DNA of 40,211 nt, from positions 1 through 40,211 of the IMG/VR virus record IMGVR_UViG_3300034115_000006. One strand, given 5' to 3'. This document shows positions 1 to 40,211 of this stretch, in pieces. Under the pieces are notes generated by a model. That model saw only the letters and a program-made list of their open reading frames with translations, ran no database searches and had not been told where the DNA came from. This stretch comes from a virus. The position numbers and the translations under genes are program-made. Within the stretch, counting starts at the first letter, position 1; the number at the start of each line of letters is the position of its first letter.

Positions 1-199
1 GGAATGCCTCCAGGCGCTGCTCGTCGGTGATCGCCTCCAGGTCCGGGTACTCGTGCCCGTCATACATACCCCACATCGAGGCGAGGTCTCCCAACGGGTC
101 CGCGTTCATCGACACGAGCGCGACGTTGGGCCGCGAGCTACGCATCTCCTCGCTCGGGTACATCGCCCGATCGGCCCATCGAACCGGAGTCTCAGCCAC
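1..199 (-). CDS. thyX: Probable FAD-dependent thymidylate synthase (ThyX), N-terminal fragment
   Basis: Open at the left window edge; only the first 66 residues are visible. ThyX makes dTMP from dUMP using FAD, NADPH and methylene-tetrahydrofolate. The visible part has a short Trp-rich leader followed by NVALVSMNADPLGDLASMWG, MYDGHEYPDL and ITDEQRLEAF. This order (a beta strand with a DPL motif, a Met/Tyr-rich helix, then a T(D/E)E(Q/R)R segment) resembles the N-terminus of phage ThyX proteins as I remember them. The conserved RHR flavin/dUMP motif would lie beyond the window, so the call is an inference. Start chosen: GTG at 199, overlapping the stop of the upstream 41-residue gene. Its place next to a DNA polymerase and helicase module fits a nucleotide-supply role. 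Confidence 0.55.
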   Translation of the reverse strand, partial: MAETPVRWADRAMYPSEEMRSSRPNVALVSMNADPLGDLASMWGMYDGHEYPDLEAITDEQRLEAF

Positions 200-317
200 G
201 CTTCGTTCCCTTCTTCCGCTTGCCCTTGTCGTCGTACTTCCGGGTACGCTCCTTCGCCTCGTGCGCGATCTGCTTGTGGAGCGCGTTCACGTTTCTCGGG
301 TTGGATTTGGAACTCAT
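192..317 (-). CDS. Small basic hypothetical protein (41 aa)
   Basis: ATG at 317 to TGA at 192. The product is very basic: it starts MSSKSNPRNVNALHKQIAHE, and the last third is mostly Lys, Arg and Gly, ending GTKRG. Its ATG overlaps the TGA of the upstream 151-residue gene (ATGA) and its own stop overlaps the start of the ThyX-like gene, so it is likely translationally coupled inside one operon. No family recognised. The tight overlaps on both sides are the main reason to believe it is real. A nucleic-acid-binding role is possible from charge alone, but this is a guess. Confidence 0.6.
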   Translation of the reverse strand: MSSKSNPRNVNALHKQIAHEAKERTRKYDDKGKRKKGTKRG

Positions 318-769
318 GACTCCTCCATCGGCAGAAAGGCTTCAAGCCCCATGACTCTCTTGCGTAGGTCGTCGATGTCGACCAGAGCTAGGTTGAGAAG
401 TTCCTCCAAGTCTCGCAACTGCTGACTGGAGTTGGTGTGATCTTTGTACTTCTCTAACCTCTTCTCTTCGCTGTGCTTTTGTTGTGCGAGAGCACGCTTT
501 CTTCCGGAAGTTAGTTGCCTAGCGGTGAACACCTCATCGGAGACTTCCCAAACAGATCGTCTTCCAGGCACCGGCTTGATGGCTCCTGTTGATCTGATGT
601 ACTTCGTCGCTGCATGACCGCCGCTTACCTTCTCCATTTCATCAGTGATGATTTCTTTCAGATAACCATAGACGTACCCGTCTTCTGATCGCATCCCTCT
701 TACGTGTTCTAACCACGAGTTGATTAGGGAAACCATCTCGTGTTTTGGGACGCCTCTCTCGTCCGTCAT
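314..769 (-). CDS. Hypothetical protein with C-terminal coiled coil (151 aa)
   Basis: Start at ATG 769 (MTDERGVPKHEM), preceded by GGGAGGATAAAGCG and overlapping the upstream stop as ATGA. A TTG six codons further upstream is open but has no better site. The first 90 residues look compact and mixed alpha/beta, with a segment resembling a winged-helix fold (HAATKYIRSTGAIKPVPGR followed by SVWEVSDEVF). The last 50 residues are Lys/Glu/Leu-rich with leucine spacing that suggests a coiled coil (LRDLEELLNLALVDIDDLRK). It may bind DNA as a dimer, but no family is recognised and function is unknown. Confidence 0.75.
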   Translation of the reverse strand: MTDERGVPKHEMVSLINSWLEHVRGMRSEDGYVYGYLKEIITDEMEKVSGGHAATKYIRSTGAIKPVPGRRSVWEVSDEVFTARQLTSGRKRALAQQKHSEEKRLEKYKDHTNSSQQLRDLEELLNLALVDIDDLRKRVMGLEAFLPMEES

Positions 770-1041
770 CGCTTTATCCTCCCGCAACTTGAGCAGACGT
801 TCTGGTCACCGCTACGCCGGAACCCTTTCCCCCAACAGTAGTCGCACTCCATCGTCTCTAGCTCGCGGACGCCAGTCACGGTCGCGCCAGCTGCGAAGTC
901 GATCGACGTGATGCCCCAGGGGTTCTCCGCTACCGAGACCTTGACCTTGTCGTTGGCGTTGTAACCCATAGCGAGCACACGTAGCTCCTCGTCGCCGATG
1001 ACGTAGAACCGTGTGCCCATCGTCAGTTGGTTGGCGAGCAT
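766..1041 (-). CDS. Hypothetical protein with C-terminal zinc ribbon (91 aa)
   Basis: ATG at 1041; its start overlaps the upstream stop as TAATG and its stop overlaps the next start as ATGA. Residues 1-60 look like a small beta-rich domain (GTRFYVIGDEELRVLAMGYN). The C-terminus has two Cys pairs, CDYC and CSSC, 14 residues apart, followed by GRIKR. This is a standard four-Cys zinc-ribbon arrangement. Function unknown; DNA, RNA or protein binding are all possible. It lies in a run of very small genes upstream of the ThyX-like gene and downstream of the Dda-like helicase. Confidence 0.75.
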   Translation of the reverse strand: MLANQLTMGTRFYVIGDEELRVLAMGYNANDKVKVSVAENPWGITSIDFAAGATVTGVRELETMECDYCWGKGFRRSGDQNVCSSCGRIKR

Positions 1042-1250
1042 TACCAGAACCTCCCGGTCAGTGAGTGGTAGAGACCTTGGAGGGTCCGGTACTCGTCGGC
1101 TGCGTCGTCCGGTAGGTGGTCGGGCTTGGTCTTGTCGCGTAGGTGCTCGACTTGGATAGCACTTGCCTGCTCATCCAACTGACGGAGCCGATTAGAGAGA
1201 AGCGCAAGCACGCGAGGCTTCTCCTTCTCGGTCAGAGAGAACCCGCTCAC
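1041..1250 (-). CDS. Small hypothetical protein (69 aa)
   Basis: Starts GTG at 1250, overlapping the helicase stop as GTGA, with GAGGAGAGG just upstream inside the helicase gene. Mostly alpha-helical by composition (KPRVLALLSNRLRQLDEQAS), with a charged middle and an aromatic C-terminus (GRFW). The coupling to the helicase gene suggests co-translation with it. No family is recognised. Confidence 0.7.
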   Translation of the reverse strand: MSGFSLTEKEKPRVLALLSNRLRQLDEQASAIQVEHLRDKTKPDHLPDDAADEYRTLQGLYHSLTGRFW

Positions 1251-2542
1251 CGTCCTCTCCTCACCACGAGGAGTTCCTTGGAGGAGCGCGTCACCGCTGT
1301 GTACAACCAGCGCTTCTGCGTCTCCGGGGGCCAGAACCCGATGTACTCCTCAAGTAGCACAACCTTCTTCGCCTCTGAGCCTTGCGCCTTGTGGACCGTC
1401 ATGGTGTAGCCGTAGTCGAAGAGGTCGAAGCCGTCTCGCGTCTCTAGCGGACGCTCCGCGTTGAACTGGTCCCGGTGAATCCGACCTTCGTACGGGGTGC
1501 GCTCGCCATCCAGGTCGATCTTCGCGACGTAGTACCGGGCACCATGGAGCACGCTTCCGTCCTTGCGCCGCGCTGGTCCTATCTCACGAATCGTCCCGGT
1601 ACTCCCGTTGACGATCCCAGCGCCTCTGTTATTCTTCAAGCAGATGACGCGGTCACCGGTCTGCGGCTCGTCAGGATTGAACCCGCGCGAGCGCCGGGCG
1701 AGGATGTTCATTCCCACTCGGGTCTTGTTGGTAGCACACAGGATCATCAACTCCGCGTCCCAGGCAACGCCGTCAATGAACTCGCGGACCTCGTATCCCC
1801 AGAAGTTGTCGGTGACCTTCCTCACGCCGTCACCGACCTCACCCTGAGGGATACGCCCCGACAAGCGGACAGCGTGGGCGAGGTCGATGACGGCGGAGCC
1901 TTCTCCCTGGCGATGGATGGTCGTTAGCTCTGCGTCGAACCGGCGGCCCATGATGTTGATACCGCCTTTGACGGGCGGTAGCTGGCCGTGGTCGCCCACC
2001 CACACGATCGGGACCTGAAAGGAGAGGAGGTCGGCATACACGCTCTCACCGACCATCGACGCCTCATCGACCACGATGGCCGAGACCCAAGGCGGTAACA
2101 CATCGCGCTTCTCGAAGCGGATGCCGCACTCCGCACAACGGTCCCGGTGAGGAACGCCGACACGGTGGCACGGCGGTCCCTTCTCGGTATCGGTGTCGGG
2201 ATTGTCAGATAGGAACTCCGCGCGTTCCTCGTCGCTCATCCGATTCCAGACCGTCTCCGGGCAAGGAGCACAGTGGTACTCCGCCGGGAGGTAGATGAGA
2301 CCGTGGATGGTCGAGGTCTCCTGGCCCTTGAGCTTGCGGTGAAGAACCTTCGCTGCCTTCCCTGTGTAGGCACAGAAGGCGACGTCACCGCCGAGGACGG
2401 TAGGAAGCTGCCCGGCCACGTATGTCTTGCCCGTCCCAGCCAGACCGGCGAGGATCGTCTCTGGGTGACCTTCCTCCACCCGGTCGGCAATGAGGTCGAG
2501 CGCGAATCGTTGGCCGGTGTCGAGTGGGATGGTCTCGGTCAT
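1247..2542 (-). CDS. Dda/RecD2-like superfamily 1 DNA helicase with zinc-finger insertion
   Basis: A 431-residue SF1B helicase expected to unwind DNA 5' to 3' during phage replication or recombination. Walker A is GLAGTGKT at residues 33-40, Walker B VVDE at 157-160 (followed by ASMV), a Gln motif VWVGDHGQLPPV follows, and the C-terminal TMTVHKAQGSEAKKVV and YTAVTRSSKELLVV match the UvrD-like/RecD C-terminal domain. Between Walker A and B there is an extra ~60-residue segment with Cys91, Cys94, Cys125, Cys136 and Cys139, probably a zinc finger, not standard in Dda. ATG at 2542 overlaps the upstream stop (ATGA) and has GGAGGAG in front. Family call is firm; polarity is inferred from the family. 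Confidence 0.9.
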   Translation of the reverse strand: MTETIPLDTGQRFALDLIADRVEEGHPETILAGLAGTGKTYVAGQLPTVLGGDVAFCAYTGKAAKVLHRKLKGQETSTIHGLIYLPAEYHCAPCPETVWNRMSDEERAEFLSDNPDTDTEKGPPCHRVGVPHRDRCAECGIRFEKRDVLPPWVSAIVVDEASMVGESVYADLLSFQVPIVWVGDHGQLPPVKGGINIMGRRFDAELTTIHRQGEGSAVIDLAHAVRLSGRIPQGEVGDGVRKVTDNFWGYEVREFIDGVAWDAELMILCATNKTRVGMNILARRSRGFNPDEPQTGDRVICLKNNRGAGIVNGSTGTIREIGPARRKDGSVLHGARYYVAKIDLDGERTPYEGRIHRDQFNAERPLETRDGFDLFDYGYTMTVHKAQGSEAKKVVLLEEYIGFWPPETQKRWLYTAVTRSSKELLVVRRGR

Positions 2543-2886
2543 GTGGAACTCCTCCGCAACTTCTCGCGCTTCGCCTCTCGACGGTAGTTGGCGCGACCCT
2601 GGCCGGTGATGTTGTACCCCTTCGGCCGGTAAGACACACGAGAATAGACCTCGAAGTCGGGGTCATAGACGATGGTGTCCTTACAAGGGTCGCGCGGGTT
2701 CCGCTTACAGACCTTGACCTCAGTCGAGTACCCGACCCATTCGTTGCCTGCGACCTTCGCGCCCCAGCGGCTCTGAACCTTCCACCAATGGCCGTGGGCG
2801 CGGCAGTCAACGAACTCGTCAGGCATGCCCGCAAGCTGGTCGTCGCGGCTAGGCGTCCGGGACCTGGACGCTTTCGTAATCGTCAT
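2539..2886 (-). CDS. Hypothetical protein (115 aa)
   Basis: ATG at 2886 with GAAGAGGAG eight bases upstream; stop overlaps the helicase start. Contains VDCRAHGHWW near residue 30 and CKRNPRDPCKD near residue 80, so a Cys/His metal site (Cys, His, Cys, Cys) is possible. The C-terminal 25 residues are strongly basic (RANYRREAKREKLRRSST). The overall look (short, aromatic, basic tail) resembles small phage nucleic-acid-binding proteins. No named family recognised. It is the first gene of the operon segment that carries the helicase and the ThyX-like gene. Confidence 0.7.
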   Translation of the reverse strand: MTITKASRSRTPSRDDQLAGMPDEFVDCRAHGHWWKVQSRWGAKVAGNEWVGYSTEVKVCKRNPRDPCKDTIVYDPDFEVYSRVSYRPKGYNITGQGRANYRREAKREKLRRSST

Positions 2887-2943
2887 TGAGGGCTCCTCTT
2901 CCCTCGTGGCGCCTCGGGACCTAAAGGCGCGTATCCGAAGACG

Positions 2944-3126
2944 CTACCCTATGTGTGCAAGAAAAGTAAAGAGTTTGTCTAGGACCCTCCTCTCTGGTGT
3001 CTCTACCTGCGCAGATAACGAATCGCTACCTGCGAAATCTCCACCCCGAATCCGGTCTAATAACCGTCGCAACTCGACACTTGGGTCGAATCGCAACGGC
3101 AAGGCGATCACCTCACCGCGTGCCAC
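2944..3126 (-). CDS. Small hypothetical protein downstream of DnaE, start uncertain
   Basis: Frame open from 3264 down to the TAG at 2944, but the first usable start codons are GTG 3126 (GAGGAG is only two bases upstream) and GTG 3111 (GTGA overlap with the polymerase stop). From 3126 the product is 60 residues: ARGEVIALPLRFDPSVELRR and then a helical tail. The same frame upstream of 3126 also reads like protein (LSPDFGVPVWEWNGR) although it overlaps the last 45 codons of dnaE and lacks a normal start. Function unknown. See the finding on this junction. Confidence 0.5.
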   Translation of the reverse strand: MARGEVIALPLRFDPSVELRRLLDRIRGGDFAGSDSLSAQVETPERRVLDKLFTFLAHIG

Positions 3127-6100
3127 CGCTCCTCGAATCCAACAACTACATTTTCCCGTAACTGTACGGCCGTTCCATTCCCAGACCGGGACACCGAAGT
3201 CTGGGGAGAGGAATCCGCATTCATGTAGGACGGTCGTGTCGATCCTCCTCCATCGTCGTCGGGATCAAACGCCCATATCTGATGGGCGAACAATGTACGC
3301 CTGAACCCCTTCTTCTTCATTCCTCGAACCAGGATCACCGAGTGGCGCATCCGCAAGCTAAAGAGACGTTTCTGTAGCTCAGGGTTGGCGAAGTTCTTCC
3401 GCGTGATGTTGACGGCCTGCCGGCCGGTCTCGTCCTCACAATACAGCAGCATCGACTTCGGTATCTTGCCCTTGTAATAGTCCTCAGCCGGGTCAAGCTC
3501 CCGACCTTCTCTAGCGCGGAACTCCTCGAAGACGTCACGGAGGTTCCGCTGGTTGACCCGGAGGACCATACACAGTCGCTCGCTACGATCCTCGTACGAG
3601 ACATCCACCGCTCTGTGTGTAGGTCTTGGGACTGAGCTAGGGTCTTCCGGCGGGAGGTTCGCCTTGCGCTTGATCCGAGCACGTACCCGGTCGAGCGCCC
3701 GCATCATCTCGAAGATGCCGAAGAAGTCGTCAGTGTCAAGTGCCTCACACAAAGCCGGAACCGTCTTGACGCCGAAGCCGTTGACGTTGATGAGGTCGGG
3801 CCACGTCCGTAGCTCGTCCTGGGCCGCAACGATCTTCTCTGCCTTCGAGATGCCCACACCCGGCAACTGCTGGAAGCCAGCTCGAATCCCTGTGCCCTCC
3901 ACAACCCAGTTGAGACCGGACTCGCGGAGGTCGGGAGGACGGACCTCGATCCCCTTCCGCGTCGCGTCAATCAGAAGCTCGCGCCGCTTCTCCTCGTTGT
4001 CGTCGAACTTGTGTAGCATACTCACGTAGAAGACTTGAGGGTGGTGACGCTTCAACCACATCGTCCAGAAGCCTAAGATAGTGTAACTCACGGCATGTGC
4101 TACGTTGAAGGCATACGTCCCAGCAGTAACAAGACGGTTCCAAATCTCTAGTGCCCGGTCGCGTGGTATCCCGTTCGCATCGCAGCCGTCGTACCAAGGT
4201 CCGATTAGCTCGTTGAAGCTCGACTCGCCTAGCCGCTTGCTGATTACCTTCCTGATCTTGTTCGCGTTCAGCCATGAGAAGTTCGCGACCTCCCGAAGTA
4301 CCTGGAGGATCTGTTCCTGGTAGATGATCTGGCCTCTAGTCCAAGAAGTAATCCCAGAGATAATAGGATGCAGTTCCTTGGGCCGACGACGCCCATGACG
4401 AACATCCATATACTCGTACGTAGAACCACTATGCAGAGGACCAGGACGAGACAGAGCGTTGACTGCAGCCAGGTCCATGAAGTTCTCCGGCTTAACCTCG
4501 GCGTTGACAGAGCGCATCGCCTTCCCATCGAACTGGAAGATACCTACAACATCATTATCCCGGAAACCAACCAGCGTCTCCTCGTCGTCCAACGGGATCG
4601 CATAGAGGTCGTCCAGCTTCATCCCGAGCATTCCCATCGCGAGCCGTAGCATCCCGACGTTCTTTAGCCCCAGGAAGTCGATCTTCATTACACCGAGTTC
4701 TTCGGCGTCGTACTTGTCTACCGACACAGCCTTGAGAGTTCGCCCCTCGCTATCCTTCCGCTGGTACACTGCCACGTAGTCAGTCAGTGGCTCCGAGCTA
4801 ACGACTAGCCCGGCTGCGTGCGTACTCATGCCGAGGTAGTTACCCTCTAGCCGCATCGCTTTCTGGAGGTCTGGGTACTTGGCGAGGATCGCCGCCGCCT
4901 CCGGGAAAAGCGTGAACGTATCCTCCAGAGCAAAGTCGGCGCGAGAGTCGCCTCCACTGCGCTCCACAAGTAAGTCTTTGACCTTCTCGATTTCGGGTAT
5001 GGGGATTCCGTGGAGACGACCAACATGGGATAGTGCGAGCTTGCCCTTGAACTTCGTGAAAGTTCCAATGTTCCCTACCTTGTCGGCTCCGTACTTCCCC
5101 ACGAGATATTCGCGGGTGCGCCAGCGTGTCTCGTCATCGAAGTCGAGGTCAATGTCTGGGAGGTCGTTCCGGTTGATGTCGATGAACCGCTCGAACATCA
5201 GCATGTCGAACACGACCGGATCGACTTCTGTGATACGCAAGATGTAGGAGACGACCGAAGCAGCCACGCTACCCCTAGCTGGCCCCACCGGATAGCCGTT
5301 GTTCTTCGTCCACTGAACCGCGTCGGCAATTAGCAGGAAGTAGTCGATGAACCCCTTGGCCTCGATGATCTCCATCTCGTACCGAATGCGTTCCGCGTAC
5401 TTCTCCGCGTCGGTGCGTAGGCCAATCGCCCGGTAGCGCCAACCTTCCCGCAGCCATTCCCAGATGGTCGTCTTCGAGTCCTCGACAGGGAAGCGGAACG
5501 GCTCGACTTTCGGAAGTTCTACTGCGCAACGTTCGGCCACTTCCATGGTTGACCGAATGGCCTCCTCCGATGCCAATTTTGAAAGACCGGAGCCGACCAG
5601 TCTTCGATAGACCTCGGCGTCGTCGTAGAAGGTGAGCTTGACGTCATACTCCCAGTCCTGGCTTTGCCCTTCGTCTGTCTTAGCTCCTCGGCCGATGCCG
5701 TGGAGGAGACGCTGCATGACATTGTCGTCAGGCTTCGGGTAGTGAACGTCACCCGTCGCCACGAGAGGGATACCCAGCTTTCGACTGATCCGTTCCAGAT
5801 GCCCGTTGATCTCTTTGGTGCGATCGAGTTCTGGAAAGGCTTGAACTTCCAGGTAATACCGATCGCCAAATATGTCCCGCATGAACCCGGCATGAGCTTC
5901 CGCACTCTTAGGGTTCCGCTTGACGCCTTTTCCACCAACCAAGAGAGAGGCGAGGAAAGAACCCGAACACCCCGACAAGACAACGAGACCATCTCCGAAC
6001 TCCTTCAAATCCTTGCTGAGAATGGTTTCTTTGAAGTAGAACTGCTCCCAGCCACGGGATACCAGACTCAACAAGTTTCGGTAACCAGCTGCGTTCTCTG

Positions 6101-6353
6101 CAAGAATTGTTAGGTGCCACTTTAGCTTCTGCTTTAGTTGGCCAGCCGTGTATGCCTCCACGCCGAAGATCGGACGAATGCCGGCCGCCTTCGCCGCCTT
6201 CTCCAAGCGGACGTGCGACGAGACGTTGCCGTGCTCGGTAAGCGCGAGCGCCGGCATCTCTAGCTCGGCCGCACGCGCCACATGAGCCTCCGGCGAGTCA
6301 TACCCGTCACAGAAGGAGAACGTGGAGTGGTGATGAAGAGAAACGTACTTCAT
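3108..6353 (-). CDS. dnaE: DNA polymerase III alpha subunit (DnaE-like replicative polymerase)
   Basis: A 1081-residue C-family polymerase that would copy the phage genome. Start ATG 6353 (MKYVSLHHHSTFSF), overlapping the upstream TGA; this places the PHP domain at the N-terminus as expected. Visible: PHP metal residues HHH at 7-9, EHG at 40-42 and DVH at 202-204; GPARGSVAASVVSY at 357-370; catalytic aspartates in PDIDLDFDD (D402, D404) with the third in KIDFLGLKN; and IIYQEQILQVL. A helix-hairpin-helix-like stretch (LPGVGISKAEKIV and INVNGFGVKTVPAL) lies in the last third. It is a little shorter than bacterial DnaE (about 1160); the C-terminus is reduced. The last ~45 codons read unlike protein (see findings). 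A separate exonuclease candidate lies at 22165. Confidence 0.95.
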   Translation of the reverse strand: MKYVSLHHHSTFSFCDGYDSPEAHVARAAELEMPALALTEHGNVSSHVRLEKAAKAAGIRPIFGVEAYTAGQLKQKLKWHLTILAENAAGYRNLLSLVSRGWEQFYFKETILSKDLKEFGDGLVVLSGCSGSFLASLLVGGKGVKRNPKSAEAHAGFMRDIFGDRYYLEVQAFPELDRTKEINGHLERISRKLGIPLVATGDVHYPKPDDNVMQRLLHGIGRGAKTDEGQSQDWEYDVKLTFYDDAEVYRRLVGSGLSKLASEEAIRSTMEVAERCAVELPKVEPFRFPVEDSKTTIWEWLREGWRYRAIGLRTDAEKYAERIRYEMEIIEAKGFIDYFLLIADAVQWTKNNGYPVGPARGSVAASVVSYILRITEVDPVVFDMLMFERFIDINRNDLPDIDLDFDDETRWRTREYLVGKYGADKVGNIGTFTKFKGKLALSHVGRLHGIPIPEIEKVKDLLVERSGGDSRADFALEDTFTLFPEAAAILAKYPDLQKAMRLEGNYLGMSTHAAGLVVSSEPLTDYVAVYQRKDSEGRTLKAVSVDKYDAEELGVMKIDFLGLKNVGMLRLAMGMLGMKLDDLYAIPLDDEETLVGFRDNDVVGIFQFDGKAMRSVNAEVKPENFMDLAAVNALSRPGPLHSGSTYEYMDVRHGRRRPKELHPIISGITSWTRGQIIYQEQILQVLREVANFSWLNANKIRKVISKRLGESSFNELIGPWYDGCDANGIPRDRALEIWNRLVTAGTYAFNVAHAVSYTILGFWTMWLKRHHPQVFYVSMLHKFDDNEEKRRELLIDATRKGIEVRPPDLRESGLNWVVEGTGIRAGFQQLPGVGISKAEKIVAAQDELRTWPDLINVNGFGVKTVPALCEALDTDDFFGIFEMMRALDRVRARIKRKANLPPEDPSSVPRPTHRAVDVSYEDRSERLCMVLRVNQRNLRDVFEEFRAREGRELDPAEDYYKGKIPKSMLLYCEDETGRQAVNITRKNFANPELQKRLFSLRMRHSVILVRGMKKKGFRRTLFAHQIWAFDPDDDGGGSTRPSYMNADSSPQTSVSRSGNGTAVQLRENVVVGFEERWHAVR

Positions 6354-6790
6354 CGCAGCGGTAGCTTCGGCATCAACTCTAGACATTTCCGACAATTCAC
6401 ATTGAATGCATCCGTTACTGAGACCCTCTCTGAATCCTTGGAACCGCAACGGACTCCGCCCTCAGGCAACGCCTCGTGAATCAAGTTGTTGGTAATCTCG
6501 ACGCGAGGACCAAGGCGTGGATATACGGTCCAGCCTCGCAGGACTTCGAACGGGATCACCGTCCGGTGGTGCTGGTCACCGGTCTCGGTTCCGTTCTCCT
6601 CGGTGTCCTTGCGCTTGATGATGAGGAGCCGTCGCGTCTCGTCTTCGTGAGCGCTGCCTTGGTGGAGAGTGTAGAACGCGGAGCCGCCGTCCAACCACTC
6701 CACGACGATCGCCGGTCGGTTCGCCGCACCCGCTATATCGTTCTGGGCCTTGACCTCTGCCAGAGCCCATAGCTCGTTTGAATCTCTCAT
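6350..6790 (-). CDS. Hypothetical protein (146 aa)
   Basis: ATG at 6790 (MRDSNELWAL) with GGGAGG seven bases upstream; a longer open frame reaches 7042 but is Arg/Gly-rich noise. Its stop overlaps the dnaE start (ATGA), so it is probably co-translated with the polymerase. Residues 1-90 look like a beta-rich domain (RPAIVVEWLDGGSAFYTLHQ, then RRLLIIKRKD and VIPFEVLRGWTVYP). The C-terminus holds a possible two-Cys site (RCGSK and NCRKCLEL). No family recognised. Confidence 0.7.
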   Translation of the reverse strand: MRDSNELWALAEVKAQNDIAGAANRPAIVVEWLDGGSAFYTLHQGSAHEDETRRLLIIKRKDTEENGTETGDQHHRTVIPFEVLRGWTVYPRLGPRVEITNNLIHEALPEGGVRCGSKDSERVSVTDAFNVNCRKCLELMPKLPLR

Positions 6791-6924
6791 GTCGCCTCCC
6801 GGATCATCAGGTCCACGTCTTCGCGGATCACCAACGTTGCCTCTGTCCCGGTGCGAGGCTCTGCCTGGAGAATCGTCCGGCCGTCCTCGGTTACCTTGTA
6901 CGTCCCGTCCGGCTTGATCTCCAT
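6787..6924 (-). CDS. Small hypothetical protein (45 aa)
   Basis: ATG at 6924 (MEIKPDGTYKVTEDGRTI) with GAGGAA about eight bases upstream; stop TGA overlaps the next ATG. Predicted as a few short beta strands with mixed charge. Both boundaries fit the operon pattern of this region, which is the main support. Function unknown. Confidence 0.6.
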   Translation of the reverse strand: MEIKPDGTYKVTEDGRTILQAEPRTGTEATLVIREDVDLMIREAT

Positions 6925-6935
6925 GATGAGCTTCC

Positions 6936-7733
6936 TCAACGTTCGGCTCCTCGCTCGTCTCCCGACATCCACAGCAGCGCCGTGAACGCGGAATAGATGG
7001 CGGTGTCGCCGAAGTGGTCCAACGGCTTCTCCCGCCGGACATCCGACTCCGGGAACCACCACATGTTGTTCATGAGCCGCTTCGCCTTACCCCATAGCGT
7101 CATGAGGTTACCGGCCCAGCCGGTAGCTCGCCAGGCGTCGTGGGCCATCTCGTTCCGCTCGTACAACAAGATGAGGTTGGCGACGAAGAACTCTGCGACT
7201 CCCTTGTAGGTCTCTTGATACTCGCCTCCTCGCCCGGTGATGTCCGCAACTAGCTCGTCAGCGATAGAAACGATTCTGTCACCCTCCTGGTGATAAACGT
7301 CAGCAAGGTCTCGGTACACCCCGGAGGTCCCCTCTGGCAGCGAGCGTGGTGCAGAGCTACGGCGACGGGCCTCCTTCTCCTCGTACGCCCGGTCAACGCT
7401 CGCCTTGTACCTAGCGATGCCCTCAACCTCGTCGGCGGCACCCTTCGTCACGAACAGCGGAGGAGGAGGACCGGCCTCGCTCGCCTCTCCGAACGGGATG
7501 CGCACACCCCAGGAGCGAGCAACGTCCAGACGAACCGGCATAGGCTTCCCGTCGAGGTCGAAAACGCTCACGCCCCTCCCGGCCGCGCCGTGGTCCACGA
7601 TCACGCCCAGAGCCTCCCACTTGGCGTTGAGAGAGGCATTCATGCACTCGTCCACATGGTACTCGTTGAGCCGCGAACTACAGCACTGGCGCTGAGGAAC
7701 CTCGAAGTCTGCTTGGTCTACGCCTCGCGTCAT
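6936..7733 (-). CDS. Hypothetical protein with MazG/Nmad1-like C-terminal half (265 aa)
   Basis: ATG at 7733, overlapping the upstream TAA as TAATG. The first 130 residues are not recognised. The second half is helical, with FFVANLILLYERNEMAHDAW, LWGKAKRLMNNMWW and, near the end, LDHFGDTAIYSAFTALLWM. The order acidic helix, K-R-L-x-N helix, then D-x-x-G-D-T/A-IYSA is reminiscent of MazG-type nucleotide pyrophosphohydrolases and the phage 'nucleotide modification associated' (Nmad1/DUF1599) proteins. This is pattern memory, not a search result. The neighbouring FAD enzyme and ThyX-like gene fit a role in nucleotide metabolism. No EExxD metal motif is evident, so activity is uncertain. Confidence 0.6.
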   Translation of the reverse strand: MTRGVDQADFEVPQRQCCSSRLNEYHVDECMNASLNAKWEALGVIVDHGAAGRGVSVFDLDGKPMPVRLDVARSWGVRIPFGEASEAGPPPPLFVTKGAADEVEGIARYKASVDRAYEEKEARRRSSAPRSLPEGTSGVYRDLADVYHQEGDRIVSIADELVADITGRGGEYQETYKGVAEFFVANLILLYERNEMAHDAWRATGWAGNLMTLWGKAKRLMNNMWWFPESDVRREKPLDHFGDTAIYSAFTALLWMSGDERGAER

Positions 7734-8593
7734 TACTTCACCAACTCCCTCGCCTCGTTGTAGGCGTCGTGAGCCCAGGTCTCGTTGCGCCACTTACCGA
7801 ACCGGCCCATACGTAGCACATCCGGGAAGCAGTCGCAGTTCGTTCGCAGCGGCTTCTCGAACTCGTACACGTCCGGGAGCGGAGGACGGGTGCGCCTTCT
7901 CTGCGGGTCTGTGATCGACATCGGCCATTCGGTTGTCTGCATCCCAAAGATGTTCGACTCGCGGACCCACGACGGAGACTCCATCCCGTTGAAGACGATG
8001 GTATTGTCCGCTATGGGCTCGACGTTCTTGTCGGCGACGAGGATGGACCAGGCGATGAAGCGGTGATCGGTCGATTGGCAGATGGAGGTAGCCGGGATTG
8101 TGGAGATGACACGGCCGTACTCGCGGGAGGAGAGGAGACCGGCCAGGACCTTCGGCCCAACCTCCATAGGCTTCACACGAGCGGAGTAGAGCAGCCACAG
8201 CTTCTCGTACACGAGACGGAGGCTCCAGGCGTTGTAGCCCGGCGCCAACGGACGCTCGATCCAGCCGGGGTCGATGGCGCCGTATAGCTTGCGCCGGTAG
8301 CCCTCCATCGTTCCTCGGCAGACCTGATGAACGTAGCCCTCTGGCTCTAGCTCGGTGACCTCCGGGATGTGCTGGTACAAGTACTGCGGCCCGACCAGCC
8401 TGCTCGGCTCGCCTAGGGAGAAGATGTCGAACTCTCGGTCAGCGAGCGCGAGCGCGTGTGCCGCCAACAGACCGGCCGGGCCTGAGCCGAGGATCGCGAA
8501 CGGCTTCAGTCGCGGGAGCGCGAAGCGGTGTCGTCGTCCCCTGGGCCGGTCGTCGGGTGAAACTTGCTCTGGCACGAGCACGGCTTGCGACAT
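7733..8593 (-). CDS. FAD-dependent oxidoreductase
   Basis: A 286-residue flavoprotein-like protein. The dinucleotide-binding motif is FAILGSGPAGLLAAHALALA (GxGxxG at 36-41), followed by the second strand EFDIFSLGEP. A C-terminal FAD-contact candidate is NTIVFNGMES. Several Trp and Cys residues cluster near the end (NCDCFPD). Substrate is not evident. The start is ATG 8593, with GGAG ten bases upstream; this gives a 28-residue Arg-rich leader that overlaps the previous reading frame by 88 bases, so the true start may be later, although no ATG, GTG or TTG lies just before the Rossmann strand. Sitting between nucleotide-metabolism and replication genes, it could act on nucleotides or DNA bases; that is inference. 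Confidence 0.8.
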   Translation of the reverse strand: MSQAVLVPEQVSPDDRPRGRRHRFALPRLKPFAILGSGPAGLLAAHALALADREFDIFSLGEPSRLVGPQYLYQHIPEVTELEPEGYVHQVCRGTMEGYRRKLYGAIDPGWIERPLAPGYNAWSLRLVYEKLWLLYSARVKPMEVGPKVLAGLLSSREYGRVISTIPATSICQSTDHRFIAWSILVADKNVEPIADNTIVFNGMESPSWVRESNIFGMQTTEWPMSITDPQRRRTRPPLPDVYEFEKPLRTNCDCFPDVLRMGRFGKWRNETWAHDAYNEARELVK

Positions 8594-8847
8594 TGGTCAT
8601 GCGCTCCTTCGAGGCAGGGTAGACATATTCCGAACTCACCGCTTGCTCGGACAACGGTGCTTCCTCGGGTTGTAAGACTGGTATTGTCCGCAGGATCGGC
8701 ACCGGTGCTGGGGGCAATCATGCTCCACGTAATCGTCGGGACGCCTCTCTTCTGTGTGCGGGATATAGCAACGACACGAGGCACAACGCCGTCGATGACG
8801 CGATCCACATACGGGCCAGCAGGACCAGGGGAAGTCAACGTCACCAC
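8506..8847 (-). CDS. Cys-rich hypothetical ORF overlapping the FAD gene
   Basis: Open frame of up to 113 residues. GTG 8847 and 8844 sit right behind GAAGGA; TTG 8838 in the same frame has the best spacing to it. The C-terminal part GEFGICLPCLEGAHDQC then RKPCSC, followed by an acidic DDDTASRSRD end, looks like a genuine small zinc-binding domain (CxxC, HxxC, CxC). The N-terminal half is less protein-like and competes with an alternative frame (8636-8857). If real, it overlaps the start of the flavoprotein gene by 88 bases. I believe the C-terminal part is coding but am unsure how it is started. Confidence 0.45.
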   Translation of the reverse strand: MVTLTSPGPAGPYVDRVIDGVVPRVVAISRTQKRGVPTITWSMIAPSTGADPADNTSLTTRGSTVVRASGEFGICLPCLEGAHDQCRKPCSCQSKFHPTTGPGDDDTASRSRD

Positions 8848-8857
8848 TCCTTCTCAC
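8636..8857 (-). CDS. Alternative Cys-rich ORF (73 aa)
   Basis: GTG at 8857 overlaps the TGA of the upstream 58-residue gene as GTGA, but no ribosome binding site is evident. The last 40 residues look coding: YIPHTEERRPDDYVEHD, then CPQHRCRSCGQYQSYNPRK and HRCPSKR, which is a plausible zinc site (C..HRC..C..HRC). The first 30 residues are Arg/Cys/Ser-rich, as typical of an out-of-frame reading of GC-rich DNA. It shares DNA with the 8506-8847 frame; probably only parts of each are translated, or there is a frameshift here. Confidence 0.4.
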   Translation of the reverse strand: MRRSGDVDFPWSCWPVCGSRHRRRCASCRCYIPHTEERRPDDYVEHDCPQHRCRSCGQYQSYNPRKHRCPSKR

Positions 8858-9030
8858 TTGAACTTTGTGCAGCCGCACTCTCGGCAGAACCCGTAAGCCA
8901 GGCGAGGACCGTAGAAACCCGTCTGGACTTCCTCGCTGTGCTTCTTCTTGGCGTGACCGCAACCTTCCTCCAAGCAGGCTAAGGCTTCAGAGACCTGAGC
9001 CGCGTGGACCACCCATTGGAGGTTTCTCAT
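8854..9030 (-). CDS. Small zinc-binding hypothetical protein (58 aa)
   Basis: ATG at 9030, TGA at 8854. The sequence begins MRNLQWVVHAAQVSEALACL and contains two Cys pairs, EEGCGHAKKKH with Cys19/Cys24 and FCRECGC near residues 49-54, so a small zinc finger is likely. There is no strong ribosome binding site; a long hairpin (9041-9087) ends 10 bases before the ATG and could control its translation. Function unknown. Confidence 0.65.
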   Translation of the reverse strand: MRNLQWVVHAAQVSEALACLEEGCGHAKKKHSEEVQTGFYGPRLAYGFCRECGCTKFK

Positions 9031-9040
9031 CGTTAACTCT

Positions 9041-9087
9041 AGTGCCCGGCTCGGTTTCGCAGCCTCGCTACTCCCGAGCCGGGCACT
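9041..9087 (-). terminator. Long perfect hairpin between the SSB-like gene and a small zinc protein
   Basis: Two 14-base arms, AGTGCCCGGCTCGG at 9041-9054 and its exact reverse complement at 9074-9087, with a 19-base loop. It lies in the 69-base gap after the SSB-like gene. In the direction of transcription no U-tract follows, so it is not a textbook intrinsic terminator. It could attenuate transcription, stabilise the upstream mRNA, or hide the start of the downstream gene. Confidence 0.6.
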
Positions 9088-9099
9088 GCGCTGAGTCGC

Positions 9100-9663
9100 C
9101 TAGAACGGCGGCTCGTCCTCGGAGCCACCGCCGCTGTCCGGCTCCGCCTCGCTGGCCGCCTTCGCCTGGGACGCCTCGCCCTTGGTGGACGGCTTCATGA
9201 CGCGCTGGATGCGAGCGCGGTACACCGGCTCTGTGTCGCCTTCGCGCTGGAAGGTGTCGGCGACGATCTTGAGCCGGACGGGCTTGCCAATCTGGGCCTT
9301 GCGGCTGAAGGAACCCTTGCGGCTCTTGGTGTCGGACGTGATGACGCCCAGCGCCTCCAGCACCTGAGCCTCGCTCCAGGAGTCAGCCCGGACGGCGGCC
9401 TTGGTGTACAGGGCCAGCCACGCACCGTCCTCCTCCTCAGCCTGCGCCCGGCCCGGTGTGTTGTTGACCTCGAACACCCACTCGATGTCGGGCGTCTCCA
9501 GCTTGTCGCCGTTCCGGTTCTCCAGCCGGGGCTGGGCCCTGACCACGGTGGCGTTGACGACCCCAGGCTTGGGCTGGTGCCCGTTGCCGCCCCAGTCGCC
9601 GCCTCCGCCCGGCTCCACGTCGGTCACGTCGTACTTGACGGTATCCGCTGTTGGATTTGCCAT
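9100..9663 (-). CDS. SSB-like single-strand DNA-binding protein
   Basis: ATG at 9663 (MANPTADTVKYDV), 187 residues. The core has alternating beta segments (VVNATVVRAQPRLENRNGDK, IEWVFEVNN, GKPVRLKIVADTFQ, PVYRARIQRVM) that fit an OB fold. It is followed by a flexible Ser/Gly/Glu tail ending SEDEPPF. The acidic-Pro-Phe tip is the hallmark of SSB proteins, which use it to dock partner enzymes. It is directly downstream of the Sak4-like ATPase gene, a common pairing in phage recombination modules. The OB fold itself is inferred from strand pattern, not from a match I can quote. Confidence 0.7.
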   Translation of the reverse strand: MANPTADTVKYDVTDVEPGGGGDWGGNGHQPKPGVVNATVVRAQPRLENRNGDKLETPDIEWVFEVNNTPGRAQAEEEDGAWLALYTKAAVRADSWSEAQVLEALGVITSDTKSRKGSFSRKAQIGKPVRLKIVADTFQREGDTEPVYRARIQRVMKPSTKGEASQAKAASEAEPDSGGGSEDEPPF

Positions 9664-9667
9664 TGTG

Positions 9668-10453
9668 CTACGCAGCCTCCTCACGCATCTCTGCGATCTT
9701 TTTGACGATCTTCTGCTCTATCTCGGGCACGGTCGGGTCTTTAGTCCATTGCCCAAGACAGTCGTAACGGTCCTTGGCGAAGAAGGAGCCGGACTTGCGA
9801 GTAAGTAGCCAACGGTTCTCCTGTCGCTTTTCTCCTTCCCCAGTCTCCTTTACCGTGTAGTGGGCGACAACCATCATCTGGCCGCAGATGCGCATCGAGA
9901 GTTTCGCCTCTCTCGACTCGATCATCGGCAGGACAAGAGTCTCGATGCCGCCGTCAACGGTCGGTACGTCCTCGCGCATCGTCCCAGCTGTGTAGAGCTT
10001 GTGGAACGATAGCTCGTTGAGTGCGACCGTCATCTTGATCAACTGACGCTGGACCTTCAGGTAGTCGGGCTGCGCCGGGATATCTGGGTCACGTTTCGGG
10101 TTCGCCTTGTGAGCCGCCGCCAGAACGTCCGCCATTGCCACGTCCTGGAGATGCGTCAGCGAGTCGATAATGACCCAGCGGAATACCTCTGGGTTGGACT
10201 TCAGCCACATGTAGGCTTTCCGAAGGTCCGACCAGTGCCAGATAGGCCACACCTTCCCCTTCGGCCCAGCCGTCGCCAGAGCCGCCTCCACTCCGCCTTC
10301 CTTGACCGGAGCGAGGAACAGCGCATTCTCAGCCGTACCGGCGAACCGGGTCTTGCCAGTCCCAGAGTCGGCGTAGGCGAGGATGGATATTGTCGTCGGG
10401 AAGTCCGCCAGGTTGATGATCTCTGGCGGTAGCGTGGCCCTACTCGCCGCCAA
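9668..10453 (-). CDS. Sak4-like RecA-fold recombination ATPase
   Basis: A 261-residue P-loop ATPase. Walker A is ADSGTGKT at 28-35, followed by RFAGTAENALF; a Walker B-like strand is FRWVIIDSLTH near residue 95. The short RecA-core layout and the adjacent SSB-like gene match Sak4 single-strand annealing/strand-exchange proteins of phages. Start TTG 10453 is well supported: AGGAGG lies six bases upstream inside the previous gene, and no other start fits. It would promote annealing of complementary strands with the SSB and the nearby Cas4-like nuclease. Alternative: another RecA/RAD51-like phage ATPase of unknown step. Confidence 0.8.
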   Translation of the reverse strand: MAASRATLPPEIINLADFPTTISILAYADSGTGKTRFAGTAENALFLAPVKEGGVEAALATAGPKGKVWPIWHWSDLRKAYMWLKSNPEVFRWVIIDSLTHLQDVAMADVLAAAHKANPKRDPDIPAQPDYLKVQRQLIKMTVALNELSFHKLYTAGTMREDVPTVDGGIETLVLPMIESREAKLSMRICGQMMVVAHYTVKETGEGEKRQENRWLLTRKSGSFFAKDRYDCLGQWTKDPTVPEIEQKIVKKIAEMREEAA

Positions 10454-10640
10454 CGTTGACCTCCTCTCCGGTCTCGTCCTCTTCAGGCATCGCTACGATG
10501 CGAGCTTCCATTTCCTTGGAGCGCTGAAGGAGGTATTTGAAGTCATCTTCTCCGATACGTCGGAGCGCGAACTGGTGCTTGAGCCGTCGCGTAAGGCGGC
10601 CAAGCTCGTCCAGCCCGTTGACCTTCAGAGGTCGGGTCAA
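10440..10640 (-). CDS. Small charged hypothetical protein (66 aa)
   Basis: Start chosen at TTG 10640 because GGAGGAG sits five bases upstream; the longer open frame to 10745 lies inside the nuclease gene and is Arg/Thr-rich noise. Sequence is helical (LDELGRLTRRLKHQFALRR, then DDFKYLLQRSKEMEARI) with an acidic C-terminus containing PEEDETGEEV. Begins right after the nuclease stop and overlaps the Sak4-like start, so it is made with both. Possible small partner of the recombination proteins; function unknown. Confidence 0.65.
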   Translation of the reverse strand: MTRPLKVNGLDELGRLTRRLKHQFALRRIGEDDFKYLLQRSKEMEARIVAMPEEDETGEEVNVGGE

Positions 10641-10641
10641 C

Positions 10642-11631
10642 TCACTCCTCCGTTGTCTTCGGCCGATGGTCCTCGTAAGGATCGACCACATGGTACATCT
10701 CGTCTCGGTACGTCTCCCAGTCGTCCCCCTTCTCATGGAGGTCACACATCTCGAAGAATGGGCATTGCCAGTCGCAATCCTCCGTCTGGTTCTTGTAGAT
10801 GGGTAGCTCGCCCCGACGAGTCTTGTTCATCTCCCAGTTCTCTACAACAATTTGCAAAGCCGTAGAGCGTAGCTCGCGCGGAGTCCGATAGACCGGCTCC
10901 CGGTGAAACAACGGAGATGGTTGCACCTTGGAGATGGAACCATCCTTGTTGAGACTCCTCCCTTGGTCGTCAGTCTCTCTGGGGTCCGCGAAGGCTTTCC
11001 GGAGGAAGTTGTACTTGACTCCCTCCAGCTGCTCGTCTGGCTTGATGAGCTTCTTGTGGCGGAGCACAGAGGTCGCGGCCAGCCAGTAGCCGGACGCCTG
11101 CTGGTCGATCGTAAGGTGCGAGGTCTTGATAGCCTTCCTCGTCTTGTGCTCCATCAGCCATATCTCATTGGTGGCGAGGTCGCGGTAGACGAGGTCAAAG
11201 GTCCCGCAGTAAATACACGCAGTAATAGACGGGTGCTTTGGGTGAGGAATATCCAACTCAAACGAGTCCTCGGCAGCGATGACCTGGACGCGCTCATCCC
11301 GGCCGTACCGCTCCACATATCCCTCAAGCATAGCCACCGCTAGGTCGGACGCATTGACCCGCTCCTCCTCATCGAAGAGAAGAGAGTGCGTCCACGCCTG
11401 GCGCTGACTATCTCCCGCCCATGCCCGAAAGGTCTCCGCTGGGTGCGGACCTCGCTTCTTGCTTCCTTTGTAGCGATAGAACTCCGCAAGCGCCTCGTGG
11501 ACTCCTTGGCCTAGCCACAGAGCCGTCTTGACGCGACGCGCCTTCAGCCCCTGGTTCCACGTCCAATCCCAGCGCTTGCGACAACGTCTCCAGTCGCTAC
11601 GCTCAGAGTTACGGACCATTGTAGCGGCCAA
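10642..11631 (-). CDS. Cas4/RecB-like PD-(D/E)XK nuclease with Fe-S cluster motif
   Basis: 329 residues from TTG 11631, which has AGGAGG six bases upstream; ATG 11619 is too far from that site. Nuclease motifs are in order: H45 in GQGVHEAL, D146 in CGTFDLVYRD, E161-x-K163 in WLMEHKT, and Q178-x3-Y182 in QASGYW. A single Cys near the N-terminus (RRCRKRW, C17) and three at the C-terminus (CDWQCPFFEMC; C286, C290, C296) match the split 4Fe-4S cluster of Cas4 and AddB nucleases. Expected to be an exonuclease that makes single strands for the Sak4/SSB pair. Seen: motifs. Inferred: cluster and role. No CRISPR array is nearby. Confidence 0.85.
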   Translation of the reverse strand: MAATMVRNSERSDWRRCRKRWDWTWNQGLKARRVKTALWLGQGVHEALAEFYRYKGSKKRGPHPAETFRAWAGDSQRQAWTHSLLFDEEERVNASDLAVAMLEGYVERYGRDERVQVIAAEDSFELDIPHPKHPSITACIYCGTFDLVYRDLATNEIWLMEHKTRKAIKTSHLTIDQQASGYWLAATSVLRHKKLIKPDEQLEGVKYNFLRKAFADPRETDDQGRSLNKDGSISKVQPSPLFHREPVYRTPRELRSTALQIVVENWEMNKTRRGELPIYKNQTEDCDWQCPFFEMCDLHEKGDDWETYRDEMYHVVDPYEDHRPKTTEE

Positions 11632-11707
11632 GCTCGTCCTCCTCCTTGCTACGGCTTCGCCTAGATAGCGGCTCCGGTGATCCTCGGGTTCGCGCTCTGC
11701 CTTCCCC

Positions 11708-11827
11708 TTACAGAGCGAGTTCCGTTGTCTCCTCGGAGCCGCCATCAAGGCGGAGGGATGAGGACCCGTGGCTTGGGCCTTCGGTGGTCTCTCGACCTCC
11801 GGGGTATCCTGCCTGGTTCTGCCTCAT
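11708..11827 (-). CDS. Very small hypothetical protein (39 aa)
   Basis: ATG at 11827 with GGGAGGAGG about nine bases upstream, TAA at 11708. Begins MRQNQAGYPGGRETTEGPSH and is rich in Gly, Ser and Glu, so probably unstructured. It is the only open frame with a good ribosome binding site in the 250-base gap between the Lys/Ala-rich gene and the nuclease gene. Low complexity makes it uncertain. Confidence 0.45.
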   Translation of the reverse strand: MRQNQAGYPGGRETTEGPSHGSSSLRLDGGSEETTELAL

Positions 11828-11887
11828 CCCTCTCGCCTCCTCCCGCCGTGACGTCGTCGTCCTCTTCCCGCAGCTGCTACCCCACGG

Positions 11888-12286
11888 CTAGAACGGCGCG
11901 TCAGCGGAAGGCTCTGGCGCCTCGGCTGGCGCAGTGCTTGCGGCCGCCTGCGAGCCTCGGGCCGCACGCTGGCGACCCTTGGCGGTGGCTGCCTTCTTCG
12001 CCGCCGGAGGCTTCCCAGACGCCTTCGCCCGACCGGCCGCCTTGGGCGTCTCCTTGGGAGTCGCCTTGGTCGCCTTCGGTGCGGGCGCGTCCTCGCGCCG
12101 GGCTGCCTGGGCGGCCATGAGCAGGACCTTGCACACCTGGACCTGGCGTGGGGTGACGACCTTCGCACCCACCTGCTCGTTGATGAACTCCGCGTCTGTG
12201 ACGTGGATGTCGGACGGGTCCTTGGCGAGTAGTGCCGCCTTGGGCGCATCCGGGTTGGTGATGGTGAAGCGTTCCTTGCCGGCCAC
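11888..12286 (-). CDS. Lys/Ala-rich protein with acidic C-terminal tip (132 aa)
   Basis: GTG at 12286 with GAGGAGGAGG just upstream. The first 65 residues form a probable helical domain (KERFTITNPDAPKAALLAKD through PRQVQVCKVLLMAAQAARRE). The rest is a flexible histone H1-like tail of Ala, Lys and Pro (ATKATPKETPKAAGRAK), expected to bind DNA loosely. It ends EPSADAPF, which resembles an SSB-type acidic-Pro-Phe docking tip and parallels the DEPPF end of the SSB-like protein at 9100. It lies between the SNF2 helicase and the nuclease genes. Possible DNA-organising or helicase-partner protein; no family recognised. Confidence 0.7.
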   Translation of the reverse strand: MAGKERFTITNPDAPKAALLAKDPSDIHVTDAEFINEQVGAKVVTPRQVQVCKVLLMAAQAARREDAPAPKATKATPKETPKAAGRAKASGKPPAAKKAATAKGRQRAARGSQAAASTAPAEAPEPSADAPF

Positions 12287-12383
12287 TTGGCCTCCTCCTC
12301 GTCGGGCGTATTCCGGGACCTTACCCGATGGCCACGACGATCGTAAAGGTTGCTACTTTGTTTGAGCTTTTTCTGCTCCTCGT

Positions 12384-14237
12384 TTAGCCCGCTCCTTTCT
12401 GTCGCCGATTGAGTATGCGCTTAGCGAACTCTATACCGCGTCTGCCGTCGAGGACGCGGTGCTGGATATCCTCCTTGTCTGCATTTACCTCGATAATGTA
12501 ACCGTCAACGGCGTTCTTCGCCACGAGCCGAATCGCCGTCAAGGGCGTAGGCCTGGACCTTTGATGCCGGTCCACCCACTGCCCATTGTCGTCAGGGTTC
12601 CAGAGAAGGTCCCACAGAATTGTTGTGTCCGCACGGTCGAGGTCGATGCTGGTTCCCTTTTGGAGCGTCATGAGGAGGACCGGCTTGCCGCCTTCCTCCT
12701 GGAACGATCGCACCATCTCGTCATGCTCCTCCGTGGGTGCGCCGGTGATGAGATACGCCGGCACGCCGAGCGCCGCAAGCTCGCGCTGAGCCATCTCTAA
12801 GATCGACACGAACTGGGAACCAATGGTCACCTTCTCTCCGCCCGGCTCCCAGTCCGCGTCAATCCCGCGCTCGCTGAGGAGGTCGAGCACGGCATCAAAC
12901 TTGACGGACGGGAGACAAGCGTGCATCTCTTTGTCCGTACCGATGTACCACGAGGCTCCGCTGAGCTGCTTGAGCCGCAGCATCTCTGAGAGGACGTTCA
13001 GTGGGAGGACCCGGCCGCCGTCGATCGTCGCCGCCGCATCCTTCTCCAGCTGCCTGTAGACCTTCTCCTGCTCGCCCTCTAGCTCGACCTCGAAGTCAAT
13101 GTGGACGATCGGCGGAAGGTTGAGGCCAACCTCCTCCTTGGTACGCCTCAGCATCAAGCTGTCCAAGTCGCGGGACCACGCGGGCCAGTTGTCCTCGTTG
13201 AGCCCTGCGATGACCTTCTTCTCGCCGGTGCGGCCTCGGCCGCCCTTGAGGTAGAACGTCTCCGTCTGAACATCGAGGACCCGTTCGCCCCAACGCCAGA
13301 AGGAAGTGAACTCCTCCGGACGTCCCCAGTGGAGCGAGCCGAACATGCCCTTGGCTCGACCGCCTTGACCGAAGGGTGTACCACTCATAGGAAGTCGGCC
13401 AGAGGTAGGCACGTCGAGTTCGAGGAGCCCACGCGCGTAGCGTGCTCCCTTCGTCACCGTCAGTGCACCGAGCATCTTGTGCGACTCGTCCACCGAGACC
13501 GTGCTCCACTTGTAGGCGAACAGATCGGGGTAGCTCGCCATCCGCTCGTCCTCGTCCGTCACCCAGTAGTCGAGCATCCGAGTGATCACCAGCACGAAGC
13601 GATACGGAGCCTCAGACTCCAGCCAGCGGGCCATCTCCCGGTCGCGCTTCCTCCCGGCCTCGTATGCACCGGGCAGGAAGATGTCGAACTCGTCTCCGAG
13701 GTCGTTGGTTAGTAGCCGTAGCTCGCGCTCCCATGTGGCGCGCAAGGAGAGTCGTGGAGCGATGATGAGGTGGTCGCCGGTCGGGTCGTCATCGCGGGAG
13801 AACATCCAGCCGATCTGTTCCCGCGTCTTCCCGAGCCCAGCCTTGTCTCCGAGGATCGCGGAGCCGTCCTCCATCGCCGTCACGAGCCAGGCGATGCCGG
13901 CTCGCTGGTCGCCGCGAAGCTCGTTGTAGAACCACGGCAGTCGTTGCCGGAGTACCGGGACCTCTGCCTCCAGCGACTTCGCAAGGGTGTTGAGCCTGTC
14001 CTCCCGGTAGCGCTGGAGCCTCCCCCAGTTCCACAGCGACTCGTCCATCGTGAGGTCACTGAACTCCGCTCGCAGCTGACGAGCCACCCGAAGGGTTGCC
14101 GGGAAGGTCCACCCTCCAGGAATCTTCCTGCGACCGTCGATCTTGTCAGCTAGGTGGTCAAAGTCCTGGCGTGCGGAACCCTTCGGTACCAGGACCAATA
14201 TCTTGCCATCTCTAAGGCTTGCAGAAAACGTGGGCAT
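12384..14237 (-). CDS. SNF2-family DEAD/H helicase
   Basis: A 617-residue double-stranded-DNA translocase-like ATPase. Motif I is GDKAGLGKT (130-138), motif Ia LIIAPRLSLRATWERE, motif II DESH (250-253), motif III MSGTPFG (284-290), then the second RecA domain with LMLRRTKEEV, VPAYLITGAPTEEHDEMV, LMTLQKGTSIDL and motif VI VDRHQRSRP. Motif VI normally reads QxxxRxxRxGQ; here it is a divergent form. The N-terminal ~100 residues (GGWTFPATLRVARQL) resemble the small domain in front of SMARCAL1-like phage helicases. ATG at 14237. Phage SNF2 proteins are common in replication modules; exact job (fork remodelling, recombination) is inferred. Confidence 0.9.
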   Translation of the reverse strand: MPTFSASLRDGKILVLVPKGSARQDFDHLADKIDGRRKIPGGWTFPATLRVARQLRAEFSDLTMDESLWNWGRLQRYREDRLNTLAKSLEAEVPVLRQRLPWFYNELRGDQRAGIAWLVTAMEDGSAILGDKAGLGKTREQIGWMFSRDDDPTGDHLIIAPRLSLRATWERELRLLTNDLGDEFDIFLPGAYEAGRKRDREMARWLESEAPYRFVLVITRMLDYWVTDEDERMASYPDLFAYKWSTVSVDESHKMLGALTVTKGARYARGLLELDVPTSGRLPMSGTPFGQGGRAKGMFGSLHWGRPEEFTSFWRWGERVLDVQTETFYLKGGRGRTGEKKVIAGLNEDNWPAWSRDLDSLMLRRTKEEVGLNLPPIVHIDFEVELEGEQEKVYRQLEKDAAATIDGGRVLPLNVLSEMLRLKQLSGASWYIGTDKEMHACLPSVKFDAVLDLLSERGIDADWEPGGEKVTIGSQFVSILEMAQRELAALGVPAYLITGAPTEEHDEMVRSFQEEGGKPVLLMTLQKGTSIDLDRADTTILWDLLWNPDDNGQWVDRHQRSRPTPLTAIRLVAKNAVDGYIIEVNADKEDIQHRVLDGRRGIEFAKRILNRRQKGAG

Positions 14238-14265
14238 AGTCGGATACCTCCTGAGGGTAGAAACA

Positions 14266-14317
14266 CTGCAGGGGCATGCAGAGAGCCAGCGATTGGCAAG
14301 CCTGCATACCCCTGCAG
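14266..14317 (-). terminator. 16-bp hairpin upstream of the SNF2 gene
   Basis: Arms CTGCAGGGGCATGCAG (14266-14281) and CTGCATACCCCTGCAG (14302-14317) pair over 16 bases with one C/A mismatch that becomes a G-U pair in one RNA strand; loop 20 bases. It fills the gap between the secreted-protein cluster and the helicase gene, about 30 bases before the helicase ATG. No U-tract follows in either direction, so attenuator, mRNA processing site or protein-binding site are as likely as a terminator. Confidence 0.6.
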
Positions 14318-14362
14318 AGCGATCGGACGGCCTCCCGCCCGATCTGCCCTGATTCGTCCTGT

Positions 14363-14878
14363 TTACACGGACGCCGTGCGTGAGACCTCGGTCACCTTGA
14401 CCTCGTCTGCGCCGTCGCTCGTGCTGAACTGAGCCTCCGCCTTCGCCTTCTGACCCGGCTCAATGTTGTCGGCCACCGCGTTGGTCATGCCGACGTTGTT
14501 GCCGGCCTTGTCGACCAGCGCCATCTCGATGTAGTAGTCGGACCGCTCACTGGAGTTGTTGGTGACCTCGATGTGAACGGTCATGAGCCCCAGCACGTCG
14601 GGACCAGAGAAGCGGACGAGCTTGACGTCAGCAGATGCGTCCTTGGAGCCGACTCCCTGCGAGATGCCGGACTCGTTGGTGGCCTCGGTCAGAGATGAGT
14701 CAGTGTCCACACCGCTCAGTGCACCGATGGTGATCGCGGTACACCCCGCGAAGAGGACGATGGGCGTGACGATGAAGACCCAGAACCACCACTTGCGGTA
14801 AAACGGCTTGGCCTCCTTGATCGGAGGAGCGTACTGGGCGGGAGGAGTCTGAGGACCCCAACCGGTAGGTGTAGTCAT
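14363..14878 (-). CDS. Membrane-anchored FxLYD-like protein (171 aa)
   Basis: ATG at 14878 with GGAGG seven bases upstream. Layout: Pro/Gln-rich cytoplasmic leader (1-20), basic stretch, one hydrophobic segment around 28-52 (WWFWVFIVTPIVLFAGCTAI), a Ser/Asp linker, then a beta-sandwich domain (LMTVHIEVTNNSSERSDYY, VGMTNAVADNIEPGQKA, VKVTEVSR) that resembles the FxLYD domains of actinobacterial cell-surface proteins. The FAGC inside the hydrophobic stretch could be a weak lipobox. It would place a small domain outside the cell membrane. In a phage this suggests superinfection exclusion or host envelope interaction; that role is inferred. It is the last gene of a run of three membrane or secreted proteins. 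Confidence 0.8.
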   Translation of the reverse strand: MTTPTGWGPQTPPAQYAPPIKEAKPFYRKWWFWVFIVTPIVLFAGCTAITIGALSGVDTDSSLTEATNESGISQGVGSKDASADVKLVRFSGPDVLGLMTVHIEVTNNSSERSDYYIEMALVDKAGNNVGMTNAVADNIEPGQKAKAEAQFSTSDGADEVKVTEVSRTASV

Positions 14879-14889
14879 GAGTGACCTCC

Positions 14890-15408
14890 TCAGGTCGTTG
14901 GTGACGGAGGAACGTCCTCCGGAAGTACATCTGAGATCGTTATGGGTGGGATCGTAGGCTCAGGGATCGTTGGGGGTGGCGGTGAAGTCGTCTCGGAGGG
15001 AGTCGAGGATGGTGGCGTGTTGGAGCCACCAGAGCCGGGTGGCGGAGATGGGGCACCAGTTCCCGAATCCGGCTCGCTGGATGATCGTTCCGTCTCGGTC
15101 AAGCTCGAAGTGGGTGAGTGGTCCCGGGAGTGGTCGTCCTCCGTCGCCGTAGCCAACCACCGTCCCGATGCCCGGACGCGTGTGGTACTGGATAGGGAAA
15201 CGGCTGGTGTGGTATCTCCACTGGGGAAGGGATCGGACTCTGTACGAGGCAAGAAGGTCAAGACCTCGCGGACGACCACGCTCGGCTCTGCGATCCCAGC
15301 CCGCCTGCTCCATCCATCGAGCAATCCGGCGTAGCTTCCCGCCAGAGCAACGAACAAGGTACCAGCCGCCAAGACGTGTGAGCGTCGCAAGCGTATGATG
15401 CTGGGCAC
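14890..15408 (-). CDS. Signal-anchored Ser/Thr/Pro-rich protein (172 aa)
   Basis: GTG at 15408 preceded by GAGGAGG at good distance; stop TGA at 14890 is directly followed by the GGAGG of the next gene. Residues 11-31 (HVLAAGTLFVALAGSYAGLL) form a signal anchor after a basic start. The remainder is Ser/Thr/Pro-rich and ends in a Pro stalk (SETTSPPPPTIPEPTIPPIT), like an extracellular stalk or a periplasmic spacer. A second frame across the same DNA (14960-15421) is also open; I prefer this frame because both ends are well signalled. Probably acts at the host envelope together with its two neighbours. No family recognised. Confidence 0.65.
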   Translation of the reverse strand: MPSIIRLRRSHVLAAGTLFVALAGSYAGLLDGWSRRAGIAEPSVVVREVLTFLPRTESDPFPSGDTTPAVSLSSTTRVRASGRWLATATEDDHSRDHSPTSSLTETERSSSEPDSGTGAPSPPPGSGGSNTPPSSTPSETTSPPPPTIPEPTIPPITISDVLPEDVPPSPTT

Positions 15409-15417
15409 GGTTCCTCC

Positions 15418-15687
15418 TCATGATCTCAACACATTCCAGACGGACTCGAACCAGCCAGAGGTCCAGCCGGCCCAACCAGCAATGGAGAAGATGCCGGCGA
15501 CGATGATCCCGACCATCAGCCACTCGATGTAACGGGAGGACCGTTCGCAGGCATCACAGCCGTGTCCGTTGACGTAGTCGTGGGCGCACATGTCGCGGTC
15601 CAGGTCAATGCCGGCCTGCTGCGCATCGTAGCGCCGCTTGAGCCGGGCAGCGTCCTCCGGCGTGAAGTCTTCGTTCATCGCATCCAT
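15418..15687 (-). CDS. Small membrane protein with Cys motif (89 aa)
   Basis: ATG at 15687 with GAGG eight bases upstream; a second ATG three codons later is possible. The first 50 residues are acidic and polar with HDYVNGHGCDACERS and an upstream MCAHD, so a Cys/His metal site is plausible. One hydrophobic segment follows at about 55-76 (WLMVGIIVAGIFSIAGWAGW). Stop overlaps the ATG of the 14960 frame (ATGA). Likely an inner-membrane protein with the N-terminus inside. Function unknown; part of the membrane-protein run. Confidence 0.7.
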   Translation of the reverse strand: MDAMNEDFTPEDAARLKRRYDAQQAGIDLDRDMCAHDYVNGHGCDACERSSRYIEWLMVGIIVAGIFSIAGWAGWTSGWFESVWNVLRS

Positions 15688-15815
15688 CCCGCGAGCCTCT
15701 GATGGGCCTTGATCCTAGCCCCACGACGGGCTACAGCCCCGTAACCCTTGCTCAGCGCACGCACCCAGCCGAGGATCGACAGGAGCGAACGCATCATTGC
15801 TTCGAGGTCTCTCAT
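15675..15815 (-). CDS. Small basic hypothetical protein (46 aa)
   Basis: ATG at 15815 overlaps the upstream TGA as ATGA and has AGAAGGG six bases upstream; its stop overlaps the start of the next gene by 13 bases. Sequence starts MRDLEAMMRSLLSILGWVRA and continues as a basic amphipathic helix (RRGARIKAHQRL). One face is hydrophobic, so it could lie on a membrane. No family recognised. Confidence 0.6.
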   Translation of the reverse strand: MRDLEAMMRSLLSILGWVRALSKGYGAVARRGARIKAHQRLAGWMR

Positions 15816-16069
15816 TGGAACCCTTCTCTCACCAGGTACTCCTGAGTACGCATGTGCTCGTCACTTGGCATCGAGCCGGTCGCCTCCAGGTACTCCCAGG
15901 GGTGAACCCGAGCCGTATGCCACAGCGCGTTGATCTTTGCTCCTTCGTCCGTCTCGCAGTCCCAAGCGAGCCCACATATCTGACAGGTCGTTGCCTTCCC
16001 GCCGATGGTCGTGCCGAGTGGGCTCGCGGTAGCCGCGAGGAAGAGACGGAAGCCGTACCCGTCCATCAT
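15812..16069 (-). CDS. Hypothetical protein with CxxC/HxxxxH zinc motif (85 aa)
   Basis: ATG at 16069, overlapping the upstream TGA; a second ATG follows at once. A zinc finger is visible: TTCQICGLAWDCE with Cys29 and Cys32, followed 17 residues later by LWHTARVHPWEY with two His five apart. This is a C2H2-like arrangement. Ends with an acidic helical tail (DEHMRTQEYLVREGF). Could bind DNA or a protein partner. No named family recognised. Confidence 0.7.
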   Translation of the reverse strand: MMDGYGFRLFLAATASPLGTTIGGKATTCQICGLAWDCETDEGAKINALWHTARVHPWEYLEATGSMPSDEHMRTQEYLVREGFQ

Positions 16070-16824
16070 CCCCTCTTACCGATGGAGACAATCTGGTTCA
16101 CGTACAGCGAACGGCTCACGCCGTCTGCGTGCTCGCGCGGCTCGCGTTTCTCTTCCATAGCTGCCTTGACCTCTGCCTTGCCCGGAGGCGAGACGTGGTC
16201 GATGAAGGTGACGATGCGCCTGCCGCCTCGGCCGCTCGCGTACTTCATCACGCGAGCTACGAAGGCGTCATCTTGCGCTGCGATGGAAGCGTAGTTGTAG
16301 GTGACCCAGCGACCCTCGATGGCGGCAGTGACTTCCTCGTCGCTCATCTCTGCAAGGTCGATGCGCCGCTTGGCGGGCTGACGCTTACTCTCCTTGACTG
16401 GCTTCTCCTTCCCGTTCCCGGTTGGTGCTGCGACCGGGGTGGCCGAACGGCGGCCGGGCCGGGCGATGCCCTTGGCGTCCTTGTAGGCCCGCATTGCTAG
16501 CGAGACCTTCCGCCAGACACTCTGCTCAGCCGGCAGCCCGAGTTCCGAAGTCAGGACCTTCACGCTCATCCCGCCGGAGTTCATCTCAGCCACCGTACGG
16601 CCGAACTCTGGGTCACCCCAGTCAAGACTGCTGATGTTGTACGTCGGCCATGCAGTGGGCTCGCTCGCCACAGGCTTGGCACCATTCGCCTTCGCCTTCG
16701 GGCGCATGCGGACGCCGGTACGGCCATCGTCGTCTCGGATGGTCTCGAATCCCTTGTTGGCGTCTGACCGGCGCTTGGTCTCCGCGACCTTCTCTTGGGC
16801 CGCCTTGTGCTTGGACCTTGCCAT
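16066..16824 (-). CDS. Basic protein sharing a domain with the 19724 gene product (252 aa)
   Basis: ATG at 16824 with GAGGAGGA upstream. A Lys/Arg-rich N-terminus is followed, around residues 67-122, by a domain with LDWGDPEFGRTVAEMNSGGM, VLTSELGLPAE and KVSLAMRAYKDAKG. The C-terminal end of the protein at 19724-20503 carries a clearly related copy (WDDPKLAARVLKEKA, ITEGLGLPVDE, KVSLVFRAAADAKG). A basic Ala/Lys/Pro linker follows, then a second domain (WVTYNYASIAAQDDAFVAR, RIVTFIDHVSP). The shared domain looks like a helix-turn-helix or other small DNA-binding fold. Probably a DNA-binding protein; no named family recognised. Confidence 0.7.
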   Translation of the reverse strand: MARSKHKAAQEKVAETKRRSDANKGFETIRDDDGRTGVRMRPKAKANGAKPVASEPTAWPTYNISSLDWGDPEFGRTVAEMNSGGMSVKVLTSELGLPAEQSVWRKVSLAMRAYKDAKGIARPGRRSATPVAAPTGNGKEKPVKESKRQPAKRRIDLAEMSDEEVTAAIEGRWVTYNYASIAAQDDAFVARVMKYASGRGGRRIVTFIDHVSPPGKAEVKAAMEEKREPREHADGVSRSLYVNQIVSIGKRG

Positions 16825-16849
16825 GAGGGTTCCTCCTCCTCAGTCGGTT

Positions 16850-16865
16850 CCCTAGAAACCTAGGG
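16850..16865. repeat. Short inverted repeat upstream of the 16066 gene
   Basis: CCCTAG AAAC CTAGGG, six-base arms with a four-base loop, 26 bases before the ATG of the 252-residue protein. It could be a small operator or a weak hairpin. It is too short to call a terminator. Confidence 0.35.
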
Positions 16866-16901
16866 GAGACTCGCTCTCTGATGCGAGCCTCCGCTTGATC
16901 G

Positions 16902-17030
16902 CTAGGTGCCTTTGTCTGCCCTTCCCGGCTCGCGGGCGTGATCCGCTACTGCGCCCCCGTTGGCCTCCTCCCCAGATCGGTTCGGAGTCCCGGCACAGAT
17001 TGCCGGTCGGGACGGGCACCGCATACGCAT
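16902..17030 (-). CDS. Very small hypothetical ORF (42 aa)
   Basis: ATG at 17030 with GGGGAGG three bases upstream (another ATG follows two codons later), TAG at 16902. Begins MRMRCPSRPAICAGTPNRSG and continues with Glu, Gly and Ala; two Cys. It occupies most of the gap between the 45-residue gene and the 252-residue gene. The good ribosome binding site is the main support. Composition is not distinctive, so it may be non-coding. Confidence 0.4.
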   Translation of the reverse strand: MRMRCPSRPAICAGTPNRSGEEANGGAVADHAREPGRADKGT

Positions 17031-17055
17031 CGCCTCCCCTCGCTCGTATGGAACT

Positions 17056-17193
17056 CTAGTCGCCTCGCTCGAACTCTCCAGCGGCGATCGTCCGTGTGTA
17101 GTTGATGGCGAGTCGGATCGACTCTATGCGACGGGCGAACCGGCGAAGTCGCCTCCGCCGGTAGCTCCGTCCTCTCTCGGGCGGGAACCTCAC
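17056..17193 (-). CDS. Small basic hypothetical protein (45 aa)
   Basis: GTG at 17193 overlaps the stop of the 214-residue gene as GTGA; TAG at 17056. Starts MRFPPERGRSYRRRRLRRFA and is extremely Arg-rich in the first half, with a helical second half (IESIRLAINYTRTIAAGE). Probably co-translated with the upstream gene and nucleic-acid-binding by charge. No family recognised. Confidence 0.55.
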   Translation of the reverse strand: MRFPPERGRSYRRRRLRRFARRIESIRLAINYTRTIAAGEFERGD

Positions 17194-17834
17194 GCTGCCG
17201 CCTTCTTGCCCCGGCAGACCGGGCCGATGCCTAGCTCGCGGGAGGTCTCGTCAGTGAGCGTACGTCCGCAAACGTAGCAGTTGCCGAGTTCCTGGGCGTA
17301 CAGCATCTGAGCCGTGCGCCGGTCCTCGTTGATCTTCTCGATGACCTCGATCTTGACGGCCCGGTTCTTGATGAGGTGAAGCTCGTCGGACGCCTGCGCC
17401 TGGAGGCACGGCCACCCGAAGTAGCGGGAGCCTTCCCGGTCGTCGTGGGTGAGTCGATAGAAGTGAACCACGCCGTCGCCATTGCGCAGCGCATAGTACC
17501 CGTCCTCAAACTCCGGGAACCAGCCTGGGCCCTGGCCGGGCTTGAGGTTGGTGGTACCCTTCGCCTTGACCGGGTACTCCTTGAGCGTGTCGATGACCTT
17601 GTGCGCCATCGACTTCGTGTAGTTCGGCAGCATCCGGCGAGTCGTCGCCGCTGCGTCCTCGGTGACCTCCCGCGACTCCAGGAGGCTCTTGATGTACTCA
17701 ACTTGAGCCTCAGTAGCCATCGCAGGCTGGACCTCCTCGTGCCGCTGAACGGCGCGAGCGGAGACGGACGCAGACGCGCACGTACGCGCCTCGGCCACCG
17801 TCTCGTGGGTGTGGTTGTCGTGCTTGAACGCCAT
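17190..17834 (-). CDS. Protein with C-terminal DUF6011-like zinc knuckle (214 aa)
   Basis: ATG at 17834 with GAGGAGGA upstream. The middle contains a helical stretch (TEAQVEYIKSLLESREV) followed by a beta-rich domain (EFEDGYYALRNGDGVVHFYR, GSRYFGWPCLQAQ). The C-terminus is NCYVCGRTLTDETSRELGIG followed by PVCRGKK. The pattern CxxCgRxLtd...S...GiGPvC is typical of the DUF6011-type zinc domain found in many actinophage and actinobacterial proteins. The role of that family is unknown to me; several occur in proteins linked to replication or plasmid functions. Coupled to the 45-residue basic protein downstream. Confidence 0.8.
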   Translation of the reverse strand: MAFKHDNHTHETVAEARTCASASVSARAVQRHEEVQPAMATEAQVEYIKSLLESREVTEDAAATTRRMLPNYTKSMAHKVIDTLKEYPVKAKGTTNLKPGQGPGWFPEFEDGYYALRNGDGVVHFYRLTHDDREGSRYFGWPCLQAQASDELHLIKNRAVKIEVIEKINEDRRTAQMLYAQELGNCYVCGRTLTDETSRELGIGPVCRGKKAAA

Positions 17835-17876
17835 GGCTCCTCCTCAAAAGCTCGGCGTTGCTCGGATCGTACGGCG

Positions 17877-17901
17877 TGCCCGGCGTAGGAGTCGAACCTA
17901 C
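17877..17901 (-). other. tRNA 3'-end-like sequence (T-arm plus acceptor strand)
   Basis: On the minus strand 17901-17885 reads GTAGG TTCGACT CCTAC, a five-base T-stem around a perfect TTCRANY T-loop. It is followed by GCCGGGC and A at 17884-17877, matching the 7-base acceptor strand and discriminator base of a tRNA; no CCA is encoded. Just upstream CACC-GCTC-GGTG could be a long variable arm. The matching 5' acceptor strand (GCCCGGC) and a proper anticodon arm are not found, so it is not a complete tRNA gene. It may be an attP core identical to a host tRNA 3' end, a decayed tRNA, or a mimic structure. Confidence 0.5.
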
Positions 17902-17926
17902 ACCGAGCGGTGCTGCGTATGCAGTT

Positions 17927-17945
17927 GAGTAGGACCGTCCTACTC
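17927..17945. repeat. Perfect 9-bp palindrome at a gene end
   Basis: GAGTAGGAC, one central base, GTCCTACTC. It spans the stop codon of the 121-residue gene (17940) and adjoins the tRNA-like sequence. In RNA the one-base loop cannot close, so the inner base pairs would open; it could be a protein-binding palindrome or part of a terminator-like structure. Confidence 0.5.
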
Positions 17946-18305
17946 GTGGTTGACGGTGACGCCTTGCTCGACGGCAGCGGCGATCCTCGACAGCGCCGCT
18001 TCGAGGTCTCCTCCGGTGAGGAAGATTGCGAGCGCGAGCGCGGAGTTGGCGTTGGCCTTCGCAAGTTCGACGCGGATGCGGCCGTCTTCCTTGTCGCCCT
18101 TAGCGAGATTGATCCGCAGCGCCTCAGAGGTCAGCTGCTTGACGGCCAGCGTCTGCTCGCCCAGAAGGTTCTGGAGGTCTGCGCCAGTCATCGTCTTAGG
18201 CGGGAGGTAGCCGGGGCACCGGAAGACTCGTGTCTCGCCTCCGGCGTGGGACTCGAAGGAGTGCGGGTGGTGCGGGTCATTCCTTGAGCAGCGCCTGTTG
18301 TTCAT
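17940..18305 (-). CDS. Hypothetical protein (121 aa)
   Basis: ATG at 18305 (MNNRRCSRNDPHHPHSFESH) overlaps the upstream TGA as ATGA; a longer open frame to 18569 is noise. The N-terminal 35 residues contain Cys, several His and a second Cys (RCSRNDPHHPHSF, VFRCPGY), which could bind zinc. The remainder is helical: MTGADLQNLLGEQTLAVKQL, LAKANANSALALAIFLTGGD, AALSRIAAAVEQG. No family recognised. Confidence 0.7.
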   Translation of the reverse strand: MNNRRCSRNDPHHPHSFESHAGGETRVFRCPGYLPPKTMTGADLQNLLGEQTLAVKQLTSEALRINLAKGDKEDGRIRVELAKANANSALALAIFLTGGDLEAALSRIAAAVEQGVTVNHE

Positions 18306-18676
18306 GCCATCTCCAGTTCTGCGTCGAGCCCACACTGAGCGTGGGCGAAGACGTGTCCTGAGAACCGCTTCTTGCCATCGTCGCGGGATGGGTCGTAGAA
18401 CTCGCCCATCTCCGCTCCAGCCAGTTCTCCGCATAGCTCGCAGCCGTCCGGGTACTCCTCCCTCATGATCCGGACGGCTCGTTGGTGGTCCTCTTCGATG
18501 GACTGCGAGTAGCCTTCGCCGAACATCTGATCGAAGATGTCGGCTGGCTTCCGGAACCGGCGCTTGCACGCCTCGTCCCAGAGGTCCCAGGGCAGACCGG
18601 CCTCCTTACAGTGGAGCTTCCGATGCTTGTCGGAGCCACACTGCTCGGAGACCGGCCGAACGGTCGTCCTCATCAC
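18302..18676 (-). CDS. Hypothetical protein with CxxC/HxxxC metal site (124 aa)
   Basis: GTG 18676 or the adjacent ATG 18673, both within range of GGAAGGA; it overlaps the stop of the DUF2786-type gene. N-terminal Cys/His cluster (EQCGSDKHRKLHCKEAGLPW), a helical middle (RKPADIFDQMFGEGYSQS), then GCELCGELAG and HVFAHAQCGLDAE. The last two look like a treble-clef or HNH-like zinc site (CxxC ... HxxC), though catalytic His and Asn of HNH nucleases are not clear. Function unknown. Confidence 0.7.
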   Translation of the reverse strand: MMRTTVRPVSEQCGSDKHRKLHCKEAGLPWDLWDEACKRRFRKPADIFDQMFGEGYSQSIEEDHQRAVRIMREEYPDGCELCGELAGAEMGEFYDPSRDDGKKRFSGHVFAHAQCGLDAELEMA

Positions 18677-19638
18677 AGTTCCTTCCGCTTCTCGCCGGAG
18701 ACGCCAGAAGCGTCGCCCAGGTTGACACGCTGTGCCACTCGTGCACCAGCCTGCATGGCGGAGCCGTCCCTCTTGGGCTCCTTGTAGGTAGGCTGGCGTC
18801 CGCGACGCTTAGGAGTGGCTTTCTCCATTGCCTTCCACTCCTCGTCCGTCATCGGGACGACCGGCTTGGGCCGGAGGTTGGGGAAGCGCTCATACAGGAA
18901 CTCCTCCACAACCTCCTCGCGGGTACGCAGCGCCAACGCGCCGCGCTCGCCCGTCTCCGCCATCTGCTCACGCTCCGCGTCGTACCGGAGCCGCCACAGA
19001 CGCTCAATGATAGTGTTGTAGAATCCTTCCGCGAAGCTCTCGCGGTACAGCCTAGGCGAACGGCGGTGGCCGTCCTGCTTTGAGAGACTGTGAGCATCCG
19101 CGTAGCGGTACCAGGCCCGGCGGAGCTTCTGGCCGTCCGGCCAAGGCGTCTCAGTCCGGTAGGCGATGTCCCGCCAGGTGATACCGGCCAGGTGCATCCG
19201 GGCCACAGAGCCGTCGTAGTCAGTTGGGTCGTAGGGAGGCTCCACGTTCGCGGAGAAGGCGAGCCGCACGACGGTGTACAGCATCTCCAGGAACTGGATG
19301 TCGGACTTGAACCCGACCACGTACTGGTACAGCGAGCCGTTCTCCCAGCCTCGGCTCGCGAGCCGGCAGCGGGAGTGGCGAGCGAGTTCCCGGAACATCC
19401 CGGCCAGCATCCAGCCGAAAGCGTTGCCGGAGTCATACACGTTGACCCGCTTGATGATGGGGACCTCGAAGGTAGCGCCTCGCTCCTTAGCTGCCTGGCG
19501 AACTTCCTCCTCATCGATGGCGTGCCGGAGCATCAGCCTCTCGGCCGCCTTCCGGGCGGTGTCCGCCTCGTGCGGCGGAGTTCGCGAGTCGTCCGCGAGG
19601 TCCAGCAGCTTACGAATCTGCTCGAACTTGTCTGCCAT
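18673..19638 (-). CDS. DUF2786-domain protein (321 aa)
   Basis: ATG at 19638 with GAGGAGGAG upstream. The first 45 residues match the DUF2786 pattern: KFEQIRKLLDLADD, then HEADTARKAAERLMLRHAID. The middle is a larger mixed domain (GNAFGWMLAGMFRELARHS, SLYQYVVGFKSDIQFLEMLY, RESFAEGFYNTIIERLW) like the second domain that usually follows DUF2786 in actinobacterial and phage proteins. The C-terminal 70 residues are basic and probably unstructured. The biochemical role of DUF2786 is unknown. A compact hairpin (19682-19702) lies just upstream. Confidence 0.8.
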   Translation of the reverse strand: MADKFEQIRKLLDLADDSRTPPHEADTARKAAERLMLRHAIDEEEVRQAAKERGATFEVPIIKRVNVYDSGNAFGWMLAGMFRELARHSRCRLASRGWENGSLYQYVVGFKSDIQFLEMLYTVVRLAFSANVEPPYDPTDYDGSVARMHLAGITWRDIAYRTETPWPDGQKLRRAWYRYADAHSLSKQDGHRRSPRLYRESFAEGFYNTIIERLWRLRYDAEREQMAETGERGALALRTREEVVEEFLYERFPNLRPKPVVPMTDEEWKAMEKATPKRRGRQPTYKEPKRDGSAMQAGARVAQRVNLGDASGVSGEKRKEL

Positions 19639-19681
19639 ACTAGCTCCTCCTCAGAAAGCTAGGCGTCTGTCGTACTAGGAA

Positions 19682-19702
19682 GGAGCCGAACGAGTCGGCT
19701 CC
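19682..19702 (-). terminator. Compact GC-rich hairpin
   Basis: GGAGCCGA ACGAG TCGGCTCC, a perfect eight-base stem with a five-base loop, 21 bases after the stop of the 259-residue gene and before the DUF2786-type gene. Downstream in the direction of transcription comes a short mixed stretch without a U-run. It could be a weak terminator or mRNA-stability hairpin that sets different levels of the two genes. Confidence 0.6.
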
Positions 19703-19723
19703 AACCTGGAGCGGCAGCGAACC

Positions 19724-20503
19724 CTACTTGGGACGCTTGGTGGTGCGGCTGCCCTTGGCGTCAGCGGCAGCGCGGAAGACGAGCGAGACCTTGTGGGCGT
19801 GGCGCTCGTCCACCGGCAGGCCGAGACCTTCGGTGATCTGCTTGATGGTCTTCTTAGCAGCCTTCTCCTTCAGGACGCGAGCGGCCAGCTTGGGGTCGTC
19901 CCAGGACTTGAAGCCGGAGGGAACGGGCACGCGCGAGCGGACGGTGGCCTTCGCAGTGGTATCCTTCTTTGGGCTGGACTTGGGAGTGGGCTTGGCGGCC
20001 GTAGCCTTCGGCTGCGAGGTACGGGCGGGAGCGGGAGCGGACTTGGTGGCGGGCTTGCGGCCGCGACGGGTGGGCTTGGGAACGACGATGGCGGTGGGGT
20101 CGGTGGTGGCGGTCTGGGTCACGGTGGCCTCCTTGGCCTCGGTGCTCTCGTCCTTGAGAGCCTGCTTGAACTGGATGATGGCCTGGTTGTAGCGGCGGGT
20201 GCCGTTGGCTCCGGCAGGGAAGTTGGCGCGGTTGGGAGCGGCGGTGGGCATGGCGGCCTCCTTGGCCTCGGTACGGGTAACGCAGGGGTAGACACGGACA
20301 TCGTTGTGGGTATAGCCCATCTCCGTTAGCTCGTCATCGATGACGACGTCCAGAGCAGCGGTGACGTTCTCCGCCTCGAAGGCTTGAAGGTTCGAGGCGT
20401 GGCGCTCGCGGTCGCGCTCGATGTCCGCGCACCCGGCTCTGTGCAGAGCCACAGTCTCCTTGGTCGAGGACGAGTGGTACAGGGCAACGTAGCCGAGCAT
20501 CAT
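19724..20503 (-). CDS. Lys/Ala/Pro-rich protein with paralogous C-terminal domain (259 aa)
   Basis: ATG at 20503 overlaps the upstream TGA and has GAAAGGA upstream. Residues 1-85 are a small folded domain (GYVALYHSSSTKETVALHRA, NVTAALDVVIDDELTEMGY). The middle is a long basic linker (TRRGRKPATKSAPAPARTSQ and similar), like a histone-tail. The C-terminal ~55 residues (FKSWDDPKLAARVLKEKAAK, ITEGLGLPVDERHAHKVSL) are homologous to residues 67-122 of the 16066 product. The layout suggests a DNA-binding or nucleoid-associated protein. No named family recognised. Confidence 0.7.
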   Translation of the reverse strand: MMLGYVALYHSSSTKETVALHRAGCADIERDRERHASNLQAFEAENVTAALDVVIDDELTEMGYTHNDVRVYPCVTRTEAKEAAMPTAAPNRANFPAGANGTRRYNQAIIQFKQALKDESTEAKEATVTQTATTDPTAIVVPKPTRRGRKPATKSAPAPARTSQPKATAAKPTPKSSPKKDTTAKATVRSRVPVPSGFKSWDDPKLAARVLKEKAAKKTIKQITEGLGLPVDERHAHKVSLVFRAAADAKGSRTTKRPK

Positions 20504-20709
20504 CGGAGTTCCTTTCGGAGTTCGACCACGCGGACGCGGTGACCTCGCGGGATGGTGAGTACGGAGAAGTCACCGAGCGTCAGCACCGACCGGTCGCGCT
20601 CGTGGACGACGTGGACGACGCTCGTGGCCGAGCGCCGGTGGAGGACGGTAGCTCCTCGCTCCACGAGGTCCACCGTCCTCCGTTCGATCGTGTAGCACTC
20701 GGGGCCCAT
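20500..20709 (-). CDS. Small hypothetical protein (69 aa)
   Basis: ATG at 20709 with GAAGGAG seven bases upstream; stop overlaps the next ATG. Beta-rich pattern (GATVLHRRSATSVVHVVHER, SVLTLGDFSVLTIPRG) suggesting a small barrel. Tight spacing to the genes on both sides supports it. No family recognised. Confidence 0.65.
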   Translation of the reverse strand: MGPECYTIERRTVDLVERGATVLHRRSATSVVHVVHERDRSVLTLGDFSVLTIPRGHRVRVVELRKELR

Positions 20710-20712
20710 CGG

Positions 20713-21006
20713 TTACTCCTTCGTCCACTCAGGCTCGTGGTCGTACACCACGAACTCCTGGAAGGCGGAGCCTCCGAAGTCGGCCGCGTCGGCGTCGATC
20801 TGGCCGATGCCGAGGACGATGCGCCAGCAGTCGCTGACGTCGCTCCGGCCAGACTCGAAGCGGGCCACAGCCTCGCCCTTGTCCTCAGCGTCGTAGGCCA
20901 GCCGAAGCTCGTTGCCGACCTGCTTGACGAGCCGGTCGCGCGTGTTCACGGCGACAAGCTCCTCGGTGCCTTCGCCGGTCCATCCGGTCGAGAAGACGAT
21001 GAACAT
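20713..21006 (-). CDS. Hypothetical protein (97 aa)
   Basis: ATG at 21006 with ATAGGAGG upstream. Begins MFIVFSTGWTGEGTEELVAV, continues with mixed alpha/beta features and an acidic, Asp/Glu-rich second half ending YDHEPEWTKE. Ends three bases before the next gene. Acidic small proteins of this kind in phages sometimes mimic DNA or inhibit host enzymes, but nothing here proves that. Confidence 0.7.
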   Translation of the reverse strand: MFIVFSTGWTGEGTEELVAVNTRDRLVKQVGNELRLAYDAEDKGEAVARFESGRSDVSDCWRIVLGIGQIDADAADFGGSAFQEFVVYDHEPEWTKE

Positions 21007-21072
21007 GGTTCCTCCTATGGGCTAGAGAGCGGAGGGAGCACGCTCCTCGCGGGAGCGCGTTCCCCTCGATCG

Positions 21073-21276
21073 CTAGACCTTCCGGACGTCAGTGGCGACG
21101 TCCGCGTTGACGAACTCCTGACCGACCACAGCCGGGCGGGAGAAGCTCAGCGCCATCTCCTCGCTCGGCGCGTCCACCGTCACGACGATCTTCGTCACGG
21201 CGTGACCTTCGAGCGGGTTCCCGTCCGCGTCGGTCCACGGAACGGTCTGAAGTCCGTACTCAACTTCGTACTTCAC
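21073..21276 (-). CDS. Small hypothetical protein (67 aa)
   Basis: GTG at 21276 with GAGGAGG five bases upstream. Sequence is beta-rich and acidic (MKYEVEYGLQTVPWTDADGN, AVTKIVVTVDAPSEE). It sits nine bases downstream of the HNH gene stop. No family recognised. Confidence 0.65.
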   Translation of the reverse strand: MKYEVEYGLQTVPWTDADGNPLEGHAVTKIVVTVDAPSEEMALSFSRPAVVGQEFVNADVATDVRKV

Positions 21277-21285
21277 AGCGCCTCC

Positions 21286-21579
21286 TCAGGCGTTGGTGAT
21301 GAACTGGGAGATGGGCTCCCAGTCGAGGTTGTCCTGGCGGGAGGAGTTCCCGCTGAGGCACGCCGGGCGGAGGTTCTTCCGCTCGTACGTCCCACCCAAC
21401 GAACCCGGCAGGATTCGATCGGCGGTGACGGTAGCGAAGGTCAGAAGCTCGTCGGGGTGGAAGGCGCAGGGGACGTTAGAGCCGTTCCCGCCGAAGCCGG
21501 CAGCCTCGGAGAGCAGCCAGTGCTTCCGAGCGCGACGTTGGCGGGAGTTCCCTTTGAGGGCTTGGTGGTTCATGGACAT
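21286..21579 (-). CDS. HNH endonuclease-like protein (97 aa)
   Basis: Start chosen at ATG 21579 (MSMNHQALKG) because GGAGG lies six bases upstream; the frame stays open to ATG 21678, adding CPRHYIHSDCYRR, which could belong to the protein. HNH features: CAFHPDELL (Cys38, His41), VTADRILPGSLGG (Asp54, Arg55), TYERKNLRPACLSGNSS (Asn69, Cys74, Asn78). The usual second Cys of the C-terminal pair is Gly77, so the structural zinc may be missing or completed by the upstream Cys residues. The catalytic first His of the motif corresponds here to Ala53-Asp54. Might be a reduced homing-type or packaging-type nuclease, or a non-catalytic relative. Confidence 0.75.
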   Translation of the reverse strand: MSMNHQALKGNSRQRRARKHWLLSEAAGFGGNGSNVPCAFHPDELLTFATVTADRILPGSLGGTYERKNLRPACLSGNSSRQDNLDWEPISQFITNA

Positions 21580-21820
21580 GGGGTTCCTCCGGTAGCAGTC
21601 GGAGTGGATATAGTGCCTGGGGCACGAGTCGATCGTTGTAGGAGCCGCGTTACCGCCTAGCTCGCTGACCTCAGGCATGGGTAGGAAACGAAGCTCGCTC
21701 GCTCGACCGCGCTTAGAGACGGGAACGAGGCTCGAAGCCTTCCGGCGGAGCCGCTTCGTTTCGTTATATGAGAGTTGTCAAAAAATCGAAAGGCGAGCCG
21801 AGACGATCCCTCCGGACCTC

Positions 21821-21976
21821 TTAGCGCGGGAGCCTTCCCTTGGCCCCTCGCTTCCCCTCGCTACTCGACCGGCCTTCCCGCGTCGTACGGCGGTGGTTCC
21901 GGCCTTTCGGTCGTCGGGTGGCGGTATCGGAACTTGTCCGGCCTACCCCGCGCTGCTCGCCCTTTGAAGTTTTCAT
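21821..21976 (-). CDS. Small very basic hypothetical ORF (51 aa)
   Basis: ATG at 21976 with TAAGG about eight bases upstream, TAA at 21821. Sequence starts MKTSKGEQRGVGRTSSDTAT and is almost wholly Arg, Lys, Gly, Ser and Thr, so probably disordered and nucleic-acid-binding if made. It lies in a 585-base region otherwise without a recognised gene. Composition alone could arise by chance in GC-rich DNA. Confidence 0.4.
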   Translation of the reverse strand: MKTSKGEQRGVGRTSSDTATRRPKGRNHRRTTREGRSSSEGKRGAKGRLPR

Positions 21977-22059
21977 GGTTCGACCTTACGAGAGCAAGAC
22001 TAATCCACGGCCACAGAAAAAGCTAACAGAAAATGTGTGGTTCTACCTGCGCAAATGCA

Positions 22060-22124
22060 ATCGCCACAGGTCCTGGCACCAGAAAAAGTTTGAACTTTTT
22101 TTGTGGGGGCCTAGCTGTGGCGAT
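22060..22124. other. AT-rich structured intergenic element
   Basis: Outer arms ATCGCCACAG (22060-22069) and CTGTGGCGAT (22115-22124) are exact reverse complements. Inside lies a perfect AT-rich palindrome, AAAAAGTT TG AACTTTTT (22083-22100), followed by more T on the plus strand. This stretch is much richer in A/T than its surroundings and lies about 40 bases after the stop of the putative exonuclease gene (22165). It may be a terminator, an origin-like or operator site, or an early-region control element. The remaining 21680-22060 stretch shows no other gene I can support apart from the 51-codon frame. Confidence 0.5.
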
Positions 22125-22164
22125 GGTGCTTCCTCGCGCGGGGGCGGGTTCCGATGGTGGGACC

Positions 22165-22731
22165 TCAAGCCAACTTCAGAAGCGCCTCAGCCACCGCGTT
22201 CGAGCCGAGGACGAGACGGCTCCAGCGCTCATCGAACCCATCAAAAGCCATAAGCTCCACAACGTCCCGTAAGCAATGGACGAGGACGAGACCAGCCCGG
22301 TCATCGTTCCAAGCCAACGGAGCCTCGCGAGAAGGAACGTCCTCGGCCCGGTAGCTCGTCGGTAGCCGTCCGAGGTTCTGCCACGTCGCAGCATCGACCG
22401 CCATAGCGGGCCACGGTCCTGGCTCCGAGAGCGGTGCCCGCCTCGCGTGGGTAAACCGGCCCGTCAACACCAGCTCATCGAACCGCTTCGTGGCCGCATA
22501 GCGGACTTCGCGACCCGACAGACGGCGCTCGACCTCGGCTATCAACTCCGCCTCGCGACCAGCGACGAGCACGAGCGTTCGACCGCTCGCGATCCCCACG
22601 AGGAACGGACGCCAGCGACGCGGGAACCCCTTGACCGGGTCCGCCAGCGCCACCTTCTCCGTCTCGATGTCAACGTAGGCCACACCTTCGGGTAGTTCGG
22701 CCGGTAGCTCGACCTCCCAGACTTCCAGCAT
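22165..22731 (-). CDS. DnaQ/RNase H-like putative 3'-5' exonuclease (188 aa)
   Basis: ATG at 22731 with GAGAGGAG upstream. The first motif VAYVDIETEKV carries the DxE pair (Asp21, Glu23) of DEDD exonucleases. A possible second acid is Asp85 in RFDELVL. A last motif, VHCLRDVVEL, has His152 and Asp156, close to but one residue shorter than the DEDDh pattern HxxxxD. Length fits a single DnaQ-type domain. It might proofread for the phage DnaE or process RNA/DNA. It is the first gene left of the late-region hairpin, far from dnaE. The fold is inferred from motifs; a degenerate homologue is possible. Confidence 0.55.
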   Translation of the reverse strand: MLEVWEVELPAELPEGVAYVDIETEKVALADPVKGFPRRWRPFLVGIASGRTLVLVAGREAELIAEVERRLSGREVRYAATKRFDELVLTGRFTHARRAPLSEPGPWPAMAVDAATWQNLGRLPTSYRAEDVPSREAPLAWNDDRAGLVLVHCLRDVVELMAFDGFDERWSRLVLGSNAVAEALLKLA

Positions 22732-22800
22732 CTCGCGCTCCTCTCGCTCGACTACCGCAAGCGTGCGCCAACCCGGCCGACCTGCGCTAGTTGCACGAAG

Positions 22801-22819
22801 GTAACGAATGCGTAACGAA
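22801..22819. promoter_or_regulatory. Tandem GTAACGAA direct repeats
   Basis: GTAACGAA TGC GTAACGAA: two identical 8-base units with an 11-base period, about one helical turn. They lie in the 198-base gap between the lysis genes and the exonuclease gene, next to a long inverted repeat. Same-face tandem sites at a transcription boundary suggest a regulator-binding site, or part of a promoter for the genes to the left. No clear -10/-35 pair was found. Confidence 0.4.
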
Positions 22820-22825
22820 AAGGCA

Positions 22826-22881
22826 GAAGCACCGGTGTGGTCTCCGTCCTGGTCCCTGAAACGGACCTACACCGGTGCTTC
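22826..22881 (-). terminator. Long inverted repeat at the end of the late region
   Basis: Arms GAAGCACCGGTGT (22826-22838) and ACACCGGTGCTTC (22869-22881) pair perfectly over 13 bases; within the loop GGTCC (22851-22855) and GGACC (22863-22867) form an inner stem. In the direction of transcription the left arm is followed by TGCCTTTTCGTT, a short T-rich tail. It lies 48 bases after the stop of the holin-like gene. A transcription terminator for the late operon is the best reading. Confidence 0.65.
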
Positions 22882-22929
22882 CTGGCCCTGGTACCCTGAG
22901 GAGGTTAGGCGGCCGGGGTTGCCCCTAGC

Positions 22930-23322
22930 CTACCCCGGATAGTCGCGTCGCCGTGGTGCCCTCCTCAGTGACGGATCTGACTTCACGTTGGGGTTGCCAC
23001 GCCTGACGACGCCCGGCTGCCACGAGTTGCTGTCCTCGTCCCACAGCAAAGGGTCCTCCACCGGCGTGACCTCCTCCCGAGCGGCCCAAGCTCCACGAAC
23101 TGAACCGAACAGCGCGGTGACGGCTGGGATGAGCGGCACCGCGATCGACTGGACCGCGTTCCACCAACCCTCCGCGTCGGCCGGGTTGACCTCCCAGTCC
23201 AGGAAGGTCCGCAGTGCGAAGGAGATGAGCACGCCCACTCCGCCGTACACCAACGTCTGGTTCCGGACTGGGGGTGTGACCTTGTCCCGGCTCTTGTAGT
23301 AGTCTTCCTGCTCTTGTCGCAT
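22930..23322 (-). CDS. Holin-like membrane protein (130 aa)
   Basis: ATG at 23322 with AAAAGGAG upstream, directly after the endolysin gene. Two predicted membrane helices: about 24-41 (LVYGGVGVLISFALRTFL) and 56-75 (NAVQSIAVPLIPAVTALFGS). Charged N-terminus and a long polar, basic C-terminus (RRAPRRRDY). Size, topology and position next to the amidase match phage holins, which form the membrane lesion that releases the endolysin. The other candidate is the coiled-coil membrane protein at 24524. Confidence 0.75.
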   Translation of the reverse strand: MRQEQEDYYKSRDKVTPPVRNQTLVYGGVGVLISFALRTFLDWEVNPADAEGWWNAVQSIAVPLIPAVTALFGSVRGAWAAREEVTPVEDPLLWDEDSNSWQPGVVRRGNPNVKSDPSLRRAPRRRDYPG

Positions 23323-23337
23323 CGTTCTCCTTTTTCG

Positions 23338-24462
23338 CTAGGACTGTGCGCGGGCCACAAGCCGGTCCACGACAGCGTCGGGTAAGACGGCCGCCAGGCT
23401 GGCCGCAATCTCATCCGCGTCCACGTCCTCCGGCCCGACCTCACCGATGCCCTTGATGAGCGCGGTGAGCTTCGCCTCATCGTCCGTCAATGGAGCGACG
23501 ACACGCTGGGTGAGTTCGAGGATGCCAACCCGAGCCGGGTTGCCGGGTGAGCCCTGCTCGGTGTCGAACGGGATGGCGACTCCGGCCGCGTCCTTTCGCG
23601 GGCCACCGAGCGTCGAGTTGACGGCCCGGCGGGCAACCCGGAGCATTGCCTTGTACAGAGCGCTGTTCGGGTCATCGAGCGCTTTGGCGAGTTCGTCAAC
23701 AGTCACATCGTCCTCCTCTGTTGCGGGCTTGAAGGCTGCAACGTCCGACCGGAAGGTGTTCATGTTGAAGCTTGGGTTGATCTTCCGGTCTGGCGCGACT
23801 TCCTTGTGGGCCTTGATCCGATCTGATCCCCAGCCCTCATCCAGCATGATGGCCTTACAGAGCGCAACATACTCGATGTAGTTGGGGAATGCGCTCTTAC
23901 CGAAGGCTGTGATAGGTATGGGACCTGTAGCCTCAATGCCCCAGGCGTCCGAAGACGAGATAGTGGCGACACCGAAGTGGTTGGCGCGACCAGAGGCGAC
24001 GAGGACGAGCGCCCCATCCTTGTGCACGGCCCAGTTACACAGAGGTCCCGCCACGTCTGGCCGGCCATCCCGGAGGATGCGGTCAACGTCGATCGTGGCG
24101 GCCGTGTGGTGAGCGCCGATCCAGTCGGCGGTGAGCGCGATGTCGGGTCGTCCTCGGGTCTCCCATCCCGGCATCAAGACGACCGTGAACCCCCACGCCT
24201 TCAGGCGTGTCGCCACACGCTTCATCTTGGCGACGTTTGTGGTGCTACCCAGGCTGAGCGGTCCCGCCATCTCCCTCAGCGGGAAAGGGGCAAGCTCGAC
24301 CTCGAAGCCTCCGGCCGGTTGACCATCCTCGTCCGCGAAGCTCGGTGTGTTGGGGTCTGCTACATCCTCAGCGATCATCTCGCCAAGGGTCTTGGCATCC
24401 CGCGCTTCGTCGCTGGGGACTTCAGCCCTTGCGGTAGCGCGGTCAATATCATCCATATCCAC
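23338..24462 (-). CDS. N-acetylmuramoyl-L-alanine amidase endolysin
   Basis: 374 residues from ATG 24462 (GGAGGAG upstream; a second ATG two codons later also possible). Amidase_2/PGRP-type domain at about 90-235: GWETRGRPDIALTADWIG, zinc ligands His118/119 in GAHHTA, His162 in GRANHFG region, and His219 in RIKAHKEVAP with DRKINPSF after it. It would cut the bond between muramic acid and the stem peptide at lysis. The ~140-residue C-terminal part is helical (VDELAKALDDPNSALYKAML, DVDADEIAASLAAVL) and lacks an obvious wall-binding repeat. The N-terminal 50 residues are acidic and flexible. Confidence 0.9.
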   Translation of the reverse strand: MDMDDIDRATARAEVPSDEARDAKTLGEMIAEDVADPNTPSFADEDGQPAGGFEVELAPFPLREMAGPLSLGSTTNVAKMKRVATRLKAWGFTVVLMPGWETRGRPDIALTADWIGAHHTAATIDVDRILRDGRPDVAGPLCNWAVHKDGALVLVASGRANHFGVATISSSDAWGIEATGPIPITAFGKSAFPNYIEYVALCKAIMLDEGWGSDRIKAHKEVAPDRKINPSFNMNTFRSDVAAFKPATEEDDVTVDELAKALDDPNSALYKAMLRVARRAVNSTLGGPRKDAAGVAIPFDTEQGSPGNPARVGILELTQRVVAPLTDDEAKLTALIKGIGEVGPEDVDADEIAASLAAVLPDAVVDRLVARAQS

Positions 24463-24523
24463 GGCTCCTCCTCAGCCGTCGCGGTCCTCTTGTCTCCTCC
24501 TTTCCTCGGAGCAAAGTCTACCG

Positions 24524-25075
24524 CTAGAGACGAGACAAGGAGATAATCAGCGTGCCAATACCAACCAGTGCGAAAACACCACCAAGCACAACCGCCCACC
24601 CCTGGCTAAACCGGTCGCGAACTTCTGTGCCGCCCTGCTTCATCGCCTCCAGGCGGCCAACGCGCTCCTTGAGATCGTTGAGGATGACCAGCACCCCGTC
24701 GATCGCGGTACGGAACGTCACTGCCTGCTGGTCGAGTTGCTTCGTCGTCGCTGCCTCACTCTTGGCGATCGACTTCTCCGAGGCAATGGTCTGCTCCTTC
24801 ACCGCCTCCTTCTGAGCGATCAGCGCCGCATCCACGGCTGCCTTAGTGTCTTCCTTCTGCTCAACTCGCTGACGCTCAACGAGCGTTAACTGCTGAGCTA
24901 CCGACCGGAACCGCTCATTCTCAACATCTTTCTGGCTGTCAATCCTGGCAAACAGAAGCTCGCGAAGACCTTCCATTGCACGCTCAACTCCGGCAATCTC
25001 GCGGAGTAGCTGCTCGGTTGTAAGTAGCGTCGGGTCTGGGACCGGACGTCTATCGAAACCACCTTGCTCACTCAC
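24524..25075 (-). CDS. Coiled-coil protein with C-terminal membrane helix (183 aa)
   Basis: GTG at 25075 with GGGGG(T)GA upstream. Residues 20-150 are a long Gln/Glu/Lys/Ala-rich coiled coil (LLREIAGVERAMEGLRELLF ... VLVILNDLKERVGRLEAM). A single hydrophobic helix at about 160-181 (AVVLGGVFALVGIGTLIISL) ends the protein. This layout recalls XhlA-type lysis accessory proteins and some holins. It immediately precedes the endolysin gene, so a role in lysis is likely but inferred. Confidence 0.7.
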   Translation of the reverse strand: MSEQGGFDRRPVPDPTLLTTEQLLREIAGVERAMEGLRELLFARIDSQKDVENERFRSVAQQLTLVERQRVEQKEDTKAAVDAALIAQKEAVKEQTIASEKSIAKSEAATTKQLDQQAVTFRTAIDGVLVILNDLKERVGRLEAMKQGGTEVRDRFSQGWAVVLGGVFALVGIGTLIISLSRL

Positions 25076-25078
25076 ATT

Positions 25079-25161
25079 ATCACCCCCGGTATGGTCGGCA
25101 ATGCGGCTCCTCCGCTTGTGGAGTTAGGCAGAGGAGCCGCACGCGATCCATTAGGGGTGAT
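25079..25161 (-). terminator. Nested hairpins between tail and lysis genes
   Basis: Outer arms ATCACCCC (25079-25086) and GGGGTGAT (25154-25161); inner arms TGCGGCTCCTC (25102-25112) and GAGGAGCCGCA (25131-25141), all perfect. The element lies in the 127-base gap after the minor tail gene at 25203 and covers the ribosome binding region of the coiled-coil gene. It may partly terminate late mRNA, or fold to delay translation of the lysis genes. Confidence 0.65.
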
Positions 25162-25202
25162 TCTAGCGGGAGCTAGGGACGTTCAGCGAGTTTCTACACG
25201 CC

Positions 25203-25952
25203 CTAGAAGTCGAACGTGTATTGCGCCTGGCGCTGGTACATGATCCGCCGCTGCTTGAAGAGACCATTCGCTGAACCAATCCTACGGTAGACCATCTCTA
25301 TCACATAGTTGCCCGCGTTCTCTGGCTGCCACAGGCTGTCTTTCGATCCCGGCACCCATTCCCCAACAACGCCGGTCTCACAACCGTTGAGGTCGTTGTC
25401 GCTAGAGGCATCGGCTCCGGCAACCGAGTGGGTGGCTCGCCAGGAGAAGCAGGCTCCGTTAGTCCCAGCCGCATCCATGTTGAAGAGAGCCTGAACGGTG
25501 ATCCGGATTGGCTCTTCCAATTCCACATAGATGTCGAGTGCAGGACCGTTCGTAGCATCAGCGACATAGGTAGCGCTGGCGGTTGTAAAAGTGGCATTGA
25601 GTGGAGAGGAGTCCTGCGCCGTGAACTTCGCTCCCACGCCGTCCGTCTCGGTCTTGTCGCCTACCGAGGAGCCGAGGATGATGCCGTCATTTCCGAACTT
25701 GAGATACCAGACAAGCTCGCCTATGTAGAGGAAGCAACCCGGCATCCAGCGAACGTTTGTCTTGATATGCGGATCGCCGGTCTCACGGATCGACGCCTCC
25801 CCTTGGAACCAGTCTACGTCCAGGACTTCGGCGCGTGTAATTCGCGTCGGCATTCCGCTCCGTGCCGTCATCACCGCACGCATCGCATCCGGCCCGACGC
25901 GCCGCAGTAGCTCACGCTCCTCCGCGAGTGTCATCCTCTCATCGTCAACCAA
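25203..25952 (-). CDS. Putative minor tail protein (249 aa)
   Basis: Start TTG 25952 overlaps the previous stop; ATG 25934 (MTLAEERELLRRVG) is an alternative. An N-terminal helix is followed by a beta-rich domain (ITRAEVLDVDWFQGEASIR, CFLYIGELVWYLKFGNDGI) and a second beta-sandwich-like half (YVELEEPIRITVQALFNMDA, NAGNYVIEMVYRRI). Located at the end of the tail gene block, after two other tail-tip proteins, so it probably belongs to the tail tip or receptor-binding apparatus. No named family is recognised. Confidence 0.65.
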   Translation of the reverse strand: MVDDERMTLAEERELLRRVGPDAMRAVMTARSGMPTRITRAEVLDVDWFQGEASIRETGDPHIKTNVRWMPGCFLYIGELVWYLKFGNDGIILGSSVGDKTETDGVGAKFTAQDSSPLNATFTTASATYVADATNGPALDIYVELEEPIRITVQALFNMDAAGTNGACFSWRATHSVAGADASSDNDLNGCETGVVGEWVPGSKDSLWQPENAGNYVIEMVYRRIGSANGLFKQRRIMYQRQAQYTFDF

Positions 25953-27144
25953 TGCCCGTCACCCTTCGTTGCCGTGTGGCCATGTCTAGCTCGCCCTCGA
26001 CAGTTAGCGATTGCCGCACACCATCGAGGACGTACGTTGTCGCCACCTCAAACTCTGATATCTCGAAGCGAACGATATCGTTGCTCTCATGCGGCAACCA
26101 GAAGGTCCGGACACTCAAGTTCTCTTGTAGCCCCACACGCTTGACAAGCTCATGGAATGCAATCTTCTCCGTCATCGGGTAGCCGATTGCCGTCTGATCG
26201 TCTAGGACGATCAGCTTATCCCCGAATGGGCTCTGCCCGAAGTCGTCGCTGAGTGGGTCATCAGAGCCGATGTAGGTAGGGCTGAGCGGGTCAGAGTCGA
26301 AGGCTTCTCCGAGGTACTGACCGACGTTCTGGGAGTTCTGCGTACGGACGATTACGTGGTTGTAAGAGTCCTCGTCGTCAACAGAATACTCGCCGCCTTT
26401 GACCGTCGCCATATCGCGGTCGGACCAGAGAATCTCAGCAGTCTCCCCAGTCGTATGGATAAGGTCTGGAGCGCGGTCGATCGGGTCGGTAGTCTCCGCC
26501 AGCACGCAGACACCGTCCGCGTCGAAATACAGGTCCATCGAGAAGGAGCGTGCAAGCTCCTTTCCGCGCACCCAGGGATCATCACCGAGGTCCCATTGCA
26601 GCGGGACGACAAGCTGTGTGTCGCTGGTATTCTCAGGGAAGTCAAACTGCTGCGTAGCCGGTAGCCGCGGCTCAAACAATTCGAGCAGAATGTCACCGAC
26701 ATATTGGCCCGGCGTCAGCGTCATACCGGCTCGCAGTTTTGCCCGGCTAACGGTGGTGGCCCGGTCGTAGCCCTCGAAGGAAATGGCCCGGTCGCCACTA
26801 TCGAGGAGCGTCACCCTGGGCTTCTGCACACGGTACAGGCCCAGCGGGATATCGCCGGTCTTGATTTGCCCACCTCGGAAGAACATCTCTGCAACGAGCT
26901 TAATCTCAGTGCGGCCGATCGGCCAAAGATAGTCCTGCGAAGTTGAGGGAACATATTCGATGAGTCCTGGGATGACGAGGTTGCAGCGCCTCCGGTTGAT
27001 ATCCGCGTCAGCCTCATCGGTAATGTCGCCCGACTCAACCGGTAGCTCGTCCTCCTTCTCACCCGCAACGATGACGTCAGCCCTCCAGGTAACGGCGAAG
27101 TGGCCGCGCTGAGCAAGCGAACGAAGACCGGTATCAAGCCTCAT
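25945..27144 (-). CDS. Minor tail protein (DUF5047-like)
   Basis: ATG at 27144 (MRLDTGLRSLAQRGHFAVTW) overlaps the previous TGA; 399 residues. N-terminal half: VTWRADVIVAGEKEDELPVE, ADADINRRRCNLVIPG, then GRTEIKLVAEMFFRGGQIK and LGLYRVQKPRVT, an order I associate with tail-tip proteins of the DUF5047 group next to the distal tail protein in actinophages. The second half is a mixed domain with many acidic loops. It would be part of the tail-tip complex. Confidence 0.75.
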   Translation of the reverse strand: MRLDTGLRSLAQRGHFAVTWRADVIVAGEKEDELPVESGDITDEADADINRRRCNLVIPGLIEYVPSTSQDYLWPIGRTEIKLVAEMFFRGGQIKTGDIPLGLYRVQKPRVTLLDSGDRAISFEGYDRATTVSRAKLRAGMTLTPGQYVGDILLELFEPRLPATQQFDFPENTSDTQLVVPLQWDLGDDPWVRGKELARSFSMDLYFDADGVCVLAETTDPIDRAPDLIHTTGETAEILWSDRDMATVKGGEYSVDDEDSYNHVIVRTQNSQNVGQYLGEAFDSDPLSPTYIGSDDPLSDDFGQSPFGDKLIVLDDQTAIGYPMTEKIAFHELVKRVGLQENLSVRTFWLPHESNDIVRFEISEFEVATTYVLDGVRQSLTVEGELDMATRQRRVTGIG

Positions 27145-29777
27145 GGGGTCGCAGACTCCAGACACTCCACAGTAACCGACTTCCAGAACCCTTGCCCGTC
27201 CTCGCGTACCGTCCAGTCATCGAGCGTCGGGTCACCGATCGGGTGGAACCACCACTGCTGCTTCGGAGTCTTGAGGAGGAGCGGCCCATTGCTCTGCAGC
27301 ATCTCGTCGAGCTTGTGCCAACCAGATAATGTGCTAACAGCAAACTCGACCTCGAACGACTCGCTGGAGGGAATAGACGAGATAATGGCCGGAGTCTTGC
27401 GGCCGACGATGTTGTGAATTCCCTTGCGCAGACTCCGCTTCCGTCCCATCGGCCGTAGTCCGTTGATCATCGGCTGGAAGTTGAGGCTGGGCTCCCAGGG
27501 ATACTTGAGCCAGTTGGCTGTGAGGTTCGTAGAGATGGGGAGGATTGCACTCCAGTCGCTCGCAACATCCAGACCAGCGATGATCGAGATGGCGCGGACA
27601 CGGAAGAGACGGAGCTTGTTCGGCGGGACCTCATGCTCATACAGCGACGCCTCTTGTGCAGCTACAAGGTCCTGGGCGACGATGAGCGCAGAGAAGTCTT
27701 CCAGCACCGGGTCGGTGGAGCCGCGCCAGTTCTGCCATGTCAGAAGACTGCCCTGGCCCGGATCACCCTGGTTCATGTCGTGGCCGACCTCGCCGAACTG
27801 CACGTCATCGAGGAACACCGGAATCTCAGTCTGGCCAGAGGAGTTCTCAACCTCCATACGGGACACAACCGAACCGGCCGGAGCAGTACTGTCCCCAGGC
27901 GCGAACAAGGTCCAAGAGGTCCCGGCCGCCAGCGTCGTCTGCACGGAGGAGATTGTCGCCCCCAGAGCATCCATATAGACGAAGCGGACGATGAGCGTAT
28001 AGGTGTTGATGTACGGCCGGATGCGAACCGAGTGGGTGTATATCTGGCCGGGCTTGACGGCCCAGGCGAACGGATCCACAGTGTTGAGTCGTGAACCCAC
28101 GTCAAGTACCGACCCTGTCGTCATCGGCACCCAGCGAATTACGTGATCTCCTCGGTACGCCGGGACCTCATTGCTAACTTCAATGACGTCGGTGGAGTTT
28201 CGCGGGAACCAGCCATCAACATCGAGGAAGAACCCGCCGCCGCTGGAGATATTCTGGTGGACGATATTCCCTTCACGAACCATGTCCGCGTACTGCATCT
28301 CATAGCCGGTGAAGCCGGGCTGCGTCAGGTCGCCAACGTGGTACGCCGGAGCCGCACCCGCTCCCGGCCCAGTTGCCATCGCATCGAAGCGGTGAAGCTC
28401 GGCGCCGGCAGCGGTAGACTGAACCTCCACTGCGATGTCACGGAAGCGCGTGCCCGCCGGAGCGACGGCGTTGATCAGCGTGTAGTCGGTGTCTGCCCCG
28501 GTCGCGTTGTTGGCTGCCGCCGACCAGACGCGGGAGCCGATCAACGCACCAGCCGCATTGAAGAACCCAAGCCCGACACGGCACTGGCGAGCTACCGTAG
28601 CCGCTCGCGAAGTACCACGAGCCCAGTAGGTCCGTCCCTCGCTCGCTGAGAAGAGGAGGGTGGAGGCTTGCATCGTACCCGCTGCAGTGCTCGAAAGCTG
28701 GAGGCTGTGTATCCCCACCTTCGCCCACTCTGTCGAGTTCAAGATGGTACAGTTTGTGTCCGCAGCCCAGTTCCCGACTCCGGCTTGCTCAAACGAGGAA
28801 TCTTGGTCAAGGAGGTCGTTGATCCTCCCGCGAAGCCGTAGCAGCACCCGGTCGAACAGCGACTCATAGCCGAGGTCTTCGAGCGTCGGGCTAGGCGGAG
28901 CCGTCAGGACGATGGTGAAGGCGACGAAGCTCCAGACTGTCCACCAGTCACCGAGGTCTCCGAGGCTCTGCGCCGCTCGGACATACGCGCGGTAGGCGAC
29001 GCCTGGCACAAGGTTGGTCTGAGTCCTGTGCTCCGGAAGGGATGTGCTGGTGACCCCAGAGTCATAGATCGGGATTGTCTTGTCCGGGCTGAAGCCGGGA
29101 GTCGTCGCCTGCGCGACCGTGTAGACCTTCACATGGTTCTTGATCTGGGTGTCGCCATCGAGGTCGTTCCACGTGTACCCGATCAGCGGCGATGTAGAGG
29201 TTGTGGTATCGCTAGCGGTGAGCGATGTGAGCGTCGGCTGCCGGTTGACGATGTAGTCGAGATAGACCTCCGACAGTCGGATGCGCTGGCCCGACGCGAA
29301 GGAAGTTGGCGTGCGGTCGATGGCCTGGATGACCTGGGAGGCGAGCTTGGTCTGGGTTAGCTCCTTGCCATCCGGCGAACGAGTTCTCCAGGTGCCGGCG
29401 TACTCCTTGGGTGTCGGGCCGGTCGGAACGTTGGTCCAGTAGTTCGCGGGGTGCGACGGGTTGGAGAGGCTACCCTGTAGGCGAAGCTGGAGATAGAACG
29501 CGGTCTTGCGGCTCGTGCCGCCAGAGTCGTTCACGTGCGCCTTGACGCGAGCCCTGTACTGCACACAACGTTCACCGGCCGCCAGCGTCGGGCCGGTCAT
29601 CCACTGGCGAGCATACGAACCATAGCTCGCCAGGTCCTTGCCCGGCCCCAGGAGGTATGTCGTCGCCACATCGTCGTTGACGACCGTTGGGTGTGAGCCT
29701 CCCGTCACGGTCCAGGAGCCGTTGGCGCTACCAGTGGACCGAACCCGCACGACTCGTTGCTCGCCCTTATACGGCAC
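27141..29777 (-). CDS. Distal tail / minor tail protein with binding modules (878 aa)
   Basis: GTG at 29777 shares a base with the tape-measure stop (TAGTG). Follows the tape measure, the usual place of the distal tail protein. Middle regions resemble fibronectin type III (PTLTSLTASDTTTSTSPLIG, VAYRAYVRAAQSL) and two carbohydrate-binding-like sandwiches (ENSTEWAK-type and SSGGGFFLDVDGW). The last 120 residues (WLKYPWEPSLNFQPMINGL, RKTPAIISSIPSSESFEVEF) look like a Dit-type tail domain. The binding modules could contact host cell-wall sugars. Domain names are my reading of the pattern. Confidence 0.75.
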   Translation of the reverse strand: MPYKGEQRVVRVRSTGSANGSWTVTGGSHPTVVNDDVATTYLLGPGKDLASYGSYARQWMTGPTLAAGERCVQYRARVKAHVNDSGGTSRKTAFYLQLRLQGSLSNPSHPANYWTNVPTGPTPKEYAGTWRTRSPDGKELTQTKLASQVIQAIDRTPTSFASGQRIRLSEVYLDYIVNRQPTLTSLTASDTTTSTSPLIGYTWNDLDGDTQIKNHVKVYTVAQATTPGFSPDKTIPIYDSGVTSTSLPEHRTQTNLVPGVAYRAYVRAAQSLGDLGDWWTVWSFVAFTIVLTAPPSPTLEDLGYESLFDRVLLRLRGRINDLLDQDSSFEQAGVGNWAADTNCTILNSTEWAKVGIHSLQLSSTAAGTMQASTLLFSASEGRTYWARGTSRAATVARQCRVGLGFFNAAGALIGSRVWSAAANNATGADTDYTLINAVAPAGTRFRDIAVEVQSTAAGAELHRFDAMATGPGAGAAPAYHVGDLTQPGFTGYEMQYADMVREGNIVHQNISSGGGFFLDVDGWFPRNSTDVIEVSNEVPAYRGDHVIRWVPMTTGSVLDVGSRLNTVDPFAWAVKPGQIYTHSVRIRPYINTYTLIVRFVYMDALGATISSVQTTLAAGTSWTLFAPGDSTAPAGSVVSRMEVENSSGQTEIPVFLDDVQFGEVGHDMNQGDPGQGSLLTWQNWRGSTDPVLEDFSALIVAQDLVAAQEASLYEHEVPPNKLRLFRVRAISIIAGLDVASDWSAILPISTNLTANWLKYPWEPSLNFQPMINGLRPMGRKRSLRKGIHNIVGRKTPAIISSIPSSESFEVEFAVSTLSGWHKLDEMLQSNGPLLLKTPKQQWWFHPIGDPTLDDWTVREDGQGFWKSVTVECLESATP

Positions 29778-32626
29778 TAGAAGGACCCTCCTCCGCCTCT
29801 CGCCCTAGCGGCTTGCGCCAGTGGGCGAAGAACTCGCGAGGAGGTCACGACGGCGCGGACCTCGTTCGCATCTCGAACCCCATTGATAGTGAAGTCTACG
29901 TTGATGACGTTCGACGGTGCCGCCGGAGCCTGTGCAGTCACACGGACAGCTGTCTCGCCTCGCGGAACCGCCGACGCCAACCGGACCATCGCATCGGACT
30001 GCTTCTTCAACTCGTCCACAGTCGAGCTACGACCGGCCACCGCGACGTTCCCGGTGAGGGAGACGTTCCCGCTGCCGAGTTGTGATAGCGCAGCAGTTGT
30101 GTCTTCGGCCAGCGACTCCGAGACCTTCTTGATGTCGGCTGACTGGCGCTCGAAGGCGTGTAGCTCGCGAGCCGTCGCCTCGTTCATGTTGATGAGCGCG
30201 TACTCGATCAGGGTCTTGGGTGAGCCGAAGAGTCCAGCCTTGAAGCCGTTCCAAAGCGAGGACGCCAGCGACCTGGCAGCCGAGAAGGCTCGCCCGATCA
30301 TCCCCTGGAAGGCGGAGATAGCGCGTCCCACGGCTCCGGAGACGATGCCGGGTAGCGCCGCAAGCCCGGAGGCGACAGCGGAGACCACGCCAGAGGCCAT
30401 CGCTGCTGCCCGGCTCCGCATCTGACCGGCCCATGATACCACACGACTGAGCGCGGAGGAGAGGAAGCTCGCGACTCGTCCCGGAAGCTGTGAGAGGAAG
30501 GAGACGACACCTTGGATGAACCGCGACCCAGCCGAACGGGCGCTGCTCGCCATACGAGACGCCCAAGAGACGACTCTTGTGAGCGTACTGGCGATGAGGT
30601 TCCCGACCCGTCCGGGTAACTGCTGGATGAACGAGACGACACCTTGGAGGAACTTTGACCCGGCCGACCTCGCCGTGGAGATCATCCTCGCGGACCAGGA
30701 GACGGCCCGAGAGATTACCGCAGCCAAGAACCCTGCGATGCGCCCCGGAAGCTGGCCGATAAAGGTAACGACGGCGGTGAGAACCTTCATCCCGAGTTGG
30801 ATGGCTATCTGCACCATCCGGACCTGGAACTGGATCCAGCGGCCGATGATGAAGCCAATGATGAACGCAATCTTCGCCGGCAACTGACTGAGGAATGTTC
30901 CGATCGCAGCGACGACGCGACCGAAGAACGCAGGAGCCGCCGTCCACACCGCCTGGATTCGGTTCCAGGCTGCTACGAAGAAGCCTGCGACTCGTCCGGG
31001 AAGCGCGCCGATAAAGGAGAACACCGAGGAGAAGAAGCCGGTGACTCCCTGCCAAGCACCAACCGCATCGTCCTTGGCGCCGACGAAGAACCGACCGATG
31101 GCGCCTAGCGCAGCACCAATCGCAGGCAGCGCCGTCCCAGTGATCCAGCTGACCACCGTGTCGATTACTCGTTGGATTCCCTGCCATGCCGCATCGATGA
31201 ACGCCCGTACAGCTGCGTTCTTCTTGTAGAGGATGAAGAGCGCAACGCCCAGCGCGATGATTGCCGCGATGATGAGCCCGATGGGGTTGGCGAAGAGAGC
31301 AAGGGAGAACGCCCGAGCCGCTCCCGCTGCAAGCTTTAGGCCTGACGCAACGACCTTCGCTGCCGGCCCCATGCTCATGAAGAAGCCAACAATCTTCAGG
31401 ATGCCGGCGGTGAGGAGGAGTGCTGCACCTCCGAAGGCAAAGAACTGGCCGATGAGCTTCTGCACGGCCGGGCTGAGATTTGTGAAACCGTTGACAAGAC
31501 CAGTAAGTGCATCAACGATCTGACGAATCCCAGCCTGGAACGGAGCGCCTGCGGTAATCAGCGCCGTCTCTAGGCTGCCCTTGAACTGCTCAATCGAGCC
31601 GGCCAGGTTGTCCATCCGCTTGGCGGCGACATCGGCTGCCTTGACCTTCTCGATATTCGCAGCGAGGTTGTTGAACCCCTTGGCTCCGCCTTCCGCGAGG
31701 ACGGCTGCGGCGCGAATCGCGTCTGACCCGAACAGCGTCTCTAGGGTTGCTAGCTTCTGCTGCTTAGTCATCCCAGAAAGGGAATCCTGGAGGACCTGGG
31801 AGACGTCAGCGAGCGACTTGATGTTGCCCTTAGCGTCGAAGAACTTGTTGGAACCATCAGCTGTGATGATCCCGAGCTTCTTCATCAAGTCGGCTTGCTT
31901 CTTGGTGCTCGGGTTCAGGTTCTGGAGCATCGTCTTCAGTGACGTGCCCGCGTCCGAACCCTTGATGCCGGCGTTACCGAGTGCAGCGATTGCGACCGTC
32001 AAGTCGGAGAAGGGAACGCCGACCGTATGGGCGACGGCTCCCGCCTGCTGTAGTGACTGACCAAACTCCCCAACGTCGATGGCCGAGGCATTCGCCGCTC
32101 CAGCGATGAGGTCTGCGACTCGCGGTAGCTCCTTCGCGGAGAGACCGAAAGCGTTCATCGCGTTGGATGCGATGGTGGCAGCGACCGGAAGGTCCACGCC
32201 TCCGGCTGCCGCTAGGGCAACAGTCGCGTCGGCTGCCCCGCCGAGAATGTCGGTTGTGGAGACTCCGGCCTTGGCCAGTTCCTCCATCGCAATGGCGGCC
32301 TCGGACGCGCTGAATTTCGTGTCTTTGCCGATCCGCAGCGCCGTCTCACGAATCTTGTCCATCTCTTGGCTAGTTGCGCCAGAGACAGCCCCCACCGCGC
32401 TGATCTGCTTCTCAAAGTCGGCCGAGGTCTTGACGGCCAGAGCGAATGCACCGACGAGCAGCCCACCAGCGATGGCGCTGCCCTTGGCGAAAGCGTTGAT
32501 GCCCTTAGCAGAACGACCAGACGACTTGTCCAGGTCGTCCATATCGCCCTTGGCACGCTTCGCACCTGTGCCGTCGTATGTAGTTCTTATTCGCCCTTCG
32601 GCTGTACCAAGATTGGTGTTCGCCAA
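29777..32626 (-). CDS. Tail tape measure protein (949 aa)
   Basis: TTG at 32626 with AAGGCGGAA upstream. N-terminal 80 residues are charged, then a membrane-like segment (AIAGGLLVGAFALAVKTSAD), a TP901/phage_min_tail core (GAVSGATSQEMDKIRETALR, GNAGIKGSDAGTSLKTMLQN), three long hydrophobic stretches around 390-475, and a C-terminal series of near-repeats (FIQQLPGRVGNLIASTL, FLSQLPGRVASFLSSAL). It sets tail length and probably helps DNA entry. About 2.85 kb predicts a tail near 140 nm by the usual rule of thumb. Confidence 0.95.
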   Translation of the reverse strand: MANTNLGTAEGRIRTTYDGTGAKRAKGDMDDLDKSSGRSAKGINAFAKGSAIAGGLLVGAFALAVKTSADFEKQISAVGAVSGATSQEMDKIRETALRIGKDTKFSASEAAIAMEELAKAGVSTTDILGGAADATVALAAAGGVDLPVAATIASNAMNAFGLSAKELPRVADLIAGAANASAIDVGEFGQSLQQAGAVAHTVGVPFSDLTVAIAALGNAGIKGSDAGTSLKTMLQNLNPSTKKQADLMKKLGIITADGSNKFFDAKGNIKSLADVSQVLQDSLSGMTKQQKLATLETLFGSDAIRAAAVLAEGGAKGFNNLAANIEKVKAADVAAKRMDNLAGSIEQFKGSLETALITAGAPFQAGIRQIVDALTGLVNGFTNLSPAVQKLIGQFFAFGGAALLLTAGILKIVGFFMSMGPAAKVVASGLKLAAGAARAFSLALFANPIGLIIAAIIALGVALFILYKKNAAVRAFIDAAWQGIQRVIDTVVSWITGTALPAIGAALGAIGRFFVGAKDDAVGAWQGVTGFFSSVFSFIGALPGRVAGFFVAAWNRIQAVWTAAPAFFGRVVAAIGTFLSQLPAKIAFIIGFIIGRWIQFQVRMVQIAIQLGMKVLTAVVTFIGQLPGRIAGFLAAVISRAVSWSARMISTARSAGSKFLQGVVSFIQQLPGRVGNLIASTLTRVVSWASRMASSARSAGSRFIQGVVSFLSQLPGRVASFLSSALSRVVSWAGQMRSRAAAMASGVVSAVASGLAALPGIVSGAVGRAISAFQGMIGRAFSAARSLASSLWNGFKAGLFGSPKTLIEYALINMNEATARELHAFERQSADIKKVSESLAEDTTAALSQLGSGNVSLTGNVAVAGRSSTVDELKKQSDAMVRLASAVPRGETAVRVTAQAPAAPSNVINVDFTINGVRDANEVRAVVTSSRVLRPLAQAARARGGGGSF

Positions 32627-32636
32627 GGCTTCCGCC

Positions 32637-32921
32637 TTACCGGCCAGGTGTGGTGCCAGAGGTCGGGGTGCCCCTTCGGTACTGGGCCTGGAACCCGAGC
32701 CGCTTCCTCAAGTGGTTGGTGCGCTTGGCTTTCGTCTGCTTCGCTGTCTTGGCTTCGATCTCATCTAGCTCGTTGGATATGGTGTTGCCGAAGACGCTGA
32801 CCGCCTCATCCAACTGATAGGCGTCATACGGGTCCTCGATGACAAGTAGCTCGCTCGGTCGGCACCCCCAGGTCTTGGCGTGGTTATACAGGTTCCACAG
32901 AAGCGGTTTCTTGATCAGCGC
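32637..32921 (-). CDS. Tail assembly chaperone T extension, reached by frameshift
   Basis: A 94-codon frame without its own start: ALIKKPLLWNLYNHAKTWGC, RPSELLVIEDPYDAYQLDEA and onwards, ending TPGR at TAA 32637. The W-x-L...GxRPSEL motif is characteristic of the T part of phage GT chaperones. It is +1 relative to gene G. The best slip site is TTT CGC (32925-32920), where tRNA-Phe can re-pair from TTT to TTC; a second option is GGG GGC at about 32950-32944. Fusion at TTT gives GGTRDVDRF joined to ALIKKP, keeping the conserved G end. The fusion product helps assemble the tail around the tape measure. Confidence 0.75.
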   Translation of the reverse strand, partial: ALIKKPLLWNLYNHAKTWGCRPSELLVIEDPYDAYQLDEAVSVFGNTISNELDEIEAKTAKQTKAKRTNHLRKRLGFQAQYRRGTPTSGTTPGR

Positions 32922-33603
32922 GAAATCGGTCCACGTCGCGGGTGCCCCCGACCGCGTAATTCCAGATGAACTGCTTGTCCTCGAAGCCCACCCACTCGAT
33001 GTAGGCGAGTTCGGTCACGCCGTCCTCGGCAACGGTGGGCCACTCGTGCATCGGCAAGGAGTTGCCGTCCTCGTCCTGAGGAGTCGGGCGCAGCTTCGGC
33101 TCCACGACTACAAACATGGCCACGAGGTCGAAAAGCTCCATCATCTCCGTCATCATCGAGGAGTCGATCTGGGAGACGATCTCAGCCCTGGTAACGTCCT
33201 GCCCCTTGGCTGCTGCCTCCAGACCCTTCTCGACCAACGGCATGAGAGAGTTGGGGATCACACCAGCCTGAAGGAGCGCGATCATTCCCGGCCGCCGGAC
33301 ACGAGCGACAAGCCCGCTTGGCATTGTGAGGAGTTCGCCCATCGCCCTCGCCCGTAGCTCAGCGATGGACGTGACCTTTGCTCCACTCGCCTCAGCCGTT
33401 CCTAGGGTGCGGCCAGACTCCTGATCCTTCCGGGCCTTCTCGATGGCAGCACGAAGCTCCTCAACCGATTCGCCGGTTGGGAGAGTGGCCGTTCCTATGG
33501 CCTCCTTGGCCTGTGCAGCCCGGCGCTTCTTCTCAGCAGCCGAGACCCCACCAGCTCGCTTTGTGGGCTTCCTCGTGGTTCCTGCAGTCTTCTTCTCCGC
33601 CAT
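32884..33603 (-). CDS. Tail assembly chaperone G
   Basis: 239 residues from ATG 33603 with GGAGG upstream (CTAGGAGG). Basic, Ala-rich N-terminus (EKKTAGTTRKPTKRAGGVSA), then the chaperone core (MPSGLVARVRRPGMIALLQA, LMPLVEKGLEAAAKGQDV, MTEMMELFDLVAMFVV) and a C-terminal end QFIWNYAVGGTRDVDRFRAD. Placed between the small virion protein and the tape measure as expected. Needed in excess over the GT fusion for tail assembly and not part of the virion. Ends TAA 32884, inside the T frame. Confidence 0.85.
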   Translation of the reverse strand: MAEKKTAGTTRKPTKRAGGVSAAEKKRRAAQAKEAIGTATLPTGESVEELRAAIEKARKDQESGRTLGTAEASGAKVTSIAELRARAMGELLTMPSGLVARVRRPGMIALLQAGVIPNSLMPLVEKGLEAAAKGQDVTRAEIVSQIDSSMMTEMMELFDLVAMFVVVEPKLRPTPQDEDGNSLPMHEWPTVAEDGVTELAYIEWVGFEDKQFIWNYAVGGTRDVDRFRADQETASVEPV

Positions 33604-33639
33604 GCTGGCCTCCTAGGGCTCCGATGGACGACGGACGGA

Positions 33640-34002
33640 CTAGATTGCGTTCAGTGGCCCGTACACGATGCACGTCACCGAGGTCTGGAACGAGTGGGTG
33701 ATGTTGATGTTCCCGTTGATGTCGCGGAACCGCTCGGCCGAGAGCAGAAAGTGCCGCTCACCGGTCGTTGCAGGAACCGAGTGCGAGAGGTCTGGGTTCA
33801 TCGGGGTAGCTGCGCCGGGAGGACCTGTCCCAGAGGTTGGGTCATCCACGACGACGACGTCAGCTGAGCCTCCGGCGTTCTTCACGATGAGGAGGTACTT
33901 GCCGGTGGAGCCGACTGGGATGGTGTCGGATGCGCCCACGGCCGCGTACGCCGGGTTGCCGGCGGGCACGACAGGAGGGACCACCGGTGTCTGTACGGCC
34001 AT
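33640..34002 (-). CDS. Small virion protein near the major tail gene (120 aa)
   Basis: ATG at 34002 with AGGAGGGA upstream. Starts MAVQTPVVPPVVPAGNPAYA; then a small beta domain (GKYLLIVKNAGGSADVVVVD, GERHFLLSAERFRDINGN, SFQTSVTCIVYGP). Such proteins directly after the major tail protein often decorate the tail or act as a tail-tube accessory. Function inferred from position. Confidence 0.65.
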   Translation of the reverse strand: MAVQTPVVPPVVPAGNPAYAAVGASDTIPVGSTGKYLLIVKNAGGSADVVVVDDPTSGTGPPGAATPMNPDLSHSVPATTGERHFLLSAERFRDINGNINITHSFQTSVTCIVYGPLNAI

Positions 34003-34014
34003 GGTCCCTCCTTC

Positions 34015-34563
34015 CTAGGCGATGGGCGTGACGGTCTCGTTGTTGACGAAGGAGTACAGCTTGCCGATGTGGGCCGCCTCTGCGGACGGGAACCCGTTAC
34101 CGGTCGCGCCGGTCACGTGGAACTCGCCATCGGCGAACTCGCCCTCGATGTCGCCGGTCAGCTTGGCGCGGAAGATGAGCGCGTGGACGTCACCGCCCGA
34201 GTCTGACATGCTCTGGCCTTCAACCTTGAAGTAGGGACGGGCATCCGTCGCCAGCTTCGTGTAGGTCTTGACCATGTTGGGGGTCGTCCCGGTGTCCACC
34301 GTGGCGCCTCCCGCGATGAGCTTGTAGGGCTCCAGCGGCAGGCCTCCGTTCTCCAGCTCAACTTCGATCTGAGGACCGGCGCCACGCGAGGCGATGGTCT
34401 GGTCGTCGCCACGAAGCTCCGAGAAGTCTTCGGACTCTGACCAACTCCAGGTCCTCGCGTACGGCAGATCAACCAGCGAGCCGGGCGTGGTCCAAGGAGC
34501 CGGGAGCGCCCGAAGCTGGGTGTCCCGGATTCCGAACGGCAGCGCCGTTGTCGTGATTGGCAT
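34015..34563 (-). CDS. Major tail protein (182 aa)
   Basis: ATG at 34563 with GGGGAGGAAAC upstream, a strong site fitting a highly expressed gene. Sequence features: DLPYARTWSWSESEDFSELR, a beta hairpin (AGPQIEVELENGGLPLEPYK), RPYFKVEGQSMSDSGGD and a beta-rich end (FRAKLTGDIEGEFADGEFHV). This matches the tube-forming fold of siphovirus major tail proteins in length and location two genes ahead of the chaperones. It would form the tail tube. Confidence 0.85.
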   Translation of the reverse strand: MPITTTALPFGIRDTQLRALPAPWTTPGSLVDLPYARTWSWSESEDFSELRGDDQTIASRGAGPQIEVELENGGLPLEPYKLIAGGATVDTGTTPNMVKTYTKLATDARPYFKVEGQSMSDSGGDVHALIFRAKLTGDIEGEFADGEFHVTGATGNGFPSAEAAHIGKLYSFVNNETVTPIA

Positions 34564-34762
34564 CTGGTGTTTCCTCCCCTCTAGGTATCGGTGGTTCCTG
34601 GAATCGTAGCGTCTCCACGAGGAGACCGGTTCTCACGTCGAACCTGTGCAGTACAACAACGCCAGGAGCCTTGCCGCAGAACTGCGATGCACACGAGACC
34701 TCAATCAGCCCCTTGTCAGGGATCAGAAGTCCATGCTTCTTCTTTCCGCAGTGAAGCTCCAT
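34469..34762 (-). CDS. Com-like zinc-finger protein upstream of the major tail gene
   Basis: ATG at 34762. First 55 residues: HCGKKKHGLLIPDKGLIEVS, CASQFCGKAPGVVVLHRFD, TGLLVETLRF. This C..H/C...C..FCG zinc pattern is common in actinophage late regions and resembles Mu Com-type fingers. The rest of the frame (PPIPRGEETPDANHDNGAAV and on) overlaps the first 95 bases of the major tail gene and may be only partly ordered. Possibly regulates translation of the tail gene it overlaps, by analogy with Com; inferred. Confidence 0.7.
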   Translation of the reverse strand: MELHCGKKKHGLLIPDKGLIEVSCASQFCGKAPGVVVLHRFDVRTGLLVETLRFQEPPIPRGEETPDANHDNGAAVRNPGHPASGAPGSLDHARLAG

Positions 34763-34768
34763 CGTCGC

Positions 34769-35266
34769 CTACTTCTTGCTGTCGTCGGCCGAGCCTCCGG
34801 CCGTGGTGACTGGGTTGGTGCTCCCGCCTCCCTCCGCCTGACCTTCGCCGGACGCCGTGTCTGCGTCTGGATCGGTCATGAGCACGTCGCGGGAGACGAC
34901 CGGCGTGTCCATCGTCGCGACGGCTCCGCCCGGTGTGTCGAACTCCCGTCGCCCTTCGGCCGCCTGAACTCCCGTTGCCCGGCCTGACGGTGAGACAGTC
35001 AGCGCCTTGAGCTTCAGGAACGGGATCAGGTTCTCCGGCACCCCTTCCTGCACCATGATGTCCGACTCGACATCGGTCAGGTGGTCCTGGACAAGTGTGG
35101 GGAGGTCCTGGACCGGAAGCGCGAAGCGGTTGCCCGCGTGCCACACGAGGTCTGGCATGTCCTCGCCGGGATCGAACCCCTGGTTGTGCCTGAAGTCTTC
35201 CCGCGTGATGATACGGACATCAGCCGTCCCGATGTAGACGGCGGTGCGCTCCTTCTTCTTGGTCAT
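34769..35266 (-). CDS. Hypothetical late protein with flexible acidic tail (165 aa)
   Basis: ATG at 35266 (MTKKKERTAVYIGTADVRII) with GAAGGGGG upstream; a longer frame to 35335 is noise. The first 100 residues look folded (DLVWHAGNRFALPVQDLPTL, ENLIPFLKLKAL); the last 60 are Gly/Ala/Asp/Ser-rich and flexible, ending SADDSKK. Position between the tail terminator and the Com-like gene suggests a head-tail accessory or assembly factor. No family recognised. Confidence 0.65.
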   Translation of the reverse strand: MTKKKERTAVYIGTADVRIITREDFRHNQGFDPGEDMPDLVWHAGNRFALPVQDLPTLVQDHLTDVESDIMVQEGVPENLIPFLKLKALTVSPSGRATGVQAAEGRREFDTPGGAVATMDTPVVSRDVLMTDPDADTASGEGQAEGGGSTNPVTTAGGSADDSKK

Positions 35267-35280
35267 ATTCACCCCCTTCC

Positions 35281-35685
35281 CTATGATCCGCTGTAGACTA
35301 CCTCGAACGTGGCGAATTGGACCGAAGCTCGCCACGAGTCATCGACCAGTTCACCAGAGTCACCTTGCCACTTGATCTGGCTGATCCAGCCATCTCCGTG
35401 GTCGATCGGATTTGTGCCTTCGAGGATCGCCCTTGCTCGTACGAGTGTTGCGAGGATGGCGGAGTACTGGCCCATACGGTCGTAGACATACAAGAAGAAC
35501 TGCGCCCGGTTGACTGGCCCGATTCCTGGGATCACTGGGTCGAACCGAAGAACAGCGAACTTGCCCTTGGTTAGATCGGGTGTGGTGGTGATGGACCCAG
35601 CGTTGAAGAGACGTGCATCTGGGATCGACGCAGAGAACTCGCCATCCAGGACGAGCTTCGTCCGGATCATCGCCTTGGCCGCCAT
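35281..35685 (-). CDS. Tail terminator protein (134 aa)
   Basis: ATG at 35685, right after the previous stop (TAGATG). Features: KLVLDGEFSASIPDARLFNA, VLRFDPVIPGIGPVNRAQFF, LYVYDRMGQYSAILATLVRA, then a beta-rich end (WRASVQFATFEVVYSG). Length and placement just before the major tail gene match siphovirus tail-terminator proteins (gpU type), which cap the tube at the head end. Assignment is by position and general fold. Confidence 0.65.
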   Translation of the reverse strand: MAAKAMIRTKLVLDGEFSASIPDARLFNAGSITTTPDLTKGKFAVLRFDPVIPGIGPVNRAQFFLYVYDRMGQYSAILATLVRARAILEGTNPIDHGDGWISQIKWQGDSGELVDDSWRASVQFATFEVVYSGS

Positions 35686-36048
35686 CTAGCCCATCCTCGC
35701 GAAGAGGGTCCGCATGTTCGCCATCACCCTCGCGCCCATCACCCGGATTGTCTGCAAGATAATTCCGTTGACGCCTCCGAACCGGACCTCCAGCCATATG
35801 CCGTATGGGACACCGTGTGCGGCGATGATTGAAGAGGAGGTCCCGCCGTGCTCAGTCCTCGCGCTCAAGGAGTTCCGGGCGTTGGTCGTCTGGTCCTGCC
35901 ACGGCGCGTTGGACTTCATGTAGTTCTCGACCTGCGGCCGGGAATACTCCATCACCGCAACCATGCCCTTGATGATCTTCTGATCAAGCTCACCAATGTT
36001 CTCGAACAGCGACCGATCCACCCACACGAAGTCCGGACCCTTAGCCAC
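35686..36048 (-). CDS. Neck / HK97 gp10-like protein (120 aa)
   Basis: GTG at 36048 chosen: it overlaps the previous stop and lies close to GAGG; a longer frame to 36096 is noise. Features: FVWVDRSLFENIGELDQKII, MVAVMEYSRPQVENYMKSNA, PWQDQTTNARNSLSARTEHG, VPYGIWLEVRFGGVNGIILQ. The PW..T.NAR..L motif followed by a GIWLE strand is typical of HK97 gp10-like head-tail joining proteins. Links the connector to the tail. Confidence 0.8.
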   Translation of the reverse strand: MAKGPDFVWVDRSLFENIGELDQKIIKGMVAVMEYSRPQVENYMKSNAPWQDQTTNARNSLSARTEHGGTSSSIIAAHGVPYGIWLEVRFGGVNGIILQTIRVMGARVMANMRTLFARMG

Positions 36049-36409
36049 GGTACACAACCTCAGCCTTAGTCTGGTACGAACGGTCTGGGTGCACAAACAC
36101 GACCTCGTACTTCACGCCGTCAATGTAGAACCAATCTCCATTCTCAATGTCGGCTCCATACTCGCCGAGCAGGATGAACTCCGGAGTTAGGCTCTGGCCC
36201 TCGATAGTTCGCCGTTCGGGAAGCTGCTGCACCGAGGCAATGAGCATCATCGACTTCCCGCGAACCTGGCGCTGGTTGGTCCGGTTGAACGAGCCTCCAT
36301 CCCACACCAAGTCTTCGCGGGAGAGCAACGGGACAATCTTCGACGGGTCGCGAGCGATGACCTCCGCTGTGTTGCGGCGGTTGGCCTCTAGCTCGGCTTG
36401 TCGGTTCAT
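36041..36409 (-). CDS. Head closure (stopper) protein (122 aa)
   Basis: ATG at 36409 (MNRQAELEANRRNTAEVIAR) overlaps the previous stop (ATGA); the frame upstream to 36598 is noise. Then a small beta barrel: SFNRTNQRQVRGKSMMLIAS, IEGQSLTPEFILLGEYGADI, ENGDWFYIDGVKYEVVFVHP. The G-D-x-F/W-x-(I/V)-(D/N)-G strand pair is typical of head-completion (stopper) proteins. Seals the portal before tail joining. Confidence 0.75.
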   Translation of the reverse strand: MNRQAELEANRRNTAEVIARDPSKIVPLLSREDLVWDGGSFNRTNQRQVRGKSMMLIASVQQLPERRTIEGQSLTPEFILLGEYGADIENGDWFYIDGVKYEVVFVHPDRSYQTKAEVVYRG

Positions 36410-36750
36410 TCGCGAACGATCGGCCGCACTCGGGTTCCCGTCCCAGCTGGTGCCGCTCCGGCGTCGCCTTCCTCGGCCAACTCTGTGTACTTCTCCCACA
36501 TCTTGAGCGCCATCGGGTGAAGTTGGCTGTTCTTGCGGGAGGAACCGGACTCGCTCACGTCCGTCAACTCCGCGTAGCGAGCCGCCTTCTTCTCCCACCC
36601 ATCAGCGGCAGCCGCCTCCAACGAGGTAGCTCCCGCCAAGAGGAGGTCGATGTCGCGCGACTCCCAAGCAGAAGTCGTGTCCGTCTCGCCAATCATCTCG
36701 CGGACGCGACGCCTTGCATTGTCCACGTCGGCCGGGATCGGTGTCGCCAT
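36406..36750 (-). CDS. Head-tail adaptor (114 aa)
   Basis: ATG at 36750, TAATG overlap with the previous gene and ATGA overlap with the next. Helical: IPADVDNARRRVREMIGETD, WESRDIDLLLAGATSLEAAA, LKMWEKYTELAEEG. The short helical build with a D-x-(D/E)-(L/I)-x-x-x-L helix pair agrees with HK97 gp6-like/SPP1 gp15-like adaptors that sit under the portal. C-terminus is flexible (GTGTRVRPIVRE). Confidence 0.7.
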   Translation of the reverse strand: MATPIPADVDNARRRVREMIGETDTTSAWESRDIDLLLAGATSLEAAAADGWEKKAARYAELTDVSESGSSRKNSQLHPMALKMWEKYTELAEEGDAGAAPAGTGTRVRPIVRE

Positions 36751-37103
36751 TAGTCGCCGCTCCTCGCGTGCGGGTGGACCCAGATGCTACCGGCCCGCAG
36801 AACGGTTTCGTTGGTCGTGCTTCGCTTCCACACGACTGAGTAATACATCTCCACAATCTCGTCAGTATTGAAGCTGGCCACCAACGTAGGGTCGTCAGGG
36901 ATTGTGATGCGGAAGATATCGGCAGAGATGTACGTTCCGTCCACACCGATTTCCGCGCTAGCGTCCACAACCGAGAGGTCGCGCTTGGCCGTGAAGCGAA
37001 CGGTGTCGGTATTGAGGAAGCCTCCGGCGATGGCAACCGGCGCGACATCGAACACGGCCTGCTCACCGCGATAGATGTCTAGGTGCACGGTATCAAAGCC
37101 CAC
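36750..37103 (-). CDS. Virion beta-sandwich protein at the head-tail junction (117 aa)
   Basis: GTG at 37103 with AGGAGG six bases upstream. Beta-rich: VHLDIYRGEQAVFDVAPVAI, NTDTVRFTAKRDLSVVDASA, SADIFRITIPDDPTLVAS, VEMYYSVVWKRSTTNETVLR. This resembles the N-terminal domain of BppU-like or similar small beta-sandwich virion proteins, but here it is among head-tail genes. Role unknown; probably structural. Confidence 0.65.
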   Translation of the reverse strand: MGFDTVHLDIYRGEQAVFDVAPVAIAGGFLNTDTVRFTAKRDLSVVDASAEIGVDGTYISADIFRITIPDDPTLVASFNTDEIVEMYYSVVWKRSTTNETVLRAGSIWVHPHARSGD

Positions 37104-39770
37104 TCATTTCCTCCTGGTGATATCGCCGGAAGGTCTCTCATACGTCAGTGTTGAAGTATCGCGCCGGAGTATACCCTCTGGACGGCCTCGACTGACGTCA
37201 CCTGATCCGCCTACGTCGTTGATGTCTCCCTCTGGCCGGACGTACGGCTGTGGCTCTTGCCCACCTAGGCGGAGGATTGGCCTCGCGCTATCTGTCTCGA
37301 CAGCCACGCCGACCGCGACGAGCTTCCGACGCGAGAAGGAAAACGCAGAGGAGGTCTCCTGCGCACGTCCAATCGTCCTGGACTTCGCCCGGCCCATCGG
37401 CTGCGCTATCTGCGAGTCAATTGCCCGCCCAACTGCACGCTCCTTCCGGCGCGAAAAGGCGAACGCAGTATTTGTCTCAACAGCTACACCGACAGGCCTC
37501 GACCTTTGTGCACGGATTGTCCCTGCAGTGTCAATCTCTGTGGCCCGGTTTACCGGTATGTTCTTCGTGCCAGCTGAGGTGATCGGCCGAGCGGTGTCGT
37601 TCTCAACCGCTGGCCCGTACGTCTTGGACTTGAATCGGGTCAACGGCCGCCCAGTATCCGTCTCTGTTGCGACGTTGACGGCTCGGATCTTGGTCTCCGT
37701 CAGCGCTGTTGCGGTATCCGTCTCGGTAGCTCGCCCGATGGCCTTATTCTTACTAGGCGGAATGGTTCTTGCGGAATCCGTCTCTATGACCTGGTTAACG
37801 AGCTTTTCCTTGCGCCTCGAAACTACGCCCGCCGTATCTGTTTCAGTCGCCCGGTTTACCGCACGCTGCTTCGTCCGAGCTAGCGCCGTTGCCGTATCAG
37901 CCTCCGTCGCAGTCGCGAGGGTCCGCTGCTTCCTCCTCGCGAATGGCGTGGCGGTATCGGTCTCAACCGCTGGGCCGAAAGTGATGCGGGCCGGGAGAAC
38001 GAAGCGCGTGGCTGTCTCAATCGACGTGGCCTGGCCAATCGTCCTCCGCTTCTGCGGGGTAATCGACATCGCCAGGTTCGTCTCGACCGCTTGGCCGATC
38101 GTGCGCTGCTTGCGACGAGCAAACGCCTGGGCTATCTCGTTGGTCGTTGCCTGACCAATCGTCCGCTGCTTTACCCGGCCGAAAGGTTGCGCGGTATCGG
38201 TCTCGGTAGCTCGCCCGGCCGTAGCCTGCTTCTGCGGAGCAATCGGCCGAGCGGTATCTGTCTCAACTGCTGGGCCGATGGCGTCGAGCTTTACCCGGCC
38301 GAAAGGTTGCGCCGTATCAGTCTCGACTGCTTGCCCGACATTGACGTTAGTCGCGCCACCGCCAGCAGCATCATTGAGCGGCCGGAACGCACCCAGGAAT
38401 GCGAGCTTCTCATCCGACGAAGAGTTGCTACCGACGAGGCTGCCCGTAGCACCATCGGCATACTGGACCTTAGTTGCAACCGTGATGTTGGGCTGCTGAA
38501 TGTGTTCAGTAAAGCCGGACGGCTGCGTCCAGTCGCTAGCGCCATTGATCCCAGAGCCGGTCCAGAACAGCAGACGATCATCACGAGGAGGCATGACCTC
38601 GGTCGCCGGAGTGTTCGTCCCATTACCAACCGCCGTCTCGTGATCCACCGTCGTGTCGAACGGGTCTCCGGTAAGAACTGCGGCAGATATTGTTGTCGCA
38701 GTTGCCGTCCGCTCACACGATCCGGTCCAAGTGAAGTTGTATGTCCCAGAATCGCCTCCGGTTAGCCGCTTCCACCATATCTGATCCCGGAGACTTCCAG
38801 AGTTCTGGTCCTTGCTTGACTTCAGGTTCCATGTGCCGTCCGGAGGAGTCACTCCAGTGGGCAGTCCGGCACCAGAGTCCTCGAACAGAAAATGGATAGC
38901 AACGACCTTGTCGGCAGTGTCCGCATCAGCAGGAACTGGGACATTACCTGAAGTCGTTGGCCCGACATACGTTATGAATGTCGTCAGGCCAGGAACCGGG
39001 ACCTTGCTACTCGTTCCCTTAATCTCCCACACGGCCATCCGGCCGCGTTCCTGAACCGGCGTCCGGTTCATCGGCACGCTTACGGTCGCAGGAGGAGTTA
39101 CCGGAACAGTACGCCGGGCGAAGACGCCACCGGAGGTCGCGCCAGTCGCGATGTCGGACTCCGCGATGAACGTCGCACCAGACCCGGCTGAACCTGTTGT
39201 GGCGTCCCAGTTTGCGATCAGTCCGAGGACAAGGCTCTGGTCTCGCTGGGTTGCAATAGTCTGGTAGTCCACAGGGTCGCCATCGGAGCTGGTGTGCGTC
39301 CCGACCCCTAGCGCACCAAGCCAGTCAGCTACGTCATGGTGTGAGACTTCGCCAACCCAGCCACCAATTGGATCAACGTCATCAGCGCTGAACGTAACCG
39401 TCTGCGAAACGTCGTTGGTATCATTGACGAGCTTCGCCCAGACGCCAATCGCGGTTTGGAGGCTATCACTGTTGAAGTGCCGCCTGGTGATCTCAACCCA
39501 AGACTCCGTTAGCGAGTCGGAGATGGAGATACCGTTGAGGTTCGCCCCAGAGGTCGAGTCAGCCCAAGCTGCCGCGACGAGGAGCCGCCCAGACTTCGGC
39601 GTGAAGCTACCAGTCGTCGTGGAGGTCGCAGTTGCGGCCGGAGCCGTCCCTATCAAGCTCCTCCACAGTGGAGGGACAACCGGCAGGAGCGGAGCCGATG
39701 GATAGAATGGTCGCTTGTAACCACGCCGCCGTAGCAGGTGGTATATCAGGAGGTCTTTTGGGTATGGCAC
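37104..39770 (-). CDS. Repeat-rich virion protein, candidate head fibre/decoration (888 aa)
   Basis: GTG at 39770, weak ribosome binding site, 14 bases after the previous stop. Begins MPYPKDLLIYHLLRRRGYKR, then two related beta-rich domains: LLVAAAWADSTSGANLNGIS with WVGEVSHHDVADW, and VVAIHFLFEDSGAGLPTGV with WTGSCERTATATTISAAVL. From about residue 478 to 837 come some 18 tandem ~20-residue repeats with core AVETDTAxP followed by a basic R/K segment and ending IG. The C-terminus is a Pro/Gly/Arg tail. Position ahead of the connectors, not after the tape measure, points to the head. Function inferred. Confidence 0.75.
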   Translation of the reverse strand: MPYPKDLLIYHLLRRRGYKRPFYPSAPLLPVVPPLWRSLIGTAPAATATSTTTGSFTPKSGRLLVAAAWADSTSGANLNGISISDSLTESWVEITRRHFNSDSLQTAIGVWAKLVNDTNDVSQTVTFSADDVDPIGGWVGEVSHHDVADWLGALGVGTHTSSDGDPVDYQTIATQRDQSLVLGLIANWDATTGSAGSGATFIAESDIATGATSGGVFARRTVPVTPPATVSVPMNRTPVQERGRMAVWEIKGTSSKVPVPGLTTFITYVGPTTSGNVPVPADADTADKVVAIHFLFEDSGAGLPTGVTPPDGTWNLKSSKDQNSGSLRDQIWWKRLTGGDSGTYNFTWTGSCERTATATTISAAVLTGDPFDTTVDHETAVGNGTNTPATEVMPPRDDRLLFWTGSGINGASDWTQPSGFTEHIQQPNITVATKVQYADGATGSLVGSNSSSDEKLAFLGAFRPLNDAAGGGATNVNVGQAVETDTAQPFGRVKLDAIGPAVETDTARPIAPQKQATAGRATETDTAQPFGRVKQRTIGQATTNEIAQAFARRKQRTIGQAVETNLAMSITPQKRRTIGQATSIETATRFVLPARITFGPAVETDTATPFARRKQRTLATATEADTATALARTKQRAVNRATETDTAGVVSRRKEKLVNQVIETDSARTIPPSKNKAIGRATETDTATALTETKIRAVNVATETDTGRPLTRFKSKTYGPAVENDTARPITSAGTKNIPVNRATEIDTAGTIRAQRSRPVGVAVETNTAFAFSRRKERAVGRAIDSQIAQPMGRAKSRTIGRAQETSSAFSFSRRKLVAVGVAVETDSARPILRLGGQEPQPYVRPEGDINDVGGSGDVSRGRPEGILRRDTSTLTYERPSGDITRRK
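37260..38338 (-). repeat. About 18 tandem 60-bp coding repeats
   Basis: Period about 60 bases (20 codons) inside the 888-residue gene. Units at protein level include GQAVETDTAQPFGRVKLDAI, GRATETDTAQPFGRVKQRTI, GPAVETDTATPFARRKQRTL and GVAVETNTAFAFSRRKERAV. One unit carries two extra residues (AVENDTARPITSAGTKNIPV). Copies are diverged at DNA level, so the array is old or under selection rather than freshly expanded. Confidence 0.85.
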
Positions 39771-39784
39771 GAGTGCCTATGGGG

Positions 39785-40211
39785 TCAGGCGTTCATGACC
39801 AAGACGTTGAGATAGTCCACCTGAACCTGGTTGGCTGCGTTGGAGACGGAGAATGCAGCGCAGACTCCGAAGCACCAGTTGATGGTCGTGTCGCGGGTCA
39901 CGGTCCTCGCAGCGGCCGTAACCGGAATCGCGTTGGCGGAGAAGGCGGTGAGGCTCGTACCGAACTCCAAATCACCTTGGCCAAGAATCGTCCCGGAGGT
40001 CCCGTCCACAGTGATGAGCCCTAGGTACTCCATCCTCCAAGGGATCGACGTCAACGCGGTGCAGGCGATAGCCGCGCTCTGGGCGAGGATACTCGTGATC
40101 GCAGCAGGCTGCCCGGTAGCTCCCGGCAGACCCGCATAGATACCAAGCTGAAGCGTCGGTGTTGCTGTCGCGCCCCAGTTCCCTTGAACCTCAACCTTGA
40201 TCCGGACGCCA
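39785..40211 (-). CDS. Structural protein, 5' end beyond the window
   Basis: Frame open from the right edge to TGA at 39785; 141 residues visible. Begins here with VRIKVEVQGNWGATATPTLQ, followed by IYAGLPGATGQPAAITSILA, WRMEYLGLITVDGTSGTILG and WCFGVCAAFSVSNAANQVQV, ending YLNVLVMNA. It is a beta-rich, Ala/Thr-rich sandwich typical of phage appendage or capsid decoration proteins. It lies upstream of the repeat protein in the head part of the late operon. No named family is recognised. Confidence 0.7.
   Translation of the reverse strand, partial: GVRIKVEVQGNWGATATPTLQLGIYAGLPGATGQPAAITSILAQSAAIACTALTSIPWRMEYLGLITVDGTSGTILGQGDLEFGTSLTAFSANAIPVTAAARTVTRDTTINWCFGVCAAFSVSNAANQVQVDYLNVLVMNA

Follow-up and report, generated by a model that had tools for sequence, protein, structure and literature searches.

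A period-20 repeat protein and its upstream partner as a candidate adaptor-fibre cassette of phages

An 888-residue phage protein with a 20-residue repeat, hereafter REP, appears to be the shaft and head of an adhesin fibre on the virion surface, docked by a small adaptor, g153, a partner of ~155 residues encoded upstream; we put the probability of this reading at about 0.6. REP is encoded in the window, a stretch of 40,211 nt comprising positions 1 to 40,211 of the IMG/VR record IMGVR_UViG_3300034115_000006. The observations behind the reading are the repeats themselves, their linkage to g153, the resemblance of the g153 fold to fibre-attachment proteins, the swapping of modules at the N-terminus, and the shifts in where the cassette lies in the genome.

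The open reading frame, placed at 37104-39770 by an earlier note on this DNA, has exactly these coordinates and lies on the minus strand (Table 1). A longer contig, L001, matches the window without a difference across 11,105 bases and extends the locus. Its genes run in the order portal, MuF-like, scaffold, major capsid protein (MCP; PHROG 3990, E 5e-111), 201, 126, 153, 233, REP, 117, 114, 185, Neck1-like, major tail protein, chaperone and tape measure. Because the MCP precedes REP and the connector and neck genes follow it, REP falls on the head side of the connector module, where the same note had placed it. The gene between g153 and REP, g233, has relatives downstream of g153 in four further contigs (L010, L073, L075 and L099) and could be an optional third component of the cassette. 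A short gene also occurs ~0.4-0.6 kb upstream of g153 in L062, L054, L159, L169, L192 and others; it is similar to Hiyaa gp9 in Streptomyces-type loci and to the 126-aa gene of the window phage in L062, and in Hiyaa itself gp9 sits further upstream of the g153 homologue. A capsid surface protein is a possible, putative identity for this gene. A 359-aa open reading frame on the plus strand (37075-38154) covers the repeats and bears a weak likeness to them (28% identity). It was rejected as an artefact, being on the strand opposite to the genes and an apparent by-product of GC-rich repeated codons; a match to Aeromonas phage 13AC503A, likewise antisense to the genes, was set aside on the same grounds.

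Table 1. Features of the REP locus. Positions are those of the window unless a contig is named.
Feature	Position	Strand	Remark
REP, 888 aa, GTG start	37104..39770	(-)	also on L001, 100% identical
First N-terminal domain, residues 23-262	38985..39704	(-)	close relative not detected
Second N-terminal domain, residues 271-464	38379..38960	(-)	homologues in cluster J phages and L044
Repeat array, 18 units x 20 aa, residues 477-842	37245..38342	(-)	PHROG 14065, E 7e-32
C-terminal tail after repeats, 46 residues	37107..37244	(-)	
g233, C-terminal part	39785..40211	(-)	complete on L001:7285-7986, between g153 and REP
g153 partner	L001:6824-7285, outside window	same as REP	716 bp upstream of REP
117-aa gene next to REP, start of connector module	36750..37103	(-)	
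Neck / tail completion, Neck1-like	35686..36096	(-)	PHROG 5, E 3e-4

The repeats of REP follow the consensus A-V/I-G-x-A-x-E-T-D-T-A-x-P-I/F-x-R-x-K-x-R, with unit starts exactly 20 residues apart save for one 2-residue insertion after unit 13. Lag-20 identity is 0.378; 2,000 shuffles, examined over lags 5 to 60, never exceeded 0.159. A profile HMM built from these same units scores REP at 394 bits with 18 units, and the PHROG 14065 match is independent of that HMM. The earlier count of some 18 diverged units is thus sound, and so is the alternation of acidic and basic segments that had been described: columns 7 (E in 15/18) and 9 (D in 12/18) are acidic, and columns 16-20 are rich in basic residues. 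Since pairwise identity between units averages 38% for amino acids and 49% for nucleotides, the array would be old rather than the product of recent slippage, and we infer from its sequence that it has been kept through selection on spacing, not through recent duplication.

The repeat is found well beyond the window phage. A scan of viral contigs with the consensus repeat gave 48 loci. Across 90 distinct repeat proteins the arrays range from 4 to 39 detected units, and the N-terminal domain may be present or absent. In two contigs (L210 and L196), a second short repeat of ~10 residues (xVPAExRxxxV type) follows the period-20 array and ends the C-terminus. Annotated phages with a recognisable repeat are the Streptomyces phages Hiyaa, Keanu, Spocter and Galactica, and a scan of bacterial genome contigs found the repeat to be rare, with three loci. 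The partner occurs in several hundred uncultured viral contigs, its cultured records being confined to five Streptomyces phage records and one from a cyanophage, Pam4 (L060), whose g153 is clearly related to that of actinobacterial viruses. A cellular gene family was rejected because g153 is rare as a host gene: of 395 other genomes sampled within the same phylum as the Streptomyces record, just 2 have it. Sequence searches of Pfam, NCBIfam and PDB with full-length REP gave nothing useful, and literature searches on the repeat motif and on Hiyaa returned nothing relevant.

What form the array takes has to be judged against a full-length AlphaFold model of REP that is poor (mean pLDDT 35.6). 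In this single-chain model, no secondary structure is predicted for residues 480-840, where pLDDT is ~25. The beta-solenoid proposed in the earlier note, with structure prediction as its check, therefore gains nothing from the model, although an oligomeric fibre is still compatible with what is a monomer prediction. A solenoid held together by acid/base ladders is quite improbable. Small and Thr residues do alternate in the window array, and its acidic and basic columns are regular, but the strands are missing, and the numbers of acids and bases show no positive covariation across units (r of -0.07 within the same unit, -0.08 with the previous one and 0.02 with the next) and are anticorrelated between family proteins (r -0.45). 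The suggested pairing of acid and base thus finds no support at either level, which makes a conserved salt-bridge ladder unlikely as a general rule; moreover, the base column is much less conserved across the family (K in 60% at position 18) than the acids (E in 93% at position 7, D in 80% at position 9).

The low pLDDT and the absence of strands would also suit an intrinsically disordered, charged tether, as would the composition of the window array, which has few bulky hydrophobics and lies on the disorder boundary in a charge-hydropathy plot. We nevertheless regard a tether as unlikely, since across the family the repeats are without exception on the folded side of that line and are strongly constrained. 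Spacing is exactly 20 in 74% of 1,110 unit steps, hydrophobic residues occupy position 2 in 98% of units and position 14 in 97%, and position 11 is Ala in 89%, in addition to the Glu column at position 7. The period of 20 even persists in relatives that have lost the ETDTA motif. Obligate oligomeric fibres often defeat single-chain structure prediction. A folded shaft, probably oligomeric, is preferred here.

The main result is the linkage of the repeat to g153, whose family corresponds to PHROG 26662 and to Hiyaa gp12. In nearly all repeat loci with upstream DNA, g153 lies upstream on the same strand as the repeat gene, mostly at 0-4 kb; the exceptions are truncated loci, L045, where the order is reversed, and L058, in which g153 was not detected by the profile. 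To test the reciprocal case, 160 loci were fetched by g153 alone with the repeats disregarded, and contigs found via the repeat or having <5 kb downstream were left out. Among the 92 loci retained, 54 have HMM-detected repeats downstream of g153 and a further 21 have just a period-20 or -40 signal in a downstream ORF, so that a period-20 repeat protein follows g153 in 75/92 (82%). Repeats lie upstream of g153 in just two of the 92 loci, and none of 489 upstream control ORFs has that period. The linkage is directional, with the repeat protein downstream.

The structure model of g153 is confident (pLDDT 93). Among PDB folds it comes closest to chain 9d93_Ra, gp31 of mycobacteriophage Bxb1, annotated as 'tail wing arm' (prob 1.00, E 0.024). 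The match is weak by E-value, with TM of 0.39/0.55 (0.55 by target length) over ~88 columns; a separate sequence-profile search with g153 lists the same chain at E 0.95. Matches in BFVD include several 'tail-collar fiber protein' entries (prob 0.7-0.9) and a protein of Agrobacterium phage Atu_ph07, a phage described as bearing hair-like capsid fibres (PMC12796354). No Pfam family convincingly related to g153 was found. None of these matches is strong alone; taken together, the fold, profile and BFVD matches point to a protein of the fibre-attachment type.

In contrast to the repeats and g153, which are the constant parts of the system, the N-terminal domain is its variable part. Among the 90 distinct family proteins, 35 begin their repeats almost immediately and 53 have N-terminal regions of >120 aa, which fall into 34 sequence clusters. 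Pfam domains in these regions are Laminin_G_3 (three proteins), Ig_2 (one) and Big_7 (one), and N-termini of single members match Hoc-like, head, tail, minor tail and baseplate PHROGs. With the N-terminal domains of REP as query, a single-protein search returned the same virus only. Of the two sandwich-like domains that had been ascribed to REP, the second is borne out: residues ~272-362 form a fairly confident beta fold (strands at pLDDT ~60-86), and the domain is homologous to the C-terminal domain of a cluster J mycobacteriophage tail-region protein (E 4e-14) and to a stand-alone gene adjoining g153 in L044. The first domain yielded neither a relative nor a confident model. Near the cluster J proteins lie a gp31-like gene and a DD-carboxypeptidase annotated as 'minor tail protein'. 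Constella gp35 (L004:8492-8896) is gp31-like (wing arm) and precedes gp37, whose C-terminal domain is homologous to domain 2 of REP. Parts of the REP system thus recur in mycobacteriophage tail modules.

Hiyaa, Pam4, Constella and L001 supplied the reference proteins by which genomic settings were assigned, and the cassette occurs in three settings: the interval between MCP and adaptor, shortly before the terminase and portal, and after tape-measure and baseplate genes. Examples beside baseplate or tail genes are Pam4 gp34-36, L201 and L185. Searches with one portal or one tape-measure family matched few contigs, as such families are diverse. Changes of placement were counted on a maximum-likelihood tree built from 59 g153 proteins. 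Nine changes are required for the pre-terminase placement, of which supported branches force at least eight, and five for the tail placement, at least four of them forced; the head placement is clustered, yet four changes are needed. With the cassette in several settings and its placement changing repeatedly, gene position is an unsafe guide to location on the virion. The earlier note had favoured the capsid over the tail from gene location, an argument that is not decisive, because the same cassette also lies before the terminase and, in Pam4 and relatives, in the baseplate region.

If g153 attaches to the surface or the vertices of the capsid, REP would project from the head as a capsid fibre or decoration. 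This is possible, no better than tentatively so. The pair does lie between the MCP and the head-tail adaptor in the window phage, in Hiyaavirus and in many prophage-like loci, and both the Hoc-like and head-protein matches in single relatives and the BFVD match to Atu_ph07 fit a capsid location. These points have to be set against the other two placements, each of which arises repeatedly on the tree, and against the top fold match of g153, which is a tail part. That match is the starting point for the other location, in which g153 acts like Bxb1 gp31 and REP forms a brush or fibre on the tail, as a tail-tip wing or side fibre. Pam4-type loci, with the pair directly after tape-measure and baseplate genes, agree with a tail location, as do the homology of REP domain 2 to the cluster J tail-region proteins and the carboxypeptidase and gp31-like genes near the latter. 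In the window phage, however, the connectors have the pair on their head side and the tail genes are elsewhere, and its neighbours are MCP-side genes and connectors, with no Bxb1-type DD-carboxypeptidase wing-base gene beside it. A tail location is likewise possible, and no less tentative.

Whichever part of the virion carries it, the proposed arrangement is one in which g153 would dock REP to the particle, the period-20 array would form an elongated shaft of variable length, and the N-terminal domains would be interchangeable modules for binding polymers of the host or the environment. The fibre proposed in the earlier note survives in this form: the repeat is consistently linked to a protein that resembles fibre-attachment parts, and its lectin- or Ig-like N-terminal domains are swappable. 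The solenoid of that note and its capsid location deduced from position are not supported. The structural-gene surroundings in the window phage, Hiyaavirus and Pam4 also back a fibre. Counting against it are the repeat pLDDT, equally compatible with a disordered tether, and the N-terminal position of the globular domain, where present. Many phage fibres are anchored via the N-terminus, which leaves the predicted polarity of a REP fibre ambiguous. A wider reading, put forward with some reserve, is that of a widespread, undescribed adhesion cassette made up of a free-standing adaptor, a new fibrous 20-residue fold and interchangeable domains. The cassette would move as a unit between head and tail gene positions, so one and the same fibre could conceivably sit on the capsid of one phage and on the tail of another. 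A fibre cassette, if that is what it is, would offer a sequence handle for predicting the adhesins of soil and actinobacterial phages. With Hiyaa, Keanu and Galactica, all Streptomyces phages, the idea is testable, including that of one adaptor-fibre unit serving both heads and tails.

The closest known counterparts are the gp12-gp13 pair of Hiyaavirus (Hiyaa, Keanu and Spocter) and gp10-gp11 of Galactica, in which, as in the window phage, a g153 homologue is followed directly by a period-20 protein, the pair sitting between the MCP and the head-to-tail adaptor where annotated. They differ in that the repeats are strongly diverged from ETDTA and the N-terminal domain has no detectable relation to that of REP; the proteins are annotated merely as 'minor tail' or hypothetical. 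Pam4, a Pseudanabaena siphophage with a reported 73.6% G+C (PMC9382816), has a g153 homologue in gp34 (51% identical) and, by eye, a few repeat-like units in gp36, but its genes follow the tape-measure and baseplate genes, and gp36 is larger, with other regions. PHROG 14065 and PHROG 26662, which match the repeat region and g153, respectively, carry no assigned function. The cassette is kept apart from the tail-wing, Hoc and phi29 head-fibre families because their defining features are absent or not decisive. Bxb1 gp31 (PDB 9d93), the best fold match and a weak profile match of g153, has ~20% identity to it over 88 columns and adjoins a carboxypeptidase gene and the glycine-rich gp33, with no ETDTA repeat beside it. 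The REP of the window has no Ig or Hoc match, the likeness to Hoc being limited to the N-terminus of one relative. The phi29-type head fibre is a supercoiled trimer of helix-turn-helix repeats; for the repeats of REP no helices are predicted, in a model of low confidence. The capsid fibres of phages 7-7-1 and phiCbK, which are flexible and make the first contact with the host (PMC12796354), are analogous in function alone. The best reading places the cassette, whose repeat and partner have no Pfam family, with the known 'phage fibre with adaptor' type.
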